NCBI GenBank assembly: GCA_029547185.1
Contig: JAKPPU010000067.1
Coordinates: forward strand, 1 to 64,000
DNA: 64,000 nucleotides
From: Deltaproteobacteria bacterium
Lineage (GTDB): Bacteria > Desulfobacterota > Desulfomonilia > UBA1062
Direction of reading: 5' to 3'
Positions 1-64,000 of this stretch are shown here, one piece after another (the first letter of the stretch is position 1; every line of letters begins with the position of its first letter). Both the position numbers and the translations under genes were made by a program. Below the pieces are notes generated by a model, which was not told where the DNA came from, did no database searches, and saw only the letters and a list, made by a program, of their open reading frames with translations.

Positions 1-62
1 CAAGATCATCACGGAGATGAAGGACTTGTGTATGACCCTCCGCCATGGCGGAAGATGTTTGC

Positions 63-146
63 CATTCCCGGTATCTCTTCCGTCATTCCCGGCCTCTCTT
101 CTATCATTCCCGTTTTCTCTTCCGTCATTCCCGCGAAGGCGGGAAT
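63..146. repeat. 21-bp tandem repeat ending in a dispersed-repeat palindrome
   Basis: The octamer CATTCCCG recurs at 63, 84, 105 and 126, an exact 21-bp period; the repeat body is CATTCCCG plus a CT-rich stretch. The last copy runs into a perfect 8-bp inverted repeat, ATTCCCGC (127-134), GAAG, GCGGGAAT (139-146). The palindrome with its flanks has the form of the dispersed 'cgtcattcccgcg...cgggaatccag' repeats (dRS3-like) found in many proteobacterial genomes. It lies upstream of the YgiQ-like gene. A long open frame runs through it but is probably not translated there. Confidence 0.8.
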
Positions 147-399
147 CCAGAAAGTGGGAATAAAATCCTGCATCCCCCTTCCCACAGGGATGATGAAACG
201 GAGGATAATGCGCTTCACACGTGAATTGAGCCATCGCCATCGCCTGCCGTACTGCGTGAGCCGTCCGGCACTCTCTATCCTTTTCACATCTGTTTCGGAA
301 AAAAATCAATCGTTAACCAGTGCTATTTTCAAAAAGGCTCATGCCCTTAAAGCAGGGGGGTTGCTATGGCTGGATTTATGCACTATGCTCTTTCCCGCC

Positions 400-2115
400 A
401 TGTTTATCCCCACGACGCGAAAAGAGATGGAGGCCCTCGGCTGGGACCGGATGGACGTGATCCTGGTCACGGGCGACAGCTACATCGACCATCCCTGCAT
501 CGGCGTATCCGTCATCGGACACGTGCTCCTCGATGCTGGATACCGGGTGGGCATAATCGGCCAGCCGGATACCGGGACGGATGCGGACATCGCCCGGCTC
601 GGCGAGCCGAGGCTCTTCTGGGGGGTCACGGCCGGCAGCATCGACTCCATGGTGGCGAACTACACGGCCTCGGGCAAGCGCCGCAAAAGGGACGACTATA
701 CCCCGGGCGGAGTCAACAACAGGCGACCGGACCGGGCAGCGATCGTCTACACGAACCTGATCCGGCGTTTTTTCAAGGATACCTGCCCCATCGTCCTCGG
801 AGGGATCGAGGCCAGCCTGAGAAGGATCGCGCACTACGACTTCTGGTCCGACAGCATCCGGAGATCAATCCTCTTCGACTCGAAGGCCGACATCCTCGTC
901 TACGGCATGGGCGAGAAGGCGGTGCTCGATCTCGGCCGATGCCTCACATCGGGAGAGGACTACCGGGGTGTCCGGGGCATCTGCTACATCGCAAAGGAAA
1001 GAAACGGTGCCTGGATCGAGCTTCCCCCGTACGATGCCGTAACCAAAGACAAGAAGGCGTTCATGGAGATGTTCCGGCAGTTCTGCGAGTGCTGTGAATC
1101 GCCGGAGGCTAAAGCCCTCTGCCAGCTTCAGGACACGCGGTATCTGGTCCAGAACCCGCCCCAGCCCCTGCCCGGTCCCGGAGAGCTCGATGAGATCCAT
1201 GCAAAGGATTACGAAAGAGACCTCCACCCGTTTTACAGGGAGCAGGGAGAGGTGCGCGCACTGGAAACCATCCGGTTTTCCATCACGACCCATCGCGGAT
1301 GCTTCGGGGGCTGCAATTTCTGCTCGATCGGCGTGCACCAGGGACGGGTCGTGGTATCCCGCACGAAAGAATCCATTATAAAGGAAGCGAAAAGGTTGTC
1401 CCGACATCCCCTGTTCAAAGGCACGATCGCGGATGTGGGGGGGCCCACGGCGAACATGTATGCACTCGGGTGCGGCACTAGGAACGGCAGGTCCGCGTGC
1501 AGGGAGAGGAGATGCCTCTTCCCGTCCGTCTGTCCCAACCTGAAGACCGACCACGGCGCCCAGGCAGACCTCCTGAAGGCCCTGCGGGAGATGCCCGGCG
1601 TGAAGAGGGTCTTCGTCGCATCCGGCATCAGGCACGACCTCGTGGCCGCGGATGCAAAGAGCGGGAGGCGATACCTCGAAGAGCTCGTCAGGCACCATAC
1701 GTCCGGGCAGATGAAGATCGCACCCGAGCACACGCAGGAGCATGTCCTCAGGCTCATGGGAAAATCGGGAAAAAACCTTCTGATCGCCTTCAAGGACCTC
1801 TTCTACGAGATCACCCGTGAGAGCGCCAAGAAGCAGTTCCTCACCTACTACCTCATGGCAGCGCACCCCGGCTGCACCCTCGACGACATGCGCAGGCTCA
1901 AGCGGTTTGCCACCTCGGAGCTCCGCACCAACCCGGAGCAGGTCCAGATCTTCACCCCCCTTCCCTCCACCTGGTCCGGCGTCATGTACTGCACCGGGCT
2001 TGACCCCGACAGCGGAGAAGGAATATTCGTCGAGAAGGACAGGGATGCACGGCAGCAGCAGAAGGACATCCTCGTCGCCAAGGAGCACATCAGGGCCGGG
2101 CGTCGAAAGAGATGA
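400..2115 (+). CDS. ygiQ: YgiQ-family radical SAM protein
   Basis: This is a roughly 571-residue protein. It opens with the family signature (MFIPTTRKEMEALGWD followed by DVILVTGDSYIDHP) and carries the radical SAM cluster motif CxxxCxxC as C301, C305 and C308 in THRGCFGGCNFC. YgiQ proteins combine an N-terminal domain of unknown function with a radical SAM barrel; the substrate is not established. The frame is open upstream to position 28, but that part crosses a repeat array and has no homology. ATG 400 matches where homologues begin; ATG 385 and TTG 361 (just after a GGGGGG run) are alternatives. The C-terminus after the barrel is short. No operon partner is evident. Confidence 0.85.
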   Translation: MFIPTTRKEMEALGWDRMDVILVTGDSYIDHPCIGVSVIGHVLLDAGYRVGIIGQPDTGTDADIARLGEPRLFWGVTAGSIDSMVANYTASGKRRKRDDYTPGGVNNRRPDRAAIVYTNLIRRFFKDTCPIVLGGIEASLRRIAHYDFWSDSIRRSILFDSKADILVYGMGEKAVLDLGRCLTSGEDYRGVRGICYIAKERNGAWIELPPYDAVTKDKKAFMEMFRQFCECCESPEAKALCQLQDTRYLVQNPPQPLPGPGELDEIHAKDYERDLHPFYREQGEVRALETIRFSITTHRGCFGGCNFCSIGVHQGRVVVSRTKESIIKEAKRLSRHPLFKGTIADVGGPTANMYALGCGTRNGRSACRERRCLFPSVCPNLKTDHGAQADLLKALREMPGVKRVFVASGIRHDLVAADAKSGRRYLEELVRHHTSGQMKIAPEHTQEHVLRLMGKSGKNLLIAFKDLFYEITRESAKKQFLTYYLMAAHPGCTLDDMRRLKRFATSELRTNPEQVQIFTPLPSTWSGVMYCTGLDPDSGEGIFVEKDRDARQQQKDILVAKEHIRAGRRKR

Positions 2116-2322
2116 ACCCTGCAAGATTATATTTCAGCAGCTTTGCGCAAAGATCTTGACAAGGGGCTCCATTAATAATAGTAAATAATTTAGTAAGATA
2201 ATTGTATATCCAATTGCCATGATTTTGAATTTGATCAAACGGGGGATAGGCCAGACACTCGTTTTTCAGCAAGGCATTTGTTTTGATCGAACACATTAAT
2301 CGGGCACAGAGGAGGTAGCCGT

Positions 2323-3069
2323 ATGAAGGGTTTCAATTCAGGGACGCTTCTTCGCGTCAGCGTAATCATGTTGTTCTGTTTAACGATATCTGCATGCGGA
2401 CTTTTCAGTGTTTCGTGGATACGCAGTGCAAGCGACAACGATGTAGTGAACCTGGGCGACTCCATCTTTGCGCTGTCCGGCAAGATCCATGACAATCTCC
2501 AGAGCTGGGCCGGCCAGACCTTCCGCCGCTACAGCAAATCGGGCGCCATGATAACGGGCGGCGACTTCATCACCCCCGACCTGAACATGCAGTATGACAC
2601 GGCAAAGGCAGACGGCTACATCAGGACCATCTTCATGGACGGCGGCGGCAACGATATCCTCATCCCAGCCACGCTGTTCTTCGATCCCTACAACTGCAAG
2701 GTCGACTGGTGGGAATCCGGGCTCTCTTCATCCTGCAAATCTCTCATAAACGACGTGTACGTCGATACGGTGGACCTCCTGAACAGGATGGGCAGGGACG
2801 GCGTGCAGAACATCATCTTCCAGGGCTATTACCATGTCAAGGGCGGCCTCATCGGGACGACGGCCCTCAATCCGGCAGTGGACTACGGCGATGCGAAGCT
2901 CGCCCTGGCGGTCCAGAATGCGGCGGCTGCACCCAATTACCGCGTGTTCATCGACCCACGGCCGTTCATCGTGAATTCCGATATCGTTTTCGACGGGGTC
3001 CATCCGAACGACTCCGGCTCGTACAAGCTTGCACAGCGGATCTGGGCCAAGCTCCAGCCGCTCCTGTAG
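2323..3069 (+). CDS. SGNH/GDSL-hydrolase lipoprotein
   Basis: This 248-residue protein has a lipoprotein signal with lipobox ISAC (lipidated Cys25). It carries three SGNH-hydrolase blocks: GDS with nucleophile Ser47 (block I), GGGND near residue 109 (block III), and DGVHPND near the C-terminus giving the Asp/His pair (block V). SGNH enzymes are esterases, lipases or carbohydrate deacetylases; the substrate cannot be read from sequence. GAGGAGGT upstream gives a clear ribosome-binding site. A strong terminator follows, so it is probably a single transcript, although the next gene resembles a lipase chaperone. Confidence 0.8.
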   Translation: MKGFNSGTLLRVSVIMLFCLTISACGLFSVSWIRSASDNDVVNLGDSIFALSGKIHDNLQSWAGQTFRRYSKSGAMITGGDFITPDLNMQYDTAKADGYIRTIFMDGGGNDILIPATLFFDPYNCKVDWWESGLSSSCKSLINDVYVDTVDLLNRMGRDGVQNIIFQGYYHVKGGLIGTTALNPAVDYGDAKLALAVQNAAAAPNYRVFIDPRPFIVNSDIVFDGVHPNDSGSYKLAQRIWAKLQPLL

Positions 3070-3077
3070 CTGATCCC

Positions 3078-3112
3078 GGGTCACGGGGCAGCTCAAGCCC
3101 CGTGACCCTTTT
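3078..3112 (+). terminator. Rho-independent terminator after the SGNH lipoprotein
   Basis: A perfect 12-bp inverted repeat, GGGTCACGGGGC (3078-3089) and GCCCCGTGACCC (3097-3108), with a 7-nt loop is followed by TTTT. It starts nine bases after the stop codon. Confidence 0.85.
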
Positions 3113-3219
3113 CCAGAATCTTCGCCCCGGCAGCAATCCCCCCGGTGAACAATCCCGGACAATGATAATCCATAATAATTAGGTTGAAAATTCGTACACT
3201 GTCGGAGATAAGGGTGGCC

Positions 3220-4236
3220 ATGGACAGCAGGAAGAAAACGTTGGGAATAATCCTCGGCACAGCGGCATCCATATCCGTCATCGTCCTGTGCTATCTTTTC
3301 CTCCTCCCTGATACCGGCGCCAGATATGCACAGAGCTTCGTCCGTAAGGGGGACCAAACCGGTGCGCTCGTCCCGTCCGATCCCTTCATCGACCGGATGG
3401 TCAGAGAGCTCAAGAAGTGCTACGCGAAAACCATATCGCAGAAGAGCACGCAGGCGAGCCTGATCGGCATCAGGGATTTCGTCCTGGGCACCCACCCGGA
3501 CAACGGGAGGGCCGTATTCTATACGATCCTTAAACAGGCGTTCCCGGACTACGCCGACGAGATCATGGAGACACTGGCCGGGATCGACGAGTACACCCGC
3601 TGGCTCGAAGACAATAAGAAGATGCTGAGCCGGATGACCGCCCTCGAGCGGACCACGGCCATGTGGGAAAAGCGCAAGGAGCTCTTCGGCGACGATGCTG
3701 AGAAGATCTGGTCGGGCGACGTGCTGGCCACCGAAGCGAGAAAGGCCAAGATGCAGGACATCATGGCCGCGTTGAACGAAGAGAGCACAACGAGCATCGA
3801 CGAAAAGCTGCACGTGTACCAGGGCGCCCTCAACGAAACCTATAAGGGCACCCCGGAAGAGTATCTCCTTGGCCAGAATGCAATCCTGTCGAAGGTGTTC
3901 TTCAGCATCGATTCCGTCCAGAACGAGCTGAAGAACATGAGCCCGGAGCAGCGCCAGATGGAGATAAACAGCATCCGCAGGCAGATGGGCTTCTCCGAAG
4001 AGCAGATCGAGGAGCTGGCGAAGCGCGATGCGGAGAAGGAGCAGCGCTGGCAGGTCGGCTACCGGTACATGCAGCAGCGCGAAAAGGTGATGCAGCAGTA
4101 CGAAGGCGAAGAGCGGGAGGAAAGGCTCAAGGATTTACGTGAGCAGTATTTCCAGGACGAGGCAAAGACGATCGAGCTCGAGGAAAAGGACAATTTTTTC
4201 AGGTTCGAGAGGCCGCGCATCTACGGGAGGAACTAG
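3220..4236 (+). CDS. Lipase-chaperone (Lif)-like membrane-anchored protein
   Basis: This roughly 338-residue protein has an N-terminal membrane anchor (hydrophobic stretch at about residues 7-29) and an otherwise long helical periplasmic part. Two regions follow the layout of lipase foldases: a central helix block ending in a RKELFGDDAEKIW-type segment, and a C-terminal block with FSEEQIEEL, RWQVGYRYM, ERLKDLREQYF and a final basic tail. Lif foldases help secreted lipases fold in the periplasm. The Lif signature RxxFDY(F/C)LSAxGE is not visible, so the foldase role is inferred. ATG 3220 was chosen over TTG 3184 because it directly precedes the anchor. It sits after an SGNH lipoprotein but is separated by a terminator. 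Confidence 0.55.
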   Translation: MDSRKKTLGIILGTAASISVIVLCYLFLLPDTGARYAQSFVRKGDQTGALVPSDPFIDRMVRELKKCYAKTISQKSTQASLIGIRDFVLGTHPDNGRAVFYTILKQAFPDYADEIMETLAGIDEYTRWLEDNKKMLSRMTALERTTAMWEKRKELFGDDAEKIWSGDVLATEARKAKMQDIMAALNEESTTSIDEKLHVYQGALNETYKGTPEEYLLGQNAILSKVFFSIDSVQNELKNMSPEQRQMEINSIRRQMGFSEEQIEELAKRDAEKEQRWQVGYRYMQQREKVMQQYEGEEREERLKDLREQYFQDEAKTIELEEKDNFFRFERPRIYGRN

Positions 4237-4255
4237 CTCCATGCCCTCCGCGACA

Positions 4256-7138
4256 TCAATCGAGAACCTCGCGAACCCTGACGGCCAGCTCTTTGAGTGA
4301 AAACGGCTTCTGTATGAAATTCACGCCATTGTCCAGGACACCCCGGTGGGCGATGACATCGGATGTGTAGCCCGACATGAAGAGGTGCTTTATCGTCGGC
4401 CGGACAGCCTGAAGCCGGGCAGCCAGGTCCCGTCCGTTCATCTCCGGCATGACCACGTCGGTGATGAACAGGTCGATGCCATTCAAGTCTTCCCGGGCGA
4501 TTTCGATCGCCTCGCCCGGCGTGCCTGCGGACAGGACGGTATAGCCCAGATGCTGCAGCATCTTCTTTCCCATCTCCAGTATTGCCGGCTCATCCTCTAC
4601 GATGAGAATGGTCTCACCCCGGCTGCGCGGGATATCCACGGCCGCTGCGGTCTTTATTTCTCCGGCTTCTGACCCATGGCGCGGGATGAAGATCTTGAAG
4701 GTCGTTCCATGCCCCGGCTCGCTGTATACATGTATGAACCCCTCGTTCTGCTTTACGATGCCGTACACGGTGGCCAGCCCCAGGCCCGTTCCCTGCCCCA
4801 GCTCCTTGGTGGTGAAGAATGGTTCGAAAATGCGATCGAGGTTTTCCTTGTCCATGCCGCACCCGTCGTCGCTGACGGCAAGCACCACGTACTCACCCGG
4901 AAGGACCTCGGAGTTGATCTCCCGATAGTTATCGCCGAATGAGGCCGTGTGTGTTTCGATGGATATCTTGCCGACGTCGGCGATGGCGTCTCTGGCGTTG
5001 ACGCAGAGATTGGCGAGAATCTGATCGAGCTGCGAGGGGTCCATCTTCACGGTACACGGGCCCGCCCCGGGAAGCCAGGCCAGCGTGATGTTCTCCCCGA
5101 TGAGCCTGCGAAGCATTTTCAGCGTGGCTGCAACCGACTCGTTGAGATCGAACACGACAGGCGTTACGGTCTGCTTGCGGGCAAAGGCCAGGAGCTGACG
5201 GGTTAGGCGGGCGGACCGCTCTGCCGCATCGAGGATCCTGCCGAGATTCTCGCGCAATGGATCTGCTTCGTCCATGCTGTCCATAGTGAGCTCGGCATAT
5301 CCGATAATGGCGCCCAGCATGTTGTTGAAATCGTGGGCAACCCCGCCGGCGAGCACGCCGACCGCCTCCAGCTTCCGGGACTGGAGGAGCTGTCCCTGCA
5401 GCTTCTCCCGCTCCTCTTCCTCCAGCTTGCGGTCGGTGATGTCGAAAATACTTACGATGATGCTGTCTCCTATCAGATTGGCACCGATGATCATGGTGCG
5501 CACCGTACCGTCCTTGCAGGTGACCCGGAATTCGCCCGGCTCCACCTCTGAACCTGTTGTCAGCACCTCATCGATGACTGTGCGCCAACGCGATCTCAGC
5601 TGGTCCCGATATTCAGGATCGGGATATGCGAGTCTCCACCAGTGATCGATGGTCGGTATGTCGTTGCGCGAGTATCCGAGCGCCTGCGAAAAGCGGTCGT
5701 TTACCTCGATGACCCTTCCATCCAGAGAGACATACGCAAGCGGCAAGGGCGCATTCTTGAAGAGCGAACGGAACCGCTCCTCGCTTTCCTTCAAGGCCTT
5801 CTCCGCGCGCTTTCTCTCGGTGACGTCCGCGGTCATCGTGAGAACCTGCCTCTTTTCCTGAATCTCCAGCAGGACGGATGAAAAGATGATGTGGCGCTCG
5901 GAGCCGTCCTTGGCCCGGATCGGGGTTTCGAAGTTCCGTACCGAACCTGTCTTCATCAGCATGGCAATAATATGCTCGGCCTCGATCTCGGAGAATACCT
6001 CGAAATCCTTAACCGTCAGGCGGGAAAGCTCTTCCTTCCCTATCCCTCGGGCATCCAGAAAGGCCCTGTTTGCATCCAGAAGCCGTCCGTCATCAAGGCC
6101 GTTGATGAAAATGGAGTAAGGCGCATACTCGAAGATCGCCCGGAATCTGGCCTCGCTCTGGGCCAGCACTTCCTGGGTTTCTTTCATGCTCTGGATGTTC
6201 AGGATCAGTCCTATGTATCGTGTCGGAACTCCGTTTCTATCCCTGGCAACGGCCTGGCCCTTGGACAGAACCCAGCACCAGGTTCCGTCGGCCCTCCGGA
6301 TACGGAACTCGGTCTCGAACAGGCCCTGACCGCCGGCATTAATGTAGCCGCTGAACCTTTTTTCTGCAACGGGCAGGTCCTCGGGATGAATAAAGCCCCT
6401 CCATTCATCCAGAGAGACCTCCCGGGCTATCGGCCTATAGCCGAGCATGGTGTACAATTGCTCTCCCAGATAACCGGAACCCCTGGCCGGGTAAAAATCC
6501 CAGATGCCGGCATAAGTTGCATCCATGGCGAGCCGCAGCAGCTCGTTCTGGGCCAGGAGCTCCTGCTGAGCCGTTTTCAGGCTGGCGACCTTCTCTTTGA
6601 GCCTGTATCTGAGGAAATAGCTCGTGCAGAGCAGTCCTATCGTGATGAGCACGGCGAGCGCGTTGATAATCCGGAATCGGCGGCGGGCATCCTGATCGAG
6701 CCAGCCTCTCATGCCCACGGAGGCCAGTTTCGTGCGTACTGCCTCGAGCCTGCTTTCGGCAGCGGTCTTGGGGAGAGAGGCACCGAGCCGCGCTTCGATC
6801 ATCGCCGGCAGATCCGCCCCGATCCGTGCAGGAGAGCCTTCGCTGACGGAAGGAAGCGTCAGTCTTCCATGGTTCAGCCGGACCTGCTCATTAAAAATGA
6901 GGCGCACAGGGGATATCCCCCCGGCATGCACGGGTGCAGCCGGGACACAGAACAGGCCGACAACAAAAGGGAGAACGGCCACAAGGCCGATGGCTCCGCG
7001 CAGAAGGCATTTCTTTGTCAATGAAGGAATGGAACCGACAATCGGTCTCGAGGTCGATACATCCGCGCCCAAAATGCTTACCCCTCTAAGATGCCTCAAA
7101 TTGCCTGTCACGGTTGAGCGGACCCCATCAGGGATCAC
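4256..7138 (-). CDS. Hybrid PAS histidine kinase with C-terminal receiver
   Basis: This protein is about 960 residues long. Visible order: membrane segment near 46-66, a short (about 90-residue) periplasmic part, a second membrane segment near 157-177, three PAS domains (about 200-570; YAGIWDFYP, FRAIFEYAPYSIF and FRSLFKNAPLPLA regions), a HisKA domain with phosphoacceptor motif VAHDFNN, and an HATPase domain with DDGCGM, FEPFFTTK and GTGLGLA. A receiver domain at about 840-958 ends the protein, with acidic pocket EDE and phosphoacceptor DVVMPEMNG. It is a membrane-bound hybrid kinase; the signal is unknown. The first residues are poorly hydrophobic, so the true start may be an internal TTG near 7022. 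It converges with the lipase-chaperone-like gene and has no obvious separate response regulator beside it. Confidence 0.9.
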   Translation of the reverse strand: MIPDGVRSTVTGNLRHLRGVSILGADVSTSRPIVGSIPSLTKKCLLRGAIGLVAVLPFVVGLFCVPAAPVHAGGISPVRLIFNEQVRLNHGRLTLPSVSEGSPARIGADLPAMIEARLGASLPKTAAESRLEAVRTKLASVGMRGWLDQDARRRFRIINALAVLITIGLLCTSYFLRYRLKEKVASLKTAQQELLAQNELLRLAMDATYAGIWDFYPARGSGYLGEQLYTMLGYRPIAREVSLDEWRGFIHPEDLPVAEKRFSGYINAGGQGLFETEFRIRRADGTWCWVLSKGQAVARDRNGVPTRYIGLILNIQSMKETQEVLAQSEARFRAIFEYAPYSIFINGLDDGRLLDANRAFLDARGIGKEELSRLTVKDFEVFSEIEAEHIIAMLMKTGSVRNFETPIRAKDGSERHIIFSSVLLEIQEKRQVLTMTADVTERKRAEKALKESEERFRSLFKNAPLPLAYVSLDGRVIEVNDRFSQALGYSRNDIPTIDHWWRLAYPDPEYRDQLRSRWRTVIDEVLTTGSEVEPGEFRVTCKDGTVRTMIIGANLIGDSIIVSIFDITDRKLEEEEREKLQGQLLQSRKLEAVGVLAGGVAHDFNNMLGAIIGYAELTMDSMDEADPLRENLGRILDAAERSARLTRQLLAFARKQTVTPVVFDLNESVAATLKMLRRLIGENITLAWLPGAGPCTVKMDPSQLDQILANLCVNARDAIADVGKISIETHTASFGDNYREINSEVLPGEYVVLAVSDDGCGMDKENLDRIFEPFFTTKELGQGTGLGLATVYGIVKQNEGFIHVYSEPGHGTTFKIFIPRHGSEAGEIKTAAAVDIPRSRGETILIVEDEPAILEMGKKMLQHLGYTVLSAGTPGEAIEIAREDLNGIDLFITDVVMPEMNGRDLAARLQAVRPTIKHLFMSGYTSDVIAHRGVLDNGVNFIQKPFSLKELAVRVREVLD

Positions 7139-7215
7139 CGGATTCTCATATCCTGATGGTCAAGTATTTTTATCGTCCTTTGCCGGACCGTTCTTGACAG
7201 AGAATATTCCTCATG

Positions 7216-7249
7216 AAAAAGCATCGGGCCGCCTTGTACTGGCGGCCCG
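7216..7249 (-). terminator. Terminator downstream of the AtpZ-like gene
   Basis: On the minus strand a perfect 9-bp stem (CGGGCCGCC at 7225-7233 with GGCGGCCCG at 7241-7249) is followed after four bases by TTTTT. It lies about 50 bases after the stop of the gene at 7302-7565. Confidence 0.65.
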
Positions 7250-7301
7250 CATTCGTGGCATCCCAGCCGGATGGACAGGGCGGGATGTTTCCTTGAGATC
7301 G

Positions 7302-7565
7302 TCACTGATGCTGTACTTTGGCCCTCCTGATGTTCAGCTGCTCTTTGACCTTCGCGTAATCCGTGTACATCCGTCCGATGCACAACGCGATGCCCAGAAC
7401 GAGCAGTCCCAGCATGAAGGTCGGCTCCGTACCCATTCTTACATCGATCCACCGGCCCGCGAACAGGAACAGGAACGAGGAGACGACCAGGGTGAAGCTC
7501 CATGCGCTTATCATAATGATCTGATTGAGTGCCTTTGTCTGGATCTTTCTCTTTTGCTTTTTCAT
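7302..7565 (-). CDS. AtpZ/AtpI-like small membrane protein
   Basis: This 87-residue protein has a basic N-terminus (MKKQKRKIQTK) and two transmembrane helices, SAWSFTLVVSSFLFLFAG and TFMLGLLVLGIALCIGRMY, separated by a short GRWIDVRMGTEP turn. This is the layout of the AtpZ family ('F0F1-ATPase subunit, gene 1'), normally encoded at the head of ATP-synthase operons. Here it is solitary, with no atp genes within the window. An AGGAGGAG site lies upstream of the ATG. Function in ion transport or ATP-synthase assembly is inferred from family resemblance only. Confidence 0.6.
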   Translation of the reverse strand: MKKQKRKIQTKALNQIIMISAWSFTLVVSSFLFLFAGRWIDVRMGTEPTFMLGLLVLGIALCIGRMYTDYAKVKEQLNIRRAKVQHQ

Positions 7566-7931
7566 GTCATCTCCTCCTTTCCTCTCTTCCGGCTCCGGAT
7601 TCCCGGTGCCGGGCTATCGGCTTGCTGCCAAGATGCATCAGCCTGGCCGGGTTCCTCTGCTGCTCCTCTATGATATCCATGAGGCATACAGCGTGCCAAA
7701 CGGATCATGGAGCCCGGAATATTCTGTATCTCATTGTTATCATAGTTTATTATACAATAAAGGCTCTCCCCTCTCCCCTTGAATGGTCTGTGAAAACCCA
7801 TGTTCCGTTCAACAAAACGTTGAAAGATATTGAAAGAAACGTGCGGGAACCTGCTGATAATACCTATCCTCACCCTTTTCCCATTCGACCAGCCATTGTT
7901 CAAAGCCTGAAAAAATGGAAAGGGAGGAGAA

Positions 7932-7967
7932 TTGACATTCTTCTTGGTCATTGGTATAATATACCAA
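7932..7967 (+). promoter_or_regulatory. Consensus sigma-70 promoter overlapped by an operator-like inverted repeat
   Basis: TTGACA (7932-7937) and TATAAT (7955-7960) are separated by exactly 17 bases, a perfect consensus promoter. A 7-bp inverted repeat, TTGGTAT (7951-7957) AAT ATACCAA (7961-7967), covers the -10 box. Such placement is typical of autorepression by the DNA-binding antitoxin of the operon downstream. The predicted transcription start (about 7967) lies almost on the toxin start. Confidence 0.8.
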
Positions 7968-7969
7968 AG

Positions 7970-8272
7970 ATAAAGGCACAGCTTATCATCCATAGTAAGA
8001 TCACTGACGAGTTCGGGAACACTATTGAGATGAAGCTCTGGAAGGTCCCGAGAACAGAGCGTATGCCCAGCGGCATCAGATACTCTCTTGTCTACATCGT
8101 GAACGGGAAAAGAGTTATCGGGTATGACAATGCTGAAGGCAAAGGAGATCACAGGCATTACAATGACAAAGAAGCTCCATACAGTTTCAGCGGCATCCGT
8201 GAGCTGACTCGGGACTTTTATCACGACATAGAGCGATACTTGGAGAAAAATTATGAGAGTAAAAAAGGTTAA
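7970..8272 (+). CDS. tumE: TumE-family toxin, apparent ATA start
   Basis: From residue 1 (KAQLIIHSKITDEFGNTIEM) to the end this matches the TumE (DUF6516) toxin family, including the conserved KRVIGYDNAEGKGDHRHY segment and the C-terminal DFYHDIERYL helix. Homologues usually begin with Met-Lys-Ala just before the first strand; here that codon is ATA (7970-7972). There is no ATG, GTG or TTG in frame between the promoter and this point. The frame is open upstream to 7529 but that part is not conserved and lies before the promoter. Either ATA is used, translation is nearly leaderless, or the toxin has been silenced by a start-codon change. It overlaps its antitoxin by 20 bases. The toxic mechanism is not deducible here. 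Confidence 0.65.
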   Translation: MKAQLIIHSKITDEFGNTIEMKLWKVPRTERMPSGIRYSLVYIVNGKRVIGYDNAEGKGDHRHYNDKEAPYSFSGIRELTRDFYHDIERYLEKNYESKKG

Positions 8273-8618
8273 GGTAGGGATCAAGGATGTAAGTACAGCC
8301 CTGGCGGAGTTTGCCGAAACAGGTGAGAAGTTGGAGCAGGGAAAACTTGTGCATAAAGAAAATGGTGTTTATTTCACCAGCTTCGAGGCCTTCAGAAAGG
8401 CACTCACCCCCAAGCGTCTGGAGCTTCTCCATGCGATAAAGAGAGGGAAACCATCGTCGCTGAGCCATCTGGCAAGAATAGTGAAAAGGGATATCAAAAA
8501 TGTTGCCGTCGATGTTGATTATCTTGCCCAGATCGGCTTGATAGAAAAGAGGGAGCGGCAGAAAGAAGTTATTCCCGTTGTCACGTACGACCATATATCT
8601 CTCGACATTGCCGTTTGA
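8253..8618 (+). CDS. tumA: TumA-like HTH antitoxin
   Basis: This 121-residue protein has a winged-helix/MarR-like DNA-binding region (AFRKALTPKRLELLHAIKRG followed by SSLSHLARIVKRDIKNVAVDVDYLAQIGLIEK), as in the HVO_A0114/TumA group encoded next to TumE toxins. It starts inside the last codons of the toxin gene (20-base overlap), the usual translational coupling of such pairs. As the DNA-binding partner it is the likely reader of the inverted repeat over the -10 box at 7951-7967. Confidence 0.75.
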   Translation: MRVKKVKVGIKDVSTALAEFAETGEKLEQGKLVHKENGVYFTSFEAFRKALTPKRLELLHAIKRGKPSSLSHLARIVKRDIKNVAVDVDYLAQIGLIEKRERQKEVIPVVTYDHISLDIAV

Positions 8619-8658
8619 GCTTATCCCTGCCGGCTGGAGATCAACCGGACGGCAGCTT

Positions 8659-9846
8659 CTACTTCACCAGGCAGACGAGCCCCTTGAGGTAGCTCGCCTC
8701 GGGGAAGTTCAGGGAAACGGGGTGGTCGGACGACTGGGTGAGCCAGTGGATGATGCTTGCCTCCCTGCCCGCATCGAGGGCGGCGTCGGAGACGATCTTC
8801 TGGAACAGGTCGCGTTCGATGAGGCCAGAGCACGAGAAGGTGAAGAGAATCCCGCCCGGTTTGAGGATCTTCAGGGCGAGCAGGTTGATGTCCTTGTATC
8901 CCCGGCTCGCCCGCATGATCTGGCCTTTTGATTCTGCAAACTTCGGAGGGTCGAGCACGATCAGGTCGAAGCTCCTACGCGAGTCGCGGAATCTCCTCAG
9001 CAGGGTGAACACGTCGGCTTCGATATTCTCCACAGAGCCCGGATCGAACCCGTTGATCAGGACGTTCCGCGCAGCCAGACCGAGTGCGCTCCCTGATGAG
9101 TCGACATTGACCGCATGCGATGCCCCTCCCTTGAGAGCGGCGATGGAAAAGCCCCCGGTATAGGAAAAGCAGTTGAGCACGTCCCGGCCCGAGGCGTATC
9201 GGGCAAGGCATGCCCGGTTGTCCCGCTGATCGAGATAGAACCCGGTCTTGTGCCCGTGCCTGACGTCGACGAGATACCGGCATCCATGCTCATGGATCTC
9301 TATGACCTCCGGCGGCTCTTCACCAGAGAGGCGCCCGACAGAGGGCGGCAGACCCTCCTTTGCCCGGACGTCCGCATCGGAGCGCTCGTAGATGCCCGTA
9401 CATGCCGTCAGCCTCTCCAGCCAGGAGACGACTGCATCCTTCCAGCGCTCTGCCCCTGCGGTGAGAAACTGGCATACGAGGAAGCGGTCATAGCGGTCCA
9501 CGATCAGTCCGGGCAGGCCGTCCGATTCCGAGTTGACGAGCCTGAAGGCATCCGCGGCCTGCTCGATACCGATTGCGCGCCTCGATTCGATTGACCTTGA
9601 GAGCCTGAGGCCGAAGAAGCCCGCAGAGACCTCTTCTTCGGGATCGAAGGTCCAGACCCGCACCCGTATCTGCGATTCGGGCGAGTATGCGCCCCTGGCG
9701 AGCCACCTGCCGTCGGGCGAGAGGATATCGACGGTCTCGCCCCGGCCAGGCTTCCCCCTGACCGTATCCACTGCGCCGGAGAAAACCCACGGGTGGTGCC
9801 GGGTGAGAGACTTCTCCCTCGATCCTTTGAGGATGACATCTGCCAT
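8659..9846 (-). CDS. rlmI: 23S rRNA (cytosine-C5) methyltransferase RlmI-like
   Basis: This 395-residue protein has an N-terminal PUA domain (about 1-75; LKGSREKSLTRHHPWVFSGAV) joined to a class I SAM-dependent methyltransferase. Motifs seen are DQRDNRACL, LNCFSYTGGFSIAAL (SAM site), and LDPPKFAESK (motif IV). The whole layout matches RlmI, which methylates C1962 of 23S rRNA. It stands alone, converging with the TumEA operon. No strong ribosome-binding site precedes the ATG. Confidence 0.88.
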   Translation of the reverse strand: MADVILKGSREKSLTRHHPWVFSGAVDTVRGKPGRGETVDILSPDGRWLARGAYSPESQIRVRVWTFDPEEEVSAGFFGLRLSRSIESRRAIGIEQAADAFRLVNSESDGLPGLIVDRYDRFLVCQFLTAGAERWKDAVVSWLERLTACTGIYERSDADVRAKEGLPPSVGRLSGEEPPEVIEIHEHGCRYLVDVRHGHKTGFYLDQRDNRACLARYASGRDVLNCFSYTGGFSIAALKGGASHAVNVDSSGSALGLAARNVLINGFDPGSVENIEADVFTLLRRFRDSRRSFDLIVLDPPKFAESKGQIMRASRGYKDINLLALKILKPGGILFTFSCSGLIERDLFQKIVSDAALDAGREASIIHWLTQSSDHPVSLNFPEASYLKGLVCLVK

Positions 9847-9935
9847 GAGTGTTATAAGAGACAGAATTCACCTGCCTCTACAAGAGGTATTTTCCGGACC
9901 GCCGCCTGCCGGGAAGACGCCCGAGAAGGCGGCAG

Positions 9936-11114
9936 TCAGCAGCGGTCGCGGTGGAGGACCTGGTCCTTCCAGCTCTCGGCCGGCTCCTTTCCCGGCTTCA
10001 TTCCGAAGAAGACTCGAAGGAACGGAAACCTCCTGACGAGGAAGTGGTAGAACGCCATGGTCGTCCCCATGGAGGAAACGAGCAGGAGCACGTATCGAGG
10101 AGATACACCGATATCGAACCGGACGATGAAGAGGCCCAAGACCAGGATGGGTATCTGATGGAAGATATAAACGGGAAGCACCGATTCCCGCAAGTAGGAA
10201 AACCAGCCGGTTGTATGATCAAGGTACCTCTTTGCGAATCCCAGCACGGCCACGGCGCAGCACCAGCTCGCTATCGAGCCCATGAAGGCAAAGGCCTGGG
10301 GCGTCAGGCTCGATGTCAGCATCTTCATGGACAGGAACAGGGATACGCCGATGATGCCTGCATGCCAGGCCTCCTGGTGTATCGCACGCTCGTATGCACT
10401 GTAACGGGAAACCATGAAGCCGATGATGAAATAGACAAAAACGTAGGCAACTCCGGCCCAGGTACTGAAAAAACCCTCCGTCCCCGAACGGGGCGGACCC
10501 ATCCATGCCTGCAGGAACGAGAGAGGGATGATGGGGAAATAAACCCACACCCGGCTGATCTTCAGAGGCGTCACCTTCTTCTTGAGCATCCATGAAAAGA
10601 ACGGCCAGGACAGGAGCGTGAAGGCAAGAAGCATGGGCAGAAGCCACAGGTGAGACCATGCATGGACGCAGGGATTGGTAAAACAGTCCGGCAGGAAGTC
10701 GAGGTACGACCTCGGCCCCGGTCCACCCGGCCTGCCTCCCTGGATGCCTATATAGGATCGATCGATCAATCCCAGGTAGGCGATGAGCGGCCACGTGAGG
10801 ATGCACCCGGTTGCGAAGGGGATGACGAGCCGGTACATCCGCTCCTTCATGGAATCGATCCCTGCCCTCTGCTGCAGGGAATTCTTTCTGGACCATCCCG
10901 AGATGAGAAAGATGAGCGGCACATACCATTGAGAGAGATAAAAGCCGATGCCGTTCACGTATTCCGGAAGTCCGCTGCCCTTTGCTCCCTGGGGCGGACC
11001 TGCACCGAACACCCATACCGCCTGGAAGATAAAAAAGGAGTAGACCGCAAATATCCGAAGCCAGTCTATATCAGGGCGCCTGATCGGGGTAAGGGCGGCA
11101 GCCTGCTGGTTCAT
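9936..11114 (-). CDS. Acyltransferase family 3 membrane protein
   Basis: This 392-residue integral membrane protein has about ten hydrophobic helices. The N-terminal motif RRPDIDWLRIFAVYSFFIFQA resembles the family's RxxxLDxLRxxA/H start. The next helix pair (YLSQWYVPLIFLISGWSRKNSL then RMYRLVIPFATGCIL) contains the SGxS-like and RxxRLxxP motifs of acyltransferase-3/MdoC-like proteins. These O-acylate surface glycans, lipids or small molecules; the acceptor is unknown. The C-terminus ends in a proline- and basic-rich cytoplasmic tail. It has no clear partner. Confidence 0.75.
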   Translation of the reverse strand: MNQQAAALTPIRRPDIDWLRIFAVYSFFIFQAVWVFGAGPPQGAKGSGLPEYVNGIGFYLSQWYVPLIFLISGWSRKNSLQQRAGIDSMKERMYRLVIPFATGCILTWPLIAYLGLIDRSYIGIQGGRPGGPGPRSYLDFLPDCFTNPCVHAWSHLWLLPMLLAFTLLSWPFFSWMLKKKVTPLKISRVWVYFPIIPLSFLQAWMGPPRSGTEGFFSTWAGVAYVFVYFIIGFMVSRYSAYERAIHQEAWHAGIIGVSLFLSMKMLTSSLTPQAFAFMGSIASWCCAVAVLGFAKRYLDHTTGWFSYLRESVLPVYIFHQIPILVLGLFIVRFDIGVSPRYVLLLVSSMGTTMAFYHFLVRRFPFLRVFFGMKPGKEPAESWKDQVLHRDRC

Positions 11115-11741
11115 GGGTCCCCTTTTTCATCAATCGAATAAATACCGGGCTGACGGAGGAATCGATCCCCTGGATGCAATCCCTGCCGATACGCTGCCGC
11201 GGAGCTACTCTCCCGTCCCCGGTTGCTCCTGATGTTTCATGGAGCTTGCCGGGCGTATGCTGCCCATCCAGAGGAAATACAGCTCTGTGCCTTTTCTCTG
11301 CAGACCCTCCTGCAGACTCGTCCCCTCAAAAGAACCTCGATTTCCAATATGGGCCGAATTTCCTGTTCATGATGGCCCCTAAAGAGTCGGGATATATCTT
11401 TTTCCAGGCAGGCCATTTCCTTACCTTCATCTTATCTGAATTCTTCAAGCTGAAAGCGCGTTCCATCCTCATTCTTTCCACAAGCATACCTCCGCGGATT
11501 CTGCCGTTTCCGCATTTCTCAAGGGACATATCTGCTCTTGGCAGTCCCATGCAAAGGGCTCCCGACAGCGTAGTACGAGCCGGTGAGCGAACGGGTAAGG
11601 CTTTTTGCAGCATGAGTTTCGACCTCGTGTACAGGGGATCAGACTCATTTACCGTGCAGAAGAAGCTCCCATCTACTTATAATATGGTTGTGCGATGCGA
11701 TATCTCAACGCTTTGGAAGAGTGGGGCCCCGGGAAGAAAAT
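11115..11741. other. Intergenic stretch without a convincing gene
   Basis: No frame here has family-like content. A 95-codon minus-strand frame (11326-11613) is rich in Arg, Lys and Met and resembles nothing recognised; it could be a decayed gene. No terminator, repeat or RNA structure stood out. Confidence 0.5.
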
Positions 11742-13898
11742 TTACCTGTCCGTCTTCGCTTTTCCGTGTCCTTTTGTGCGCAGCGTCAACGAGATCCGCC
11801 TTCGCTTTACATCCACATCGAGCACCTTCACCCTCACCTTCTGGTTCACCTTGACAACATCGGAAGGGTCCTTGACGAAACGGTCTGCGAGCTGGCTGAT
11901 GTGCACGAGTCCGTCCTGGTGCACGCCGATATCCACGAATGCCCCGAAATTGGTGACGTTCGTTACAATACCCGGCAGCTCCATACCCTCTCTCACATCC
12001 TCGATGCCGTTCACGCCTTCGGCAAAACTGAAGACCTCGAAGGTCTCTCTCGGATCCCTGCCCGGCTTGTCGAGCTCGGCCATGATATCCTGCAGGGTGG
12101 GCATGCCGACCGAGTCGTCGATATAGCGCTTCAGATCGATTCTCTTCCTCAAATCCCTGTCTCTCATGAGGTCGGCAAGAGAGGCGCCCACGTCCGCTGC
12201 CATGCGCTCGACCAGGCCGTAGCGCTCCGGATGAACGGCGCTCGCATCGAGCGGGCATACCCCGTCCCGGATGCGCAGAAAGCCCGCTGCCTGCTCGAAT
12301 GCCCTCGAACCCAGGCGGGGAACCTTCCGGAGCTCGTCCCTGCTTTTGAAGGGGCCGTTCTCGTTCCGGCAGGAGACGATGTTGCCGGCCAGGGCAGGCC
12401 CCAGTCCGGATACATAGGTGAGCAGCTCGACGCTTGCGGTATTGACCTCGACGCCGACGGCATTGACGCAGCTCTCGACCACGTCATCGAGCTTGCGCTT
12501 GAGCTTGCCCTGGTCGACATCGTGCTGGTACTGCCCCACGCCGATTGCCTTGGGGTCGATCTTGACGAGCTCGGCCAGCGGGTCCATGAGCCTCCTTCCG
12601 ATGGAGACCGCACCGCGCACCGTCACGTCCTTATCAGGAAACTCCCGGCGTGCCGCCTCGGAGGCCGAATAGACCGAGGCGCCGCTTTCATTGACCATGA
12701 TGACGGGAATCTGCAGGCCGAGCCCTGCGACGAAGGCTTCAGTCTCTCTGCCCGCCGTCCCGTTCCCGACGGCAACCGCCTCGATCCCGTACTGCCCGAC
12801 CATGCTCTTCACCGCCTTGGCGGCTTCCTCTGCACGGCCGCCCGAGAACGCGGGAAAAATCACGTCATGGTGCAGGAGCATCCCCTGCGCATCGAGGCAC
12901 ACGACCTTGCACCCCGTGCGGAACCCCGGGTCTATCGCGAGCACCCTCCTGCGGCCGAGAGGAGGCGCCATGAGGAGCTCTCTGAGGTTCTTCGCGAAGA
13001 CCCTGATAGCCTCGTCGTCGGCCCTGTCCTTGAGCACGCCCTTGATCTCGTTTTCCATCGAGGGACCGAGCAGCCTCTTGTAGCCGTCCGTGCACGCGAG
13101 CCGCACCTGCTCGGTGCATGGGCTGTTCTTCTTGCACACGTGCCTTTCGATGAGTGATAAGGCCCTGTCCTCCCCGGGCCTGATGGAGAGCTTCAAAAAC
13201 GCCTCCCTGTTGCCCCGGAAAATGGCCAGGATCCGGTGGCTCGGGGCCTTCGAAGCCGGTTCCTGCCAGTGGAAGTAGTCGCGGTACGTGGAGGCCTCCT
13301 CCTCTGCACCGGTGTAAACCTCTGATGTGAGGACGGCCTCCTTCTCGAACAGGGCCCTCATGAAAGCCCGTACATCCGCATCTTCCGAGACGCGCTCGGC
13401 AATGATGTCCCGCGCCCCTGCCAGGGCATCCTCGGGAGTCTCGACCCCCTTGCCGGGATCGACGAAGGAGCAGGCCTCCTTCACGGGATCGATGCCCTGC
13501 TCCTGGGAGAAGATGAGGTCGGCAAGGGGCTGCAGTCCCTTTTCCCGGGCGATGACGGCGCGCGTCCTCCGCTTGGGCCGGTAGGGCAGATAGATGTCCT
13601 CCAGCTCGGCCATGGTCTGCGCAGACTTCACGGCCTGCTCGAGCTCTTCGGTGAGCACGCCCTGCTCGGTCATGGACTTCAGGATCGCTTCCCTCCTGAC
13701 ATCGAGGAGCTCGAGCTCCTTGAGCCGGTCCCGTACGGCGGTGATCGCCACCTCGTCGAGCGACCCGGTGGCCTCTTTGCGGTAGCGGGCGATGAAGGGG
13801 ATCGTCGATCCTTCCTCGAGGAGGCCGGCGACGGCCCTTACCTGGGAGGGCTTAATCTTCAGCTCGCCGGCAATTATCGGAAAGTATGCTTCGTTCAT
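11742..13898 (-). CDS. tex: Tex-family RNA-binding transcription accessory protein
   Basis: This 718-residue protein has the complete Tex layout: an N-terminal helical domain (IKPSQVRAVAGLLEEGSTIPFIARYRKE), an RNase H-like YqgF domain (LAIDPGFRTGCKVV), helix-hairpin-helix repeats (LTYVSGLGPALAGNIV), and a C-terminal S1 domain (GIVTNVTNFGAFVDIGVHQDGLVH, about 635-705). Tex binds nucleic acid and acts with RNA polymerase/ribosomes in transcription-translation coupling and RNA turnover. Length and motif order are normal. It is a single gene, divergent from the M15 peptidase. Confidence 0.93.
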   Translation of the reverse strand: MNEAYFPIIAGELKIKPSQVRAVAGLLEEGSTIPFIARYRKEATGSLDEVAITAVRDRLKELELLDVRREAILKSMTEQGVLTEELEQAVKSAQTMAELEDIYLPYRPKRRTRAVIAREKGLQPLADLIFSQEQGIDPVKEACSFVDPGKGVETPEDALAGARDIIAERVSEDADVRAFMRALFEKEAVLTSEVYTGAEEEASTYRDYFHWQEPASKAPSHRILAIFRGNREAFLKLSIRPGEDRALSLIERHVCKKNSPCTEQVRLACTDGYKRLLGPSMENEIKGVLKDRADDEAIRVFAKNLRELLMAPPLGRRRVLAIDPGFRTGCKVVCLDAQGMLLHHDVIFPAFSGGRAEEAAKAVKSMVGQYGIEAVAVGNGTAGRETEAFVAGLGLQIPVIMVNESGASVYSASEAARREFPDKDVTVRGAVSIGRRLMDPLAELVKIDPKAIGVGQYQHDVDQGKLKRKLDDVVESCVNAVGVEVNTASVELLTYVSGLGPALAGNIVSCRNENGPFKSRDELRKVPRLGSRAFEQAAGFLRIRDGVCPLDASAVHPERYGLVERMAADVGASLADLMRDRDLRKRIDLKRYIDDSVGMPTLQDIMAELDKPGRDPRETFEVFSFAEGVNGIEDVREGMELPGIVTNVTNFGAFVDIGVHQDGLVHISQLADRFVKDPSDVVKVNQKVRVKVLDVDVKRRRISLTLRTKGHGKAKTDR

Positions 13899-13994
13899 TA
13901 CGATCCTCTATCTTTTTCGATCGATTGCTGTCAATGACCTGCACCCGAGAAAAGACTTCATTATCCGGACAGGATCATGTAACGAAAAGGCATC

Positions 13995-14924
13995 ATGGCA
14001 AGACACATCATCCTGGCTGCTCTCATACTCCTCATGAGCTGCTCCTGCACGGCGGCATCGTCTGCCGTTTCCGCACGGACGGAACCGAAGCGGGGAACGG
14101 CACCCGTCCCGGCACCCGGACCGGCAGGAGAAGACAAAGCTGCCCTGGCGCAGCGCTATATCAGGGCATATCCCGATTTTTTCGTCGCCTATAAGGGCGG
14201 ATACCTCGTCACGAAAGACGGCGGGAGGATACTGTTCGACGATGGAAAGGCAAAAGATTTCGACGGAATGATCGTGGATACCGCGGTCGGAGACGATGCC
14301 TTCGACCCGGAGGACGCCCTTCATTGGGACTACCCGGCAGGGGAAGACATCCCGACTCCGGAGAAGCCGCCCGTGGGAGATCCTGGCCGCATCCGTCCGG
14401 CTGCAGTGTTCGAGTACATGTACGGGTCTACGGCAGCGGAACGCAAGGGCGCAATGCGCGATGTGCAGTGGGTAGACACCATCGGCGGCAAACCGAAGAA
14501 GATCAGGGTAACGACCGTCAACGGTGTGGACAAGGCCCTCACAAGGGTCTCCCATGAGATCATGAATCTCCCGGACGACAAGAAGAAGGCCCTCGAGGGA
14601 ATCGTGTACCGCGTCGAAGGCCCGTACGGATACTACGAGAGGCCCGTACGGGACTTCCCCGGCCGGACATCGGGACATGCCTACGGGATCGCGGTCGACA
14701 TCAACGGCGATCTTGCATATTTCGCAGGCGGCCATAAGGGCGAGCCGTACCTCTACCGGAACAACGTCCCGCGGTTCCTCGTGGAGATATTCGAGAAAAA
14801 CGGCTTCATCTGGGGAGGCAGGTGGCACAGCTACGATGCCATGCACTTCGAGTACCGGCCCGAGCTGCTCATGAACGGTCAGTCTTCGAGGAGGTCGGAT
14901 TCTTCGGTGAACTGTCCGAGGTAG
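13995..14924 (+). CDS. Exported M15-type peptidase (D,D-carboxypeptidase/endolysin fold)
   Basis: This 309-residue protein has an N-terminal signal (ILAALILLMSCSCTA; Cys could be lipidated). The C-terminal third carries the M15 zinc motifs: SGHAYGIAVDI supplies His and Asp ligands, and the GGRWHSYDAMHFEY segment supplies the catalytic Asp and third His. M15 enzymes cut D-Ala or Ala-Glu bonds in peptidoglycan peptides. A proline-rich linker follows the signal. Its 3' end overlaps the convergent Crp/Fnr gene by 46 bases. Confidence 0.78.
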   Translation: MARHIILAALILLMSCSCTAASSAVSARTEPKRGTAPVPAPGPAGEDKAALAQRYIRAYPDFFVAYKGGYLVTKDGGRILFDDGKAKDFDGMIVDTAVGDDAFDPEDALHWDYPAGEDIPTPEKPPVGDPGRIRPAAVFEYMYGSTAAERKGAMRDVQWVDTIGGKPKKIRVTTVNGVDKALTRVSHEIMNLPDDKKKALEGIVYRVEGPYGYYERPVRDFPGRTSGHAYGIAVDINGDLAYFAGGHKGEPYLYRNNVPRFLVEIFEKNGFIWGGRWHSYDAMHFEYRPELLMNGQSSRRSDSSVNCPR

Positions 14925-15571
14925 TCCTTTTTGACCTTGAGGGTCCGGCTGTCCCAGGAGATGATGCCCCTTCCCTTGAGCCGGTCGATCAGGCGGGACA
15001 GGGTCTCGGGGATGGTGCCGATGGCCGATGCGATGTCCTTCTTCGTCATGTCGATATCGTACTCGCTCCTGATGCCGTAGTGCTCGATGAGGAACCGGAA
15101 GAAGCGCTCTTCGACATCGAAGCTCGTGAGGTAGATGATCCTGTCCGTCAGGTAGCGCTGCTTGTGCATGAGGGTAGCGATGAACTCGTTCCGGAAGCGC
15201 TCCTCGTCGAGGAGCTTCAAAAACGGCTCCCTCGGGATATGGACCACGAGAGACTGCGCCATCGTGACTGCGCTCACCGGATACTCGTTCCTCTCGAACA
15301 GGATCACCTCGGCGAAGATGGAGCCCGGCCCCTGGAGCCTCAGGACCGTCTCCTGCCCGGCAGGTGATGTCTTGTAGACCTTGACCGTCCCTGAAGCCAG
15401 GTAGAAGAAGTTGTTCCCCTTGTCGCCTTCGAGGAACAGGATCCCGTTTTTCGGGTATTCCACGAGGCGGCAGTACCGCGCGATCATCTGAAGGGACCCG
15501 TCGCTCAAGGAAGGAAACGCGTCTTTGAGAATACGTTTAAGCTCCACCACTTTCTCCCGTTCTGGTTTCAT
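14879..15571 (-). CDS. hcpR: Crp/Fnr-family regulator, probable HcpR
   Basis: This 230-residue protein has a cyclic-nucleotide-binding-like effector domain (about 25-125; EYPKNGILFLEGDKGNNFFYLASG) and a C-terminal HTH_Crp domain (TKKDIASAIGTIPETLSRLIDRLKGRGII). No Fe-S cysteine cluster of the Fnr kind is visible. It is divergent from hcp, and an inverted repeat typical of this family lies between them, so it is most likely HcpR, the nitrosative-stress regulator that controls hcp in many anaerobes. The name rests on context. Its end overlaps the M15 gene. Confidence 0.8.
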   Translation of the reverse strand: MKPEREKVVELKRILKDAFPSLSDGSLQMIARYCRLVEYPKNGILFLEGDKGNNFFYLASGTVKVYKTSPAGQETVLRLQGPGSIFAEVILFERNEYPVSAVTMAQSLVVHIPREPFLKLLDEERFRNEFIATLMHKQRYLTDRIIYLTSFDVEERFFRFLIEHYGIRSEYDIDMTKKDIASAIGTIPETLSRLIDRLKGRGIISWDSRTLKVKKDYLGQFTEESDLLED

Positions 15572-15631
15572 GAAACCCGTTCACAGGGCTTATACGATCC
15601 TGTCAAACAAAATGAAATTATTTTTCGAAAT

Positions 15632-15645
15632 TTGACCTAAGTCAA
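15632..15645 (+). promoter_or_regulatory. Crp/Fnr (HcpR)-type operator
   Basis: TTGAC-CTAA-GTCAA is a perfect dyad (5-bp arms, 4-bp spacer) located 59 bases before the hcp start and in the space shared with the regulator gene. The form matches the TTGAC...GTCAA sites bound by HcpR-like Crp/Fnr proteins. Confidence 0.75.
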
Positions 15646-15703
15646 GTATCCACTTATTACAAAGGTGATATCCAGATGTGTATCAAATCAAAAGGAGGAA
15701 GTC

Positions 15704-17332
15704 ATGATGTTCTGTTACCAGTGCCAGGAGACGGCGAAAAACACCGGCTGTACGGTGAGAGGTGTCTGCGGCAAGCAGGAGGATACCGCCAATCTGCAGG
15801 ACCTTCTACTTTTCTGTCTCAAGGGGCTTGCCGTATGCGTACGGCAGTCGGGCTCAAAGGCCGACCTGAACCGGCTGGGCAGGTTTGCAGTGAAAGCCAT
15901 GTTCTCGACCATTACGAACGTGAACTTCGACAACGACCGGATCACGGCCCTGATCCGCGAGACGCTCGCACTCCGCGACGGGCTGAAGAAATCGGCAGGC
16001 CTCTCGATAACCTCGCCGGATGCAGCGGTCTGGTTTTCGGATGACGAAAACGAATTCAGAAACAAGGCGGCCTCGGTAGGAATCCTCTCCACCGAAAACG
16101 AGGACATCCGGTCCCTGCGCTCGCTCCTCGCCTTCGGGATGAAGGGCATATCCGCCTATTCGGACCATGCGGCCATCCTCGGCTATGAAGACCCGGCGAT
16201 CTACGAATTCCTGTTCAAGGGTCTCGAGGCGACGACAAAGGACTTAAGCGCTGACGAACTCGTCGGCCTCGTCATGGAGTGCGGGCAGACGGCCGTGAAG
16301 ACCATTGCCCTGCTCGACAAGGCGAACACGGAGACCTACGGGAATCCCGAGATCACGAAGGTGAGCATCGGGGTGCGCACGAACCCGGGCATCCTCATCT
16401 CCGGGCACGACCTCAAGGACATGGAGGAGCTCCTCAGGCAGACCGAGGGCACGGGCGTGGATGTCTACACCCACAGCGAGATGCTGCCGGCCAATTACTA
16501 TCCGGCCTTCAAGAAATATACCCATCTGGCCGGCAACTACGGCAATGCCTGGTGGAAGCAGAACGAGGAGTTCGAGCTCTTCTCCGGCCCCATCCTCATG
16601 ACCACGAACTGCATCATCCCGGTCAAGGACTCCTACAAGGACCGGATCTTCACCACCGGCATGGCAGGCTACCCCGGGGTCAAGCACATACCCGAGCCGG
16701 CGGACGGGAAGGCAAAAGATTTTTCTGAAATCATCGCCCTTGCGAAAAAATGCAAGCCGCCCGTCGAGATCGAAAAGGGCGAGATCGTCGGCGGATTCGC
16801 CCACGACCAGGTCATGAAGCTCGCGGACAAGGTGGTCGAGGCGGTGAAGAGCGGCGCGATCAAGCGCTTCGTGGTCATGGCAGGCTGCGACGGCAGGTTC
16901 AAGGCGAGGAGCTACTTCAGTGAAGTGGCCGAGGCCCTGCCCAAGGACACGGTGATCCTGACCGCAGGCTGCGCCAAGTATCGCTACAACAAGCTGAACC
17001 TCGGCGATATCGGAGGCATCCCCCGGGTGCTCGACGCAGGGCAGTGCAACGACTCCTACTCCCTCGCCGTCATAGCGCTCAAGCTCAAGGAGGTCTTCGG
17101 CCTGGAAGACATCAACGACCTGCCGGTCTCCTACGACATCGGCTGGTACGAGCAGAAGGCCGTAGCCGTGCTTCTCGCCCTGCTGGCGCTCGGCGTGAAG
17201 CATATCCGCCTGGGCCCCACCCTTCCCGGCTTCCTCTCGCCGAATGTCGCCAGGATCCTCGTCGATACCTTCGACATAAAGCAAATCGACGATGTCGAGA
17301 GCGACGTGGCTGCCATCGTGGAAGGAAGATAG
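15704..17332 (+). CDS. hcp: Hybrid cluster protein (hydroxylamine reductase / NO reductase)
   Basis: This 542-residue protein begins [16 protein letters not shown]. The N-terminal cluster ligands are C4, C7, C16 and C22, the compact spacing (C-x2-C-x8-C-x5-C) of class I Hcp from strict anaerobes. Downstream cysteines of the hybrid 4Fe-2S-2O cluster are visible in [34 protein letters not shown] and LDAGQCND. Hcp reduces hydroxylamine and nitric oxide and is linked to S-nitrosylation. ATG 15704 is chosen because AAAGGAGGAA ends three bases before it. It is divergent from the HcpR-like gene and followed by a ferredoxin. Confidence 0.95.
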
Positions 17333-17351
17333 CACAGCGACGCATCACCCT

Positions 17352-17381
17352 GCCCTCTCGCCGACAAACCGGCGAGAGGGC
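17352..17381 (+). terminator. 12-bp hairpin between hcp and its ferredoxin
   Basis: GCCCTCTCGCCG (17352-17363) and CGGCGAGAGGGC (17370-17381) form a perfect stem with a 6-base loop. There is no U-run, so it could be a partial terminator or a transcript-stabilising hairpin that sets the hcp:ferredoxin ratio. Confidence 0.55.
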
Positions 17382-17445
17382 GTATTGAGGCATCTGGCAT
17401 GACTTGAGTGAGAAAGCGGACGACATGCAGACAAGGAGAAATGAG

Positions 17446-18198
17446 ATGAAGAGAAAGATAATCGAGATCGATGAAGCGCTGTGCAACGGCTGCGGAAACT
17501 GCATAACGGCATGCGCAGAGGGTGCGCTCCAGCTGATAGAAGGCAAGGCCAGACTGGTGAGCGACGTCTACTGCGACGGCCTGGGCGCCTGTATCGGCGA
17601 ATGCCCGACCGGCGCGCTTACGGTCGTGGAGCGCGAGGCCCCTGCCTTTGACGAAGAGGCCGCTGCAAGACATGTGAAGGAAGGGAAGGAAGAGAAGGAA
17701 ACCGGGAACATCGGGACGCTCGCCTGCGGCTGCCCCGGGGCTGCCGCCATGACATTCGATACCGGGGATGCACCTGCAGATACCGTCTCTGCCAGGTCGG
17801 CCCTCTCCCATTTCCCGGTCAAGCTCCAGCTCATCCATCCGCAGGCGCCCTATCTGAAGGGTGCGGACCTGCTGCTCATGGCCGACTGCTGCGCCCTGTG
17901 CTATCCGGGCCTTCACCAGAACCTGCTCAGGGGAAAGGCCGTAGCGATGGGATGCCCCAAGCTCGACGACCTGAACGCACATATCGGGAAGCTCGTCCAG
18001 ATCGTCCGCTCCGGCGGGATCAGGAGCATCACCGTGGTCCACATGGAGGTGCCCTGCTGCAGCGGGTTTGTGCAGGCGGCCAGGCTCGCGCTCCGGCAGG
18101 CCGGTGCAGATCTGCCTTTGAGGCACATCACGATCAGCCGGAGGGGAGAGATCCTCGAGCAGGGGGCAGTCGATACCTGTGCATGCTGCTCTGCATAA
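17446..18198 (+). CDS. Two-cluster ferredoxin-type protein associated with Hcp
   Basis: This 250-residue protein has an N-terminal double 4Fe-4S domain: CNGCGNCITAC and CDGLGACIGEC. The roughly 180-residue extension has further cysteines (LACGCPG, MADCCALCYPG, CCSGF, CACCSA), reminiscent of iron-sulfur flavoprotein-adjacent 'ATP-binding/4Fe-4S' proteins found next to hcp. It probably delivers electrons to Hcp. ATG 17446 follows AAGGAGAA at good spacing and is preferred to the in-frame codon at 17404. The C-terminal domain has no reaction that can be assigned. Confidence 0.75.
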   Translation: MKRKIIEIDEALCNGCGNCITACAEGALQLIEGKARLVSDVYCDGLGACIGECPTGALTVVEREAPAFDEEAAARHVKEGKEEKETGNIGTLACGCPGAAAMTFDTGDAPADTVSARSALSHFPVKLQLIHPQAPYLKGADLLLMADCCALCYPGLHQNLLRGKAVAMGCPKLDDLNAHIGKLVQIVRSGGIRSITVVHMEVPCCSGFVQAARLALRQAGADLPLRHITISRRGEILEQGAVDTCACCSA

Positions 18199-18366
18199 GG
18201 CAGGGCAGCACGGCTGCATCCTGCTCATGTGAAGGGAGAAGTTCCCGGCAGACAGCTCCATGCTGTGTTCGCCGCGCTGTTGCGAACGACGAGTGGCAAC
18301 CTCAACAGGCCGCGGCGCGAGACTGCCTCGACGCACCCGGTCCCTCGCGACGGCACCCTGCCGGCA

Positions 18367-18984
18367 TCACGTCGTGTCGGTTTTCAATAACGCCGGGCTC
18401 CAGATCTCCCAGACCTTGCCGATGAGGGCCATCCCGGGCTTGAGGGTCGGCATGCCCGGGCGCCAGCCCGACGGGATGACCTCCCTTTCCTTGCTTGACT
18501 TCACGTACTGGAATGCCTGGAGCAGACGGATTATCTCATCGATGTTCCTGCCTACGGGCGCCGTGAGCACCTCGTATCCCTGGATCACCCCTTCGGGGTC
18601 GATGATGAAGGTTCCCCGTAGGTCCACGCCGTTACTCTCCTCGAACACCCCGTATTCAATCCCTATCTTTCCGGCAATGTCGGTGAGCATGGGAAAAGGA
18701 ATGCCGCCCGGTATGATCTTTGAGAGCTCGGATTCATTCCATACCTTATGGACATAGATGGTATCGACGCTCAGGACCAGAACCTCGGTGTCGAGCTTCT
18801 GGAATTCGGTGTACTTGTCGGCAACTGCCGACACCTCTGTCGTTCAGACAAAGGTGTAGTCTCCTCCGTAGAAAAACACCACAACCCATTTGCCTCGGTA
18901 CTTCGAGAGATCAATGTGGGTAAATCTCTCCTTATAGTATGCCGGGGCAACAAAATTCGGTGCAGGCTCCCCTGCCTTGATCAT
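18367..18984 (-). CDS. prxU: Selenocysteine-containing peroxiredoxin (PrxU-like), in-frame UGA at codon 47
   Basis: Read from ATG 18984 (GGGCCAGGAGGG just upstream), the frame gives a normal peroxiredoxin start (MIKAGEPAPNFVAPAYYKE) up to FFYGGDYTFV. It then meets UGA (18846-18844) exactly where the peroxidatic Cys of the FTFVCPTE motif belongs, and continues TTEVSAVADKY through GIPFPMLTDIAGKIG and RGTFIIDPEGVI to a normal end (205 residues). No cysteine occurs anywhere in the protein. A hairpin suited to a bacterial SECIS follows the UGA. The enzyme should reduce peroxides with Sec47, depending on an external reductant. Seen as a non-Sec gene it would look truncated at GTG 18834. PrxU selenoproteins are known in anaerobes. 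Confidence 0.9.
18816..18833 (-). promoter_or_regulatory. Candidate SECIS hairpin of the peroxiredoxin
   Basis: In the mRNA, TGTCGGC-AGTT-GCCGACA forms a perfect 7-bp stem with an AGUU loop, beginning 11 nt after the UGA with the loop starting 18 nt after it. Bacterial SECIS elements place a G/U-containing apical loop about 16-37 nt after the UGA. Confidence 0.75.
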
Positions 18985-19260
18985 GGCTTGTCCCTCCTGG
19001 CCCCCTTCAATTAATGAGCCCTCTCCTTACCGCTGAAATACCGGCCGATGCGGCAGGAGCGTCCTGGCTTAATTCCTCTGCAAGGGTATAATTTTACAAT
19101 AAGGCCTAAGGATTTTCTCTCAAGGTGCAGGAGGCTTGGGATCAGGTCGCAGAAGGATTTGCAGTATGCGTTGACTCGGGAGCTACATTGACACATAATT
19201 GGTCACGCTGAAGCCTCGGAAAATGGGCACTCGGCTGATAACCTCCGCAGCAGAGGGGAT

Positions 19261-21084
19261 ATGGGTCAGAAAAAGAACGGGACACTGTATGGAAGGCCGG
19301 GCAGGAAGATCGGAAGAAGACCGTTTCTGAAGTGGTCTCTGAGCCTTATCGGCGGCGGGATTCTCGGGGCCTGGGGGCTTTTCCCCTGGAAGGAAAAGGT
19401 CGTGCCGCTCCGTCCCGCCCTTTCGGTGAAGACGTCCAACGAGAGGGAAAAGCTCATCTTCGTCGCCATCGATGCCCTCCATCCGGGATACCTCGACCTC
19501 GATTCGAAGGGCATGCCCGGCGGGAGCGACGGCAACTGGCTCATGCCCAATATCCGCGCATTCCTCACGAAGTCGATGTGGTACAGGGACGCCAAGGCAT
19601 TCCTCCCTGCAGCCACCGACATGAACCACCTCAATGCGCTTGCAGGGACATCGACCGCCCAGACCGGGATCATCGGCGTGTGGGCTCAGCCCACGGGCTG
19701 GGACGAGGAAGGCAGGGCAGTGATAGCGCCCACGAGCCTCTCTTTTGCACGGGATGATCAGGGACGGTCCGTGGACACGCTGTTTCACGCATGGAAGCGC
19801 AAATACCCGGATTCGAAGACCATGCTCATCACGGGCAAGGAATGGGTGGGAGAGATGTTCAGGCAGGAGAGACCGGGAACAGCGGTCGACATCCTCGCAA
19901 CCGGCCCGAATCATCCGGACTACCTCGAACCTCCGAAGCGCGAGGGCCTTGCAGACCCCGTTACCGACAGGGATGCCGCCTGCGACCCGGAATCGAAGCG
20001 GCTCGGCATCTTCGGCGGGAGGCTGGGCCTGAGCGACATCTGGACCCGCCTCTACACCGGCCAGAGAAGCCTCCTCACCCTCCAGATGGAGCATTTCGCA
20101 AACCACTTCCCCCACGACCGATGGATCGTGGACTCGACCCTCGAGATCTTCAGACGGGAGGACCCGGACCTGGCATACATCCTCCTGGCCCAGTGCGACG
20201 ACGCCGGCCACTGCATCGGGAACGCGTCCGATCCTTCCGAGTTCGAGGAGGCCCTCACGCCGTACAAGCCTCCGAAAGGCTGTGAGGGCAAGCCGGAATA
20301 CCAGCTTGTGAGCAAGAGGAACAGGCTCCTCTACAAGGAGGCCATCCTCGATGTCATCAGGGACGTCGACATCCAGTTCGGCCGTCTCATGGCCGGCCTC
20401 GAAAAGCAGGGTGTGCTCGGCCGCTCGAAGGTGATCCTCCTGAGCGACCACGCAGCCGTAAACCACCTCTCGAGCATGAACTTCTCCTCCACCGATGTCA
20501 TGGGGCTCCTCAAAGGGGCAGGGCTCGCGGATGACAAGACCGTATACGCCTTCAGCGTAAGCTCTTACGGAACTCTGTACTGGAGGGGAAGAAAGGAGAA
20601 GGTATCCGAGGCCAAGAAGCTGCTCCTCAAGCACAAGGCGCTCAATCCCCAGACCGGAGAAATGGAGTGCCCCTGGTGGGTCCTCGACAGGAACGACATG
20701 AAAAACGGCCTCGAGGGCATCTGCGGGCCGGGAGAGCTCTATCACCGCTACTACATCGAAGTGGACAGGGAAAGGTCCATGATCTGGCCCGACCTGATCA
20801 TCCTGGCGAAAAACGGCTGGCAGATTCCCGTATACAACGGCCACGTCCCGAACGTCGGGATCAAGGCGCCGAAATGGATGTGGCCCTGGCGCGTATACAA
20901 CGGCGGCCACGGTTCGGTGGACACCCTCCCCATCGTCGCCGCGATCTCGGTGCCGGGCGGCAGGACCGGCATACAGCAAAAGCCGATCCGGATCGCTGAC
21001 CTCGGCGTCACCGCTGCGTCCCTCTTCGGCCTCGAGCTTAAGAGCACCACAGTCGGGGTCGATCTGAGCTCGGATCTGGCTTGA
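19261..21084 (+). CDS. Tat-exported alkaline-phosphatase-fold phosphodiesterase/nucleotide pyrophosphatase
   Basis: This 607-residue protein has a twin-arginine signal (GRRPFLKWSLSLIGGGILGAWG). The mature part has the fold signatures of type I phosphodiesterase/nucleotide pyrophosphatases: LIFVAIDALHPGYL (first metal Asp), FLPAATDMNHLNALAG (nucleophile region), ILLAQCDDAGHCIG, LLSDHAAVNHL (Asp-His metal ligands), and NGGHGSVDTLP (final His). It acts in the periplasm or on the cell surface; the substrate is unknown, and roles in phosphoester or lipid-head-group transfer are equally possible. The ATG is preceded by AGAGGGGAT. It stands alone. Confidence 0.8.
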   Translation: MGQKKNGTLYGRPGRKIGRRPFLKWSLSLIGGGILGAWGLFPWKEKVVPLRPALSVKTSNEREKLIFVAIDALHPGYLDLDSKGMPGGSDGNWLMPNIRAFLTKSMWYRDAKAFLPAATDMNHLNALAGTSTAQTGIIGVWAQPTGWDEEGRAVIAPTSLSFARDDQGRSVDTLFHAWKRKYPDSKTMLITGKEWVGEMFRQERPGTAVDILATGPNHPDYLEPPKREGLADPVTDRDAACDPESKRLGIFGGRLGLSDIWTRLYTGQRSLLTLQMEHFANHFPHDRWIVDSTLEIFRREDPDLAYILLAQCDDAGHCIGNASDPSEFEEALTPYKPPKGCEGKPEYQLVSKRNRLLYKEAILDVIRDVDIQFGRLMAGLEKQGVLGRSKVILLSDHAAVNHLSSMNFSSTDVMGLLKGAGLADDKTVYAFSVSSYGTLYWRGRKEKVSEAKKLLLKHKALNPQTGEMECPWWVLDRNDMKNGLEGICGPGELYHRYYIEVDRERSMIWPDLIILAKNGWQIPVYNGHVPNVGIKAPKWMWPWRVYNGGHGSVDTLPIVAAISVPGGRTGIQQKPIRIADLGVTAASLFGLELKSTTVGVDLSSDLA

Positions 21085-21206
21085 GCAGGTGATAAAATGA
21101 TTGTTCCGGGGAGAGGGAACCAGGGCTTTGATAAGGTCTGAGAGTGCATCCTCTTCCTTTATATGAAAGCATAGATTCCGAACCAATCGTTATGCCCCGG
21201 GCTTAG

Positions 21207-21617
21207 CGACAGAAGGTATTCATAGATACCAATATCTTCGTCTATGGCATGGACTCCAGTGACCGTACAAAGCAGAAACGCGCGAGAGCACTGCTTAAGG
21301 AGGCGGGTGAACGACACCTAGGGGTGATATCCACCCAGGTGATGCAGGAATTCTATGTGGCAGCAACCAGGAAACTGAATGCCGATCCTCTCTTTGTCAA
21401 GGAAATACTGCACAGCCTCTTGCACTTCGAGGTAGTGGCCATCAGCCCGAATCTCATTAATGAGGCAATAGACTGCAGTATACTCCAGAGGATATCGTTC
21501 TTGAGCGCCCTTATTGTGGTTGCTGCCGAAAGCGCTAACTGCAGTGAGATATGGTCCGAGGATCTGAGCGACGGGCAGATCATTCGCGGGGTGAAGATCA
21601 GCAACCCTTTCAAATAA
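21207..21617 (+). pseudogene. PIN-domain toxin remnant without a usable start codon
   Basis: The frame opening after TAG 21204 reads RQKVFIDTNIFVYG then MDSSDRTKQKRA through VISTQVMQEFYV to SALIVVAAESANCSEIWSEDLSDGQIIRGVKI. This is a full PIN (VapC-like) ribonuclease with the catalytic acidic residues in DTN, QEF, and the SEDLSDGQ end. No ATG, GTG or TTG lies in frame before the DTN motif; the first ATG (21249) would remove the catalytic Asp. The natural start codon position holds CAG. No antitoxin gene adjoins it. It is most likely a decayed orphan toxin. Confidence 0.6.
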
Positions 21618-21842
21618 ATTCGAATAGTCAAATCAGACGGCATCTGAAATTAAATATTTCGTTAGGTTCTCATAACCAGATCAAGGGAATGGGTTCATTT
21701 CAATATATTTCGGAGATCATACCTTTCCGGATTTTTAGAAATCCACATTTATTACAGTTATCTCAACTGGCGAGAAGCAGCATTTTTGTATTCCCGTTCA
21801 GGTTGCTTGACATCGATAATTTCATAAACATATGCTCATGCT

Positions 21843-22394
21843 GTGCCAAATGCTCTGACTGAAGACCTCAATCTTATCAGTCGTTTCAAGGACGGGGACC
21901 TCGCCGCCTTCGAAGAGTTCGTCCGTAAGAACGAGGACAGGATCTACAACCTCTGCCGATATATGCTCCGTGATGCATCCGATGCCCAAGATGCGGCACA
22001 GGATACGTTCATAAAAGCTTACAAGGGGCTGAAGGACTTCCAGCCCGACGCTTCCCCCTCCACATGGCTGTACCGGGTAGCGGTTAACACCTGCCTTGAC
22101 CACAAAAAGAAATACCGAAACGATCCGTTGAGCGGTGAAGCTGTTCCTGGAGACCTGCCTTCTCCCGACCCCTCACCCGAGGGCAGCTATCATGCAAGAA
22201 GGGATGCGGAAGTCCTACGGACCGCCCTCCGGGAACTGCCTGAAAAGCTCAGATCCGCCATTGTCCTCCGTGAGATCGAAGGGCTCTCCTACGAAGAGAT
22301 CGCCGCGGTCCTCGATATATCCATGGGCACGGTGAAATCGAGGATAGCACGGGCACGAGATGAATTGCGGGTGATAGTCTCCGGTAAATCGTGA
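21843..22394 (+). CDS. ECF-type sigma-70 family factor
   Basis: This 183-residue protein has sigma region 2 (FEEFVRKNEDRIYNLCRYMLRDASDAQDAAQDTFIKAYKGL) and region 4 (LRELPEKLRSAIVLREIEGLSYEEIAAVLDISMGTVKSRIARARDEL) joined by an acidic linker (PSPDPSPEGS). It directs RNA polymerase to a stress regulon and, as usual, is followed by its anti-sigma factor. The start is GTG 21843; a TTGACA at 21807-21812 with a weak TATGCT at 21831-21836 would give an almost leaderless transcript. It heads a metal/envelope-stress-like operon up to 26989. Confidence 0.9.
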   Translation: MPNALTEDLNLISRFKDGDLAAFEEFVRKNEDRIYNLCRYMLRDASDAQDAAQDTFIKAYKGLKDFQPDASPSTWLYRVAVNTCLDHKKKYRNDPLSGEAVPGDLPSPDPSPEGSYHARRDAEVLRTALRELPEKLRSAIVLREIEGLSYEEIAAVLDISMGTVKSRIARARDELRVIVSGKS

Positions 22395-22456
22395 GGAAAA
22401 CGTTTTTCAGGGAACAAAATCAAGCTGGCGGTCGTTTAACCAGATGGAGAGAGAAG

Positions 22457-22930
22457 ATGAACTGCAGGCGAACGAAAAAGATGATTTCCCCGTACATCGA
22501 TGATGAACTGACCCCTCGCGAAAAGGAGGCCTTCTTGGAGCATATCGGCAAATGCCAGGAATGCAGCAGGGAACTAGAGGAAGCACGTGCAGTGCATCTG
22601 ATTTTCACCAAAACCGAAAGGTCTCAGGCTCCCTATGGATTCACGGAGCGCGTCATGGCAGAGACGGCACGGAAGGATGCACAACGGAAATCGTTCTGGG
22701 AGCTCATACCCTTCAGGCCTCTCCTCCCAGGCCTTGTAGAGGTGGCCTGCGCACTTGCAATCATGGTGCTCGGGATCATTGCTGGCAACCAGCTCGTATT
22801 GCACAGCCCTGCTCATCAAGAAAGAGCCGGCATAGAGCAGGCCTTTTCTCTCGACGTGTTCCAGGCCAACCCTCCCGGATCAGTAGAGGGAGCCTATGCA
22901 CGCATCATGGAGGCAGGCAATGAAGGCTAA
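22457..22930 (+). CDS. Zinc-finger anti-sigma factor
   Basis: This roughly 157-residue protein has an N-terminal ZAS (zf-HC2) motif: CRRTKKMISPYIDDELTPREK followed by HIGKCQEC (H-x3-C-x2-C). A single membrane helix follows (LVEVACALAIMVLGIIAGNQL), then a short periplasmic tail. It should bind the ECF sigma factor encoded 62 bases upstream and release it on envelope stress. The upstream in-frame codon 22391 is rejected because GAGAGAGAAG precedes ATG 22457. Its 3' end overlaps the next gene by 11 bases. Confidence 0.85.
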   Translation: MNCRRTKKMISPYIDDELTPREKEAFLEHIGKCQECSRELEEARAVHLIFTKTERSQAPYGFTERVMAETARKDAQRKSFWELIPFRPLLPGLVEVACALAIMVLGIIAGNQLVLHSPAHQERAGIEQAFSLDVFQANPPGSVEGAYARIMEAGNEG

Positions 22931-23396
22931 CACTCTCAAGTTCATCCTCGTTGTTTCCTTGGTCCTGAATATCTCGGTCTTCATATCGGCGGGGTATACC
23001 TATTACCGGCAGCACCAGATACAGCACACTCCATCATTCCCGTGTGAACTCCATAAGGGTAACGGTTACCCGTTCGAAAAACTCGGACTGAACCCGGAGC
23101 AGCTCAAGGCATTCAAAGAAAAAGCATACCCCTTCCACGCGGACGTTGCTCAGAAGAGGCACGAGATATTTCAGAAAAGGGCGGAGCTCATGGCCCTCAT
23201 TCGTTCGGAGAATCCAGACAAGCAGGCAATCGATGCCAAGATTGGCGAGATAAGCCGGATGCAGGAGGGTATGCAGAAGGTGATCGTCGCCCACATGCTC
23301 GAGGTCAAGAGCGTGCTGAACGGGGACCAGCAGAAGAAGCTATTCGATCTCATAGAGGAAACCATGGCGGGCAGGATGGACCTGCCCTGCCGGTAG
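22920..23396 (+). CDS. Spy/CpxP-like periplasmic heavy-metal sensor
   Basis: This 158-residue protein has an N-terminal signal anchor (LKFILVVSLVLNISVFISAGYTYY). The mature part is a charged helical hairpin rich in Gln, Lys and Glu (LGLNPEQLKAFKEKAYPFHADVAQKR, MQKVIVAHMLEVKSVLNGDQQKKLFDLI), with Cys and His residues (CELHKG, AHML, LPCR) that could bind metal. It matches the 'periplasmic heavy metal sensor'/Spy family, which in anaerobes commonly sits beside ECF sigma/anti-sigma pairs. It is likely a sensor or chaperone for the exporter encoded next. Confidence 0.75.
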   Translation: MKANTLKFILVVSLVLNISVFISAGYTYYRQHQIQHTPSFPCELHKGNGYPFEKLGLNPEQLKAFKEKAYPFHADVAQKRHEIFQKRAELMALIRSENPDKQAIDAKIGEISRMQEGMQKVIVAHMLEVKSVLNGDQQKKLFDLIEETMAGRMDLPCR

Positions 23397-23424
23397 AGAT
23401 GCAGTATTCCTGGGGAGTGAAGCA

Positions 23425-24675
23425 ATGAACGTAAGCTATCTCAAGGGTGAGCTCCTGCACCAGAAGCGGAGGACGCTTGCAAGCATCGTTGGACTCTCGA
23501 TTGGCGTCGCTCTCCTGGTCATCACCAACGCACTTTCCATGGCCTATTACCAGGCGGCACGCATACCTTTGAAGGAGATTGGCGCGGACATTACGGTCCA
23601 GCGCTCCGGGAATGTCCCGAAAGACCTTTCCGGCTCGGTATTCCCCTGCTCAGCGGTGACCATCCGGGATGGTGACGTCCGGAAGATCGCGGCGCTCCCC
23701 GGCGTGGAAGGAGTGGGCAGAGCGGTCCTGCTGTGGATATTCGATCCTCACCAGGCATGGATTGTCCTGGGCATCGAGCAGACGAACACGGTGGGGCCTG
23801 CGGTACTCAGGAATGCCGTCAGACAGGGACGTTTTCTCGAACAGGGAAAAGCGGAAGCAATTGTCGAGGCAGCATATGCCCACAAGTTCGGGATCAAGGT
23901 GGGTGACACCCTGTCCCTGGCAAAGAGAACCTATCCGGTCGTGGGTATCCTGGACGCGTCGAAAGCTGCCAAGATAGCCATAGCCAATGTCTACCTGCCC
24001 TTAAGCGAGGCACAGGGTATAGCAGCGTCTTCGAATCAGGTGCAGGATGTCTCGCCCTTTGATCCCCACGATGTGAACCTGCTTTTCATCAGGGCCGAGT
24101 CCTCGAAGATCCCGGCTCTCGCGGCATCGTTGCGCACCATGTTGGGGAAGCAGGCCACCATAGGCACTCCTGATTCCTTCCTCAAGCTGCTCGGCAGTCT
24201 GTTCGCGCTCTCGGACAAGTTCACCGTGGCGGCATCATTGATCGCCATCATCATTGCGGCCCTGGTTGCCTTCAAGACCATGGCGGGCAATATCGCAGAG
24301 CGTGCCCGTGAAATCGGCGTGCTCAAGGCAGTGGGCTGGACCGGTGGCAACGTCATGTCTCAGATAATGGCGGAATCGGTTGTCCAGAGCCTTATGGGAG
24401 GTGTCCTGGGGCTTGCCGTCGCATATGTGGGAGCGTTCTTCCTGAGCTTCATGACGGTCAATATCCCTATCCCCTGGGAGATGAGCCCAGTCCCGCACTT
24501 TCTGCCCGGAGGCGGGGACCAGATCTATAAAACGTTAAACCTGCCCGTGTACATACCCTGGACTCTCGCCGCATTTGCCGTGCTGCTTTCACTGATCATT
24601 GGAGTGCTCACGGGTTCTCTACTCACACGAGCCATCTCAAGGATCAAGCCCTCGGAGGTGCTTCGCCATGAATAA
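23425..24675 (+). CDS. FtsX/MacB-type ABC transporter permease
   Basis: This 416-residue protein has one N-terminal membrane helix (TLASIVGLSIGVALLVITNALS), a large periplasmic domain (about 45-260), and three C-terminal helices (including VAASLIAIIIAALVAFKTM and LMGGVLGLAVAYVGAFFLSF), the four-helix layout of MacB/LolC permeases. AGEREIGVLKA-type coupling helix appears as RAREIGVLKAVGWTG. Its stop overlaps the start of the ATPase gene (ATGAATAA). Such exporters use mechanotransmission to move periplasmic substrates. Confidence 0.85.
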   Translation: MNVSYLKGELLHQKRRTLASIVGLSIGVALLVITNALSMAYYQAARIPLKEIGADITVQRSGNVPKDLSGSVFPCSAVTIRDGDVRKIAALPGVEGVGRAVLLWIFDPHQAWIVLGIEQTNTVGPAVLRNAVRQGRFLEQGKAEAIVEAAYAHKFGIKVGDTLSLAKRTYPVVGILDASKAAKIAIANVYLPLSEAQGIAASSNQVQDVSPFDPHDVNLLFIRAESSKIPALAASLRTMLGKQATIGTPDSFLKLLGSLFALSDKFTVAASLIAIIIAALVAFKTMAGNIAERAREIGVLKAVGWTGGNVMSQIMAESVVQSLMGGVLGLAVAYVGAFFLSFMTVNIPIPWEMSPVPHFLPGGGDQIYKTLNLPVYIPWTLAAFAVLLSLIIGVLTGSLLTRAISRIKPSEVLRHE

Positions 24676-25333
24676 AGCTGATATACTGACAGGGAAAGGC
24701 CTGCGCAAGAAATACGGGGACCTCGAAGTGGTCAAAGGGGTTTCAGTCTCCATCGCTGCGGGAGAGTTCGTCTGCCTGACCGGAAAATCCGGGAGCGGCA
24801 AGACAACCCTGCTCTCTCTCCTGTCAGGGCTTGAATACCCTACAGACGGGAGTGTTCTCCTGGACGGCAAGGACATCACAATAGCATCAGAAGACGAGCT
24901 CGCGCTCTTCCGGAGAGATCATGTCGGTTTTATCTTCCAGTCCTTCAACCTGATCCCGACGCTCAATGCATGGGAGAACGTGGCCCTCCCGCTGTTCCCG
25001 GTAAAGATGCCGGGTGATGAAAAGCGCAAGAAGGCAACGGAGCTGCTCGCCAGGATGGAGCTGACCGAACGCATGGATCATCTGCCATCTGCACTCTCCG
25101 GGGGAGAGAAGCAGCGGGTCGCCATTGCCCGGGCTCTCGTGAACCATCCCAGGATTCTTTTCGCCGACGAGCCCACCGGCAACCTCGACTCGGCAACCGG
25201 TGAAAATATCATGGACATCCTGAAACGCCTCAATAAGGAAGAAGGCGTGGCCATACTCATGGTTACCCACGATGAAGATATCGCCAAAACAGCGGATCGG
25301 GTGATCCGTATGAGAGATGGGGAGATTGTATGA
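24668..25333 (+). CDS. MacB/LolD-type ABC transporter ATPase
   Basis: This roughly 221-residue protein has all ABC motifs: Walker A GKSGSGKTT, Q-loop FQSFNL, signature LSGGEKQRVAIARAL, Walker B ILFADEPTGNLDS, and switch His in MVTHDEDIA. It is translationally coupled to the permease before it. With permeases on both sides (23425-24675 and 25748-26989) it may pair with both. A subfamily function as exporter of metals, lipoproteins or peptides cannot be decided from sequence. Confidence 0.92.
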   Translation: MNKADILTGKGLRKKYGDLEVVKGVSVSIAAGEFVCLTGKSGSGKTTLLSLLSGLEYPTDGSVLLDGKDITIASEDELALFRRDHVGFIFQSFNLIPTLNAWENVALPLFPVKMPGDEKRKKATELLARMELTERMDHLPSALSGGEKQRVAIARALVNHPRILFADEPTGNLDSATGENIMDILKRLNKEEGVAILMVTHDEDIAKTADRVIRMRDGEIV

Positions 25334-25740
25334 TGAAAAAAACCGTTTCCGTTTGTTTCCTTGTTCTCATGGTCTTCGTTCTTTCCCAGGCCGCTTTTGC
25401 CGCCAAACAAACAAAGGTTGAGGTGCTCTACATGAACCACGGGCCGCTGATGAACACACTCAACGACATGAAAGGCGTGTTCTTCGGATTCGGCAACAAG
25501 ATCTCCGTGTCCTGGCACGACTTCGAGAGTGATGACGGGGAGAAGTTCAAAGCACAGAAGGGCATAACTCAGCACATACCGCTCGTGATCTGGATCGACG
25601 GGAAGACCACGGTCAAGGTCGGACAGAAAGAGGTCAAGTTCTCAGGCTTCCCAACCGGTGCAGGCCCTGCTTTCTTCCATGGCAACTGGACAATGGATGA
25701 CCTGAAGAAAGCCTTGGCCCAATCTACTGCGGGGAAATGA
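25330..25740 (+). CDS. Periplasmic thioredoxin-like protein lacking CxxC
   Basis: This 136-residue protein starts with a Sec signal (KTVSVCFLVLMVFVLSQAAFA). The mature part reads VEVLYMNHGPLMNTLNDMKGVFFGFGNKISVSWHDF then IPLVIWIDGKTTVKVGQKEVKFSGFPTG, the strand/helix order of a thioredoxin-like fold, with HGPLMN where CxxC would sit. It overlaps the ATPase gene by 4 bases and is followed after 7 bases by the second permease, so it belongs to the exporter. It may be a periplasmic binding or adaptor component. Confidence 0.6.
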   Translation: MMKKTVSVCFLVLMVFVLSQAAFAAKQTKVEVLYMNHGPLMNTLNDMKGVFFGFGNKISVSWHDFESDDGEKFKAQKGITQHIPLVIWIDGKTTVKVGQKEVKFSGFPTGAGPAFFHGNWTMDDLKKALAQSTAGK

Positions 25741-25747
25741 GAGCGGC

Positions 25748-26989
25748 ATGACCTACCGGTACGTAGTGAAAGAGCTGCGCAACCACCATCACCGGATCCT
25801 GGTGAATATCCTGGGGATCGCCATAGGGATCACACTGTTCATCTCGATCAATGCCGTGTCTGCTTCGTACCAGAAGGCGGTGAGCCTGCCGTTCAAGAAC
25901 ATCGGGGCTGACCTCGTGGTACAGAAACCGGAAAAGAGGGATATCGATGCAGCCCAAGTGCCTACATCGATGAGGAGCATCCGGCTCCCGTTTTCAAACC
26001 AGTACCTGGCAGCGGATGAGGTTCGGAAGCTTGCTTCCCTGGAAGGCGTTTCAGGTTCGGCCTCCTCGCTCCTCTTATGGGAATTTGCCCAAGGCGGCTT
26101 CAGGATCATCATGGGAGTGGATCTATCGCAACCAGGCCTTGGACCTGTGAAAGTGAAAGAGTGGCTTACAGGGGGCCGGTTCCCGCAGCATGAGGGGGAG
26201 GCGATACTGGAAAAGCATTATGCGAAACTCCACCACACCCGCCTTGGGGATACCCTGAGCATTGGAACCCGCTCCTTTGCCATTGTCGGGTTGCTTGAAA
26301 TCAAGGAAGGGGCACAGGTGGCGGCAGCAAACATATATCTGCCCATAAGCGATGCCCGGAAACTTCTCGGGCCTGATGAGTCGGCAGTGAATATCGTTTA
26401 TCTGCGTCTCAGGGACCCGTCGCTCCAGGAGAAGGTTAAAGCGCAGATCGGAAAAGAATTCCCCGGTATGTCCGTCACGAGTTCCGATACCTTCCTTGAG
26501 CTTATGGGGGGCGTCTCCAAGATCTCAGGCCGGTTCGCACTGCTTACCTCCCTGATCGCTCTCATTGGTGCCATAGCCCTGATCATCAAGACCATGCTTT
26601 CGAACCTCGTCGAACGTTCACGTGAGATAGGTATCCTGAAGGCAATAGGCTGGACCGGTAGAGACATCAACAGACAGCTCATGGGAGAGGCATTGGTGCA
26701 GTCCCTTGCCGGAGGTCTCCTGGGCATCCTCATCGGGTATGCCGTGTCATACTGCATGGGCTTCCTCTCCATCCCTACGTCAACTCCCTGGCAGGTGAAC
26801 CTCATGCCCGCCCTTGCAAAAAATACCCCGGGTGCAATCGCTACCACAGTCCGGCTCCCCGTCAGTGTTTCTATCGAGCTCATCACGGCAGCCCTGGTGA
26901 TCTCTGTTATGACGGGTATTCTTGCCAGTCTTTTTATGGCGAGGCGTACAGCCAGAATGAAGCCAATGGAGATACTCAGGAAACTATGA
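25748..26989 (+). CDS. Second FtsX/MacB-type ABC transporter permease
   Basis: This 413-residue permease is a paralogue of the permease at 23425-24675: same N-terminal helix (RILVNILGIAIGITLFISINAVSASY), periplasmic domain, and three C-terminal helices, and the REIGILKAIGWTGRDI coupling helix matches RAREIGVLKAVGWTG. The two probably form a heterodimer around the shared ATPase. It ends the operon started by the ECF sigma factor. A 216-bp AT-rich gap follows with no gene. Confidence 0.85.
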   Translation: MTYRYVVKELRNHHHRILVNILGIAIGITLFISINAVSASYQKAVSLPFKNIGADLVVQKPEKRDIDAAQVPTSMRSIRLPFSNQYLAADEVRKLASLEGVSGSASSLLLWEFAQGGFRIIMGVDLSQPGLGPVKVKEWLTGGRFPQHEGEAILEKHYAKLHHTRLGDTLSIGTRSFAIVGLLEIKEGAQVAAANIYLPISDARKLLGPDESAVNIVYLRLRDPSLQEKVKAQIGKEFPGMSVTSSDTFLELMGGVSKISGRFALLTSLIALIGAIALIIKTMLSNLVERSREIGILKAIGWTGRDINRQLMGEALVQSLAGGLLGILIGYAVSYCMGFLSIPTSTPWQVNLMPALAKNTPGAIATTVRLPVSVSIELITAALVISVMTGILASLFMARRTARMKPMEILRKL

Positions 26990-27205
26990 AGGGGCAGTGT
27001 TCCCTATAGCATCTCATAATCTTGGAAACGATAGATAGCGTGAGGAGAGTTTAGGTTTGGTGATTGTGAATATATCAACTGGAGAGTTCAGTAGGAGATC
27101 GAGAAATCAAGAATCCATAGATCTAAGAGCAATAATAGCTCCCAATACCATACGATATACCAGTCTATAGGATGCTTCGTTGAGATCAGATTCCAACGTA
27201 CAGAG

Positions 27206-28426
27206 TTAATCTTTGTCCGCCAGGACCTTCGAGCCGTTTCTCATGCCCTCGGGCGGATTCGTGATGATCATGTCCCCGTCGGTGACTCCCTGAAGGATCC
27301 GGACCTTGTCGCCGAGCTGTCCGCCGACTCGCACCCTTTTTTCAACGGCCTTGTCCCCCCTGACGACGAAGACCGAATGACCCCCGCGAGATCTGATCAG
27401 GGATGAGCGGTCTATCAGGAGCAGGGGCTTGTCGTCTGCCTTAAGGATCTGCCGGTCGAGAAAGGCCACGTCGACACCCGTTTCAGGCAGGATGCGGACG
27501 TCCCTGTCAATGAGCCTGATCCTCACTCCGGCCGCTGTCTTATCTTTGCTCCCCGGCGGCATGATGGATTCCACCTCTGCCCGGAGATGCACCTTCGGGC
27601 TCTCGAGAACGATCATGCAGGGCTGGCCTGTCTTTATGGATTCGATCTCGGACGAGGGAACCTCCGCCTCGATCTCCAGAGATGACAGGTCGGCGAGCGT
27701 GACAATGCCGCTGCCTTCGCCCGAGGCTGAAAGCCTGGGCCCTACCATATCTCCGATATGAGCGTCCCGCGACAGGACGACCCCGTCAAAGGGCGCCTTT
27801 ACCTCGATATGATCGAAGGCGGCTTGTGCGCTGCGAAGTGCCGCACTCTGGGCATTCACCGTCGCCTGGGCCACCTCGAATGCCGATTTCGCCTTGCGGA
27901 GAGCCGCTGCAGATGCATTGAGTTCGGATTCGGATGCCGATCCATCCTTGTACTGGTCCCTGATGCGCTCGTAGTCGGCCTCGGCCTCGCTCAATAGTAT
28001 CCCCGCCTGCTCGAGCCTTGCCTTCGCAAGCCTGAGATCGGCGGCTCTCTGGTCTCTGAGCAGTGCTTCGTCGGTGCTCTCGAGGCGTGCGATCACCTGG
28101 TTTTTCTTCACGAGACTGCCTTTGTCCACCATGATCTGAGCGACCTGCCCGGCTATCCTCGGCGAGACGGAGACCCTGTGTTCCACGACAACCGTGCCGC
28201 TCGCATGGAGTTTCGTGTACTCCTGGTATGGATATTCCTGAGAAACCCTCGAAACATCGACCATGAACTCTCTCGTGAAATGCCCTGCATAGATGGAGAC
28301 CGCGAGAATGGCGAGCAGCGAGGCGAGCGATATCCAGTCGAACGGTTTGATCCTCCTCAGAGGTGTTCCGTCTTTCGGTATCCGGTCTGCCTTGTCTTTC
28401 AATACTGCGTGATACGACATTGCCAA
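27206..28426 (-). CDS. RND/MFP-type periplasmic adaptor (HlyD/AcrA family)
   Basis: This 406-residue protein has an N-terminal cytoplasmic part and signal anchor (DWISLASLLAILAVSIYAGHF), a lipoyl domain split around a long coiled coil (AADLRLAKARLEQAGILLSEAEADYERIRDQYKDGSAS...), and a beta-barrel (IEAEVPSSEIESIKTGQPC). The C-terminal membrane-proximal domain contains RVRVGGQLGDKVRILQGVTDGDMII. It is an efflux adaptor of the AcrA/MacA type. No transporter adjoins it on the same strand, so its partner could be the ABC permeases of 23425-26989 or lie elsewhere. Confidence 0.85.
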   Translation of the reverse strand: MAMSYHAVLKDKADRIPKDGTPLRRIKPFDWISLASLLAILAVSIYAGHFTREFMVDVSRVSQEYPYQEYTKLHASGTVVVEHRVSVSPRIAGQVAQIMVDKGSLVKKNQVIARLESTDEALLRDQRAADLRLAKARLEQAGILLSEAEADYERIRDQYKDGSASESELNASAAALRKAKSAFEVAQATVNAQSAALRSAQAAFDHIEVKAPFDGVVLSRDAHIGDMVGPRLSASGEGSGIVTLADLSSLEIEAEVPSSEIESIKTGQPCMIVLESPKVHLRAEVESIMPPGSKDKTAAGVRIRLIDRDVRILPETGVDVAFLDRQILKADDKPLLLIDRSSLIRSRGGHSVFVVRGDKAVEKRVRVGGQLGDKVRILQGVTDGDMIITNPPEGMRNGSKVLADKD

Positions 28427-28582
28427 CGGTCCCTGTCTTCCTGCCGAACTTCCCTGTAGTACAACCTTCCGGGTGATGATCCTTTGCCCTCGAGCAGCAC
28501 ATCTATTACACGAGAGATCATGCCTCTCCGGGTCTGCATAAACCCTTCGGCATCTCGCAATTTATTCTAAAGTGGTATTATT

Positions 28583-30109
28583 TCAAGAGATATGGCTCAT
28601 CATGAAGAACGGTGCATGGTTCGAGGTAAAGGACGGCGGGTCGGAGCGAACGATGCGCGCGACTGCAGGATGCCGTTTGAATTCCTTGTCGAGAAACTGC
28701 CTCACGCGCTTTCTGTCCCATCCCTTTGCATGGACGAATCCCTGGTATAAAGAGAGATCTCCATCCGTGAAGTCGTAGGTATCAAGGCCTCGTGCCTCCC
28801 GGCTTCCCCTGGGGAGGTTGAAGATGGAGAGGTTGAGGAAATCGATATGGCTGCTGTGCTTCGTGATGAAGTCGAGGGTCTTCCTCGCACTCTCCTCATC
28901 CTCGGAGGGCGTCCCGAAGAGGAGATAGGCATACGTGGCTATCCCTGAGTCGTGGATCGATTTGAGCGCCCTTGCGGAATCCTCGATCCTGATGCCCTTG
29001 CCGAGATCATCGAGAACTCCCTGGTCGCCGGATTCGAGCCCCAGCTTGAGCATCACGCATCCGGACCGTCTGAGGGCCGCACAGAAATCAGGGTCGGTCA
29101 GATCGCGGGTGACCCGTGAGAACCCGTACCATGGTACCGCCCGCTCCCGGGCAGCCATTGCCTTGAGGAACGCCGGGCTCACGGCATTGTCGCAGACGTG
29201 GACAAGACACCCGTCTTCTCCTTCCGAAAGGGCTTCGAGGTCCCTGATTGCCCGTTGTGGAGGCAGGCTGCAATACCGGCTCCCCTCGGCCTGCTCCGGG
29301 CAGAACGAGCATTTCGCCCAGTAGCAGCCCCGGGATGTGCTCAGGGGAATTACCGCAAGCGGCGAGAGGTAGGGGTTCATCCGGAAAGGGGCGTATTCCG
29401 GCAGGGGGACGCACCTCGAGTATCGACCGCCCGAGAGATTGACAAGAAACTCCTCGCCCGGTCCTGCAACCAGATGGTTGACGAGGCCGGCAAAGGGGTC
29501 GCTCCAGCACGGACGCTTGAGCCAGGAGGTGACGAGGCCTCCCCCGAGCACGATCCTGGCCTTACCGTTCATGCGCCGTACGAAGCCGATCATGGCAAAG
29601 GTCGTCACCGCCTGGCTCAGATAGTTGAGCGAAAAGCCGACCGCCCGGGGTGCATGCTCATCGAGGAGCGATAAGAGCCGGTCACGGAAATACGGGTAAA
29701 AAACGTTTTCTTGAGGGTTCTCTGCGGCGCGGATGAGATCGGAGCTCTTCACCGGCGAGCAGGAATGCTGGGCAAAGTTCGAGAGGCTGAGCTGCGTCCC
29801 GAAGGGACCGGATACGCACTCGAGAACCCGGTTGAGCTCTGAGACGGCCCGGATATACCTGTCGATGTTGCCGAAGGCTCTTCCATTCCTCAGAGAGGCG
29901 AGATTGCCTTCCCGGTGCCTGAAAGCCCGCCTGGTCCAGGTGTCTTCGGTCGGAACCTCGCCCTGCAGGAGATGGAGAAGGCCCTCGATGTTCGCGTCTA
30001 CGACCTCGTACGACCGGCCGTGCTCACGCAGTGCGCCTGCGAGCCTTGCCACGCCGGCGGGCGGTTCGGACGGCTTCACGACAGGCGGATGGATCAGCAG
30101 GATATCCAT
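28583..30109 (-). CDS. B12-binding-type radical SAM protein
   Basis: This 508-residue protein opens with MDILLIHPPVVKPSEPPAGVARLAGALREHG, the start of a B12-binding-like domain, and has the radical SAM cluster motif CYWAKCSFC in the middle (C-x3-C-x2-C after STSRG). C-terminal VMLKLGLESGDQGVLDDLGKGI and GIATYAYLLFGTPSEDEESARKTL are typical of the barrel. Such proteins modify lipids, cofactors or natural products. ATG 30109 starts the homologous region; GTG 30130 is an in-frame alternative. No partner gene suggests a substrate. Confidence 0.78.
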   Translation of the reverse strand: MDILLIHPPVVKPSEPPAGVARLAGALREHGRSYEVVDANIEGLLHLLQGEVPTEDTWTRRAFRHREGNLASLRNGRAFGNIDRYIRAVSELNRVLECVSGPFGTQLSLSNFAQHSCSPVKSSDLIRAAENPQENVFYPYFRDRLLSLLDEHAPRAVGFSLNYLSQAVTTFAMIGFVRRMNGKARIVLGGGLVTSWLKRPCWSDPFAGLVNHLVAGPGEEFLVNLSGGRYSRCVPLPEYAPFRMNPYLSPLAVIPLSTSRGCYWAKCSFCPEQAEGSRYCSLPPQRAIRDLEALSEGEDGCLVHVCDNAVSPAFLKAMAARERAVPWYGFSRVTRDLTDPDFCAALRRSGCVMLKLGLESGDQGVLDDLGKGIRIEDSARALKSIHDSGIATYAYLLFGTPSEDEESARKTLDFITKHSSHIDFLNLSIFNLPRGSREARGLDTYDFTDGDLSLYQGFVHAKGWDRKRVRQFLDKEFKRHPAVARIVRSDPPSFTSNHAPFFMMSHIS

Positions 30110-30233
30110 ACCGGCCTTAAACCCCCGCACACCGCCCTTGTCAAGAGCCTCCGGTCATTAACCGGTCATCCCCCATGGTCGATCCAGGCACGTCTCTCCC
30201 GGCGGCGGGATCCGCTCGACCGGCAGCGGCAGG

Positions 30234-30638
30234 CTATTTCGACCGGCTGATGAGCTGAGCGATCGCTGCATTGAGCTCCGTACAGTCGAAGTACACCTCG
30301 TTTCGACGGATGAGGCCCTGTGCGTCGAACTGCACGAAGCACACCCCGATGCATTCGATCACCCTGTCTCCAACCGGGATCTTTGCCAGCCACTTATTGA
30401 GGAAGCCGTCCTCCATGGGGATGGGCTCGATCTGCGTCCATACCCAGTCGGGATTATGGGCGAGAAGCTTCCGGAAGTATTTCAGCAGCGCGTCCTTTCC
30501 CTTCACGCCCAGAGGAATCGTAGGATCGAGGTACACGGCATCGTCCGAATAAAAGGCCGCGAGCCTTTCAGGGTCATTGCCCGTCCATGCGGGCAGCCAC
30601 CTCGATGCGAATTCCCTGGCCTGCTCTTTCGTCATCAT
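30234..30638 (-). CDS. SnoaL/NTF2-like small protein
   Basis: This 134-residue protein has the NTF2/SnoaL fold: EFASRWLPAWTGNDPERLAAFYSDDAVYLDPTIPLGVKGKDALLKYF, then an antiparallel sheet ending in RNEVYFDCTELNAAIAQL. Family members are small isomerases, dehydratases or accessory proteins with a conical pocket. It is the last gene of the minus-strand run that includes the aldehyde oxidoreductase (2-base spacing to it), so it probably acts on the same metabolite family. GGGGAGG lies upstream. Confidence 0.75.
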   Translation of the reverse strand: MMTKEQAREFASRWLPAWTGNDPERLAAFYSDDAVYLDPTIPLGVKGKDALLKYFRKLLAHNPDWVWTQIEPIPMEDGFLNKWLAKIPVGDRVIECIGVCFVQFDAQGLIRRNEVYFDCTELNAAIAQLISRSK

Positions 30639-30640
30639 GA

Positions 30641-33118
30641 TCAGTTTGCCTCCCCTCGGTCGTTCGTATCGACCAATGCCTTATTGCTGATTTCACTATC
30701 GAGAAATCGCAGGAACACATAAACGCTGTCCGGCGTGCACGGCATATCCCGCATCAGGCTCTTCACCTCTTCGATGCTGTGGAAGGCACCGCCGGCAACC
30801 TCTTCGGGCTGGAGGACAAAGGGGCCGTCCGAAACGCAGGAGAACACCCTGCCCCACACCCTCTGGCCCTCATACTCGCCGTAGAAATCGAAATGAGAGG
30901 CGAGCTCCACACCTTCAAGTCCGATCTCTTCACGAAGCTCGCGGAGGGCCGATTCCTCGTAGTCTTCACCGGAGAGCACCACCCCCCCGGTGCAGAGATC
31001 ATAACAGCCGGGAAAGATATCCTTCGTGAGGGTCCGCTCCTGCACGAAGAGCCTGCCCTGTGTGTCGAACACCAGGATGTACGTCGCCCGGTGGATGAGG
31101 CCGCGCTTTCGCATGACAGCTCTCAGGGCGCTGCCGACGACGTTGTTGTGCTCGTCTACGATCGCCACCTCTTCTTCCTGGCTCAGCGACGGATCGATGT
31201 TTGAAGCCGTCGATGAAGCAGGGCATCCGCTTTCCCCGATCCTTTCTGCCATGATTTCCTCTCCGTATAAGGACGTCAGGCCGAGCTCCCGAATCCTTTG
31301 AGGCAGAGGTTCACCGGTCTGCCTGTCCCAGCCCTGCTCGTCGTAGTATTCTTCCACCATGGCCGTGACGTCTTCGGAGCCGATGGGAAGCTCGGTCATA
31401 TAGTCCCTGAAACCCGAAGGGCCGAACCACTTCAGGGGCGGCAGATCGTGTTGCTTCGAGAATCCCTCGCGGATATTGCACGCCCTGAGGAGGGTCCACG
31501 CACGATCCGCCCGCGATCTCAGGTCGGCCACGCCGGTCCGTATGCCGGTCACGGCCCCGTAGAGCTCCGCGCAGAGCCCGGCATCGTAGAAGCGGTTCAC
31601 CTGCGCCCTGGCGCAGACGCCCAGGGAGCCGAGGATCGTGAACCACGTGTGGGAATGTTTGAGGAGCCTTCCCACGTTCAGCTCCGGCTCGTGCCCTCCC
31701 TGCCCGGGAAGGATACGGGCCGCGGCGTCGCCGGGGATGCCCATGCGCTCCATGTGCTTGGGAAATACGTCGAGCGGCCTCTTGGCAAAATACGTGGGCG
31801 ATCCCCCGGCTGCAACGTGGGGGCCTCTCGGGTCCAGAAGCTGGCCCAGCTCCATGGTGCCGAACAGGCTCCACGGGAGCGGCGCATCGGGTCCGACATA
31901 GGGGAGCATGCCGCGCACGACGGGCGGGGCATGCGTGCCCGCCTCGTCGCCGAACTCCCTGAGCATCGAGCTCACGCCTCCAGCCAGGACATCCCCCACG
32001 CCCTGCCTCCCGGCAACGAGGTTCGCCCAAGCCGCCAGCGACGGGAGGGAGTTCATGACGAGAGGCGCATCGAGACGGTCCGGGTTAATGATCCCTTTAT
32101 CGAGGAGGTCCTTGAGATACGACATGATCCCGAAGAACTCGAACATGTCCATGCCGAGGTCATCGAGGACAGCCGTGAGCTTGATTGCCTCGCGGTAGTC
32201 TGCAAACTTGTACATGAGCGGCGTGAGAAGGTTCACTGCCGAGCTCGAGCAGACGGCAAGACCTTTGAGCTCCCCGTCCGCGATCTCGATGAGGTCCTTG
32301 TCGCCGATGGGGCAGGAGATGCAGGCGATGCGGCGTTTCCTGATCCTGCGGTACTCGTCCGCCTGAATGGCGGGCAGGGATTTCAGAAGGCCCAGCTCCT
32401 GCCACTCCTTGAGGTAGGGATAGCCACGGATCTTATCGAGCAGGCCTGTCGCGAGGGTACGGTAGCGGCCCCTGTCGGCGACCCTGATCCCCCTCGATCC
32501 CTTCACGAGGACGGCCTTCAGGTTCTTCGACCCCATGACAGACCCGAAGCCTCCCCTTCCCAGGGTGGAGATGCCGTCCACGTAGGCCATGGCATATGAG
32601 CATCCGTTCTCGCCTGCAGGGCCGATGGAGATGGTGCCCGAGGGTCTTCCGAACTCTTTTTTGAGCGCCTCGTCGGTCTCGGCTATACCCCTGCCCCACA
32701 AGGGGCCGGCATCGCACAGCTCAACCGTATCGTCGATGACCTTCAGGAGAACGGGACGATCGGCACGGCCCCTGATGATGAGGTGGTCGTAGCCTGCATG
32801 TTTGAGCATGCAGCCGCACGACATGCCGCCTGCACCGCACCATCCGATGGAGTCGCTCGCGGGGAGCTTGCTCACGGCGAAGAGCCTCGATGATGCAGGC
32901 AGGTTCGTCCCGACGAAGGGCCCTGCGCCGATGACGATGGGATTCTCGGGGGAAAGCGCTGTGGTGCCCGGAACGATATTTTCGAAGGCCAGGCCTATCG
33001 AGAGGCCCAGGCCTCCTCCGAACTGCTCCGCTTTTGTCATGTCGAGCGGCTCGACCGACGAGGTGCCGCCCGTCAGGTCGACCGTGAGAATTCTTCCGGC
33101 AAAACCGCCCCGGCTCAT
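30641..33118 (-). CDS. Aldehyde:ferredoxin oxidoreductase fused to a Nudix hydrolase domain
   Basis: This is an 825-residue protein. Residues 1 to about 620 are a full tungsten/molybdopterin aldehyde oxidoreductase: GGGLGLSIGL and PGTTALSPENP in domain 1, GRGGFGSVMGSKNLKAVLV, then the cluster motif RRIACISCPIGD and a later GSLGVC. The usual C-x2-C-x3-C cluster motif here is C266, C269, Asp273, a substitution. Residues 648-810 are a YfcD-like Nudix domain (EEEVAIVDEHNNVVGSALRAV, box GVVLSGEDYEESALRELREEIG). AOR oxidises aldehydes to acids and reduces ferredoxin; Nudix domains hydrolyse X-linked nucleoside diphosphates. A continuous frame and no stop near 647 argue for a real fusion. It overlaps the ferredoxin gene by 4 bases. 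Confidence 0.85.
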   Translation of the reverse strand: MSRGGFAGRILTVDLTGGTSSVEPLDMTKAEQFGGGLGLSIGLAFENIVPGTTALSPENPIVIGAGPFVGTNLPASSRLFAVSKLPASDSIGWCGAGGMSCGCMLKHAGYDHLIIRGRADRPVLLKVIDDTVELCDAGPLWGRGIAETDEALKKEFGRPSGTISIGPAGENGCSYAMAYVDGISTLGRGGFGSVMGSKNLKAVLVKGSRGIRVADRGRYRTLATGLLDKIRGYPYLKEWQELGLLKSLPAIQADEYRRIRKRRIACISCPIGDKDLIEIADGELKGLAVCSSSAVNLLTPLMYKFADYREAIKLTAVLDDLGMDMFEFFGIMSYLKDLLDKGIINPDRLDAPLVMNSLPSLAAWANLVAGRQGVGDVLAGGVSSMLREFGDEAGTHAPPVVRGMLPYVGPDAPLPWSLFGTMELGQLLDPRGPHVAAGGSPTYFAKRPLDVFPKHMERMGIPGDAAARILPGQGGHEPELNVGRLLKHSHTWFTILGSLGVCARAQVNRFYDAGLCAELYGAVTGIRTGVADLRSRADRAWTLLRACNIREGFSKQHDLPPLKWFGPSGFRDYMTELPIGSEDVTAMVEEYYDEQGWDRQTGEPLPQRIRELGLTSLYGEEIMAERIGESGCPASSTASNIDPSLSQEEEVAIVDEHNNVVGSALRAVMRKRGLIHRATYILVFDTQGRLFVQERTLTKDIFPGCYDLCTGGVVLSGEDYEESALRELREEIGLEGVELASHFDFYGEYEGQRVWGRVFSCVSDGPFVLQPEEVAGGAFHSIEEVKSLMRDMPCTPDSVYVFLRFLDSEISNKALVDTNDRGEAN

Positions 33119-33354
33119 TTTTCATTCCCCTTAGGCATCTTGATCAGGGCGCCGTAGAGGCAGTGGTCCGCGCATGTCCCGCAGCCCCTGCATTCCGGGC
33201 TGAAACTTATCGTGCACCGCGCTTTGTCGAGATCGACATGGATACGTGCCTCTGAAAGGGAGAATCGCTCTGCAGAAAGATCCGAGCAGGCTAGCTCGCA
33301 CCGCAGGCATCCGGAGCAGTTTTCATTAACGGTGTGGATCTCGAACCTTGCCAA
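33115..33354 (-). CDS. Two-cluster ferredoxin (AOR partner)
   Basis: This roughly 79-residue protein carries two 4Fe-4S motifs: CSGCLRCELAC and CRGCGTCADHC followed by a conserved Leu-Tyr-Gly-Ala. AOR enzymes hand electrons to such ferredoxins, and this one overlaps the AOR start by 4 bases. TTG 33354 has AGGGGGG at good distance and gives LARFEIHTVNENCSGC, the common beginning of the family; ATG 33375 lacks a ribosome-binding site. The choice is inferred. Confidence 0.85.
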   Translation of the reverse strand: MARFEIHTVNENCSGCLRCELACSDLSAERFSLSEARIHVDLDKARCTISFSPECRGCGTCADHCLYGALIKMPKGNEK

Positions 33355-33444
33355 ATGGACCCCCCTACTGTGCATCGCAGGCTAAAAACCGTCAGGCACT
33401 GCCGCTCTCAATGCAGAATATATTCAACCGGAGCCTCCGAGGCG

Positions 33445-34689
33445 TCAGAGGGTATCGAGCGCTTTGCCTGCCGAATCGCTGATGAGTGCCGCTTCCTCCG
33501 GGGTGATCAGGAGGCTCGGCCTCAAGAGCACGCACGATCCGTCGACGTGAGCCCTCTTCACGAGGAGCCCGTTCTCCCCCGCACGTGCGCAGAAGCTCTG
33601 CGCGGTCTTCTCGGAGGCGAACTTGAGCGAGATGAGAAGCCCCTTCCCCGCTACCGAGGACAAGGCCTTCTTGTGCTTGTCCGCCAGCCCGGCCAGGTCC
33701 TTGATGAGCTTGTCTCCGAGAGCCTGCGCAGCGGTCCAGGGAGCTTTGCTGTCGTATTCGTCGAGCGCCGCCATGGCTACCCTGCAGCCGAGGTCGTGCC
33801 CGCCGAAGGTGCACAGGTGGATGAGCGGGTGGATGTCGAAGAATTTCTTCAGCTCCGGCGTGAAGACCATCGCGGTCATGGGGAACATACCGCCGCTTAT
33901 GGCCTCGCCCACGATCAGGATGTCGGGCGCGGCGCCGGCATGCTCGAAGAAGAACTTCCTGCCCGTCCTGCCGAAGCCGCTCTGGGTTTCGTCGAAGATG
34001 AGCTTGACGCCGTTGCGGTCGCACAGGGCGCGGACCCCCGAATAGTAGCTCTTTTCCGCCATCCTGCAGTGGTTCTCGGCCTGGATGGGCTCCATGACGA
34101 AGGCCGCGGTTTTCGAGCTGATGGCAGAGCGGGCGGCCTCGATGTCTCCGAACGGGACGGTCTTTATCCCGGGGATGAGGGAGCCGAACTGCTCCTTGCC
34201 CTTCCTTGCAGAGAGCGAGATGGCGAACCCGCACTCTCCGTACCACCCGCCGTCCACCGTGATGAGCTCTTTTCTCCCGGTAAAGCCGCGGGCGAGCTTG
34301 ACGGCCGCATCCATGGACTCGCCCCTCGTGACCCCGAAGAGCACGCAGTCGAGGTTCCCGGGCACGAATTCGGAGATCCTGCGGGCGAGCAGGGCCTTTT
34401 CCTGGGACGGCATGACGAAGTTGCCCTGGTCGGTCTCGAAGATGGCCTTCTTGAAGCCGGCGGCAATGGCGGGATTCTTCCGCCCGAGGTTGAACGAGCC
34501 TGCCGACGTGTAGCAGTCGAGGTAGCGCTTTCCTTCCGCATCGAGGACAAACGATCCATCCCTGCCTGCCTCGAGGAAGCCGTGCCCCTCTTCCCTGATC
34601 ATCTTCACGAGCGCTTTCGAAAAGACCTTTTCCGCTGCCCCGAAGAGATCTTCCTTTTCCGATATTTTTTTCGAAGCACCTTTCTTCAT
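33445..34689 (-). CDS. Class III aminotransferase paralogue lacking the PLP lysine
   Basis: This 414-residue protein is class III aminotransferase-like over its length (YTSAGSFNLGRKNPAI, LIFDETQSGFGRTG, ISGGMFPMTA). Three active-site features differ from active members. The catalytic Lys is Glu262 (VGEAISGG instead of (T/G)K(S/A)). The phosphate-binding SGA(D/E)A is TRGESM. The ring-stacking YHG is WYG. It is followed by the aminotransferase at 34700 on the same strand with 10 bases between. A pseudoenzyme subunit is therefore likely, but a novel lysine-free chemistry cannot be excluded. Confidence 0.82.
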   Translation of the reverse strand: MKKGASKKISEKEDLFGAAEKVFSKALVKMIREEGHGFLEAGRDGSFVLDAEGKRYLDCYTSAGSFNLGRKNPAIAAGFKKAIFETDQGNFVMPSQEKALLARRISEFVPGNLDCVLFGVTRGESMDAAVKLARGFTGRKELITVDGGWYGECGFAISLSARKGKEQFGSLIPGIKTVPFGDIEAARSAISSKTAAFVMEPIQAENHCRMAEKSYYSGVRALCDRNGVKLIFDETQSGFGRTGRKFFFEHAGAAPDILIVGEAISGGMFPMTAMVFTPELKKFFDIHPLIHLCTFGGHDLGCRVAMAALDEYDSKAPWTAAQALGDKLIKDLAGLADKHKKALSSVAGKGLLISLKFASEKTAQSFCARAGENGLLVKRAHVDGSCVLLRPSLLITPEEAALISDSAGKALDTL

Positions 34690-34699
34690 ATCTCCCCCC

Positions 34700-36103
34700 T
34701 TACCTTCTCAAGAGACGTCCGAAAACGAATTCCTCGATATCCCGGACGATGTTGAACGTCGCGATCTGGACCTTGAGGTTGTCGAGGATCATCCGGAATA
34801 TGGGGATCCTTGCCAGGGGGAGAAGGAAGATGAGGTAGATCCTCATGGACTTCATCGCTGCCCGGATGCGGGCGAGAAGCTCTTCGACGTCCTCCATGCC
34901 CGCGGTGATGGGTATCTGGAAGCGCATCACCTGCGGGGCGTTCCCCGAGTATACGGCCCATACACCCAGGCGCGCCAGGCAGTCGGCCATGAGCGCACCG
35001 ATGAACTCGTACTTGTACTCGATGCCGATCATGAGCCCTATCCCCCTCACCTCGAGGACCACATCCGGATTTTCCTTCCCGATCTCCATGAGCCCGTCCT
35101 TGAAGCGCTTCCCGACCTTGGCCGCATTCTCCCAGACCTTGTTCTCGACGAGGAAATCGAGGACCGAGGACGAAACCACGCACCCGATGTCCGACCCTCC
35201 GGAGTGGGAGGTATGGAAGGCGGGGTTTTCCTCGACGTATTTCACGAGCGGATCGATCTCGCGGAACACCACGGCGCCGTTGGGATACACGCCTCCGCTG
35301 ATGGACTTGGCGGTGAAGATGATATCCGGGAGCAGCCCGTAGTGCTCCATGCCCCACATCTTCCCGGTCCGGCCGAAGCCTGTCTGAACCTCGTCGAATA
35401 TGAGCATGATGCCGAGCTCGTCGCAGAGCTTCCGCAGGCCCGTCATGTACTCCTGCGTGGCCACATGGATGCCGCCCTCGCCCTGGACGGGCTCGAGGAC
35501 GATTGCCGCCGTATTCTTCGATGCGATCTTTTTCACGGCCTCGAGGTCGTTGAAATGCACGATGCGGAAGCCGGGCATGAGGGGGAGGAACAGCTCTTTG
35601 TAATAGTCCTTGCCGTTGGCCGACAGGCTGAAGCCCTCATGTCCGTGGTATGCCTTCTCCATGGTGATCACTTCCGTCCTGCCCGTAACCCCCATGGCGA
35701 GCTTGATGGCGCCCGCGCATGCATCCGCGCCACTCGCGCACAGCACTACCCGGTTGAGGTCACCGGGGCAGAGTCCGGCGAGCTTCGAGGCGAACCTGAT
35801 CTTGTGCTCGGACAGGATCTGGTGTGACCCGATGTCGTACTCGTCGAGGGCGTCCCGGAGGGTCTCCATGATCTGCTGGTTGCCCCTTCCCACATTGAAG
35901 CAGCCCGCCGAGCTGAAGCAGTCGAAGAACTTCCTGCCCGATACGGCATCGACGACCTTGCAGCCCTTGCGGTTGCGCTCATAGATGTCGAGATGGGCAC
36001 AACGCAGATACCTCACCTGTCCCCACGAGATGTGCTTCCCGAAGAGGTACTGGATGTAGTCGCGCTCCTTCGCATCCATCTTGATGAAACTGCTTTCCGG
36101 CAT
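34700..36103 (-). CDS. Class III PLP-dependent aminotransferase
   Basis: This 467-residue protein has the full class III set: ASGADACAGAIKLA (phosphate), EKAYHGHEGFS (ring stacking), LIFDEVQTGFGRTG (Asp on PLP N1), FTAKSISGGVYP with Lys266 as Schiff-base residue. About 50 extra C-terminal residues (MRIYLIFLLPLARIPIFRMILDNLKVQ) form a helical, partly hydrophobic tail. GAAGGAGGATG before ATG 36103 fixes the start (a long upstream extension is not homologous). It probably moves amino groups between an omega-amino substrate and pyruvate, given alanine dehydrogenase in the cluster. Substrate is not deducible. Confidence 0.9.
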   Translation of the reverse strand: MPESSFIKMDAKERDYIQYLFGKHISWGQVRYLRCAHLDIYERNRKGCKVVDAVSGRKFFDCFSSAGCFNVGRGNQQIMETLRDALDEYDIGSHQILSEHKIRFASKLAGLCPGDLNRVVLCASGADACAGAIKLAMGVTGRTEVITMEKAYHGHEGFSLSANGKDYYKELFLPLMPGFRIVHFNDLEAVKKIASKNTAAIVLEPVQGEGGIHVATQEYMTGLRKLCDELGIMLIFDEVQTGFGRTGKMWGMEHYGLLPDIIFTAKSISGGVYPNGAVVFREIDPLVKYVEENPAFHTSHSGGSDIGCVVSSSVLDFLVENKVWENAAKVGKRFKDGLMEIGKENPDVVLEVRGIGLMIGIEYKYEFIGALMADCLARLGVWAVYSGNAPQVMRFQIPITAGMEDVEELLARIRAAMKSMRIYLIFLLPLARIPIFRMILDNLKVQIATFNIVRDIEEFVFGRLLRR

Positions 36104-36185
36104 ATCATCCTCCTTCAATGCATGAATGTGGCTCACGCATGGTTTGGTCTTTTCATGTCGATGTCGATCCCGCACACGTCTTCCA

Positions 36186-37820
36186 TCAGAACACCTTTGC
36201 ACCGTCGATCCAGGTTTCGATGACGCGGCTCGAGTCGAGGAACGGATCACCGCTCACGATGCAGAACGTCGCCGGTGCACCCGGGACCAGACCGTCATTC
36301 CTCGTTCCCATCGATGCATGGCCTCCGGCCGTCACCGCGGACAGTGCCTCTTCCGGACTTATCCTTTCGTCGGGATCGAGCATCGTGCCGTCGGTCTTTT
36401 TCCGGTCGACCGCCCTCCTCGCATTGAACAGGGGGTCGTCCGAACCGCAGGGGCCGTCCGAGCTGATGCAGATCGGGACGCCTCTCTTGAGCAGGCTTTT
36501 CAGAGGAAAGGGCTTCAGGTAGGGAATGGCCCCCATGCGCTCGATGGCATCGGCATAGTCCGGAATGAAGCCCGGCTGAATGGATGCGACCGCCCCTGTC
36601 TCGGCAAAGACGTCGATGTCTTCCCGGGTGAGGATCAGCATGTGCTCCACCGAGGCGCCGCCGGCCGGCCTGACTGCCTTGAGCATCCGGGCGGCCTGGA
36701 CGGCGGCGATGTTCCCGAGCGCGTGAACGACGATGCGGTAGCCCTTCTCCGAGAAGTACGAGGCCTTCGTCTTGAGCTCGTTGATATCCTGGAACCTTAA
36801 ATACGGCAGGGTCAGCTTCCCGTCCTTGAGCACGATCTTCTGCTCGAAGAGAAGCTGGAGAGGCCCGAGCCTGCGTTCGGACAGGCTGTCGAGCCCTGCC
36901 CGCACCATGGCCTTCAGCCCTGCGGCCACCGGCATGCTCGCGGCGGTGCGGTGTGCCCCGTCGAGAAAGAACTTGACGCTCTTGGGGGCATGGTCGGAAT
37001 GCACGGCCTTTGCATCGTCTTCCACCCCCGGCGGCGTATAGAGGTTCTCGTGGGTCGAGACCGACCAGCTCAATTTGAGCGGCGTCTGCGGCTGTATGCC
37101 TTTCAGGAGCGTCTGGATGTCGCAGGGAAGCCCCGGGTCGTGGACATGTGTCAGGCCCATCTGCAGGCACCGCTTCGCCTCGTCGAGGATGATCTCCCGC
37201 TTGTAGCTGTCTCCGTAGGCGTCGATCACATCCCTGTACATCGTAAAGAGAACCTTGCCGTGGGCTTCTTCCCAGAGGGTGCCTCTCAACCTCCCGTTCA
37301 GGAAGGTATCCATGTCCCCGGGACACCGCAGGCTTTGCCTGTCCAGGCCTGCCCTCTCCATTGCCTCGCTCGATGCCAGGCCCCTGTGCAGGGTGGTGTC
37401 CGATACGAACACCTTCCTGCCCGATGCTGCGGAATCGACCTCGGCAAGGGTGGGAAGAACCGGCTTCAGCCATTTCGTATGGTCCATCCTCGAGAAGAAG
37501 ACCCATTCCTCCCGAGGCCTCGATCTGCATGCCTCCCGTATCGCATCGAGGGCATCCTGCTTCGATTTCCAGGTGCTTGCGTCTTCGTGGCGGGCCATGA
37601 GCGCGGTCACGCAGAAATGCCGGTGCGCGTCGGTGAGCCCGGGAATGATATGCCTGCCGCCCAGGTCGACGGCGTCATGCACGTCTGACGGCTCCTGCCC
37701 CTTCTCGAAGACCGAGACGATCTTTCCTCCGCTGATCTTCATTCCTCCCTGCATCTTCCGGATGGGACTGCCCCACCAGAGAACGGCATTCTTGAATGCA
37801 ATGTCCCGTGAGTCCGCCAT
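36186..37820 (-). CDS. YtcJ-type amidohydrolase
   Basis: This 544-residue amidohydrolase-3 protein has a N-terminal composite-sheet part, the metal motif DAHRHF (H-x-H), later VHALGNIAAVQAARML (His ligand) and SSDGPCGSDDPLF (final metal Asp). YtcJ-like enzymes hydrolyse amides of small molecules or aromatic acyl groups. It is coded between the aminotransferase pair and alanine dehydrogenase, so the likely role is to release an amino compound for transamination. Substrate not deducible. Confidence 0.82.
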   Translation of the reverse strand: MADSRDIAFKNAVLWWGSPIRKMQGGMKISGGKIVSVFEKGQEPSDVHDAVDLGGRHIIPGLTDAHRHFCVTALMARHEDASTWKSKQDALDAIREACRSRPREEWVFFSRMDHTKWLKPVLPTLAEVDSAASGRKVFVSDTTLHRGLASSEAMERAGLDRQSLRCPGDMDTFLNGRLRGTLWEEAHGKVLFTMYRDVIDAYGDSYKREIILDEAKRCLQMGLTHVHDPGLPCDIQTLLKGIQPQTPLKLSWSVSTHENLYTPPGVEDDAKAVHSDHAPKSVKFFLDGAHRTAASMPVAAGLKAMVRAGLDSLSERRLGPLQLLFEQKIVLKDGKLTLPYLRFQDINELKTKASYFSEKGYRIVVHALGNIAAVQAARMLKAVRPAGGASVEHMLILTREDIDVFAETGAVASIQPGFIPDYADAIERMGAIPYLKPFPLKSLLKRGVPICISSDGPCGSDDPLFNARRAVDRKKTDGTMLDPDERISPEEALSAVTAGGHASMGTRNDGLVPGAPATFCIVSGDPFLDSSRVIETWIDGAKVF

Positions 37821-37940
37821 GGCAAACCTCCCCTTTCATGAAATGCCGGAGCACGAAAAGATCGCAAACTCTCCGGCAGTGCGCCGCTTCAGCCTCTCAC
37901 TTCAATAATAACAGCAATCGATCCTCTTGCATACCCCGCT

Positions 37941-39050
37941 TCAGGCAACTTCGAAATCCCGGTACTTCCACCCGAAGGCATCTGCCACCTTCCGGTTCGT
38001 GAGCACGCCTTCGTACACGTTCAACCCCTTTGCCAGGGCCCTGTCTTCGTGAAGGGCACGCTCCCATCCCTTGTCGGCGATCTCCAGAACATAGGGGAAC
38101 GTCGCATTGGTGAGCGCACAGGTCGAGGTCCGCGGCACGGCACCCGGCATGTTCGTGACGCAGTAGTGCACGATGCCTTCCTCTCTATAGGTCGGGTTGT
38201 CGTGCGTGGTCGGCCTGCTCGTCTCGGCGCACCCGCCCTGATCGATGGCGATGTCCACGAACGCCGAGCCCGGCTCCATCTCGCTGATGAGCTCCCTGGT
38301 GATGAGGTGCGGTGTCCTGGCCCCCGGGATGAGGACCGACCCTATCACCAGATCCGCATCCCTGACGCTCTCGACGATATTGTGCGGGTCCGACATGAGG
38401 GTGATGATCCGGGCGTGGAAGATGTCCTCGATGTAGTCGAGCTTTTTCTGGTTGATATCGAGGATCGTCACTAAAGCGCCCATGCCTACGGCAAGGTGCG
38501 CGGCATTGAGCCCCGATATCCCGGCGCCCAGGATCGCCACCCTGGCCGGCCGAACCCCCGGAACCCCGGAGAGCAGGATTCCCTTGCCGCCGTTCTTTGC
38601 CTCCAGGCAGGCGCACCCCATCTGGATGGAAAGCCTCCCTGCCACGGCGCTCATGGGTGCGAGAAGGGGAAGCGATCCGTCTTCGAGCTGAACCGTCTCG
38701 TAGGCGATGCCGATGACCCCGCGATCGAGGAGCTCCTTGGTCAGCTTCTCCGAGGCTGCGAGGTGGAGATACGCGAATAGGATCTGGCCCTTGCGCATAC
38801 GCCCGAATTCAGCATCCACGGGCTCCTTGACCTTGACGATCATGTCGCAGGAACTCCAGAGGAGATCGGGGTCCGGCACCAGGACAGCCCCGGCCTTTTC
38901 AAAGGCGGAATCCGAAATGCCTGAATCGAGGCCTGCACCGCTTTCTACATAGATATCATGCCCATGACTCTTCAAAGCATCCACGCCGGCAGGTGTCATG
39001 GCAACCCTGCCTTCCTGTATCTTGATTTCTTTGGGGACACCGATGCGCAT
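37941..39050 (-). CDS. ald: Alanine dehydrogenase
   Basis: This 369-residue NAD-dependent enzyme has the family start MRIGVPKEIKIQEGRVAMTP, catalytic Lys75 (VKVKEP) and His96 (YLHLAAS), the dinucleotide loop LGAGISGLNAA at about 174, and the DIAIDQGGCAETSRPTTHDNPTY region. It interconverts alanine and pyruvate with ammonia. In this cluster it would regenerate pyruvate for the transaminase and release ammonia. GAGGAGG precedes the ATG, and two operator-like palindromes lie upstream. Confidence 0.95.
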   Translation of the reverse strand: MRIGVPKEIKIQEGRVAMTPAGVDALKSHGHDIYVESGAGLDSGISDSAFEKAGAVLVPDPDLLWSSCDMIVKVKEPVDAEFGRMRKGQILFAYLHLAASEKLTKELLDRGVIGIAYETVQLEDGSLPLLAPMSAVAGRLSIQMGCACLEAKNGGKGILLSGVPGVRPARVAILGAGISGLNAAHLAVGMGALVTILDINQKKLDYIEDIFHARIITLMSDPHNIVESVRDADLVIGSVLIPGARTPHLITRELISEMEPGSAFVDIAIDQGGCAETSRPTTHDNPTYREEGIVHYCVTNMPGAVPRTSTCALTNATFPYVLEIADKGWERALHEDRALAKGLNVYEGVLTNRKVADAFGWKYRDFEVA

Positions 39051-39062
39051 GATATCCTCCTC

Positions 39063-39088
39063 TTTAATCAGTCATGCGACTAATTAAA
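39063..39088. promoter_or_regulatory. Inverted repeat upstream of ald (operator-like)
   Basis: TTTAATCAGTC (39063-39073) and GACTAATTAAA (39078-39088) match as an inverted repeat in 10 of 11 positions with ATGC between. It lies 13 bases before the ald start codon and shares (G/A)ACTAATTAAA with the next site. Confidence 0.6.
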
Positions 39089-39116
39089 GCGTATGTCCGG
39101 GGTCTGCCAATATAAT

Positions 39117-39132
39117 TTAGTTAATTAACTAA
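39117..39132. promoter_or_regulatory. Perfect 16-bp palindrome upstream of ald
   Basis: TTAGTTAATTAACTAA is a perfect 16-bp palindrome, continuing as TTAAAA. With the site at 39063-39088 it forms two AT-rich operators about 49 bases apart (centre to centre) in front of the catabolic run. No regulator gene adjoins. Confidence 0.6.
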
Positions 39133-39162
39133 TTAAAAACAAGAGTTATCTGCCATTTTATA

Positions 39163-39339
39163 AAGATCGGCACGAACGATGAGATCGCTTCACAGGGAAT
39201 CATCTACGGAAAGGCAAAGACCATAGGCGCCTGGGATTTGGGCATATCGGAGAGGAACATGATGGAGAAGCACCTTCGAAGGCTCATGCAGCAGGGCCGC
39301 GCAGCGTTCGACGGGAAGGCGTATCGTCTCGTCTGCTGA
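39163..39339 (+). pseudogene. Short unassigned coding remnant
   Basis: The + frame KIGTNDEIASQGIIYGKAKT...DLGISERNMMEKHLRRLMQQGRAAFDGKAYRLV ends in TGA 39337. It reads like part of a protein (a winged-helix-like end is possible) but has no start codon and no full domain. It may be a decayed regulator near the ald operators. Low certainty. Confidence 0.3.
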
Positions 39340-39431
39340 GTGGTGCGCCTTCATGCCTGCCTGAACAGCTGTACGTTTTTGCCGTTGCAGGGAAACGGCT
39401 TCATGGATATCATTTAAGGATAGGAGGTGCG

Positions 39432-39698
39432 ATGATTTCATTTACGAAGAGGGCTCTCGATGAGCTTGAGGCGGCGGGAAGACAAAGCGGGTCCGTTTGT
39501 CTGAGGATCCGGCCTGCCGGTGCCGTCTGAAACGGGATTACCCTGAAAGCGGCTCTGGAAGAGCCGCACGATGGCGATATCCTTTCCGAGCAAGGCGGCA
39601 TCCGCATCGCCCTCCAGAGCGGAATCGGCGTACAGGGCTCTCCGATCGAGGTCGATTATTCCGAGTCAGGCTTCACCGCCTCCCTCAAGCAGCACTGA
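39432..39698 (+). CDS. HesB-like selenoprotein, in-frame UGA at codon 33
   Basis: From ATG 39432 (AGGAGGTGCG just upstream) the frame reads MISFTKRALDELEAAG...RIRPAGAV, meets UGA at 39528-39530, then continues NGITLKAALEEPHDGDILSEQ to VDYSESGF and TGA 39696 (88 residues). This is the HesB-like (seleno)protein family (TIGR01911): AGxGUxGxxxxLALDE with a downstream GIRIALQSGIGVQGSPIEVDY half. Sec33 takes the place of the conserved Cys of HesB/IscA. The only Cys is C23. A perfect hairpin follows the UGA. The function of the family is not known; a role in Fe-S or redox chemistry is presumed. Conventional gene calling sees only short fragments here. Confidence 0.88.
39549..39567 (+). promoter_or_regulatory. 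Candidate SECIS hairpin of the HesB-like gene
   Basis: GCGGCTC (39549-39555), loop TGGAA, GAGCCGC (39561-39567): a perfect 7-bp stem with a GG-containing loop. The loop begins 26 nt after the UGA, inside the 16-37 nt window of bacterial SECIS elements. Confidence 0.75.
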
Positions 39699-39714
39699 AG
39701 CCGCCGGGGAGAGA

Positions 39715-40890
39715 CTACCTGCCGTCCCAGCCGGCAAGGCGGGCCCAGAGCCACCACGCAGCATATGCCTTCTGGTTCGCATTGAGCGGCTGGGAGTATG
39801 CAGCCGGGCACTCATACCAGTCCATGCCCTTAGTGTGCGACTTCTGCCACTGGACTGCCCAGTTCGCATCCCTCACCCTGTCTCCATTCGAGTCGTAGTC
39901 ACAGCTGCCGTTCGCGATCCTGTCACCGAAGAAGGTCCCATCCGGGTCATAGGCTTCGATGTCGGCGAAGTCATAGAGGATCTTGCCGTTATTCCTGCAG
40001 TACGCCCGTATCTGCTCGTTCCCGGCATGCAGGTTCCCTGAAGGCCCTGTGCCGTCGAGATGGCCCGTCATATAGACGAACTTCACCTCGGGATATTCGG
40101 TCTCGAGCGTATTCATGAGATTGAGGTAGCCATTGATATCGGCCTCGGTTGCCGTCGATACCTGGCTCTCCCATGACCAGACGACCACATTGATCTCTCT
40201 GTGCGCATTGAGATACGACCGCGTCTCGTCCGCCCAGGCCGCAAAATCCGGATATCCCAGATCGCGCTGATCGCTTGTGAAGGGATTGTCCCGCAGGTCG
40301 AGCCCGCTTCCCGTACCCGGTGCGCTGTACGTATAGGGAGGACCCTTCCACGAAGAGAGGCCCGCCATGCCCGCTGTGAGCTGGCTGCCGTAGGACGTGT
40401 GTCCATAGGCGATATGCAGATCGGTCTTTGCCCTGGCTATCCAATACTCCGGTATGGATCCGAGATCCGTACAGGCGTGATCGATAACGATGCCGCCGGC
40501 CGAACGGGACGGCCCGGGAAGGGTCACCTTGAGGAGGATGGAATCAGAGGCATTTCCCGAGGTCGCCGTGATGATCGCCTCGCCCTCGGCAACCGCCCTT
40601 GCGAGCCCTGTATTGCTGATGATCGCCACATTCGTATTCGAAGACGACCACAGGACATCCGCAGCCGGATAGGCTGCCGATCGGCGGGGATATACGGCCG
40701 TTGCCGTAAGCCGCAGGGTTTCTCCTTCGTGAATGCTCCGGACCCTCGGCGAGATCGCCAGAGAAACTGAGGAGGCCTCTTCAGAGGATGCAGCACCGTT
40801 TTCAATGCCTTCATCGGTACAGCCGGACAACAAAGAGATGGATAAGAGAAGCAGGATTATCACGTGCTGGATTTTCAAGGTAAAATACAT
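39715..40890 (-). CDS. Lipoprotein with Ig-like domain and SGNH-like catalytic region
   Basis: This 391-residue protein has a lipoprotein signal (HVIILLLLSISLLSGC). Residues about 40-120 form a BIG2-type Ig-like domain (SLAISPRVRSIHEGETLRLTATAVYP...SNTNVAIIS). The rest reads GGIVIDHACTDLGSIPEYWIARAKTDLHIAYGHTSYGSQL and later INVVVWSWESQ, VKFVYMTGHLDGTG, a secreted family without assigned function that resembles SGNH-like folds. GAGGAGATCG before ATG 40890 sets the start; a longer frame to 41013 has no ribosome-binding site. It converges with the HesB-like gene. Confidence 0.65.
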   Translation of the reverse strand: MYFTLKIQHVIILLLLSISLLSGCTDEGIENGAASSEEASSVSLAISPRVRSIHEGETLRLTATAVYPRRSAAYPAADVLWSSSNTNVAIISNTGLARAVAEGEAIITATSGNASDSILLKVTLPGPSRSAGGIVIDHACTDLGSIPEYWIARAKTDLHIAYGHTSYGSQLTAGMAGLSSWKGPPYTYSAPGTGSGLDLRDNPFTSDQRDLGYPDFAAWADETRSYLNAHREINVVVWSWESQVSTATEADINGYLNLMNTLETEYPEVKFVYMTGHLDGTGPSGNLHAGNEQIRAYCRNNGKILYDFADIEAYDPDGTFFGDRIANGSCDYDSNGDRVRDANWAVQWQKSHTKGMDWYECPAAYSQPLNANQKAYAAWWLWARLAGWDGR

Positions 40891-41134
40891 CAACGATCTC
40901 CTCGGATACGAAATCAGGAGGTGGTGTACGACGGCATTATACTCAATATGCCCGATCAAAGGAAGGGAAAGAAGGATTGCATGTGGATCTTCAGCAGGGA
41001 GAGGACGCTGCAAGATCGTGCCGGAATCTTCGGGGCCCTATTAAGGGGCGAGATGCCCCGGGCAGGGGGCCTCTTCCATTGGTATCGGGGCGTTGACCGC
41101 TTATTGTTGAGTATATACACCCCAAGGTATTCCT

Positions 41135-42184
41135 ATGAAGAGGAAGTATGTCGCCATCGCCATCATCGCCGCAGCCGTCATCGCCGTGATTGCTTATGCG
41201 ATTCACCTCATGACCAGGGTGCCCACCGAGATCGAAACGACCGGCATCGTGGAAGCGCCCGAGGCCAATATCTCTTCGATGGTCTCAGGAACGATCGTCT
41301 ACGAATGCTGCCGGGAGGGAGACAACGTGCAGAAGGGTCAGATCCTCGTGGAGCAGGAAAGCGGCACGATCAGGGCAGCCCTGGCTCAAGCCGTCGCCGG
41401 GATTCAAAGCGCCCGGTCCAATGTTGCATCTGCAAAATCGGCAATAGCGAGCGTACAGTCGAATATCCAGACTGCCAAGGCAGACATCCTGAATGCCAGG
41501 GCGGGGGTCGAGAAGGCACGGGCGCAGATGCTCGAGGCCAGGAGGGAAAAAAACCGCAACGAGGTCCTCTACAAGGAGAATGCCGTTGCAAAAGCTACGC
41601 TCGACATCGCCCGTACGAATTATCAGTCTGCTGTCGCTGACTACAACTCATCGAAGGCTGCCCTGGCGAATACGGAGTCGAGGCTCAAGGCGGCGGACGC
41701 GCAGCTGCAGAGCGCCCGAAGCCAGCTCGCCTCATCGCAGGCAAACGTGAAGCAGTCGCAGGGAAATGCCGATTTCTACCGGGCACAGCTCGGCTACACC
41801 GTCATCAGGAGCCCCTTTTCCGGCACCATCATCTACAAGTCCCTTGAGACGGGCGAAAACGCAGACCCCGGTGTAACCATCATGACCCTTGTCGACCAGA
41901 GCAGAATCTGGGTGCGTGCCGACATCGAAGAGACCTACGTCGGGGGAATCAGACTGAACGGCCCCGCCACCATCAGGGCCGTCGTGGACAAATCGGGCAG
42001 GACCTTTGGCGGTCGCGTGGTCGAGATCAACCGCTATGCGCAGTTTGCAACCCAGACTGACGTGACCAGGGGCAGGCAGGACATCAAGACCTTCAAGGTG
42101 AGAATCGCCGTCACGGACCAGTCCGGGTATCTGAAGCCGGGAATGACCGTCGGGGTGGATATCCCGTTGAGGACCGCGCAATGA
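41135..42184 (+). CDS. HlyD-family adaptor of an ABC-2 exporter
   Basis: This 349-residue membrane-fusion protein has a signal anchor (YVAIAIIAAAVIAVIAYAIHLM), lipoyl halves (GTIVYECCREGDNVQKGQILVEQESG and YTVIRSPFSGTIIYKSLETGEN), a long Ala/Ser/Gln-rich coiled coil between them, and a beta barrel ending GMTVGVDIPL. It is the YbhG/EmrA-like adaptor of the exporter encoded by the next two genes, whose start overlaps its stop by 4 bases (ATGA). Confidence 0.85.
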   Translation: MKRKYVAIAIIAAAVIAVIAYAIHLMTRVPTEIETTGIVEAPEANISSMVSGTIVYECCREGDNVQKGQILVEQESGTIRAALAQAVAGIQSARSNVASAKSAIASVQSNIQTAKADILNARAGVEKARAQMLEARREKNRNEVLYKENAVAKATLDIARTNYQSAVADYNSSKAALANTESRLKAADAQLQSARSQLASSQANVKQSQGNADFYRAQLGYTVIRSPFSGTIIYKSLETGENADPGVTIMTLVDQSRIWVRADIEETYVGGIRLNGPATIRAVVDKSGRTFGGRVVEINRYAQFATQTDVTRGRQDIKTFKVRIAVTDQSGYLKPGMTVGVDIPLRTAQ

Positions 42185-43188
42185 GCCACGAAGAAAAGGC
42201 TGTCGAAGTCGAGGACATAACGAAGAGATATCCTTCCATCACTGCAGTGAATCATGTGAGCTTCACGGTGGATCAGGGAGAGATCTTCGGCTTCCTCGGC
42301 CCCAACGGTGCAGGAAAAACCACCCTCGTCAGGATGCTCACGACCCTCATCCCGCCCACCTCGGGCACGGCGCGGGTCGGGTGCTGTGACATCGTGAGAC
42401 AGCCTGAGGAGGTGCGGCTGGAAATCGGGGTCGTGCCCCAGGCCCTGACAAGCGACCTCGACCTGACAGGCTACGAGAACATGGACATCTACGGAAGACT
42501 CTATGGGATTCCCTACAAGGAACGGCAGGAACGCATTCACGAGCTTCTCCAGAGAGTGGCCCTTCTCGGACGCGAGAAAGACCTGGTGGCGACGTATTCG
42601 GGCGGGATGAGGAGACGGCTCGAAATTGCCCGGGCCCTGGTGCACCGGCCCAGAATCCTCTTCCTGGACGAGCCGACAATCGGCCTCGATCCGCAGTCGC
42701 GCCTCGCTGTCTGGGATTTTCTGAGGGGTATGATGAAGGAGGGCGGAATGACCACCTTTCTGACAACCCACTACATGGATGAGGCGGACGAGCTGTGCAG
42801 CAGGGTGGCCATCATCGATGCGGGCAGAATTATCGCAATGGGAAGCCCCGCCGAGCTCAAATCATCGATCCCGGGCAACGACATCATCTCTCTCGTGGTT
42901 GAAGGCAGGGCGGAAGACCTTGCCGGGAGCTTGAAGACCCTCCCCTTCGTCCACAGGGTCACCGTCGAGGGAAACGACATCCACGCGGCAGTGGACAGCG
43001 GATCGAAAAATCTCGCTCCTCTCGTCGAGCAGGCAGGCGGGACGGGAGTTAAAATCACGTCGGCCTCCATACACGAGCAGTCCCTGGAGGATGTCTTCAT
43101 CCACTATACCGGCAAGACCATCAGGGAAGAGGAAACAAAGAAGGTGAGCTTCCTTGCAGGCCCGGGAGCGCCTCCGGGCCAGAGGTGA
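42181..43188 (+). CDS. ABC-2 exporter ATPase (DrrA-like)
   Basis: This 335-residue ATPase has Walker A GPNGAGKTT, Q-loop VVPQALTS, signature YSGGMRRRLEIARALV, Walker B ILFLDEPTIGLD, and TTHYMDEAD. The C-terminal DrrA-type domain (VEGNDIHAAVDSGSKNLAPLVE) is followed by a short charged tail. It works with the permease at 43190 and the adaptor at 41135 to export a hydrophobic compound. Confidence 0.92.
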   Translation: MSHEEKAVEVEDITKRYPSITAVNHVSFTVDQGEIFGFLGPNGAGKTTLVRMLTTLIPPTSGTARVGCCDIVRQPEEVRLEIGVVPQALTSDLDLTGYENMDIYGRLYGIPYKERQERIHELLQRVALLGREKDLVATYSGGMRRRLEIARALVHRPRILFLDEPTIGLDPQSRLAVWDFLRGMMKEGGMTTFLTTHYMDEADELCSRVAIIDAGRIIAMGSPAELKSSIPGNDIISLVVEGRAEDLAGSLKTLPFVHRVTVEGNDIHAAVDSGSKNLAPLVEQAGGTGVKITSASIHEQSLEDVFIHYTGKTIREEETKKVSFLAGPGAPPGQR

Positions 43189-43189
43189 C

Positions 43190-44317
43190 ATGAACAAGGA
43201 CATGATGAGAATCCAGGCGGTGATCCAGAGGGATCTCCTCAAGTTCGGCAGGAATCCCCTGATCGTGATCATGAGCATCTTCATGCCGATCCTGTACCTC
43301 GTCATCCTCGGAAGCTCGTTCCAGGGCAAGCTGGTGGGGCTGCCCATGGTCGTCGTGAACAAGGATACGGGGTGGCATTCGAGGAACCTCTTGAATAATC
43401 TGAGGGCGATCGCGGCAGGCCCCAAGACCTTTACGATCTCCATGACGGACAGCGAGCAGGAAGCATTCGACGGTGTGAAGGAAGGCAGGTACAAGGCGGC
43501 GCTCATCATTCCCTCCGACTACAGCAGAAGCGTCGCCACGAAGGCCAATCCGGAGATCGGGCTCTTCGTCGACAACACGGACATGATCTCCTCGGATGCC
43601 CTCACAGCATCGGTGGCAGGGGCGCTCCAGTATGCATCGGTGCGCTACGTTCCCATACGGGATGTTCCAGGCGTCATATACCTGCGGGACAGCAATCTCT
43701 TCAGGCAGGTTGACTACAGGCAGTCGCTGGTGCCCGGTGTCGTGATCATGGCCATATTCCTGGGCACGCTGACGACAGGGGCCTTCAACCTCGTCATGGA
43801 CAAGTTCCAGGGTATCGAAGAGAGCTACCTGCTTACCCCCCTGACGAAGATGGACATCGTCTCGGGCCTGATCATCAGCGGGCTGATCGTCACGACGGCC
43901 ATCGCCGTGGTCATCCTCATCATAAGCCTCCTCATCTCGGACGTGCCCATCCTGGAAGCCCTGGCCCATCTCCCCGGGCTGCTCATCATCATCGTTCTCA
44001 CCACGCTCAGTCTGCTGAGCATGATGTTCGTCATCCTCGGCCGATTTAACCATCCGAGGGTGGTGGGTATCCTGAGCGGCTTCATGAACGTCATCCTCTT
44101 CTTCCCGAGCGGAGCGATCTACCCCGTCGAGAGCTTCCCGGGATGGCTCAAGGCGTTTGCACGAATAAACCCCGAGGCCTATGCAGTCAGCGCGTTCAAA
44201 GCCATCCTTTTCAAGGGCTCCTCCCTCCTGGTCATTGCGCCGGATGTCCTCTTTCTCCTTATCTTCACGACAATCATGATGGTCCTGGCAGTGGCCACAT
44301 TCAAGCGGACGCTGTAG
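43190..44317 (+). CDS. ABC-2 type permease
   Basis: This 375-residue permease has the ABC-2 layout: N-terminal helix (NPLIVIMSIFMPILYLVILGSSF), a large extracytoplasmic loop (about 45-175), and five C-terminal helices (e.g. LIISLLISDVPILEALAHLPGLLIIIVLTTLSLLSMMFVILG). The signature GAIYPVESFPGWLKAFARINPEAYAVSAFK is typical of drug/lipid exporters. AGAGGTGAC precedes ATG 43190, one base after the ATPase stop. Confidence 0.88.
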   Translation: MNKDMMRIQAVIQRDLLKFGRNPLIVIMSIFMPILYLVILGSSFQGKLVGLPMVVVNKDTGWHSRNLLNNLRAIAAGPKTFTISMTDSEQEAFDGVKEGRYKAALIIPSDYSRSVATKANPEIGLFVDNTDMISSDALTASVAGALQYASVRYVPIRDVPGVIYLRDSNLFRQVDYRQSLVPGVVIMAIFLGTLTTGAFNLVMDKFQGIEESYLLTPLTKMDIVSGLIISGLIVTTAIAVVILIISLLISDVPILEALAHLPGLLIIIVLTTLSLLSMMFVILGRFNHPRVVGILSGFMNVILFFPSGAIYPVESFPGWLKAFARINPEAYAVSAFKAILFKGSSLLVIAPDVLFLLIFTTIMMVLAVATFKRTL

Positions 44318-44368
44318 CAGGGGAGCGAAGGACGGGCGTTCCCTCTTCACTCAAGAGACATACGGCAT

Positions 44369-45205
44369 TCAGGGTTTGCTCTGCCGGCCGCCGCTCTTGT
44401 ACGGGATGGGGATGTACTGCACGGACGGCCGCTGCTGGAGCGCCTGGGGGAATAGATCCATGAGCTGGTAGACCTCCTTGGGCATACCTGATGATACGTT
44501 GATGCCGATGCTTTTCGCCTCCTCGAAGAATATGGGGTAGTCGTGCGTCCACCTGCCTTCAGTGAAAATCTTGGCGATTCTCTCTGCATCCTCTTCGCTT
44601 CTTTCCCCTGACAGAATCATCCTGACAAAATCCTTCACCTGGGCCAGGGCCTTCCTCGAGACATCTGCCAGGATGAAGGTCTTGTCATCAATGTCCTTGG
44701 GCTCCTTTTTCCCGAGAACATTCAGGATCGCGGCTGCGGGATATTCTCCCAGCTGCGGGTCCACCGGGCCCAGCACGGCATTCTCATCCATGACCACCTC
44801 GTCGGCTGCAAGGCACAGGAGTGTTCCGCCCGACATCGCATAGTGAGGGACAAAGATGGTAACCTTCGCCTTGTGCCGCTTGAGGGCCTTGGCTATCTGC
44901 TCGGATGAGAGCACGAGCCCGCCCGGAGTATGGACGATCATATCGATGGGCATGTCGGCAGGGGTAAACCTGATGGCCCTCAGGATGTCCTCGGAATCGG
45001 TGATGTCGATGTACCTCATAAGCGGAAAGCCGAGGAGCTTCATGATCTCCTGCCGGTGGATGAGGGTGATGACGCGGGATTTCCGTTTCGTCTCGAAGTC
45101 CTTGATGACCTTCAGCCGTTTGAGCTCCATCATTTTCTGCTGGAGCACCGGCAGCAGGGCCGCGATGATGATAAAGATCCAAAAGAGATTCCAAAGATTG
45201 CTCAT
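44369..45205 (-). CDS. ClpP-fold (SDH/SppA-like) membrane serine protease
   Basis: This 278-residue protein has an N-terminal membrane helix (LWNLFWIFIIIAALLPVLQQ) and a ClpP/crotonase-fold domain: IVHTPGGLVLSSEQIAKAL, IFVPHYAMSGGTLLCLAADEV (nucleophile Ser in MSGG), and MDENAVLGPVDPQLGEYPA. This is the serine dehydrogenase-proteinase-like group. A Lys general base is not clear. It is alone and converges with the ABC-2 operon. Confidence 0.8.
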   Translation of the reverse strand: MSNLWNLFWIFIIIAALLPVLQQKMMELKRLKVIKDFETKRKSRVITLIHRQEIMKLLGFPLMRYIDITDSEDILRAIRFTPADMPIDMIVHTPGGLVLSSEQIAKALKRHKAKVTIFVPHYAMSGGTLLCLAADEVVMDENAVLGPVDPQLGEYPAAAILNVLGKKEPKDIDDKTFILADVSRKALAQVKDFVRMILSGERSEEDAERIAKIFTEGRWTHDYPIFFEEAKSIGINVSSGMPKEVYQLMDLFPQALQQRPSVQYIPIPYKSGGRQSKP

Positions 45206-45417
45206 GGGACTCCTCCCGCACCATTGATGACCCTCTCGTTAGAAAACCATGCACTCTAAGTAAATGCCTCACGATCTTCAGACAAGGGTGCCGGGCATGG
45301 ATTATCATATGCCGTATGCCGTCGACCGGATACCGAGCCTGTTGGTGAGCTCTCCTCAAGCAGTCTTGAGCTCTCTCCCGATCGGACTTCAACAGCAGCC
45401 TGTATGCAGGATGGAAA

Positions 45418-45457
45418 TCTCTCAAGGCCGATGCCCGAACGCATCGGCCTTGAGAGA
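45418..45457 (-). terminator. 17-bp hairpin terminator of the BON lipoprotein gene
   Basis: A perfect 17-bp inverted repeat (arms 45418-45434 and 45441-45457; core CAAGGCCGATGC) with a CCGAAC loop lies 9 bases after the stop codon at 45466. Only three U residues follow on the minus strand. Confidence 0.75.
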
Positions 45458-45465
45458 CCAGAGGC

Positions 45466-46260
45466 TTATTCGGTAAAAGATGCGGGCTCCTGGACAGTCA
45501 TATCGTTGATGACGCCCTTTACACCGCCGATGTCGGCTACGATCCTGGTGACAAGGTCCTTCTCTGCCTGATTGTTGGCGATGCCGGTTATCGTAACGAT
45601 GCCGTCCTTCGTGTCCACATTGGTATCGAGGGCGCTCGTGGAGCGGTTTGCAAGCAGGGCCGTCTTGGCCTGGGCTGTGATGGTGGCGTCATCGATCGTC
45701 TGGCCCAATGTCCGGGGCTCGGTTGAAGGAGCACCCGCCACGGTTATCTCGTTGACCACCCCCTTTACCCCTTTGACGTTCCTGGCGTACTCGGCCGTCA
45801 GATTCTTCTGCGCCTGACTCTCTGCCTGGCCCTGGAGGGTAACGATCCCGTTCTTGACATAGACGTCCGTATCGAGTGCGTTCACATCCCGATGACTCAG
45901 GAGCTCTGCCTTGACCTTTGCGCCGAGCCAGGCATCAGATCCCTCTTTCGGGCTGCCGCCTTCGACCTGAAGCTGGTTGTCTACGCTCTTGACGCCGGCG
46001 ATATTCTCAGCTGTCTGCTGTGCGACCATCTTGTGGGACTCATCGGGAACGGTTCCGGTCAGAGTGACCTTACCATTCCTGGAGTCAACCACGATGTTGT
46101 CGTTTTGCAGGTAGTTCCTGAATGCATACGAATCGGCGATCGACGATTCTATGCTGGCATCCTTCTGGGACGATTGCGTGGTCGCGCAGGCATACAGTAC
46201 GGCTGCAGCCGATGCCATGAGCGCGACGGCAAACATTGCTTTCACGGTCTCTCTTTTCAT
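45466..46260 (-). CDS. Three-BON-domain lipoprotein
   Basis: This 264-residue protein has a lipobox-like signal (AVALMASAAAVLYAC). Three BON (OsmY-like) domains follow in tandem, each with the core (N/D)GIVTLxGxVxxxxxK: VDSRNGKVTLTGTV, VKNGIVTLQGQAESQAQK and TKDGIVTITGIANNQAEK. BON domains bind phospholipid and stabilise the envelope. AGGAGA before ATG 46260 sets the start. A good terminator follows the gene. Confidence 0.85.
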   Translation of the reverse strand: MKRETVKAMFAVALMASAAAVLYACATTQSSQKDASIESSIADSYAFRNYLQNDNIVVDSRNGKVTLTGTVPDESHKMVAQQTAENIAGVKSVDNQLQVEGGSPKEGSDAWLGAKVKAELLSHRDVNALDTDVYVKNGIVTLQGQAESQAQKNLTAEYARNVKGVKGVVNEITVAGAPSTEPRTLGQTIDDATITAQAKTALLANRSTSALDTNVDTKDGIVTITGIANNQAEKDLVTRIVADIGGVKGVINDMTVQEPASFTE

Positions 46261-46532
46261 TGTCAGTTCTCCTTTCAATCCAGCCCGATCATATTGCATG
46301 GAAGAGATAACCGACCTGATGCTTATTTCCTGCTCTGGGGGCTTCACAGCCCTTGAGCGTGAAGGCTTCCTGGTTCTGTTGCTCAAGAGATGCATCTCGC
46401 TATTCCGCAACCCACGCAGCATTCCGTCCGACCTGAGACTCCAGGCCTAACATCCTAAAATAATAATTAAACGTTTTTCTCAATCTTCAAGTCTCTCCCC
46501 AGGGTGCAATCTTCATATGTTCCGGGATAAAC

Positions 46533-47090
46533 CTAGAGGAGCTTGAGCATGTATGTTCCGAGCTCCCGGCGCAGCTTCCTCGCGTCGCCCACGTACGTAT
46601 CGAGCATCCTCCAGAATGAGGGGCCGTGGCCCTTTATCCTCGTATGCACCAGTTCATGGAGGATGACATAATCCATGAGATGTTCCGGCAATCTGGCAAG
46701 CTTGATGTTCAGGCTTACGGCATTTCTCGTGCTGCAGCTGCCCCAGCGGGTTTTCTGGCTTCTCACGGTGAGGCGGCTGAAGGGAAGACCGGTCTTGAGG
46801 GAGAGCAGTCTGCACCGTTGAGTGATCTTGTGCTCTGCCTCAGCCCTGTCCGTGATCTCGGGCAGATCCTTGAGAAGCTCTTCCTGGGTCTTTATTTTGC
46901 GCTTCATCTTTGCTGCATGTGAGCGTATCCAGGCAGAGTGGGACAGGGCAAAGTTCCGGCCCTTTCCCAGACGAATCCCTCTTGGAACGGCGACCCGGAC
47001 GGAATCGGAGCTGACCGTTATGCGCAGACGTTTTGCACGATTGCTGTGCTCTATGATGACCGTGCCCACGCCTTCGATGTCCAGTGTCAT
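46533..47090 (-). CDS. YgjP-like M48-type metallopeptidase
   Basis: This 185-residue protein has the zinc motif HELVHTRIKGHG (HExxH followed by His) after a KTRWGSCSTRNAVSLNIKLARLPEHLMDYVI region, the hallmark of the YgjP/WLM-like (DUF45) family. Members have been linked to type I restriction systems and to DNA repair, but here it is isolated. Length is close to the family norm. Its protease activity is inferred from the HExxH motif only. Confidence 0.85.
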   Translation of the reverse strand: MTLDIEGVGTVIIEHSNRAKRLRITVSSDSVRVAVPRGIRLGKGRNFALSHSAWIRSHAAKMKRKIKTQEELLKDLPEITDRAEAEHKITQRCRLLSLKTGLPFSRLTVRSQKTRWGSCSTRNAVSLNIKLARLPEHLMDYVILHELVHTRIKGHGPSFWRMLDTYVGDARKLRRELGTYMLKLL

Positions 47091-47130
47091 GGGTGGATGT
47101 ATACAATACTCGCAACGAAAAAGGGGAGAT

Positions 47131-47163
47131 AAAAAAGGGGCGCCTGTTAAAAACAGGGCCCCT
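47131..47163 (-). terminator. Terminator of the TatT-like gene
   Basis: On the minus strand a bulged GC-rich stem (47137-47163; AACAGG pairs with CCTGTT around an AAA loop) is followed by TTTTTT. It lies just below the stop codon at 47196. Confidence 0.75.
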
Positions 47164-47195
47164 ACTCTTATGCGAATTATGTGCTCTGCTGTTCT

Positions 47196-47930
47196 TTACA
47201 TGCCGGCAAGAAGCTGCTTGGCCATGGTGCTGTAGTATTTTTCTTTCGGATCCGAATTTGCCGCCGCCTTATTGAGAACGGCCTTGGCCTTGTCCTTTTC
47301 CTTCACGTCGATATATGCCTGGCCGAGATAGGCCATGCCCTCGACGTCGTTCGGGAAAGACTTCTGGAACTCCTCGAGATACATAATGGCCTTCTTCTTG
47401 TCATTCATGGGCCAGGGGAGAACGGACCAGAATCTGCCGAGCGCCTTCATGGGGCCGCCGTCCTCATACATCTTGTCGAGCTTGTAGGAGGTTTCGAAGG
47501 ATGACTGTGTCTTGTTCTTCAGCCCTTCTTTGAGTGCGGTGACAATGCTCACCCCGTCCGAATAGGTCCCGACTGAGCAGCCATACCAGAAATACCCGTC
47601 CACCTTGGAGGGATTCAGTTTCATGGCAGCCTCGGCATATCCCATTCCCTTCTTGCCATAATCCTTGCAGATGCCCTTCCAGCCAGCGACGTTCTGCTTC
47701 TTGCACTCTTCCCCGTAGAGCCGGTGAGCCTTCGCTGCCACCCAGTTCGCCTCATAGCTCTGCGGCTGCTGGGCCACGCCTTTAAGCGAGAGATCGACGG
47801 CCTTCTTGTAGGCATCGAGCGTTTTGAGCTTCATCTGGGCCTTTGCATCAGAGATGAAATCCTCAGCCAGCACCCCCATAGGGAGCGATATCATGACCAG
47901 AACCGCCACCAGAGATAAAACCTTTTTCAT
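47196..47930 (-). CDS. TatT-like periplasmic TPR protein
   Basis: This 244-residue protein has a Sec signal (KKVLSLVAVLVMISLPMGVLA) and helical repeats (YEANWVAAKAHRLYGEEC, GYAEAAMKLNPSKVDGYFWYGCSVGTYSDGVS, then GGPMKALGRFWSVLPWPMNDKKKAIMYLEE). The last segment matches the GRxxxxLPWP motif of TatT, the T component of some TRAP transporters, but no TRAP genes adjoin. It could be an envelope TPR protein with another partner. A terminator follows. Confidence 0.7.
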   Translation of the reverse strand: MKKVLSLVAVLVMISLPMGVLAEDFISDAKAQMKLKTLDAYKKAVDLSLKGVAQQPQSYEANWVAAKAHRLYGEECKKQNVAGWKGICKDYGKKGMGYAEAAMKLNPSKVDGYFWYGCSVGTYSDGVSIVTALKEGLKNKTQSSFETSYKLDKMYEDGGPMKALGRFWSVLPWPMNDKKKAIMYLEEFQKSFPNDVEGMAYLGQAYIDVKEKDKAKAVLNKAAANSDPKEKYYSTMAKQLLAGM

Positions 47931-48438
47931 ACCTAAAACCTCCTCGTCGTGTTTTATCGATCGAAATTACCGTCCCTTTTCCTCTTCCTCACACCAAGAC
48001 CAGCCGTTTCCCGAGACGCACGCCTTGCGGAACTCGCAAAACGCATTTCTTCGGTTCTCTCAGTGTACAGAATTTTCAGAATTTATTCAACACTCTGGAA
48101 CGGATACCCCAAGAAAGCCCGGGGTGGGCCGTATAAGCGCCTCATGCGAAGTCTTCCCATTGAAGAGCTTCTCTGATATTACAGCTTGTGGATGTATGGA
48201 AAGGCGAACAGCTGCCTTTCCCGGGATCGGAAAAGACATACGGAAACCAGGCTTACGCGAGATAACCCATTATTCTTTCCATTCGTTCAAGCGTCGGAAA
48301 TGCTCAACCCGGCCGGAGGCGGTCTTTGCCGGCCTGCCGGGGCAAAGCGCCCGAGAGACAATCCGTCTTCACGGGTATGGATACGATACGTGTCCGCGGG
48401 TTTCTCTCGACCGGCATCCAGGGAGGAGTTGGTGCATT
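47931..48438. other. Intergenic stretch without a recognised gene
   Basis: Frames here are short and of low complexity (Ser, Arg and Phe rich), with no family resemblance. One + frame runs into the gene at 48439, but GGGAGGAG precedes that ATG, so the upstream part is not coding. Confidence 0.5.
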
Positions 48439-48738
48439 ATGGAAAACATCTATGAGAAGGTGCTTTCGAGCTATGGCGATAACATACGGCAGCTGATCCG
48501 GGCGGGCGGCATCACGAAGCTCTCGAAGAAGACGATCGGCAAGGGGATCATAGGGCTGGCTCTGCCGGCGGCTGTACTCCTCATCGAGGATCTAACGAAC
48601 CCCAACGGGGTAGTTCTCCCCTTCCTCAGGTGGCTTCTGAGCAGGCACAGCAAGGTGAAGATCATCGAGATGTCGGCGAAGCCTGTCCGGGCAAAGGGGA
48701 GAGGAGCATCCAGAACAAGGCGTGAGCCGACCTCGTAA
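48439..48738 (+). CDS. Small hypothetical membrane-associated protein
   Basis: This 99-residue frame has a good ribosome-binding site (GGGAGGAG) and ATG. It begins MENIYEKVLSSYGDNIRQLIRAGG, has one hydrophobic segment (GIIGLALPAAVLLIEDL), and ends in a basic tail (RAKGRGASRTRREP). No family is recognised. It is divergent from nothing and converges with glnK; function unknown. Confidence 0.5.
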   Translation: MENIYEKVLSSYGDNIRQLIRAGGITKLSKKTIGKGIIGLALPAAVLLIEDLTNPNGVVLPFLRWLLSRHSKVKIIEMSAKPVRAKGRGASRTRREPTS

Positions 48739-48836
48739 GACCGTTTGAGTTCGTCATCAATCCGATGCTCGAGAGTGGAGGAAGCATTGTCCTGCCCGGA
48801 CTGCATACCTCGAACCTCTCCCTCCTGCTTGGGGGC

Positions 48837-50415
<1,579 letters not shown>

Positions 50416-50804
50416 GAAACGCCCTCCGAGAAATGGATGCATCAGCAAACGCAATCCCTATACCAACGACTTCATATCCCATAATAAATTGATATTATGG
50501 GTTAATATTGCTATTACTCTGAATATGCCATACTTTAACCTTATACAAAGATGTTCGGTTCATGGTTTTTTGGCACAGCTTTGTAGGCATACATAATTCC
50601 CATGGAGACTCTTACCTCCTTCACTGATTTCGAGAAGGCTGCCTATAGAGGTTTTCCATCCATATGTCCGATAGTGGGCGGGTTAGACGAAGGCTTTTTC
50701 CGATCCGGCAGGAGGAAGTGCTCAATGTAAGACATTCACCCACAATAGCATCACAGATTAGACTACAGGTCTTTCAGAGCACGACTGATACACTATTATT
50801 TAGC
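50416..50804. other. AT-rich intergenic stretch between amtB and the RNA candidate
   Basis: No gene is supported here. It contains the inverted repeat at 50478-50501 and, near its end, a promoter-like pair TTTCAG (50772-50777) and TATTAT (50794-50799) with 16 bases between, placed to start transcription at about 50806. Confidence 0.55.
50478..50501. promoter_or_regulatory. Operator-like inverted repeat upstream of amtB
   Basis: CCCATAATA (50478-50486), AATTGA, TATTATGGG (50493-50501): a perfect 9-bp inverted repeat 62 bases before the amtB start, in the position expected for a nitrogen-control operator. The regulator is unknown. Confidence 0.5.
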
Positions 50805-50922
50805 AGGAGGTTAGTAAATAATTACTCTCTGTAAGAGAAACCTCCTTTTATGAGCCAGAAGAAGGAGCATAGCCTTCCTTTTCTATGCTCTTACACCTAA
50901 AATTTCTTCTGGCTATTTTTTT
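50805..50922 (+). ncRNA. Candidate small RNA: three-way junction plus terminator hairpin
   Basis: AGGAGGTT (50805-50812) pairs with AACCTCCT (50839-50846). Inside it, AGTAA/TTACT (50813-50826, loop ATAA) and CTCT/AGAG (50827-50837, loop GTA) form two more helices, leaving only A50838 unpaired: a compact three-way junction. After six bases a second element has nested stems, AGCCAGAAGAA (50853-50863) with TTCTTCTGGCT (50904-50914) and GAGCATAG/CTATGCTC inside, followed by ATTTTTTT. A promoter-like pair lies at the right distance upstream. It would give an RNA of about 118 nt. No known class was recognised. It could instead be a leader of the gene at 51159. Confidence 0.5.
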
Positions 50923-51158
50923 GCCCTTTTCCCGGGAGACCCCCCGGCGGCACTTCGAGATCTTGATCTTAAGCGCCTTAGGCATTGTGAAGAATCCCTG
51001 CCCTATCCTGCCCGCAGAAGCTTCCGAGAGAACTCCTCTTTATTTTTTAGTACCATTTCTCTGCCTTTCAAGTATAATTCTTATGGATAACAGTATATTG
51101 CGGCCAGATGCGGAGCAGACTTCTCCGCCGGACGCACACTCTTATGATGTGAGCGATC

Positions 51159-51956
51159 ATGTTTTTTAAACTCGTTTGGTTTATCCTGCTGGGGAGCCTC
51201 TATTCGTTCTTCGCCCTCATTCTGTTCCCCACCTCCCCTCTCCTGGCGGCAGTGATCATCGCGATCGCCTTCCTGCACCTCCTCTTCCGGGGCATCCTGC
51301 CGAAACTGGTTCGGATCCGCAGGGCAAGAAGGGTCCGCAAGGCCATAGCTTCTATGATCGACGAGCATCTCCATGCACTTGCCCGCAGGCGCCGGGAGCT
51401 GATCGAGATAGACCATTACGGCCTCGTGCACCTGGAGGAATGGGAGGATGAGAAGGATTTCTTCATCAGCAACGTCCTCGGCAGCAGGTTCGGAAACATC
51501 CTTTCGGAAGATTTCCCCGTGCCCTACTTCCTGATCGACATCATGATCGACAAGCGCATCGACGCCTATTTCAAAAGGGGACATGCCGGCGGGACGATTC
51601 GGGAGTATCAGGGAGAAGACTGGGAAAATGCCGATCAGCAGACCTACTTGGGATACTGCATGAAGCTCCTCGAACTTGCCGGCTGGAAGGTCGTCATACC
51701 GACACAGGAAGATATCCGGAACCGGGGCCCCATCCTGGCGCGCAAGGACGGAAAGCTGCTCCTCGCTGCCTGCATACGGGCATCGAAGCCCCTCGGAAGA
51801 AGCTTCATCCGCCAGACAGCAGCAGCCAGGCTCAATCACGATGCCGATGACGCTGCCATCATCACGAACGCCGGTTTTTCGCGATGGGCTCGCTCCTCGG
51901 CATTAAAACACGATGTCATGCTTCTCCATCACAGCGACCTGGCAAATATCGATTGA
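51159..51956 (+). CDS. Membrane protein with degenerate Mrr-like nuclease domain
   Basis: This 265-residue protein has two N-terminal membrane helices (LVWFILLGSLYSFFALILFP and LLAAVIIAIAFLHLLFRGIL), a charged helical linker, and a C-terminal domain beginning QQTYLGYCMKLLELAGWKVVIPTQEDIRNRGPILARKDGKLLLAACIRAS. This matches the restriction-endonuclease/Mrr-like (DUF2034) fold, but the catalytic D...(E/Q)xK pattern appears as N...CxR, so nuclease activity is doubtful. Membrane-bound Mrr-like proteins occur in many bacteria with unknown roles. It stands alone after the RNA candidate. Confidence 0.6.
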   Translation: MFFKLVWFILLGSLYSFFALILFPTSPLLAAVIIAIAFLHLLFRGILPKLVRIRRARRVRKAIASMIDEHLHALARRRRELIEIDHYGLVHLEEWEDEKDFFISNVLGSRFGNILSEDFPVPYFLIDIMIDKRIDAYFKRGHAGGTIREYQGEDWENADQQTYLGYCMKLLELAGWKVVIPTQEDIRNRGPILARKDGKLLLAACIRASKPLGRSFIRQTAAARLNHDADDAAIITNAGFSRWARSSALKHDVMLLHHSDLANID

Positions 51957-52114
51957 CGTCCGCTCCTTCTCCGGTGCCCGTCCTGATGAGCGGCGTTCCG
52001 TCGTCCATGCGCTGCCCTTAAGGCCGAACATCTTCAAGATCGTGCATTTTCTTCCTGCAATCGCCGTGGTAACATCACGTCATACAGTAAGGTATGATGA
52101 GGAGGGTCGATGTC

Positions 52115-52636
52115 ATGAAAGGATGGAGTGAAGAGGAAATCCGGAACAGGGACCTGATGGCGCCCTGCGGTCTGTATTGCGGTGCATGCGGGGTGTACAT
52201 CGCCACGAGGGACAATAACGAAAAATTCAAGGCCGTGATGGGCAATCTCTACGGGACGAAACCGGAGGAGACACAGTGTCTCGGGTGCATGCAGCCGGAC
52301 CCGCCCAAGATGCTGTACGGCTACTGCAAGCTCTGCCCGATCCGCGACTGCGTGAAGGCGAAAGGATTCTACTCCTGTCACCAGTGCAGCGAGTGGCCGT
52401 GCGGCAAGATCGATAACTTCGGGCTTGCCACCGGAGTCAGGGTGATGAAGCGCACGATCCCTCTCTGGCGGCAGAAGGCAGCCGAGCATGGGGATGAAGA
52501 AGGCAGCGTCGAATGGGCGCGTGCGGAATGCGAACGCTATCACTGCCCTTCCTGCGGCAGCCCGCTCTTCAGAGGGGCCAAGCACTGCCGTGCCTGCAAG
52601 AGGGATGTCACCGACGATCTCGACGGATCGCTGTAA
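52115..52636 (+). CDS. DUF3795 cysteine-rich protein
   Basis: This roughly 173-residue protein opens with APCGLYCGACGVYIATRDN, the DUF3795 signature, and has further paired cysteines (CLGCMQP, CKLCPIRDCVKAKG, CHQCSEWPCGKIDNF) and a C-terminal zinc-ribbon (CPSCGSPLFRGAKHCRACKRD). Such proteins are common in anaerobes; metal binding is likely, function unknown. GAGGAGGG precedes ATG 52115; ATG 52094 in the same frame is an alternative. Confidence 0.8.
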   Translation: MKGWSEEEIRNRDLMAPCGLYCGACGVYIATRDNNEKFKAVMGNLYGTKPEETQCLGCMQPDPPKMLYGYCKLCPIRDCVKAKGFYSCHQCSEWPCGKIDNFGLATGVRVMKRTIPLWRQKAAEHGDEEGSVEWARAECERYHCPSCGSPLFRGAKHCRACKRDVTDDLDGSL

Positions 52637-52734
52637 TCTCTTCCTCAGGGAAATCGGTATACGATGAACCGGTTCTCTCCGGGCGTCATCCCTGCACCCC
52701 TGCCATGTGTCACGGCAGGGCCCCTGCCCTTTCA

Positions 52735-52904
52735 TAGGGTGATGCTTAAGAGCAATCCCCTTTCGGCGGGGTGATCCGATAGGGAAATCCTATTTTGAAT
52801 TGCCTCTTTTCCTTGAGGTCAAGTTAGGATAGAGAAGCTTATCTAAGCGGGACTTCAGGGAAGTCGGCAAGACCTGCAGCACTCACCAGGAGGAGGACAG
52901 GCTC
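52735..52904 (+). promoter_or_regulatory. Possible structured leader of aspartate kinase
   Basis: The untranslated stretch before lysC holds two small stems, CCCC/GGGG (52757-52771) and ATAGG/CCTAT (52779-52793, followed by TTT), and a good ribosome-binding site (AGGAGGAGG). A leader that attenuates lysC is possible, but the lysine riboswitch core was not recognised. Confidence 0.25.
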
Positions 52905-54275
52905 ATGGGTGGACATCTCGTATGCAAATTCGGGGGAAGTTCTCTCGCCAACGCAGAGCAGATCGAAAAGGTCCGCAGGATCGTCTCGGAGGATGCAAGG
53001 AGGCATTTCGTCGTTGTATCGGCACCCGGCAAAGACAGGAACGATTCGGAAAAGACCACCGATCACCTCTTCAATATCGCAACGGAAGGTCAGCACTTCA
53101 GAAGACGGGGAAAGGCCATCAGCGCGAAGGAAAGCTATGAGAGAGTAATCGGAAAGTTCAAGTCGATCATGAGCGGCCTCGCCATTGAGGGAGAGGACAT
53201 CATTGACAGCCTCGAATCGGATCTGACCTCTCATATCTCGGACAAGAAGCGCATCGACTTCTTTGCCTCCCGCGGCGAGCACTGCAACGCCAAGATCATT
53301 GCCCGCTATTTCATGAAGAAGGGCATGGATGCCAAGCTCATGCTGCCTGAAGACATCGGCTTCCTCGTCTCCGACAGGTTCGGAAACGCCAGAGTCCTTC
53401 CCGCGACCCACGCCAATCTCAAAGGAAGCCTGAATGACGGTCAGATCTCCATCATCCCCGGATACTACGGCATCACCCTCAAGGGGGATATCGCCGTGCT
53501 CTCCCGGGGAGGATCCGATCTCACCGGCGGAGAGGTCGCCTATGCAGTCGACGCCTCCTGCTACGAGAACTGGACCGATACCGACGGGGTCTACCAGGTC
53601 GATCCCAGGATCATCCCCGAGGCATCGGTCATCCCGGAGCTGACGTATAAAGAGATCAGGCTCCTGTCTTCAAAGGGGTTCAATGTTTTCCACTTCGATG
53701 CCATGGTGAGCTGCAAGAACAAGGAAATCCCCATCAATATCCGCAACACCAACAACCCTTCAGCTCCCGGCACCATGATCGTGAGCTCCCGCATCCCCGA
53801 TGAAACGGTTGTGGGAGTCGGCCGAATGGACGGCATTGCATACGTATACATAGAGAAGGACATGATCGGCGAGACCATCGGCTTCACCAAGGAGCTTCTC
53901 GACATCTTCAAGGACTTCGGCATAAATACGCACCACTACCCTTCCGACAAGGACGACATCTCGGTGATCGTCGACCAGCATGACCTCATGGGGAAGGCCG
54001 ACGAGCTCAAGGAGGCCATCGCTACGACCCTTTCACCGAACTTCCTCCAGATAAGCTACGACCTGAGCCTGCTCTCTCCGGTCGGCATCGGCATGAAGGA
54101 CACACCCGGCGTGCTGGCAAAGGCATCGAATGCGCTCTTTGAGGAGAATATCAACATAGAGATTGTCGATCAGGGTCCCTCTCAGATGAGCTTCCATTTC
54201 GGCATCTTTCAGAGGCACGCCGACGCGGGCCTCAGGGCCCTCTACCGGGCACTGCTGAAAAGGCAGGATCGCTGA
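52905..54275 (+). CDS. lysC: Aspartate kinase
   Basis: This 456-residue monofunctional aspartokinase has KFGGSS (residues 7-12), FFASRGEHCNAKIIARYF, a TLKGDIAVLSRGGSDLTGGEVAYAVDA nucleotide/substrate region, and WTDTDGVYQVDPRI. Two C-terminal ACT domains (about 305-455) would bind lysine or threonine as feedback effectors. It makes aspartyl phosphate for Lys, Thr and Met synthesis. CCAGGAGGAGG precedes the ATG. It is alone, with no asd or dap genes adjoining. Confidence 0.93.
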   Translation: MGGHLVCKFGGSSLANAEQIEKVRRIVSEDARRHFVVVSAPGKDRNDSEKTTDHLFNIATEGQHFRRRGKAISAKESYERVIGKFKSIMSGLAIEGEDIIDSLESDLTSHISDKKRIDFFASRGEHCNAKIIARYFMKKGMDAKLMLPEDIGFLVSDRFGNARVLPATHANLKGSLNDGQISIIPGYYGITLKGDIAVLSRGGSDLTGGEVAYAVDASCYENWTDTDGVYQVDPRIIPEASVIPELTYKEIRLLSSKGFNVFHFDAMVSCKNKEIPINIRNTNNPSAPGTMIVSSRIPDETVVGVGRMDGIAYVYIEKDMIGETIGFTKELLDIFKDFGINTHHYPSDKDDISVIVDQHDLMGKADELKEAIATTLSPNFLQISYDLSLLSPVGIGMKDTPGVLAKASNALFEENINIEIVDQGPSQMSFHFGIFQRHADAGLRALYRALLKRQDR

Positions 54276-54586
54276 AGGGGCACGCCCGTCCTGCTTGTAT
54301 TATGGGTCGGCAGCAGAGACAGTTCTCTTCGATCCCTCAGGGAAGCCGTCCGCATGGCTGCCGGCTCGGGCCATTGAATCCTCCTTTCCCGGGTGTGCAG
54401 ACAGAAGGGTAATATATTTCCGTCAGTGGTTAATAATTTACCGTTTTTTCATTGACTTATAAAATATGATCTCCCTAACCTACTGATTTTATAGTGTACT
54501 CATCATGGCATATGGCTTGCTAGTTATTTCAATCTGTTAAGAAGCATTATTACGCATTGCTTTACATATGGGGACGGGCATCTGTC
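54276..54586. other. AT-rich intergenic stretch
   Basis: No gene or clear regulatory site was seen. The second half (54400-54560) is markedly AT-rich, with runs such as TTATAAAATATGAT that could hold the promoter of the next gene. Confidence 0.5.
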
Positions 54587-55171
54587 ATGAATAAAATCAT
54601 GGCCATTCTTGTTATCCTCCTGCTCCCGCTACCGCTGTGCGCGATGAAGAGGATCGCAGATTCCGAGCTCTCCTCGATCAGCGGCTTCGCAAGCCTGAGC
54701 ATCAGCTTCAATCAGACGTTAAACATCGACGCGGGCCCCCTCGCATGGGGCAGCTCATACTATTTCAGCAGGGCCGTCTCGGAATCTGCCGGTCGCTGCG
54801 CTGCAACCTTCAGCCGGGAAGACGACACGATTACAGAAAACGGAGAAGCCGGCGGTGAGGAATATTCCGTGTCTTTTATCTCCAGAGAAGATGGCGGACC
54901 TAAAAGCCTCCGCGTTCCCCGGCTCACCTTGAAGGGCAACAAGCTGACATATTCCGAGCTGAACGACTTCGATCTCTTCAGCGCGGGCTATGCTTCTTCA
55001 TTTGAAGCAGTCTCCAGCATCGACGATCAAAATGGACGCTCTTTCAGCGAAACCAACCCGAAATTCATCGACGTGAGGCCTGACGGTGAGACCCAGCTCC
55101 GCATGTACTACACGGGTTCTTTCAACTATAACACCGCTCCCAGGAGCACGGTGGACATCTGGGTCCACTGA
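54587..55171 (+). CDS. Secreted protein with DUF6160-like start
   Basis: This 194-residue protein has a Sec signal (IMAILVILLLPLPLCA) directly followed by MKRIADSELSSISGFASLSISF, the opening of a family of secreted 'ADSELSxISG' proteins of unknown role. The rest is polar, with repeated Ser/Thr and Asp-rich strands, and no catalytic motif. It is likely an envelope or extracellular protein. The upstream codon at 54557 is rejected because the signal begins at ATG 54587. Confidence 0.55.
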   Translation: MNKIMAILVILLLPLPLCAMKRIADSELSSISGFASLSISFNQTLNIDAGPLAWGSSYYFSRAVSESAGRCAATFSREDDTITENGEAGGEEYSVSFISREDGGPKSLRVPRLTLKGNKLTYSELNDFDLFSAGYASSFEAVSSIDDQNGRSFSETNPKFIDVRPDGETQLRMYYTGSFNYNTAPRSTVDIWVH

Positions 55172-55195
55172 TCTGCAACCGCTGTCATCAGGTCC

Positions 55196-56272
55196 TTACG
55201 GATCGATTCCCTCCCTTTTGCTCCGCTCCGCGCTCATGTCGGCGTATGCTTCGAAGAGGCTTTCGGGAGGGGTGTAGAGCCTGTCAGGAGATTTTTTCAC
55301 GAGTGAGCGGGCCTGCTCCGGGCAGCTCGTCACGCACAGACCGCACCCGATGCACTTTTCCTCGCGCAGCACCGACTTGCCGTCCTTTATCTTTGAAGCG
55401 CCGACCGGGCAGCGCCCTGCGCAGGAGCCGCACCCCCTGCAGGAAAGGGCGTCGCTGACACAGACATAGCTGCTCTTTGGATCCCTGAACTGAGCGGGAA
55501 AGAGCTTGAGCGCCACGAGCATGCCGCAGCAGCACGAACAGCATGAACACATGGCCTCGATGTTCCGCGAGTTCAGGACCTGGATGACGAGCCCCTCCTT
55601 TTCATTCCGCGTGAGTATGCTCACCGCCTCGTCCCTGCTCAACGGCCTGGCCATGCCGTTATCGACATAGTAGTCGGCGTACGAATCGAACTGCAGGCAG
55701 GTCTCGAGAGAATGATCGCAGCCCTTGCCGTACATTCTGACAGCCTTTCTGCAGAAACACTGGGCAACCGCGATCCTGTCCTTGCGCTCGACAATTGCCA
55801 CGGCATCATCGTAAGGAGCTATGGGGAGAGATGAGACCAGGCCCGAATTGATCGGGATGGTGCGGAGGTGGGGCGTCCTCGTGGAATGAAAGGTCTGTCC
55901 GAGCCCCGAGAGATAATACTCGGAAACATCCTTGAGAAGCTCCGGGGTCAGGGAGTTGACCTGAAATTCATAGATCCCGACGATAAAGGGCACGATATGG
56001 TAAGCAGGCCCATGAGGCCCCCTCTGCCGAAAAAGCAGCCCCTTTCCGGCCATGCTTTCAAGCCGGGACGCAACGGCAGTCTCATCGCCGCCTGTCCGCA
56101 GGGCCACTTCGCGGGCCGTTTCAGGCAAAAGGCCGAGCTGCAGGAACATTTCGGCATCCTCGGGCGAGAAGAGCTTTTTGAGCAGCTTGAGCTCGACCCC
56201 GCTCTTGGTGGCGGGGAATCCTGTTGCCAGCTCATCGAGCCGCCTTCTTAACCGTTCATAAATCTCATCCAT
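55196..56272 (-). CDS. 4Fe-4S dicluster protein with winged-helix-like N-terminus
   Basis: This 358-residue protein has an N-terminal helical region that reads like a winged helix (FSPEDAEMFLQLGLLPETAREVALRTGGDETAVASRLESMAGKGLLFRQ). The middle holds CFCRKAV, CDHSLETCLQF and the unusual MCSCCSCCCGMLVALK cysteine run. Two ferredoxin motifs follow, CRGCGSCAGRC and CIGCGLCVTSC. Such proteins are frequent in syntrophic anaerobes; they may couple a regulatory or electron-transfer role. It is upstream of, and divergent from, the dehydratase-like genes. Confidence 0.75.
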   Translation of the reverse strand: MDEIYERLRRRLDELATGFPATKSGVELKLLKKLFSPEDAEMFLQLGLLPETAREVALRTGGDETAVASRLESMAGKGLLFRQRGPHGPAYHIVPFIVGIYEFQVNSLTPELLKDVSEYYLSGLGQTFHSTRTPHLRTIPINSGLVSSLPIAPYDDAVAIVERKDRIAVAQCFCRKAVRMYGKGCDHSLETCLQFDSYADYYVDNGMARPLSRDEAVSILTRNEKEGLVIQVLNSRNIEAMCSCCSCCCGMLVALKLFPAQFRDPKSSYVCVSDALSCRGCGSCAGRCPVGASKIKDGKSVLREEKCIGCGLCVTSCPEQARSLVKKSPDRLYTPPESLFEAYADMSAERSKREGIDP

Positions 56273-56551
56273 ATCGCAAAGCTCCCTTCTCCGGGCATTT
56301 CATTTGTTTTCACTAAGGATCAGCAGGGAAATGCATCCCTGCCCGGTAAGGCATCATACACGATTTGTCCCGAGCCTTCAAAGGGACATTCTCAAGGATT
56401 AATGGGAGACAGAGTTGTTTCCCGCCTCATACCCATTGCAAATTCCGGCGATGTGCTATAGATTCATGGCAGTTGAGTTCTCCCTTACCGGACACCGTCT
56501 CCGCAGTTGCGGAAAATGGCTTTTTTGAACTTACGCGAAAGGGGTTCATGC

Positions 56552-57658
56552 ATGAGAGGTTTTTTGGATACCCTGCAGGGCATCAAGGCGAAAGGTCATA
56601 CCCTCATTGGGTGCTTTCCGCTCTATCCCCCTGTTGAGCTTTTTCACTCCTTCGGGCTTACGCCGGTCGTCCTGTGGGGCTTGGAGCAGGACATCCGCGA
56701 TCTCTCCATAAGCGACCGCCACCTCCAGCCCTATACCTGCCATGTGGCACGCTGCCTTACCGAGTTCGTGATCTCCCGAGCGAGCGGGCTCTTCAGGGCG
56801 CTCTTCATGTACAATGCCTGCGACACCCTTCGGAATCTCCCCGAGATCATCGGGAGCGCATTGGATGAAGAGTCCACACTCCCGATCATGAGGCTCCATG
56901 TGCCTGCCGTATCTCTCGATCATGCCTATGCTGCAGGCTACTTGCAGGACCGTATCGAGGGGCTCACAGCCGAGCTCGAGAATCTCACCGGCAGATCCTT
57001 TTCAGCAAGCGCCTTCAACCGCAGCGTGGAGCTCTACCGGAGACAGAGGGGCCTGTGCATGCAACTCGAAGAACGCCAGGCGCAAGGATCGATGAGCTTC
57101 GCTGATTGCGCCGAGGTCCTCATGGCAGGGAGCCTTCTGCCTGTAGAGGAACACATCGCGCTCCTCGAAGCCCGGCTCCGGGAATCTGCCGGGACCGGAT
57201 CTGAAATGCATGGGCATCCCGGCATCATGATCAGCGGGATTCTCCCTCCCCCGAGGCACCTCCTCGAGGTGATCGAGAAGGCCGGACTCACGGTCGCGGC
57301 AAACGATATCGCCTCCCTCAGGCGGTCCTATGCCTATTCCCCTGCACCTGCGACGGATGCGGGCGCTTACTATGAAGATTTCTATCGCGGCCACCATCCG
57401 TGCACGACGATCCTGCCTTCGGCAGACAGCAGGGCTGAATACATCCTGAAGACCGCCAGGGAAAAGAATGTGAAGGGGTTCATCTTCTTCGGAGAGAAAT
57501 TCTGCGAGTATGAATACTTCGAGATGCCCCATATCGAACAGATGCTCAAATCCTCAGGCATCCAGTGTCTCTGCCTCGAGATGACAGACGGCGGGGGCGA
57601 GCAGATCGCTGCGAATCAGACCCGCATCGAAACCTTTGCCGAGATGCTGCATACGTAA
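56552..57658 (+). CDS. 2-hydroxyacyl-CoA dehydratase-like subunit (HgdB/FldC/BcrB family)
   Basis: This roughly 368-residue protein has the HgdB-type start GHTLIGCFPLYPPVELFHSFGLTPVVLWG and cluster-region cysteines (CHVARCLTEFV, MYNACDTL). The second half has the paired Rossmann-like repeat (IMISGILPPPRHLLEVIEKAGLTVAAND, KGFIFFGEKFCEYEYFEMP). It forms a heterodimer with the next gene. Dehydratases and benzoyl-CoA reductases use this fold with a 4Fe-4S cluster. No activator ATPase (HgdC-like) is in the window. AAAGGGG precedes the ATG. Confidence 0.8.
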   Translation: MRGFLDTLQGIKAKGHTLIGCFPLYPPVELFHSFGLTPVVLWGLEQDIRDLSISDRHLQPYTCHVARCLTEFVISRASGLFRALFMYNACDTLRNLPEIIGSALDEESTLPIMRLHVPAVSLDHAYAAGYLQDRIEGLTAELENLTGRSFSASAFNRSVELYRRQRGLCMQLEERQAQGSMSFADCAEVLMAGSLLPVEEHIALLEARLRESAGTGSEMHGHPGIMISGILPPPRHLLEVIEKAGLTVAANDIASLRRSYAYSPAPATDAGAYYEDFYRGHHPCTTILPSADSRAEYILKTAREKNVKGFIFFGEKFCEYEYFEMPHIEQMLKSSGIQCLCLEMTDGGGEQIAANQTRIETFAEMLHT

Positions 57659-57681
57659 GCGGACCAAAGAGGAGGAAAGAC

Positions 57682-58953
57682 ATGCCTTCGGAAAAATCCC
57701 CGGAAGGATTCAAAAAGAACACCTCGGGCAAGAGGCTGAGCTCCATCATCATGAACGACTACCTCACCCTTCACAAAAAGGCTTCGGAGGGGGCCTTCGT
57801 GGTGTGGATCGCGATCATCGTCCCTGCCGAGATCTTTTCCGGATTCGACAACGTCGTCTATGCGGTCCCGGAAAGCCATGCAGCCCTGTGCGCGGGCAAG
57901 GGCGTCGGGCCTCTCCTGTGCGAAAAGGCCGAGCAGCTGGGGTATTCGACGGACCTGTGCTCCTATGCCCGCATCGACCTCGGAACGGCGTTCGGCGGCG
58001 CCGAGAGCTCTCCCACCTTCGGCCTCCCGAAGCCCGACCTCATCATCAGCAACAACAACAACTGCTCGCTCCTGGTGAAGTGGTTCGATGTCTATCACCG
58101 GGCCTGGGGCGTGCCTCACGTCCTGCTGGACATACCGTTCTGCTATGAGAATCAGAGCAGGGCCGACTTCGAGTACATCATGGCCCAGTTCGGCGGCCTC
58201 ATCCGGACGATCGAAGACCTGAGCGGCCAGAAGTTCGACATCAACAAGGCCAGAGAATCGGTGAAGCTCTCCAGCAGGGCGCTCAAGGAATGGAAGCGGT
58301 TCTTGAGCTTTGCCACACACAGGCCGTCCGGCATCACGGCCTTCGACTCGTTCGTCCAGATGGCCCCCATTCTCACCTCCCGCGGGACCGAGAAGCTCGC
58401 AGAGCACTACCGCCTCCTTGCGGACGAGACCGAGGAGCAGGTCAAAAACGGCATCTTCCCCGTGCCCGGCGAAAGGTACCGCCTCCTGTGGGACAACATC
58501 GCGCCATGGCACCAGCTCAGAAAGATGTCGAGCCGGCTTGCGAGCCTCGATGCGAACATCACCTCTGCGAGCTACACCTACTGCATCGGTGCCCTCGAGG
58601 GCGAGTACGAGCCGTACGAGTTCGACGGAAAAGACCCGCTTCAATGGCTCGCCAGGCTCCAGAACTTCTCCGTATGCCCCCACGGCCTGAACTTAAGAGG
58701 CAGGGCCATGAAAGAGGTGATCGGACGCAACGCCATCGACGGCGTGGTCTTTGCCAGCAACCGGAGCTGCAAGGTCTACTCCCTCATGCAGATGGACCAG
58801 ATGCGGCATATGAAAGAAGAGCTCGGAATTCCCTGCATCATGATCGACGTCGATCACGCGGACGTTCGCAAATACAGCGAGGAGACAACCTTCACCAGGC
58901 TCGAGGCCCTCATCGAGATGATCGACAAGAAGAGGTCGGGTGCCCCGGCTTGA
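57682..58953 (+). CDS. 2-hydroxyacyl-CoA dehydratase-like subunit (HgdA/BcrC family)
   Basis: This roughly 423-residue protein has VWIAIIVPAEIFSGFDNVVYAVPESHAALCAGKG, PDLIISNNNNCSLLVKWFDVYHRAWGVPHVLLDIPF, and GVVFASNRSCKVYSLMQMDQMRHMKEELGIPCIMIDVDHAD, the fold of the alpha subunit of 2-hydroxyacyl-CoA dehydratases or benzoyl-CoA reductases. Partner of the gene at 56552 (23-base gap, AGGAGG before the start). Substrate is not deducible: aromatic-acid reduction and amino-acid fermentation are both possible. Confidence 0.8.
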   Translation: MPSEKSPEGFKKNTSGKRLSSIIMNDYLTLHKKASEGAFVVWIAIIVPAEIFSGFDNVVYAVPESHAALCAGKGVGPLLCEKAEQLGYSTDLCSYARIDLGTAFGGAESSPTFGLPKPDLIISNNNNCSLLVKWFDVYHRAWGVPHVLLDIPFCYENQSRADFEYIMAQFGGLIRTIEDLSGQKFDINKARESVKLSSRALKEWKRFLSFATHRPSGITAFDSFVQMAPILTSRGTEKLAEHYRLLADETEEQVKNGIFPVPGERYRLLWDNIAPWHQLRKMSSRLASLDANITSASYTYCIGALEGEYEPYEFDGKDPLQWLARLQNFSVCPHGLNLRGRAMKEVIGRNAIDGVVFASNRSCKVYSLMQMDQMRHMKEELGIPCIMIDVDHADVRKYSEETTFTRLEALIEMIDKKRSGAPA

Positions 58954-59159
58954 GCGCATTTGAAGAGATTCCCACCGCACGGGCAAGGCCTGATCTCCTC
59001 GTTCCGCGCCGCCAGTATTCTCTTTCTGAATGACAGCCCGATACGTATGCAATCATCGAATTTGACATATGCCCTGCCGTGCTCTACCGGATAGTTAGAT
59101 TGCAGACGCACGCTGCCGGTAATCCTCGAGCCGGGGCGCAAGAGAGCAGGCTGTCCCGT

Positions 59160-60332
59160 ATGGAAAAGATCGTCTATCTCGATAATGCAGCCACATCATG
59201 GCCCAAGCCTGAAGGCATGATGGAGGCCATGGTCCATTTCAACCGCTGTGTCGGCGCCAGCCCCGGCAGGTCCGGCCACAGCCTCTCCATCGAGGCGGCA
59301 AGGATTCTCCTCAATGCGAGGGAGGTCCTGTCCTCTCTCTTCGGCGTCGAGGATATGCTCAGAATCATCTTCACGAAGAATGCGACCGAGGCGCTCAACA
59401 TAGCCATACTCGGTCTCCTCAGGGATGGGGACCACGTGATCACCTCGTGCATGGAGCACAACTCGGTTATGCGCCCGATCAGGGCCCTCGAATCCCGGGG
59501 GGTCGAGGTGAGCACGGTGCCGTGCTCCCCGAGAGGGGAGCTCGACCCTTCGGATATCATCCCTCTCATCAGACGGAACACGGCTGCCGTGGTGCTCGTC
59601 CATGCGTCGAACGTAACCGGGACGATCATGCCCGTCGCCGAGGTCGGGGCCATCACCCGGGAAAGGGATATCCTCCTGTGCGTCGATGCATCCCAGACAG
59701 CCGGAGCCGTTCCCATCGACGTGCAGTCCATGTACGTGGACCTGCTCGCCTTCACCGGCCACAAGTCGCTTCTCGGGCCCCAGGGCACGGGCGGGCTCTA
59801 CATGAGAAGCGGCCTCGAGAACAGGATCAGGCCCATCGTGCAGGGAGGTACGGGAAGCAGGTCAGAGTTCGAGACCCAGCCCGACTTCGTGCCGGACAAG
59901 TACGAATCAGGAACCCCGAACACCATCGGCATCGCCGGTCTCGGTGCCGGCGCCCGGTTCATCCTCGAAACGGGCATCGGCGCCGTCCGAAGCAAAGAGG
60001 AAGCCCTCACCAGGATGCTCATAGCAGGACTCGCATCCATCCCGGGCGTCGAGGTGTACGGGGTGCGCGACGCTGCGAGGCAGACAACGTCCGTATCGTT
60101 CACCATCTCCGGCATGAGCCCGTCCGAAGTCGCGCTCAAGCTCGACGAGGATTACCGCATCATGGCGAGACCCGGCCTGCAGTGCGCACCGGCGGCCCAT
60201 AAGACCATCGGGACCTTCCCCGAAGGAACCGTCAGGCTCAGCCCGGGGTTTTTCACGACGCAGGAAGAGATAAAGTACAGCATCACGGCGGTTGCCGAGA
60301 TCGCATCATCACACAAGGAGAGATTGTCATGA
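59160..60332 (+). CDS. Cysteine desulfurase/selenocysteine lyase-like enzyme
   Basis: This 390-residue class V aminotransferase-fold protein starts MEKIVYLDNAATSWPKPEGM, has Schiff-base Lys202 (FTGHKSLLGPQGTGGLY) and active-site Cys342 (GLQCAPAAHKTIGTFPEGT). The EF2568-type 'cysteine desulfurase family protein' group, of which this is a member, co-occurs with selenium-metabolism genes. It probably releases sulfur or selenium from cysteine/selenocysteine and passes it to YedF, whose start overlaps this stop by 4 bases. Confidence 0.88.
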   Translation: MEKIVYLDNAATSWPKPEGMMEAMVHFNRCVGASPGRSGHSLSIEAARILLNAREVLSSLFGVEDMLRIIFTKNATEALNIAILGLLRDGDHVITSCMEHNSVMRPIRALESRGVEVSTVPCSPRGELDPSDIIPLIRRNTAAVVLVHASNVTGTIMPVAEVGAITRERDILLCVDASQTAGAVPIDVQSMYVDLLAFTGHKSLLGPQGTGGLYMRSGLENRIRPIVQGGTGSRSEFETQPDFVPDKYESGTPNTIGIAGLGAGARFILETGIGAVRSKEEALTRMLIAGLASIPGVEVYGVRDAARQTTSVSFTISGMSPSEVALKLDEDYRIMARPGLQCAPAAHKTIGTFPEGTVRLSPGFFTTQEEIKYSITAVAEIASSHKERLS

Positions 60333-60925
60333 GGAAGGAAATAGATGCCCGCGGCCTGGCCTGCCCCGAGCCCGTCGTCCTTGCGAGAAAGGCCCTCGCC
60401 GAATGCGGCGAGATAACCGTCATCGTAAACGACGATACAGCCAGGGACAACGTCCGGCGAATGGCAGAGGGCATGGGATTCACGGTTACACTCGACAGCC
60501 ATGGGGCCGATACATCCCTCCATATTATCAGTACCGGCCGGCCCGCCCGGAGTGATTCCCCTGTCTATGGAAGGAGCGAGTCCGTTCCCGGCCCGACCGT
60601 CATGGTCATCTCCTCCGATAAAATGGGGAGAGGAAACGACGAGCTCGGCTCGATTCTCATGAAGAGCTTCCTCCATACCCTGGGTGAGGCAGAAGCAAAG
60701 CCCGACACCATGATCTTCTTCAACACGGGGGTGAAGCTGGCCATTCAAGGGTCCGAGGTGATCGAAGACCTCGAGGCGCTGTTACGGGCAGGGGTGAAAA
60801 TCCTCGTATGCGGCACGTGCCTCGGCTATTTCGAGGCCAAGGACAAGCTGGCCGCAGGAACGGTCTCGAACATGTACGACATTACCGAGACCATGCTCAA
60901 GGCAGGGAAGATCGTCCAGATATGA
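60329..60925 (+). CDS. yedF: Sulfurtransferase-like selenium metabolism protein YedF
   Basis: This 198-residue protein has an N-terminal TusA-like domain with the CPxP motif (DARGLACPEPVVLARKAL, Cys12) and a C-terminal DsrE-like domain (TMIFFNTGVKLA, LVCGTCLGYFEAKDKLAAGTVSNMYDI). This fused architecture is the selenium metabolism protein YedF, a genomic marker of selenium use in bacteria with SelD. It is the middle gene of a translationally coupled trio. Confidence 0.92.
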   Translation: MRKEIDARGLACPEPVVLARKALAECGEITVIVNDDTARDNVRRMAEGMGFTVTLDSHGADTSLHIISTGRPARSDSPVYGRSESVPGPTVMVISSDKMGRGNDELGSILMKSFLHTLGEAEAKPDTMIFFNTGVKLAIQGSEVIEDLEALLRAGVKILVCGTCLGYFEAKDKLAAGTVSNMYDITETMLKAGKIVQI

Positions 60926-61146
60926 GTGCTTCAGGCTTTTGCGTGCTCCTCTTCCAATCCGTCAGCCAGGCCATGCTCGCCGAGAAGATCCTTAAACAGC
61001 AGGAGATCCCCCACAAGGTGATCCCGGTGCCCCGCCAGATAAGCTCTGACTGCGGCGTATGCATCCGGTTCAGCCCCGACAAGCGCCCTCAGATCGAATC
61101 CGCCCTCACGGGCAAGGTGGAAGTCCTCGAGGTCTGCGCCGTCTGA
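60922..61146 (+). CDS. DUF3343 putative Se/S carrier-like protein
   Basis: This 74-residue protein is a DUF3343 member: VLLFQSVSQAMLAEKILKQQEIPHKVIPVPRQISSDCGVCIRF with the conserved CGxC. Such proteins occur beside YedF and selenocysteine-related genes and are proposed to carry selenium or sulfur. Its start overlaps yedF by 4 bases. Confidence 0.85.
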   Translation: MSASGFCVLLFQSVSQAMLAEKILKQQEIPHKVIPVPRQISSDCGVCIRFSPDKRPQIESALTGKVEVLEVCAV

Positions 61147-61171
61147 TCATTCCTGCAGAAAGGCTCTGCTC

Positions 61172-62341
61172 TTAAGCACTCTGCCTGATGCTCTCGAGGA
61201 GCGCCTCGGTGCGTGTCCTGATCTGCTCGACGTCTCCCGTTGAGTAGTCGGTGACAATCTTGAGATAGGGGAGGCCGTGCCTGCTGCGAACGTACTGCCC
61301 TATCTTGTGGGACTCGATGTTGTAGGTATGGCACGCGTGGAGAACCACCTCGATCACGGCATCGGGCCTGAAGCCCTCGATCAGGCCATCCATCGCCGTG
61401 AGCCGCCCCGAGTTCGGTGTCATGCAGGAGCAGGGGATCTTCAGGTATTTTCTTGAAAGAGCGGCGACAGGATCATCGGTGTCCTCCTCGATCCGGCCCG
61501 AGAAGCACTTCATGCCCGAGCACGCATCGAGGGCCACGATACGACCGCCGGCCTCCTCGATTATCCTGAACACCTTGGTGGAATCTCCGCCCACGGGGCA
61601 GCCGGTTACGAGGACCCGCGGCGCATCCTCCGGCCCGTGAGATATGCCCTTCCCCTTTCTCTCTTCGAGCTTTGCCAGGATTGCATTGACGAGCTCCTCG
61701 ATCTCGGATGCCCTGGCAAGCTGAGCCAGGAGGATGAGGTCGTATGCCTCCTCCCAAGAGATGAGCGGGGGATGGTGCCTGGCATATGAAAAGACCTCAT
61801 CCATCATAACGTTCTTGCGGTTCGTCTCCTTGATCTCGGCCTCGATGGCATCGTCTTCTATCTTCGTGCCGAAGGTTTTCTCCAGAAACGAGATGAACTT
61901 CCTGAGCATGACCGTCCAATTCTGCTCCGCCTCTCTTTCATCGGGCAGCTGGGGCAGGTCCATGACGAACAGCGGCTTGTCCCCGGATATGAGCTCGAAC
62001 ATCTTCTTCTTGCCGTCGCAGGTGGTCTCTCCGACAACGGCATCCGAGATGCTGAAGAACGGGCAGGTATCCTTGAGGATGAACCCGTAGCTCGATTTGA
62101 TCAAGGGGCACAGGTTTGAAGGCAGCACGGTTTCAGCGGTCTCGATCGTGCTGTGTGCATAGGCGCACAGGACCGCCGGGGCCGCGTTCATGGCGCGGAT
62201 GATCTCGAGAGGCGCATACCCGCAGTATGCGCCTACGATCCTGCTTCCCTTTTCCCGTTTCGACTGAAGGTATGCGATGGCCCTCTTCGTGGGCAGGCCC
62301 GTGTATTCATCGTTCAAGAGCGGCTCGATCCGTCTTTCCAT
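61172..62341 (-). CDS. Double-cubane-cluster anaerobic reductase (YjiM-like)
   Basis: This roughly 389-residue protein has the family pattern: VGAYCGYAPLEIIRA, SNLCPLIKSSYGFIL, CPFFSISDAVVGETTCDGKKKMFELI, GCPVGGDSTKV, LDACSGMKCFSG and VLHACHTYNIESHKIG. These cysteines match the HgdB-like fold that carries a double-cubane [8Fe-9S] cluster in related proteins. Such reductases need an ATPase activator (YjiL), absent from the window. ATG 62341 has GGGAGGAAC upstream; a longer frame to 62407 does not. It converges with the DUF3343 gene. Confidence 0.82.
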   Translation of the reverse strand: MERRIEPLLNDEYTGLPTKRAIAYLQSKREKGSRIVGAYCGYAPLEIIRAMNAAPAVLCAYAHSTIETAETVLPSNLCPLIKSSYGFILKDTCPFFSISDAVVGETTCDGKKKMFELISGDKPLFVMDLPQLPDEREAEQNWTVMLRKFISFLEKTFGTKIEDDAIEAEIKETNRKNVMMDEVFSYARHHPPLISWEEAYDLILLAQLARASEIEELVNAILAKLEERKGKGISHGPEDAPRVLVTGCPVGGDSTKVFRIIEEAGGRIVALDACSGMKCFSGRIEEDTDDPVAALSRKYLKIPCSCMTPNSGRLTAMDGLIEGFRPDAVIEVVLHACHTYNIESHKIGQYVRSRHGLPYLKIVTDYSTGDVEQIRTRTEALLESIRQSA

Positions 62342-62610
62342 CTGTTCCTCCCTCATGAGTTTCTGCGTACTGCCGGAAATTCCAAGGCATTCTCGCCTTG
62401 CCTGCATTCCGGCAAGTCCGTGTGATGAGAAAGGCTTAAGGGAAAATCGCGATCAGGGCAAATAGCTTGTTTTCATACCTGGGCATGCACCATGCACTAA
62501 AGCTATCCGGCGGGCTTCCATCAGCCGGAAGGAGCGCTCAAGACCGCCATCCCGCACCTTTAAGGTGAGAGGATCGTGAAACAACTCCCGTTTGCCGTAC
62601 CGAGTGAGGG

Positions 62611-64000
62611 CTAGATTTCTCTCCCTGCGCGGTGGCCTTCGTGGATGGCCTCGAAGAGCCTTCGCGGGCTCCTGGCGTCCCCGACGGTCCGGAAAGGGGT
62701 CCCCATCTGCCTGAGCGTTTCCTCGAGAGAGTCAGCCGGCTCCGCACCCATGGCCGTCACCACCATCGAGGCAGGCTCGATCCTCTCTTCATCGTTCAAG
62801 GTATAGACGACGCCTTCCGGACCGATGGACTTTACCGTTGCCCCGCAGAGGATTCTGCCGCCCGCCTCTCTGATCCGCTTATGCAGCCAGTAGTCGTGGG
62901 CCCTCATCTTCCCGACGGGAATGTGGGACTTCATCTCGATGACCGTGACCTTCACTCCGTGCGCCAGGAGAAAATCCGCCGTTTCCATGCCCACATATCC
63001 GGCGCCGAGCACGACGGCCGGGCCCGCTATCCCTGTCTTGTCCGTGAGCGTATCCCGTGCATCGAAGACATGGTCCATATCGATGCCGGGGATCTGTGCG
63101 GCCACCGGAGACGAGCCCGTGGCGAGGATGACGGCATCCGGTGTCCCGGCTTGAAGGTGCTGAAACTTTATCTCGCTCTCGAGGGAAATCGGAACCCCCC
63201 GTTTCTTAAGCTGTCTCACGGCCCAGTCCACCCAGCCCATGAAGGCCTCCTTGTAGGGCGGGGCGCTTGCCGGTATCAGCTGCCCTCCCGGACGGTCATC
63301 CTTCTCGAACACGGCAACCTCATGCCCGCATTCGGATGCCGAGAGTGCTGCAGACAGGCCTGCAGGCCCGGCGCCGACGATCCACACCCTCTTCCGTCTG
63401 GCGGCGGCATTTTCCCCGCGGCTGCCGCCTCCCGAAGGAGACATCTCCCTGAGCTCGTAACCGCACGAGGGATTGAAGGTGCAGGCGGCGGACCTCATCT
63501 CGAAGGCCAGCCGCTCGATGCAGCCCTGGTTGCAGGCGACGCACCAGCGGACATCGTCGAGGGATCCCGCCCTGACCTTGCCGATGAAATCCGGGTCCGT
63601 GAGATGCTGCCTTCCGAAGGAGATGAGGTCGGCATCCCCGCGGGCCAGGGCCGCTTCGGCAATATCGGGGCTGTTGATGCGCCCCACCCCGATCACGGGC
63701 ACGGATACGGCCTCCTTGATGGCCCTGGCACGGAAGAGATTGAAGCCGGGGTCGGTATCCATCGAGGCGATGCTCAAGTTTCCCGGCGTGGAGTAGACAC
63801 CCACGGAAGCATGGATGGCGTCGACCCCTGCAGACACCAGCCGCGGGGCGAGCCTTTTCATGAACTCGAGGTCGTAGCCTCCCCGGACGAGCTCGTCTGC
63901 CGAGATCCTGATGATGACCGGATAGCCTTCTCCCACCTCTGCCCTGACCGACTCGACGACCTCGAGCACGAAGCGCGACCTGTTCTCCTCGGACCCGCCG
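62611..64000 (-). CDS. Old-yellow-enzyme-type FAD/FMN/4Fe-4S oxidoreductase, partial
   Basis: The gene runs off the right edge of the window (minus strand, so the 5' part is missing). The OYE barrel end reads GGSEENRSRFVLEVV at the border through VIGVGRINSPDIAEAAL and DADLISFGRQHLTDPDF. The cluster motif CVACNQGC with CTFNPSCG follows, then two Rossmann domains (IVGAGPAGLSAALSASECGHEV and VVLGAGYVGMETADFL). This is the 2,4-dienoyl-CoA reductase/BaiCD layout, reducing enoyl-type double bonds. Confidence 0.9.
   Translation of the reverse strand, partial: GGSEENRSRFVLEVVESVRAEVGEGYPVIIRISADELVRGGYDLEFMKRLAPRLVSAGVDAIHASVGVYSTPGNLSIASMDTDPGFNLFRARAIKEAVSVPVIGVGRINSPDIAEAALARGDADLISFGRQHLTDPDFIGKVRAGSLDDVRWCVACNQGCIERLAFEMRSAACTFNPSCGYELREMSPSGGGSRGENAAARRKRVWIVGAGPAGLSAALSASECGHEVAVFEKDDRPGGQLIPASAPPYKEAFMGWVDWAVRQLKKRGVPISLESEIKFQHLQAGTPDAVILATGSSPVAAQIPGIDMDHVFDARDTLTDKTGIAGPAVVLGAGYVGMETADFLLAHGVKVTVIEMKSHIPVGKMRAHDYWLHKRIREAGGRILCGATVKSIGPEGVVYTLNDEERIEPASMVVTAMGAEPADSLEETLRQMGTPFRTVGDARSPRRLFEAIHEGHRAGREI

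Follow-up and report, generated by a model that had tools for sequence, protein, structure and literature searches.

A divergent HesB/IscA-type gene with an in-frame UGA, most likely encoding a selenoprotein, in a metagenome-assembled deltaproteobacterial genome

Background

The A-type Fe-S carriers IscA, SufA and ErpA (TIGR00049, PF01521) have three conserved cysteine ligands, two of which are C-terminal. The HesB-like selenoproteins (TIGR01911 HesB_rel_seleno, NF038090) belong to the HesB/IscA family, with selenocysteine (Sec) taking the place of the first conserved cysteine, within a UxG motif. Most of the classic copies have UxGP and a cysteine-rich end such as CGGCTSC, and a second group (for example the copy on contig C211 of the genome described here) has F, Y, S, T or P after UxG, with one to three late cysteines. 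The published motif of HesB-like selenoproteins is UxGP (PMC13188914, Table 1), and the kind has been on record from 2006 or earlier, 11 of these proteins being in Table 1 of PMC1794560. In the accessible portions of the open-licence literature no HesB-like selenoprotein without C-terminal cysteines was found to be described.

The A-type fold is also that of DsrR of Allochromatium vinosum (2k4z), which is a weak structural match to the model of the protein described below (Foldseek rank 7). Going by the title of the paper on it, DsrR is reportedly an A-type protein without iron and Fe-S binding, a regulatory role is said to have been found for it, it reportedly takes part in sulfur oxidation, and it is not known to be a selenoprotein. 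No dsr gene was named among the scanned neighbours of the gene described here or of its homologue.

The gene and its frame

The gene lies in the window, by which is meant the whole stretch of 64,000 nucleotides that was analysed. Judged from its sequence it is very probably (a probability of about 0.9) a working selenoprotein gene, in which UGA 39528-39530 is decoded as Sec. Its features are as follows.

39422..39428, + strand: AGGAGGT Shine-Dalgarno-like site, three bases before ATG 39432 (sequence)
39432..39698, + strand: predicted selenoprotein frame of the HesB/IscA family, 88 codons (39432-39695) plus terminal TGA 39696-39698 (sequence, family match, homologue)
39498..39500, + strand: codon 23 (Cys), the sole cysteine of the protein, common to the homologue in genome G021 (translation, alignment)
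39528..39530, + strand: UGA codon 33, predicted to be read as Sec, aligned with the first conserved cysteine of HesB/IscA proteins (alignment; the G021 homologue also has TGA)
39549..39567, + strand: SECIS-type stem-loop GCGGCUC-UGGAA-GAGCCGC (folding, conservation, covariation)

An earlier note on this DNA had described a frame of 88 codons, the 33rd of them TGA, with a strong AGGAGGT site, and it is apparent that this description was accurate, with RPAGAV-U-NG, LKAALEEPHDGD and VDYSESGF all present in frame 39432-39695. The perfect GCGGCTC/GAGCCGC stem with the loop TGGAA is also there, 18 nt lying between the UGA and the stem, which starts at the 19th. The statement that no unbroken frame covers the gene holds for the gene's own frame, but not for other frames, in which unbroken ORFs overlap it (39497-39898 +, 39571-40041 + and 39410-39607 -). 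Methionine apart, the only chalcogen side chains among the 88 residues are those of Cys23 and Sec33.

The gene is flanked by genes for an alanine dehydrogenase (TIGR00518) and a Big_2-domain protein, both on the opposite strand. Neither a promoter nor a terminator consensus was found at the gene (0 of each), which was counted against the selenoprotein reading, and Rfam gave 0 matches at gathering score in the whole window. Directly upstream, at 39133-39339 (+), is an open piece of 68 residues ending DGKAYRLVC, perhaps the remnant of a longer gene, for which NCBIfam and Pfam gave no match.

The homologue and its wider distribution

The closest relative is G021:C296:6114-6368, which is 52-54% identical to the window protein and has TGA at the same codon. 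It has the same stem, the same Cys23 and the same missing tail, but differs in having a GTG start, two extra cysteines and other neighbours. Over 85 aligned codons the two genes differ 33, 21 and 53 times at positions 1, 2 and 3, a pattern that favours a constrained protein in the Sec frame, the frame's own third position being the most variable. As only two sequences of the type were found, its own conservation rests on this one comparison. In a tree of 31 rows, in which the order of the main groups is unresolved, the pair fall in a clade of their own (99/99), set off by a branch of 2.72 changes per column.

Searching with the single protein gave matches at E 0.001 in 16 of 60 genomes, its own (G000) included, and a two-row profile matched 19 of the 42 genomes of the class, only G000 and G021 scoring above 40 bits (G021 166 bits, the next best 38.6). 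With the same profile the seven other genomes of the genus each gave a HesB-type match, none of which was of the window type. Across 395 genomes of the phylum only G000 matched at E 1e-9, G021 evidently being outside the draw. A scan of 84,980 species genomes with two short peptide patterns, which misses relatives varying in those peptides, confirmed one locus out of 90 candidate stretches, JAJFUP010000034.1 of the Deltaproteobacteria MAG bin.476, and this is taken to be the same copy as that in G021. There was no match in plasmid records at E 1e-5. Viral contigs gave one confirmed locus, of 32% identity, which was set aside as not of the window type, being a Cys protein with a C-terminal CGCG; it adjoins a gene that by eye we take to be IscU-like.

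The earlier note had named the lack of any homologue with Cys or Sec at the aligned position as grounds for giving up its claim, and such homologues do exist. Within G022:C172:7902-8504 and G019:C75:30558-31814 a HesB-type TGA copy and a Cys copy lie less than 1 kb apart, each a natural Sec/Cys pair, and G022:C172 has a third HesB-type copy, with TGA, at 2392-2640.

The neighbourhood was considered as a clue to function and rejected, since the neighbours in G021 look unrelated to those in the window; no shared neighbours were seen when the two lists were compared by eye, which was counted against the selenoprotein reading. The frame that ends directly before the G021 homologue, at about 5712-6113 (+) of G021:C296, is multihaem cytochrome-like with TAA at 6012 and 6093, and is possibly short or decayed.

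Family and fold

With Cys in place of Sec the 88-residue protein matches NF038090 (IscA_HesB_Se) at E 2.8e-8 over residues 1-82, with 34 bits against a cut-off of 85, and TIGR00049 at E 3.1e-4, with 20.9 bits against 58.8. Pfam Fe-S_biosyn (PF01521) gives 17.9 bits, where the cut-off is 26.3. The match to the HesB family spans both sides of the UGA; the protein nevertheless scores under every curated cut-off, which was counted against the selenoprotein reading.

The earlier note had filed the gene under TIGR01911, and this filing was not supported. TIGR01911 reported two other places in the genome at E <= 0.001 and not the window frame, which was unlisted up to E 10; one of the two members of the type was matched at E 0.012, by the search tables the G021 homologue. 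TIGR01911 was thus rejected as the family, the best model being NF038090 with only 34 of the 85 bits. What stands of the claim of a HesB-like Sec gene is the Sec-type UGA, the HesB-like frame, the SECIS-type stem and the Sec machinery, and what lacks support, by the cut-offs, the UNGI and the missing C-terminal cysteines, is the TIGR01911 membership.

In an alignment of ten rows Sec33 lines up with the first conserved cysteine and eight columns are invariant (M1, T5, R25, C/U33, G35, D49, D75 and G80), whilst the C-terminal cysteines of HesB/IscA proteins are missing from the window protein. The protein keeps UxG but has UNGI (UTGI in G021) where the published motif of HesB-like selenoproteins is UxGP, and is further unlike them in having no C-terminal cysteine, 88 residues and sub-cut-off scores. 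Together the two members of the type are marked by UNGI or UTGI, LEEPH for LDEP, the lack of a tail and the common Cys23. The carriers IscA, SufA and ErpA are like the window protein in a weak sequence match and in providing its best structural matches, and unlike it in that the protein has Sec for the first cysteine and is without the C-terminal cysteine ligands.

A profile of the ten-row alignment found seven distinct PDB sequences at E 0.01, IscA, SufA and DsrR among them. The AlphaFold model, made from a two-row input, is weak (pLDDT 60.3, pTM 0.46), and Foldseek of this weak model against the PDB gave no match at E 0.001, with IscA, SufA, HI1723, AQ_1857 and DsrR at ranks 1, 2, 3 and 5 to 9 (E 0.026 to 0.87). 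By alignment and family scores the predicted protein is a divergent HesB/IscA relative, neither a plain TIGR01911 nor a plain NF038090 member, and it is most likely a divergent selenoprotein of A-type fold. A bond between Cys23 and Sec33 of one chain was considered and is unlikely, because the two residues lie at opposite ends of a single predicted strand (22-32), in a part where the model is weak.

The SECIS-type stem

The stem at 39549-39567 has 7 bp, and its loop begins 25 nt after the UGA. The earlier note had suggested folding the region next to the UGA, and on doing so the stem does form, with -13.2 kcal/mol for the stem and -18.4 for the UGA plus 47 nt; in the minimum-energy fold an extra U-A pair lengthens the stem to 8 bp and leaves GGA as the loop. 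The HesB-like selenoproteins likewise have a stem-loop with GGA in the loop, and at this distance. The bSECIS constraints given in the accessible text of PMC13188914 are a loop of 3-9 nt, a stem of 4-16 bp, G in the first two loop positions, a spacing of 16-37 nt and an MFE <= -7.5, and the window stem agrees with all of those quoted there.

To gauge chance, the 18 codons after the UGA were recoded synonymously 5000 times with the codon usage of 7 window ORFs, and 85 recodings gave a fitting stem of at least 7 bp, whilst 68 folded at least as well. By itself the stem is therefore about a 1.5% chance event (85/5000), and the weight of the evidence comes from its conservation. This was surveyed in the 27 TGA copies from the searches of this genome, of the 60 genomes and of the class, 26 of which are distinct over 48 nt, together with 3 copies of the window's family that have Cys, the count leaving out L013, a distant Cys IscA whose codons do not show the stem. 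The strict pattern occurs in 26 of the 27 TGA copies, in a gapless alignment and at the same distance, and in none of the 3 Cys copies. The 27th TGA copy, L062 (G007:C204:7023-7274), has a compensated form, TTTCTC-TGGAT-GAGAAA, in place of the TGGCTC/GAGCCA, or something close to it, of most others, so both arms have changed together. With small variants, the element GGCUC-N-GGA-N-GAGCC is found in 26 of the 27. A free stem search picked another stem for L011, although the pattern does occur in that copy.

Over the 26 distinct rows 91.2% of cells pair and 4 of the 7 pairs change on both sides, the outermost pair being unpaired in 15 rows. None of 500 shuffles reached the observed covariation score, and 4 of 500 had at least as many further pair types as the real alignment. 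When the partner was shifted by 1 to 3 columns the values were lower throughout, though it should be noted that the relatedness of the rows inflates such scores. Between the window and G021, stem codons for unchanged residues are identical in 5 of 6 cases against 10 of 38 elsewhere (Fisher p 0.013, from a small sample).

Selenocysteine machinery and other candidates

The window comes from contig C215, in an assembly of 4.19 Mb and 215 contigs, 96.03% complete and 5.31% contaminated, the contamination being counted against the selenoprotein reading. The earlier note would have abandoned its claim for a genome without Sec-incorporation machinery, which is not the case here, as tRNA-Sec (71.6 bits, gathering score 47, with ARAGORN in agreement), SelA (531.6 bits) and SelB (270.5 bits, its first 50 positions cut by a contig end) are present, both proteins over their cut-offs.

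NF038090 finds three places in the genome, each with one TGA inside: C117 at 99.8 bits, which is over the cut-off, C211 at 65.2 and the window gene at 27.0. Of 14 control genomes 8 give a TIGR00049 match over the cut-off, but in this genome that model finds only C117, below the cut-off. With all NF038090 places having TGA and only this one sub-cut-off match to TIGR00049, the two models gave no sign of an ordinary Cys A-type carrier in the genome, the assembly of which is incomplete.

Within the class tRNA-Sec was found in 37 of the 42 genomes, G021 among them. The sole two-row-profile match in G015, an 86% complete genome in which no tRNA-Sec was found, is a Cys copy. The link between machinery and TGA copies is imperfect in these data, because G003 and G009 hold TGA copies and no tRNA-Sec was found in them, which may be due to incomplete assembly or to stricter search filters.

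The earlier note had also called this gene the second Sec gene within the same 64 kb, which is likely right, a further candidate with TFVU having been found in the window.

18370-18984, - strand: candidate selenoprotein, AhpC/TSA peroxiredoxin, TFVU at the peroxidatic position, TGA 18846-18844 (PF00578, E 5.8e-35)

A strict hexamer scan of the window for Sec genes returned nothing, and so missed the HesB-type gene as well. A looser codon scan gave 403 TGA sites, with the peroxiredoxin at rank 13 and the HesB-type gene at rank 49; the peroxiredoxin was picked from the 403 by its motif, its family then being confirmed by Pfam.

Alternative explanations

An in-frame stop in a MAG, together with low family scores and the possible gene remnant just upstream at 39133-39339, could point to a pseudogene or an assembly error, with the TGA a plain nonsense mutation. 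This is highly improbable, as the same TGA is found in an independent MAG at 52-54% identity, the substitution pattern is protein-like, the ribosome-binding-like site is strong and the stem is conserved. That the real gene is instead one of the unbroken ORFs in another frame, with the Sec frame its shadow, has a negligible chance of being right: 39497-39898 and 39571-40041 are indeed open over 133 and 156 codons, but the family matches belong to the Sec frame, and it is the third codon position of the Sec frame that varies most against the homologue. The UGA might also mostly end translation, making the gene a selenium-dependent switch or the source of a 32-residue peptide. Decoding of Sec is usually inefficient, which lends this something, yet conservation is as high after the UGA as before it, most of the HesB domain lies in the part that follows it, and the idea is very improbable.

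If the gene is a working selenoprotein gene, it could still be a drifted but otherwise ordinary HesB-like selenoprotein (TIGR01911/NF038090) that functions as the classic copies do, with which it shares the fold family, the position of Sec, the stem and the stem distance. We regard this as rather unlikely, given that the scores are under the cut-offs, that UNGI replaces UxGP and the C-terminal cysteines are absent, that the protein falls with its homologue in a separate long-branch clade (99/99), and that the genome already has in C117 a copy over the NF038090 cut-off.

Possible function and significance

For the divergent selenoprotein of A-type fold, it is proposed that SelB and tRNA-Sec would decode UGA 39528-39530 as Sec under the direction of the stem-loop, the loop of which begins 25 nt after the codon, and that the product would be an 88-residue HesB/IscA (A-type) protein with Sec at the first metal-ligand position. 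Having no C-terminal partners, the selenolate could not make the three-cysteine IscA site, and because those ligands are missing the protein is probably not an ordinary Fe-S carrier. Each monomer would contribute one selenolate, perhaps to a site that a dimer has in common, and this selenolate might serve in a metal or cluster site spanning the dimer, in chalcogen transfer or redox chemistry, or in regulation, as is reported for DsrR. The protein may then act in a side branch of Fe-S or chalcogen handling, beside the two other TGA-containing HesB-type genes of the genome. A specialised metal-binding, chalcogen-transfer or redox role for the single selenolate within such a branch is offered tentatively, at somewhat less than even odds.

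It is equally tentative that the gene represents a new Sec subfamily of the HesB/IscA fold, which would have dropped the C-terminal cysteine ligands and be left with one selenolate, Cys23 being the sole other non-methionine chalcogen side chain, in a bacterium in which all detected HesB-type genes have Sec and no Cys A-type carrier was found, thus a possible selenium-dependent Fe-S or chalcogen branch. The form of HesB-type selenoprotein predicted here is reduced to one Sec and one Cys. The NF038090 and TIGR01911 cut-offs leave such a gene unnamed, and the element GGCUC-N-GGA-N-GAGCC could help to find more copies. With Sec retained and the other ligand cysteines lost, such a form would separate the role of Sec from ordinary Fe-S carriage, and the protein could therefore serve as a test case for that role.
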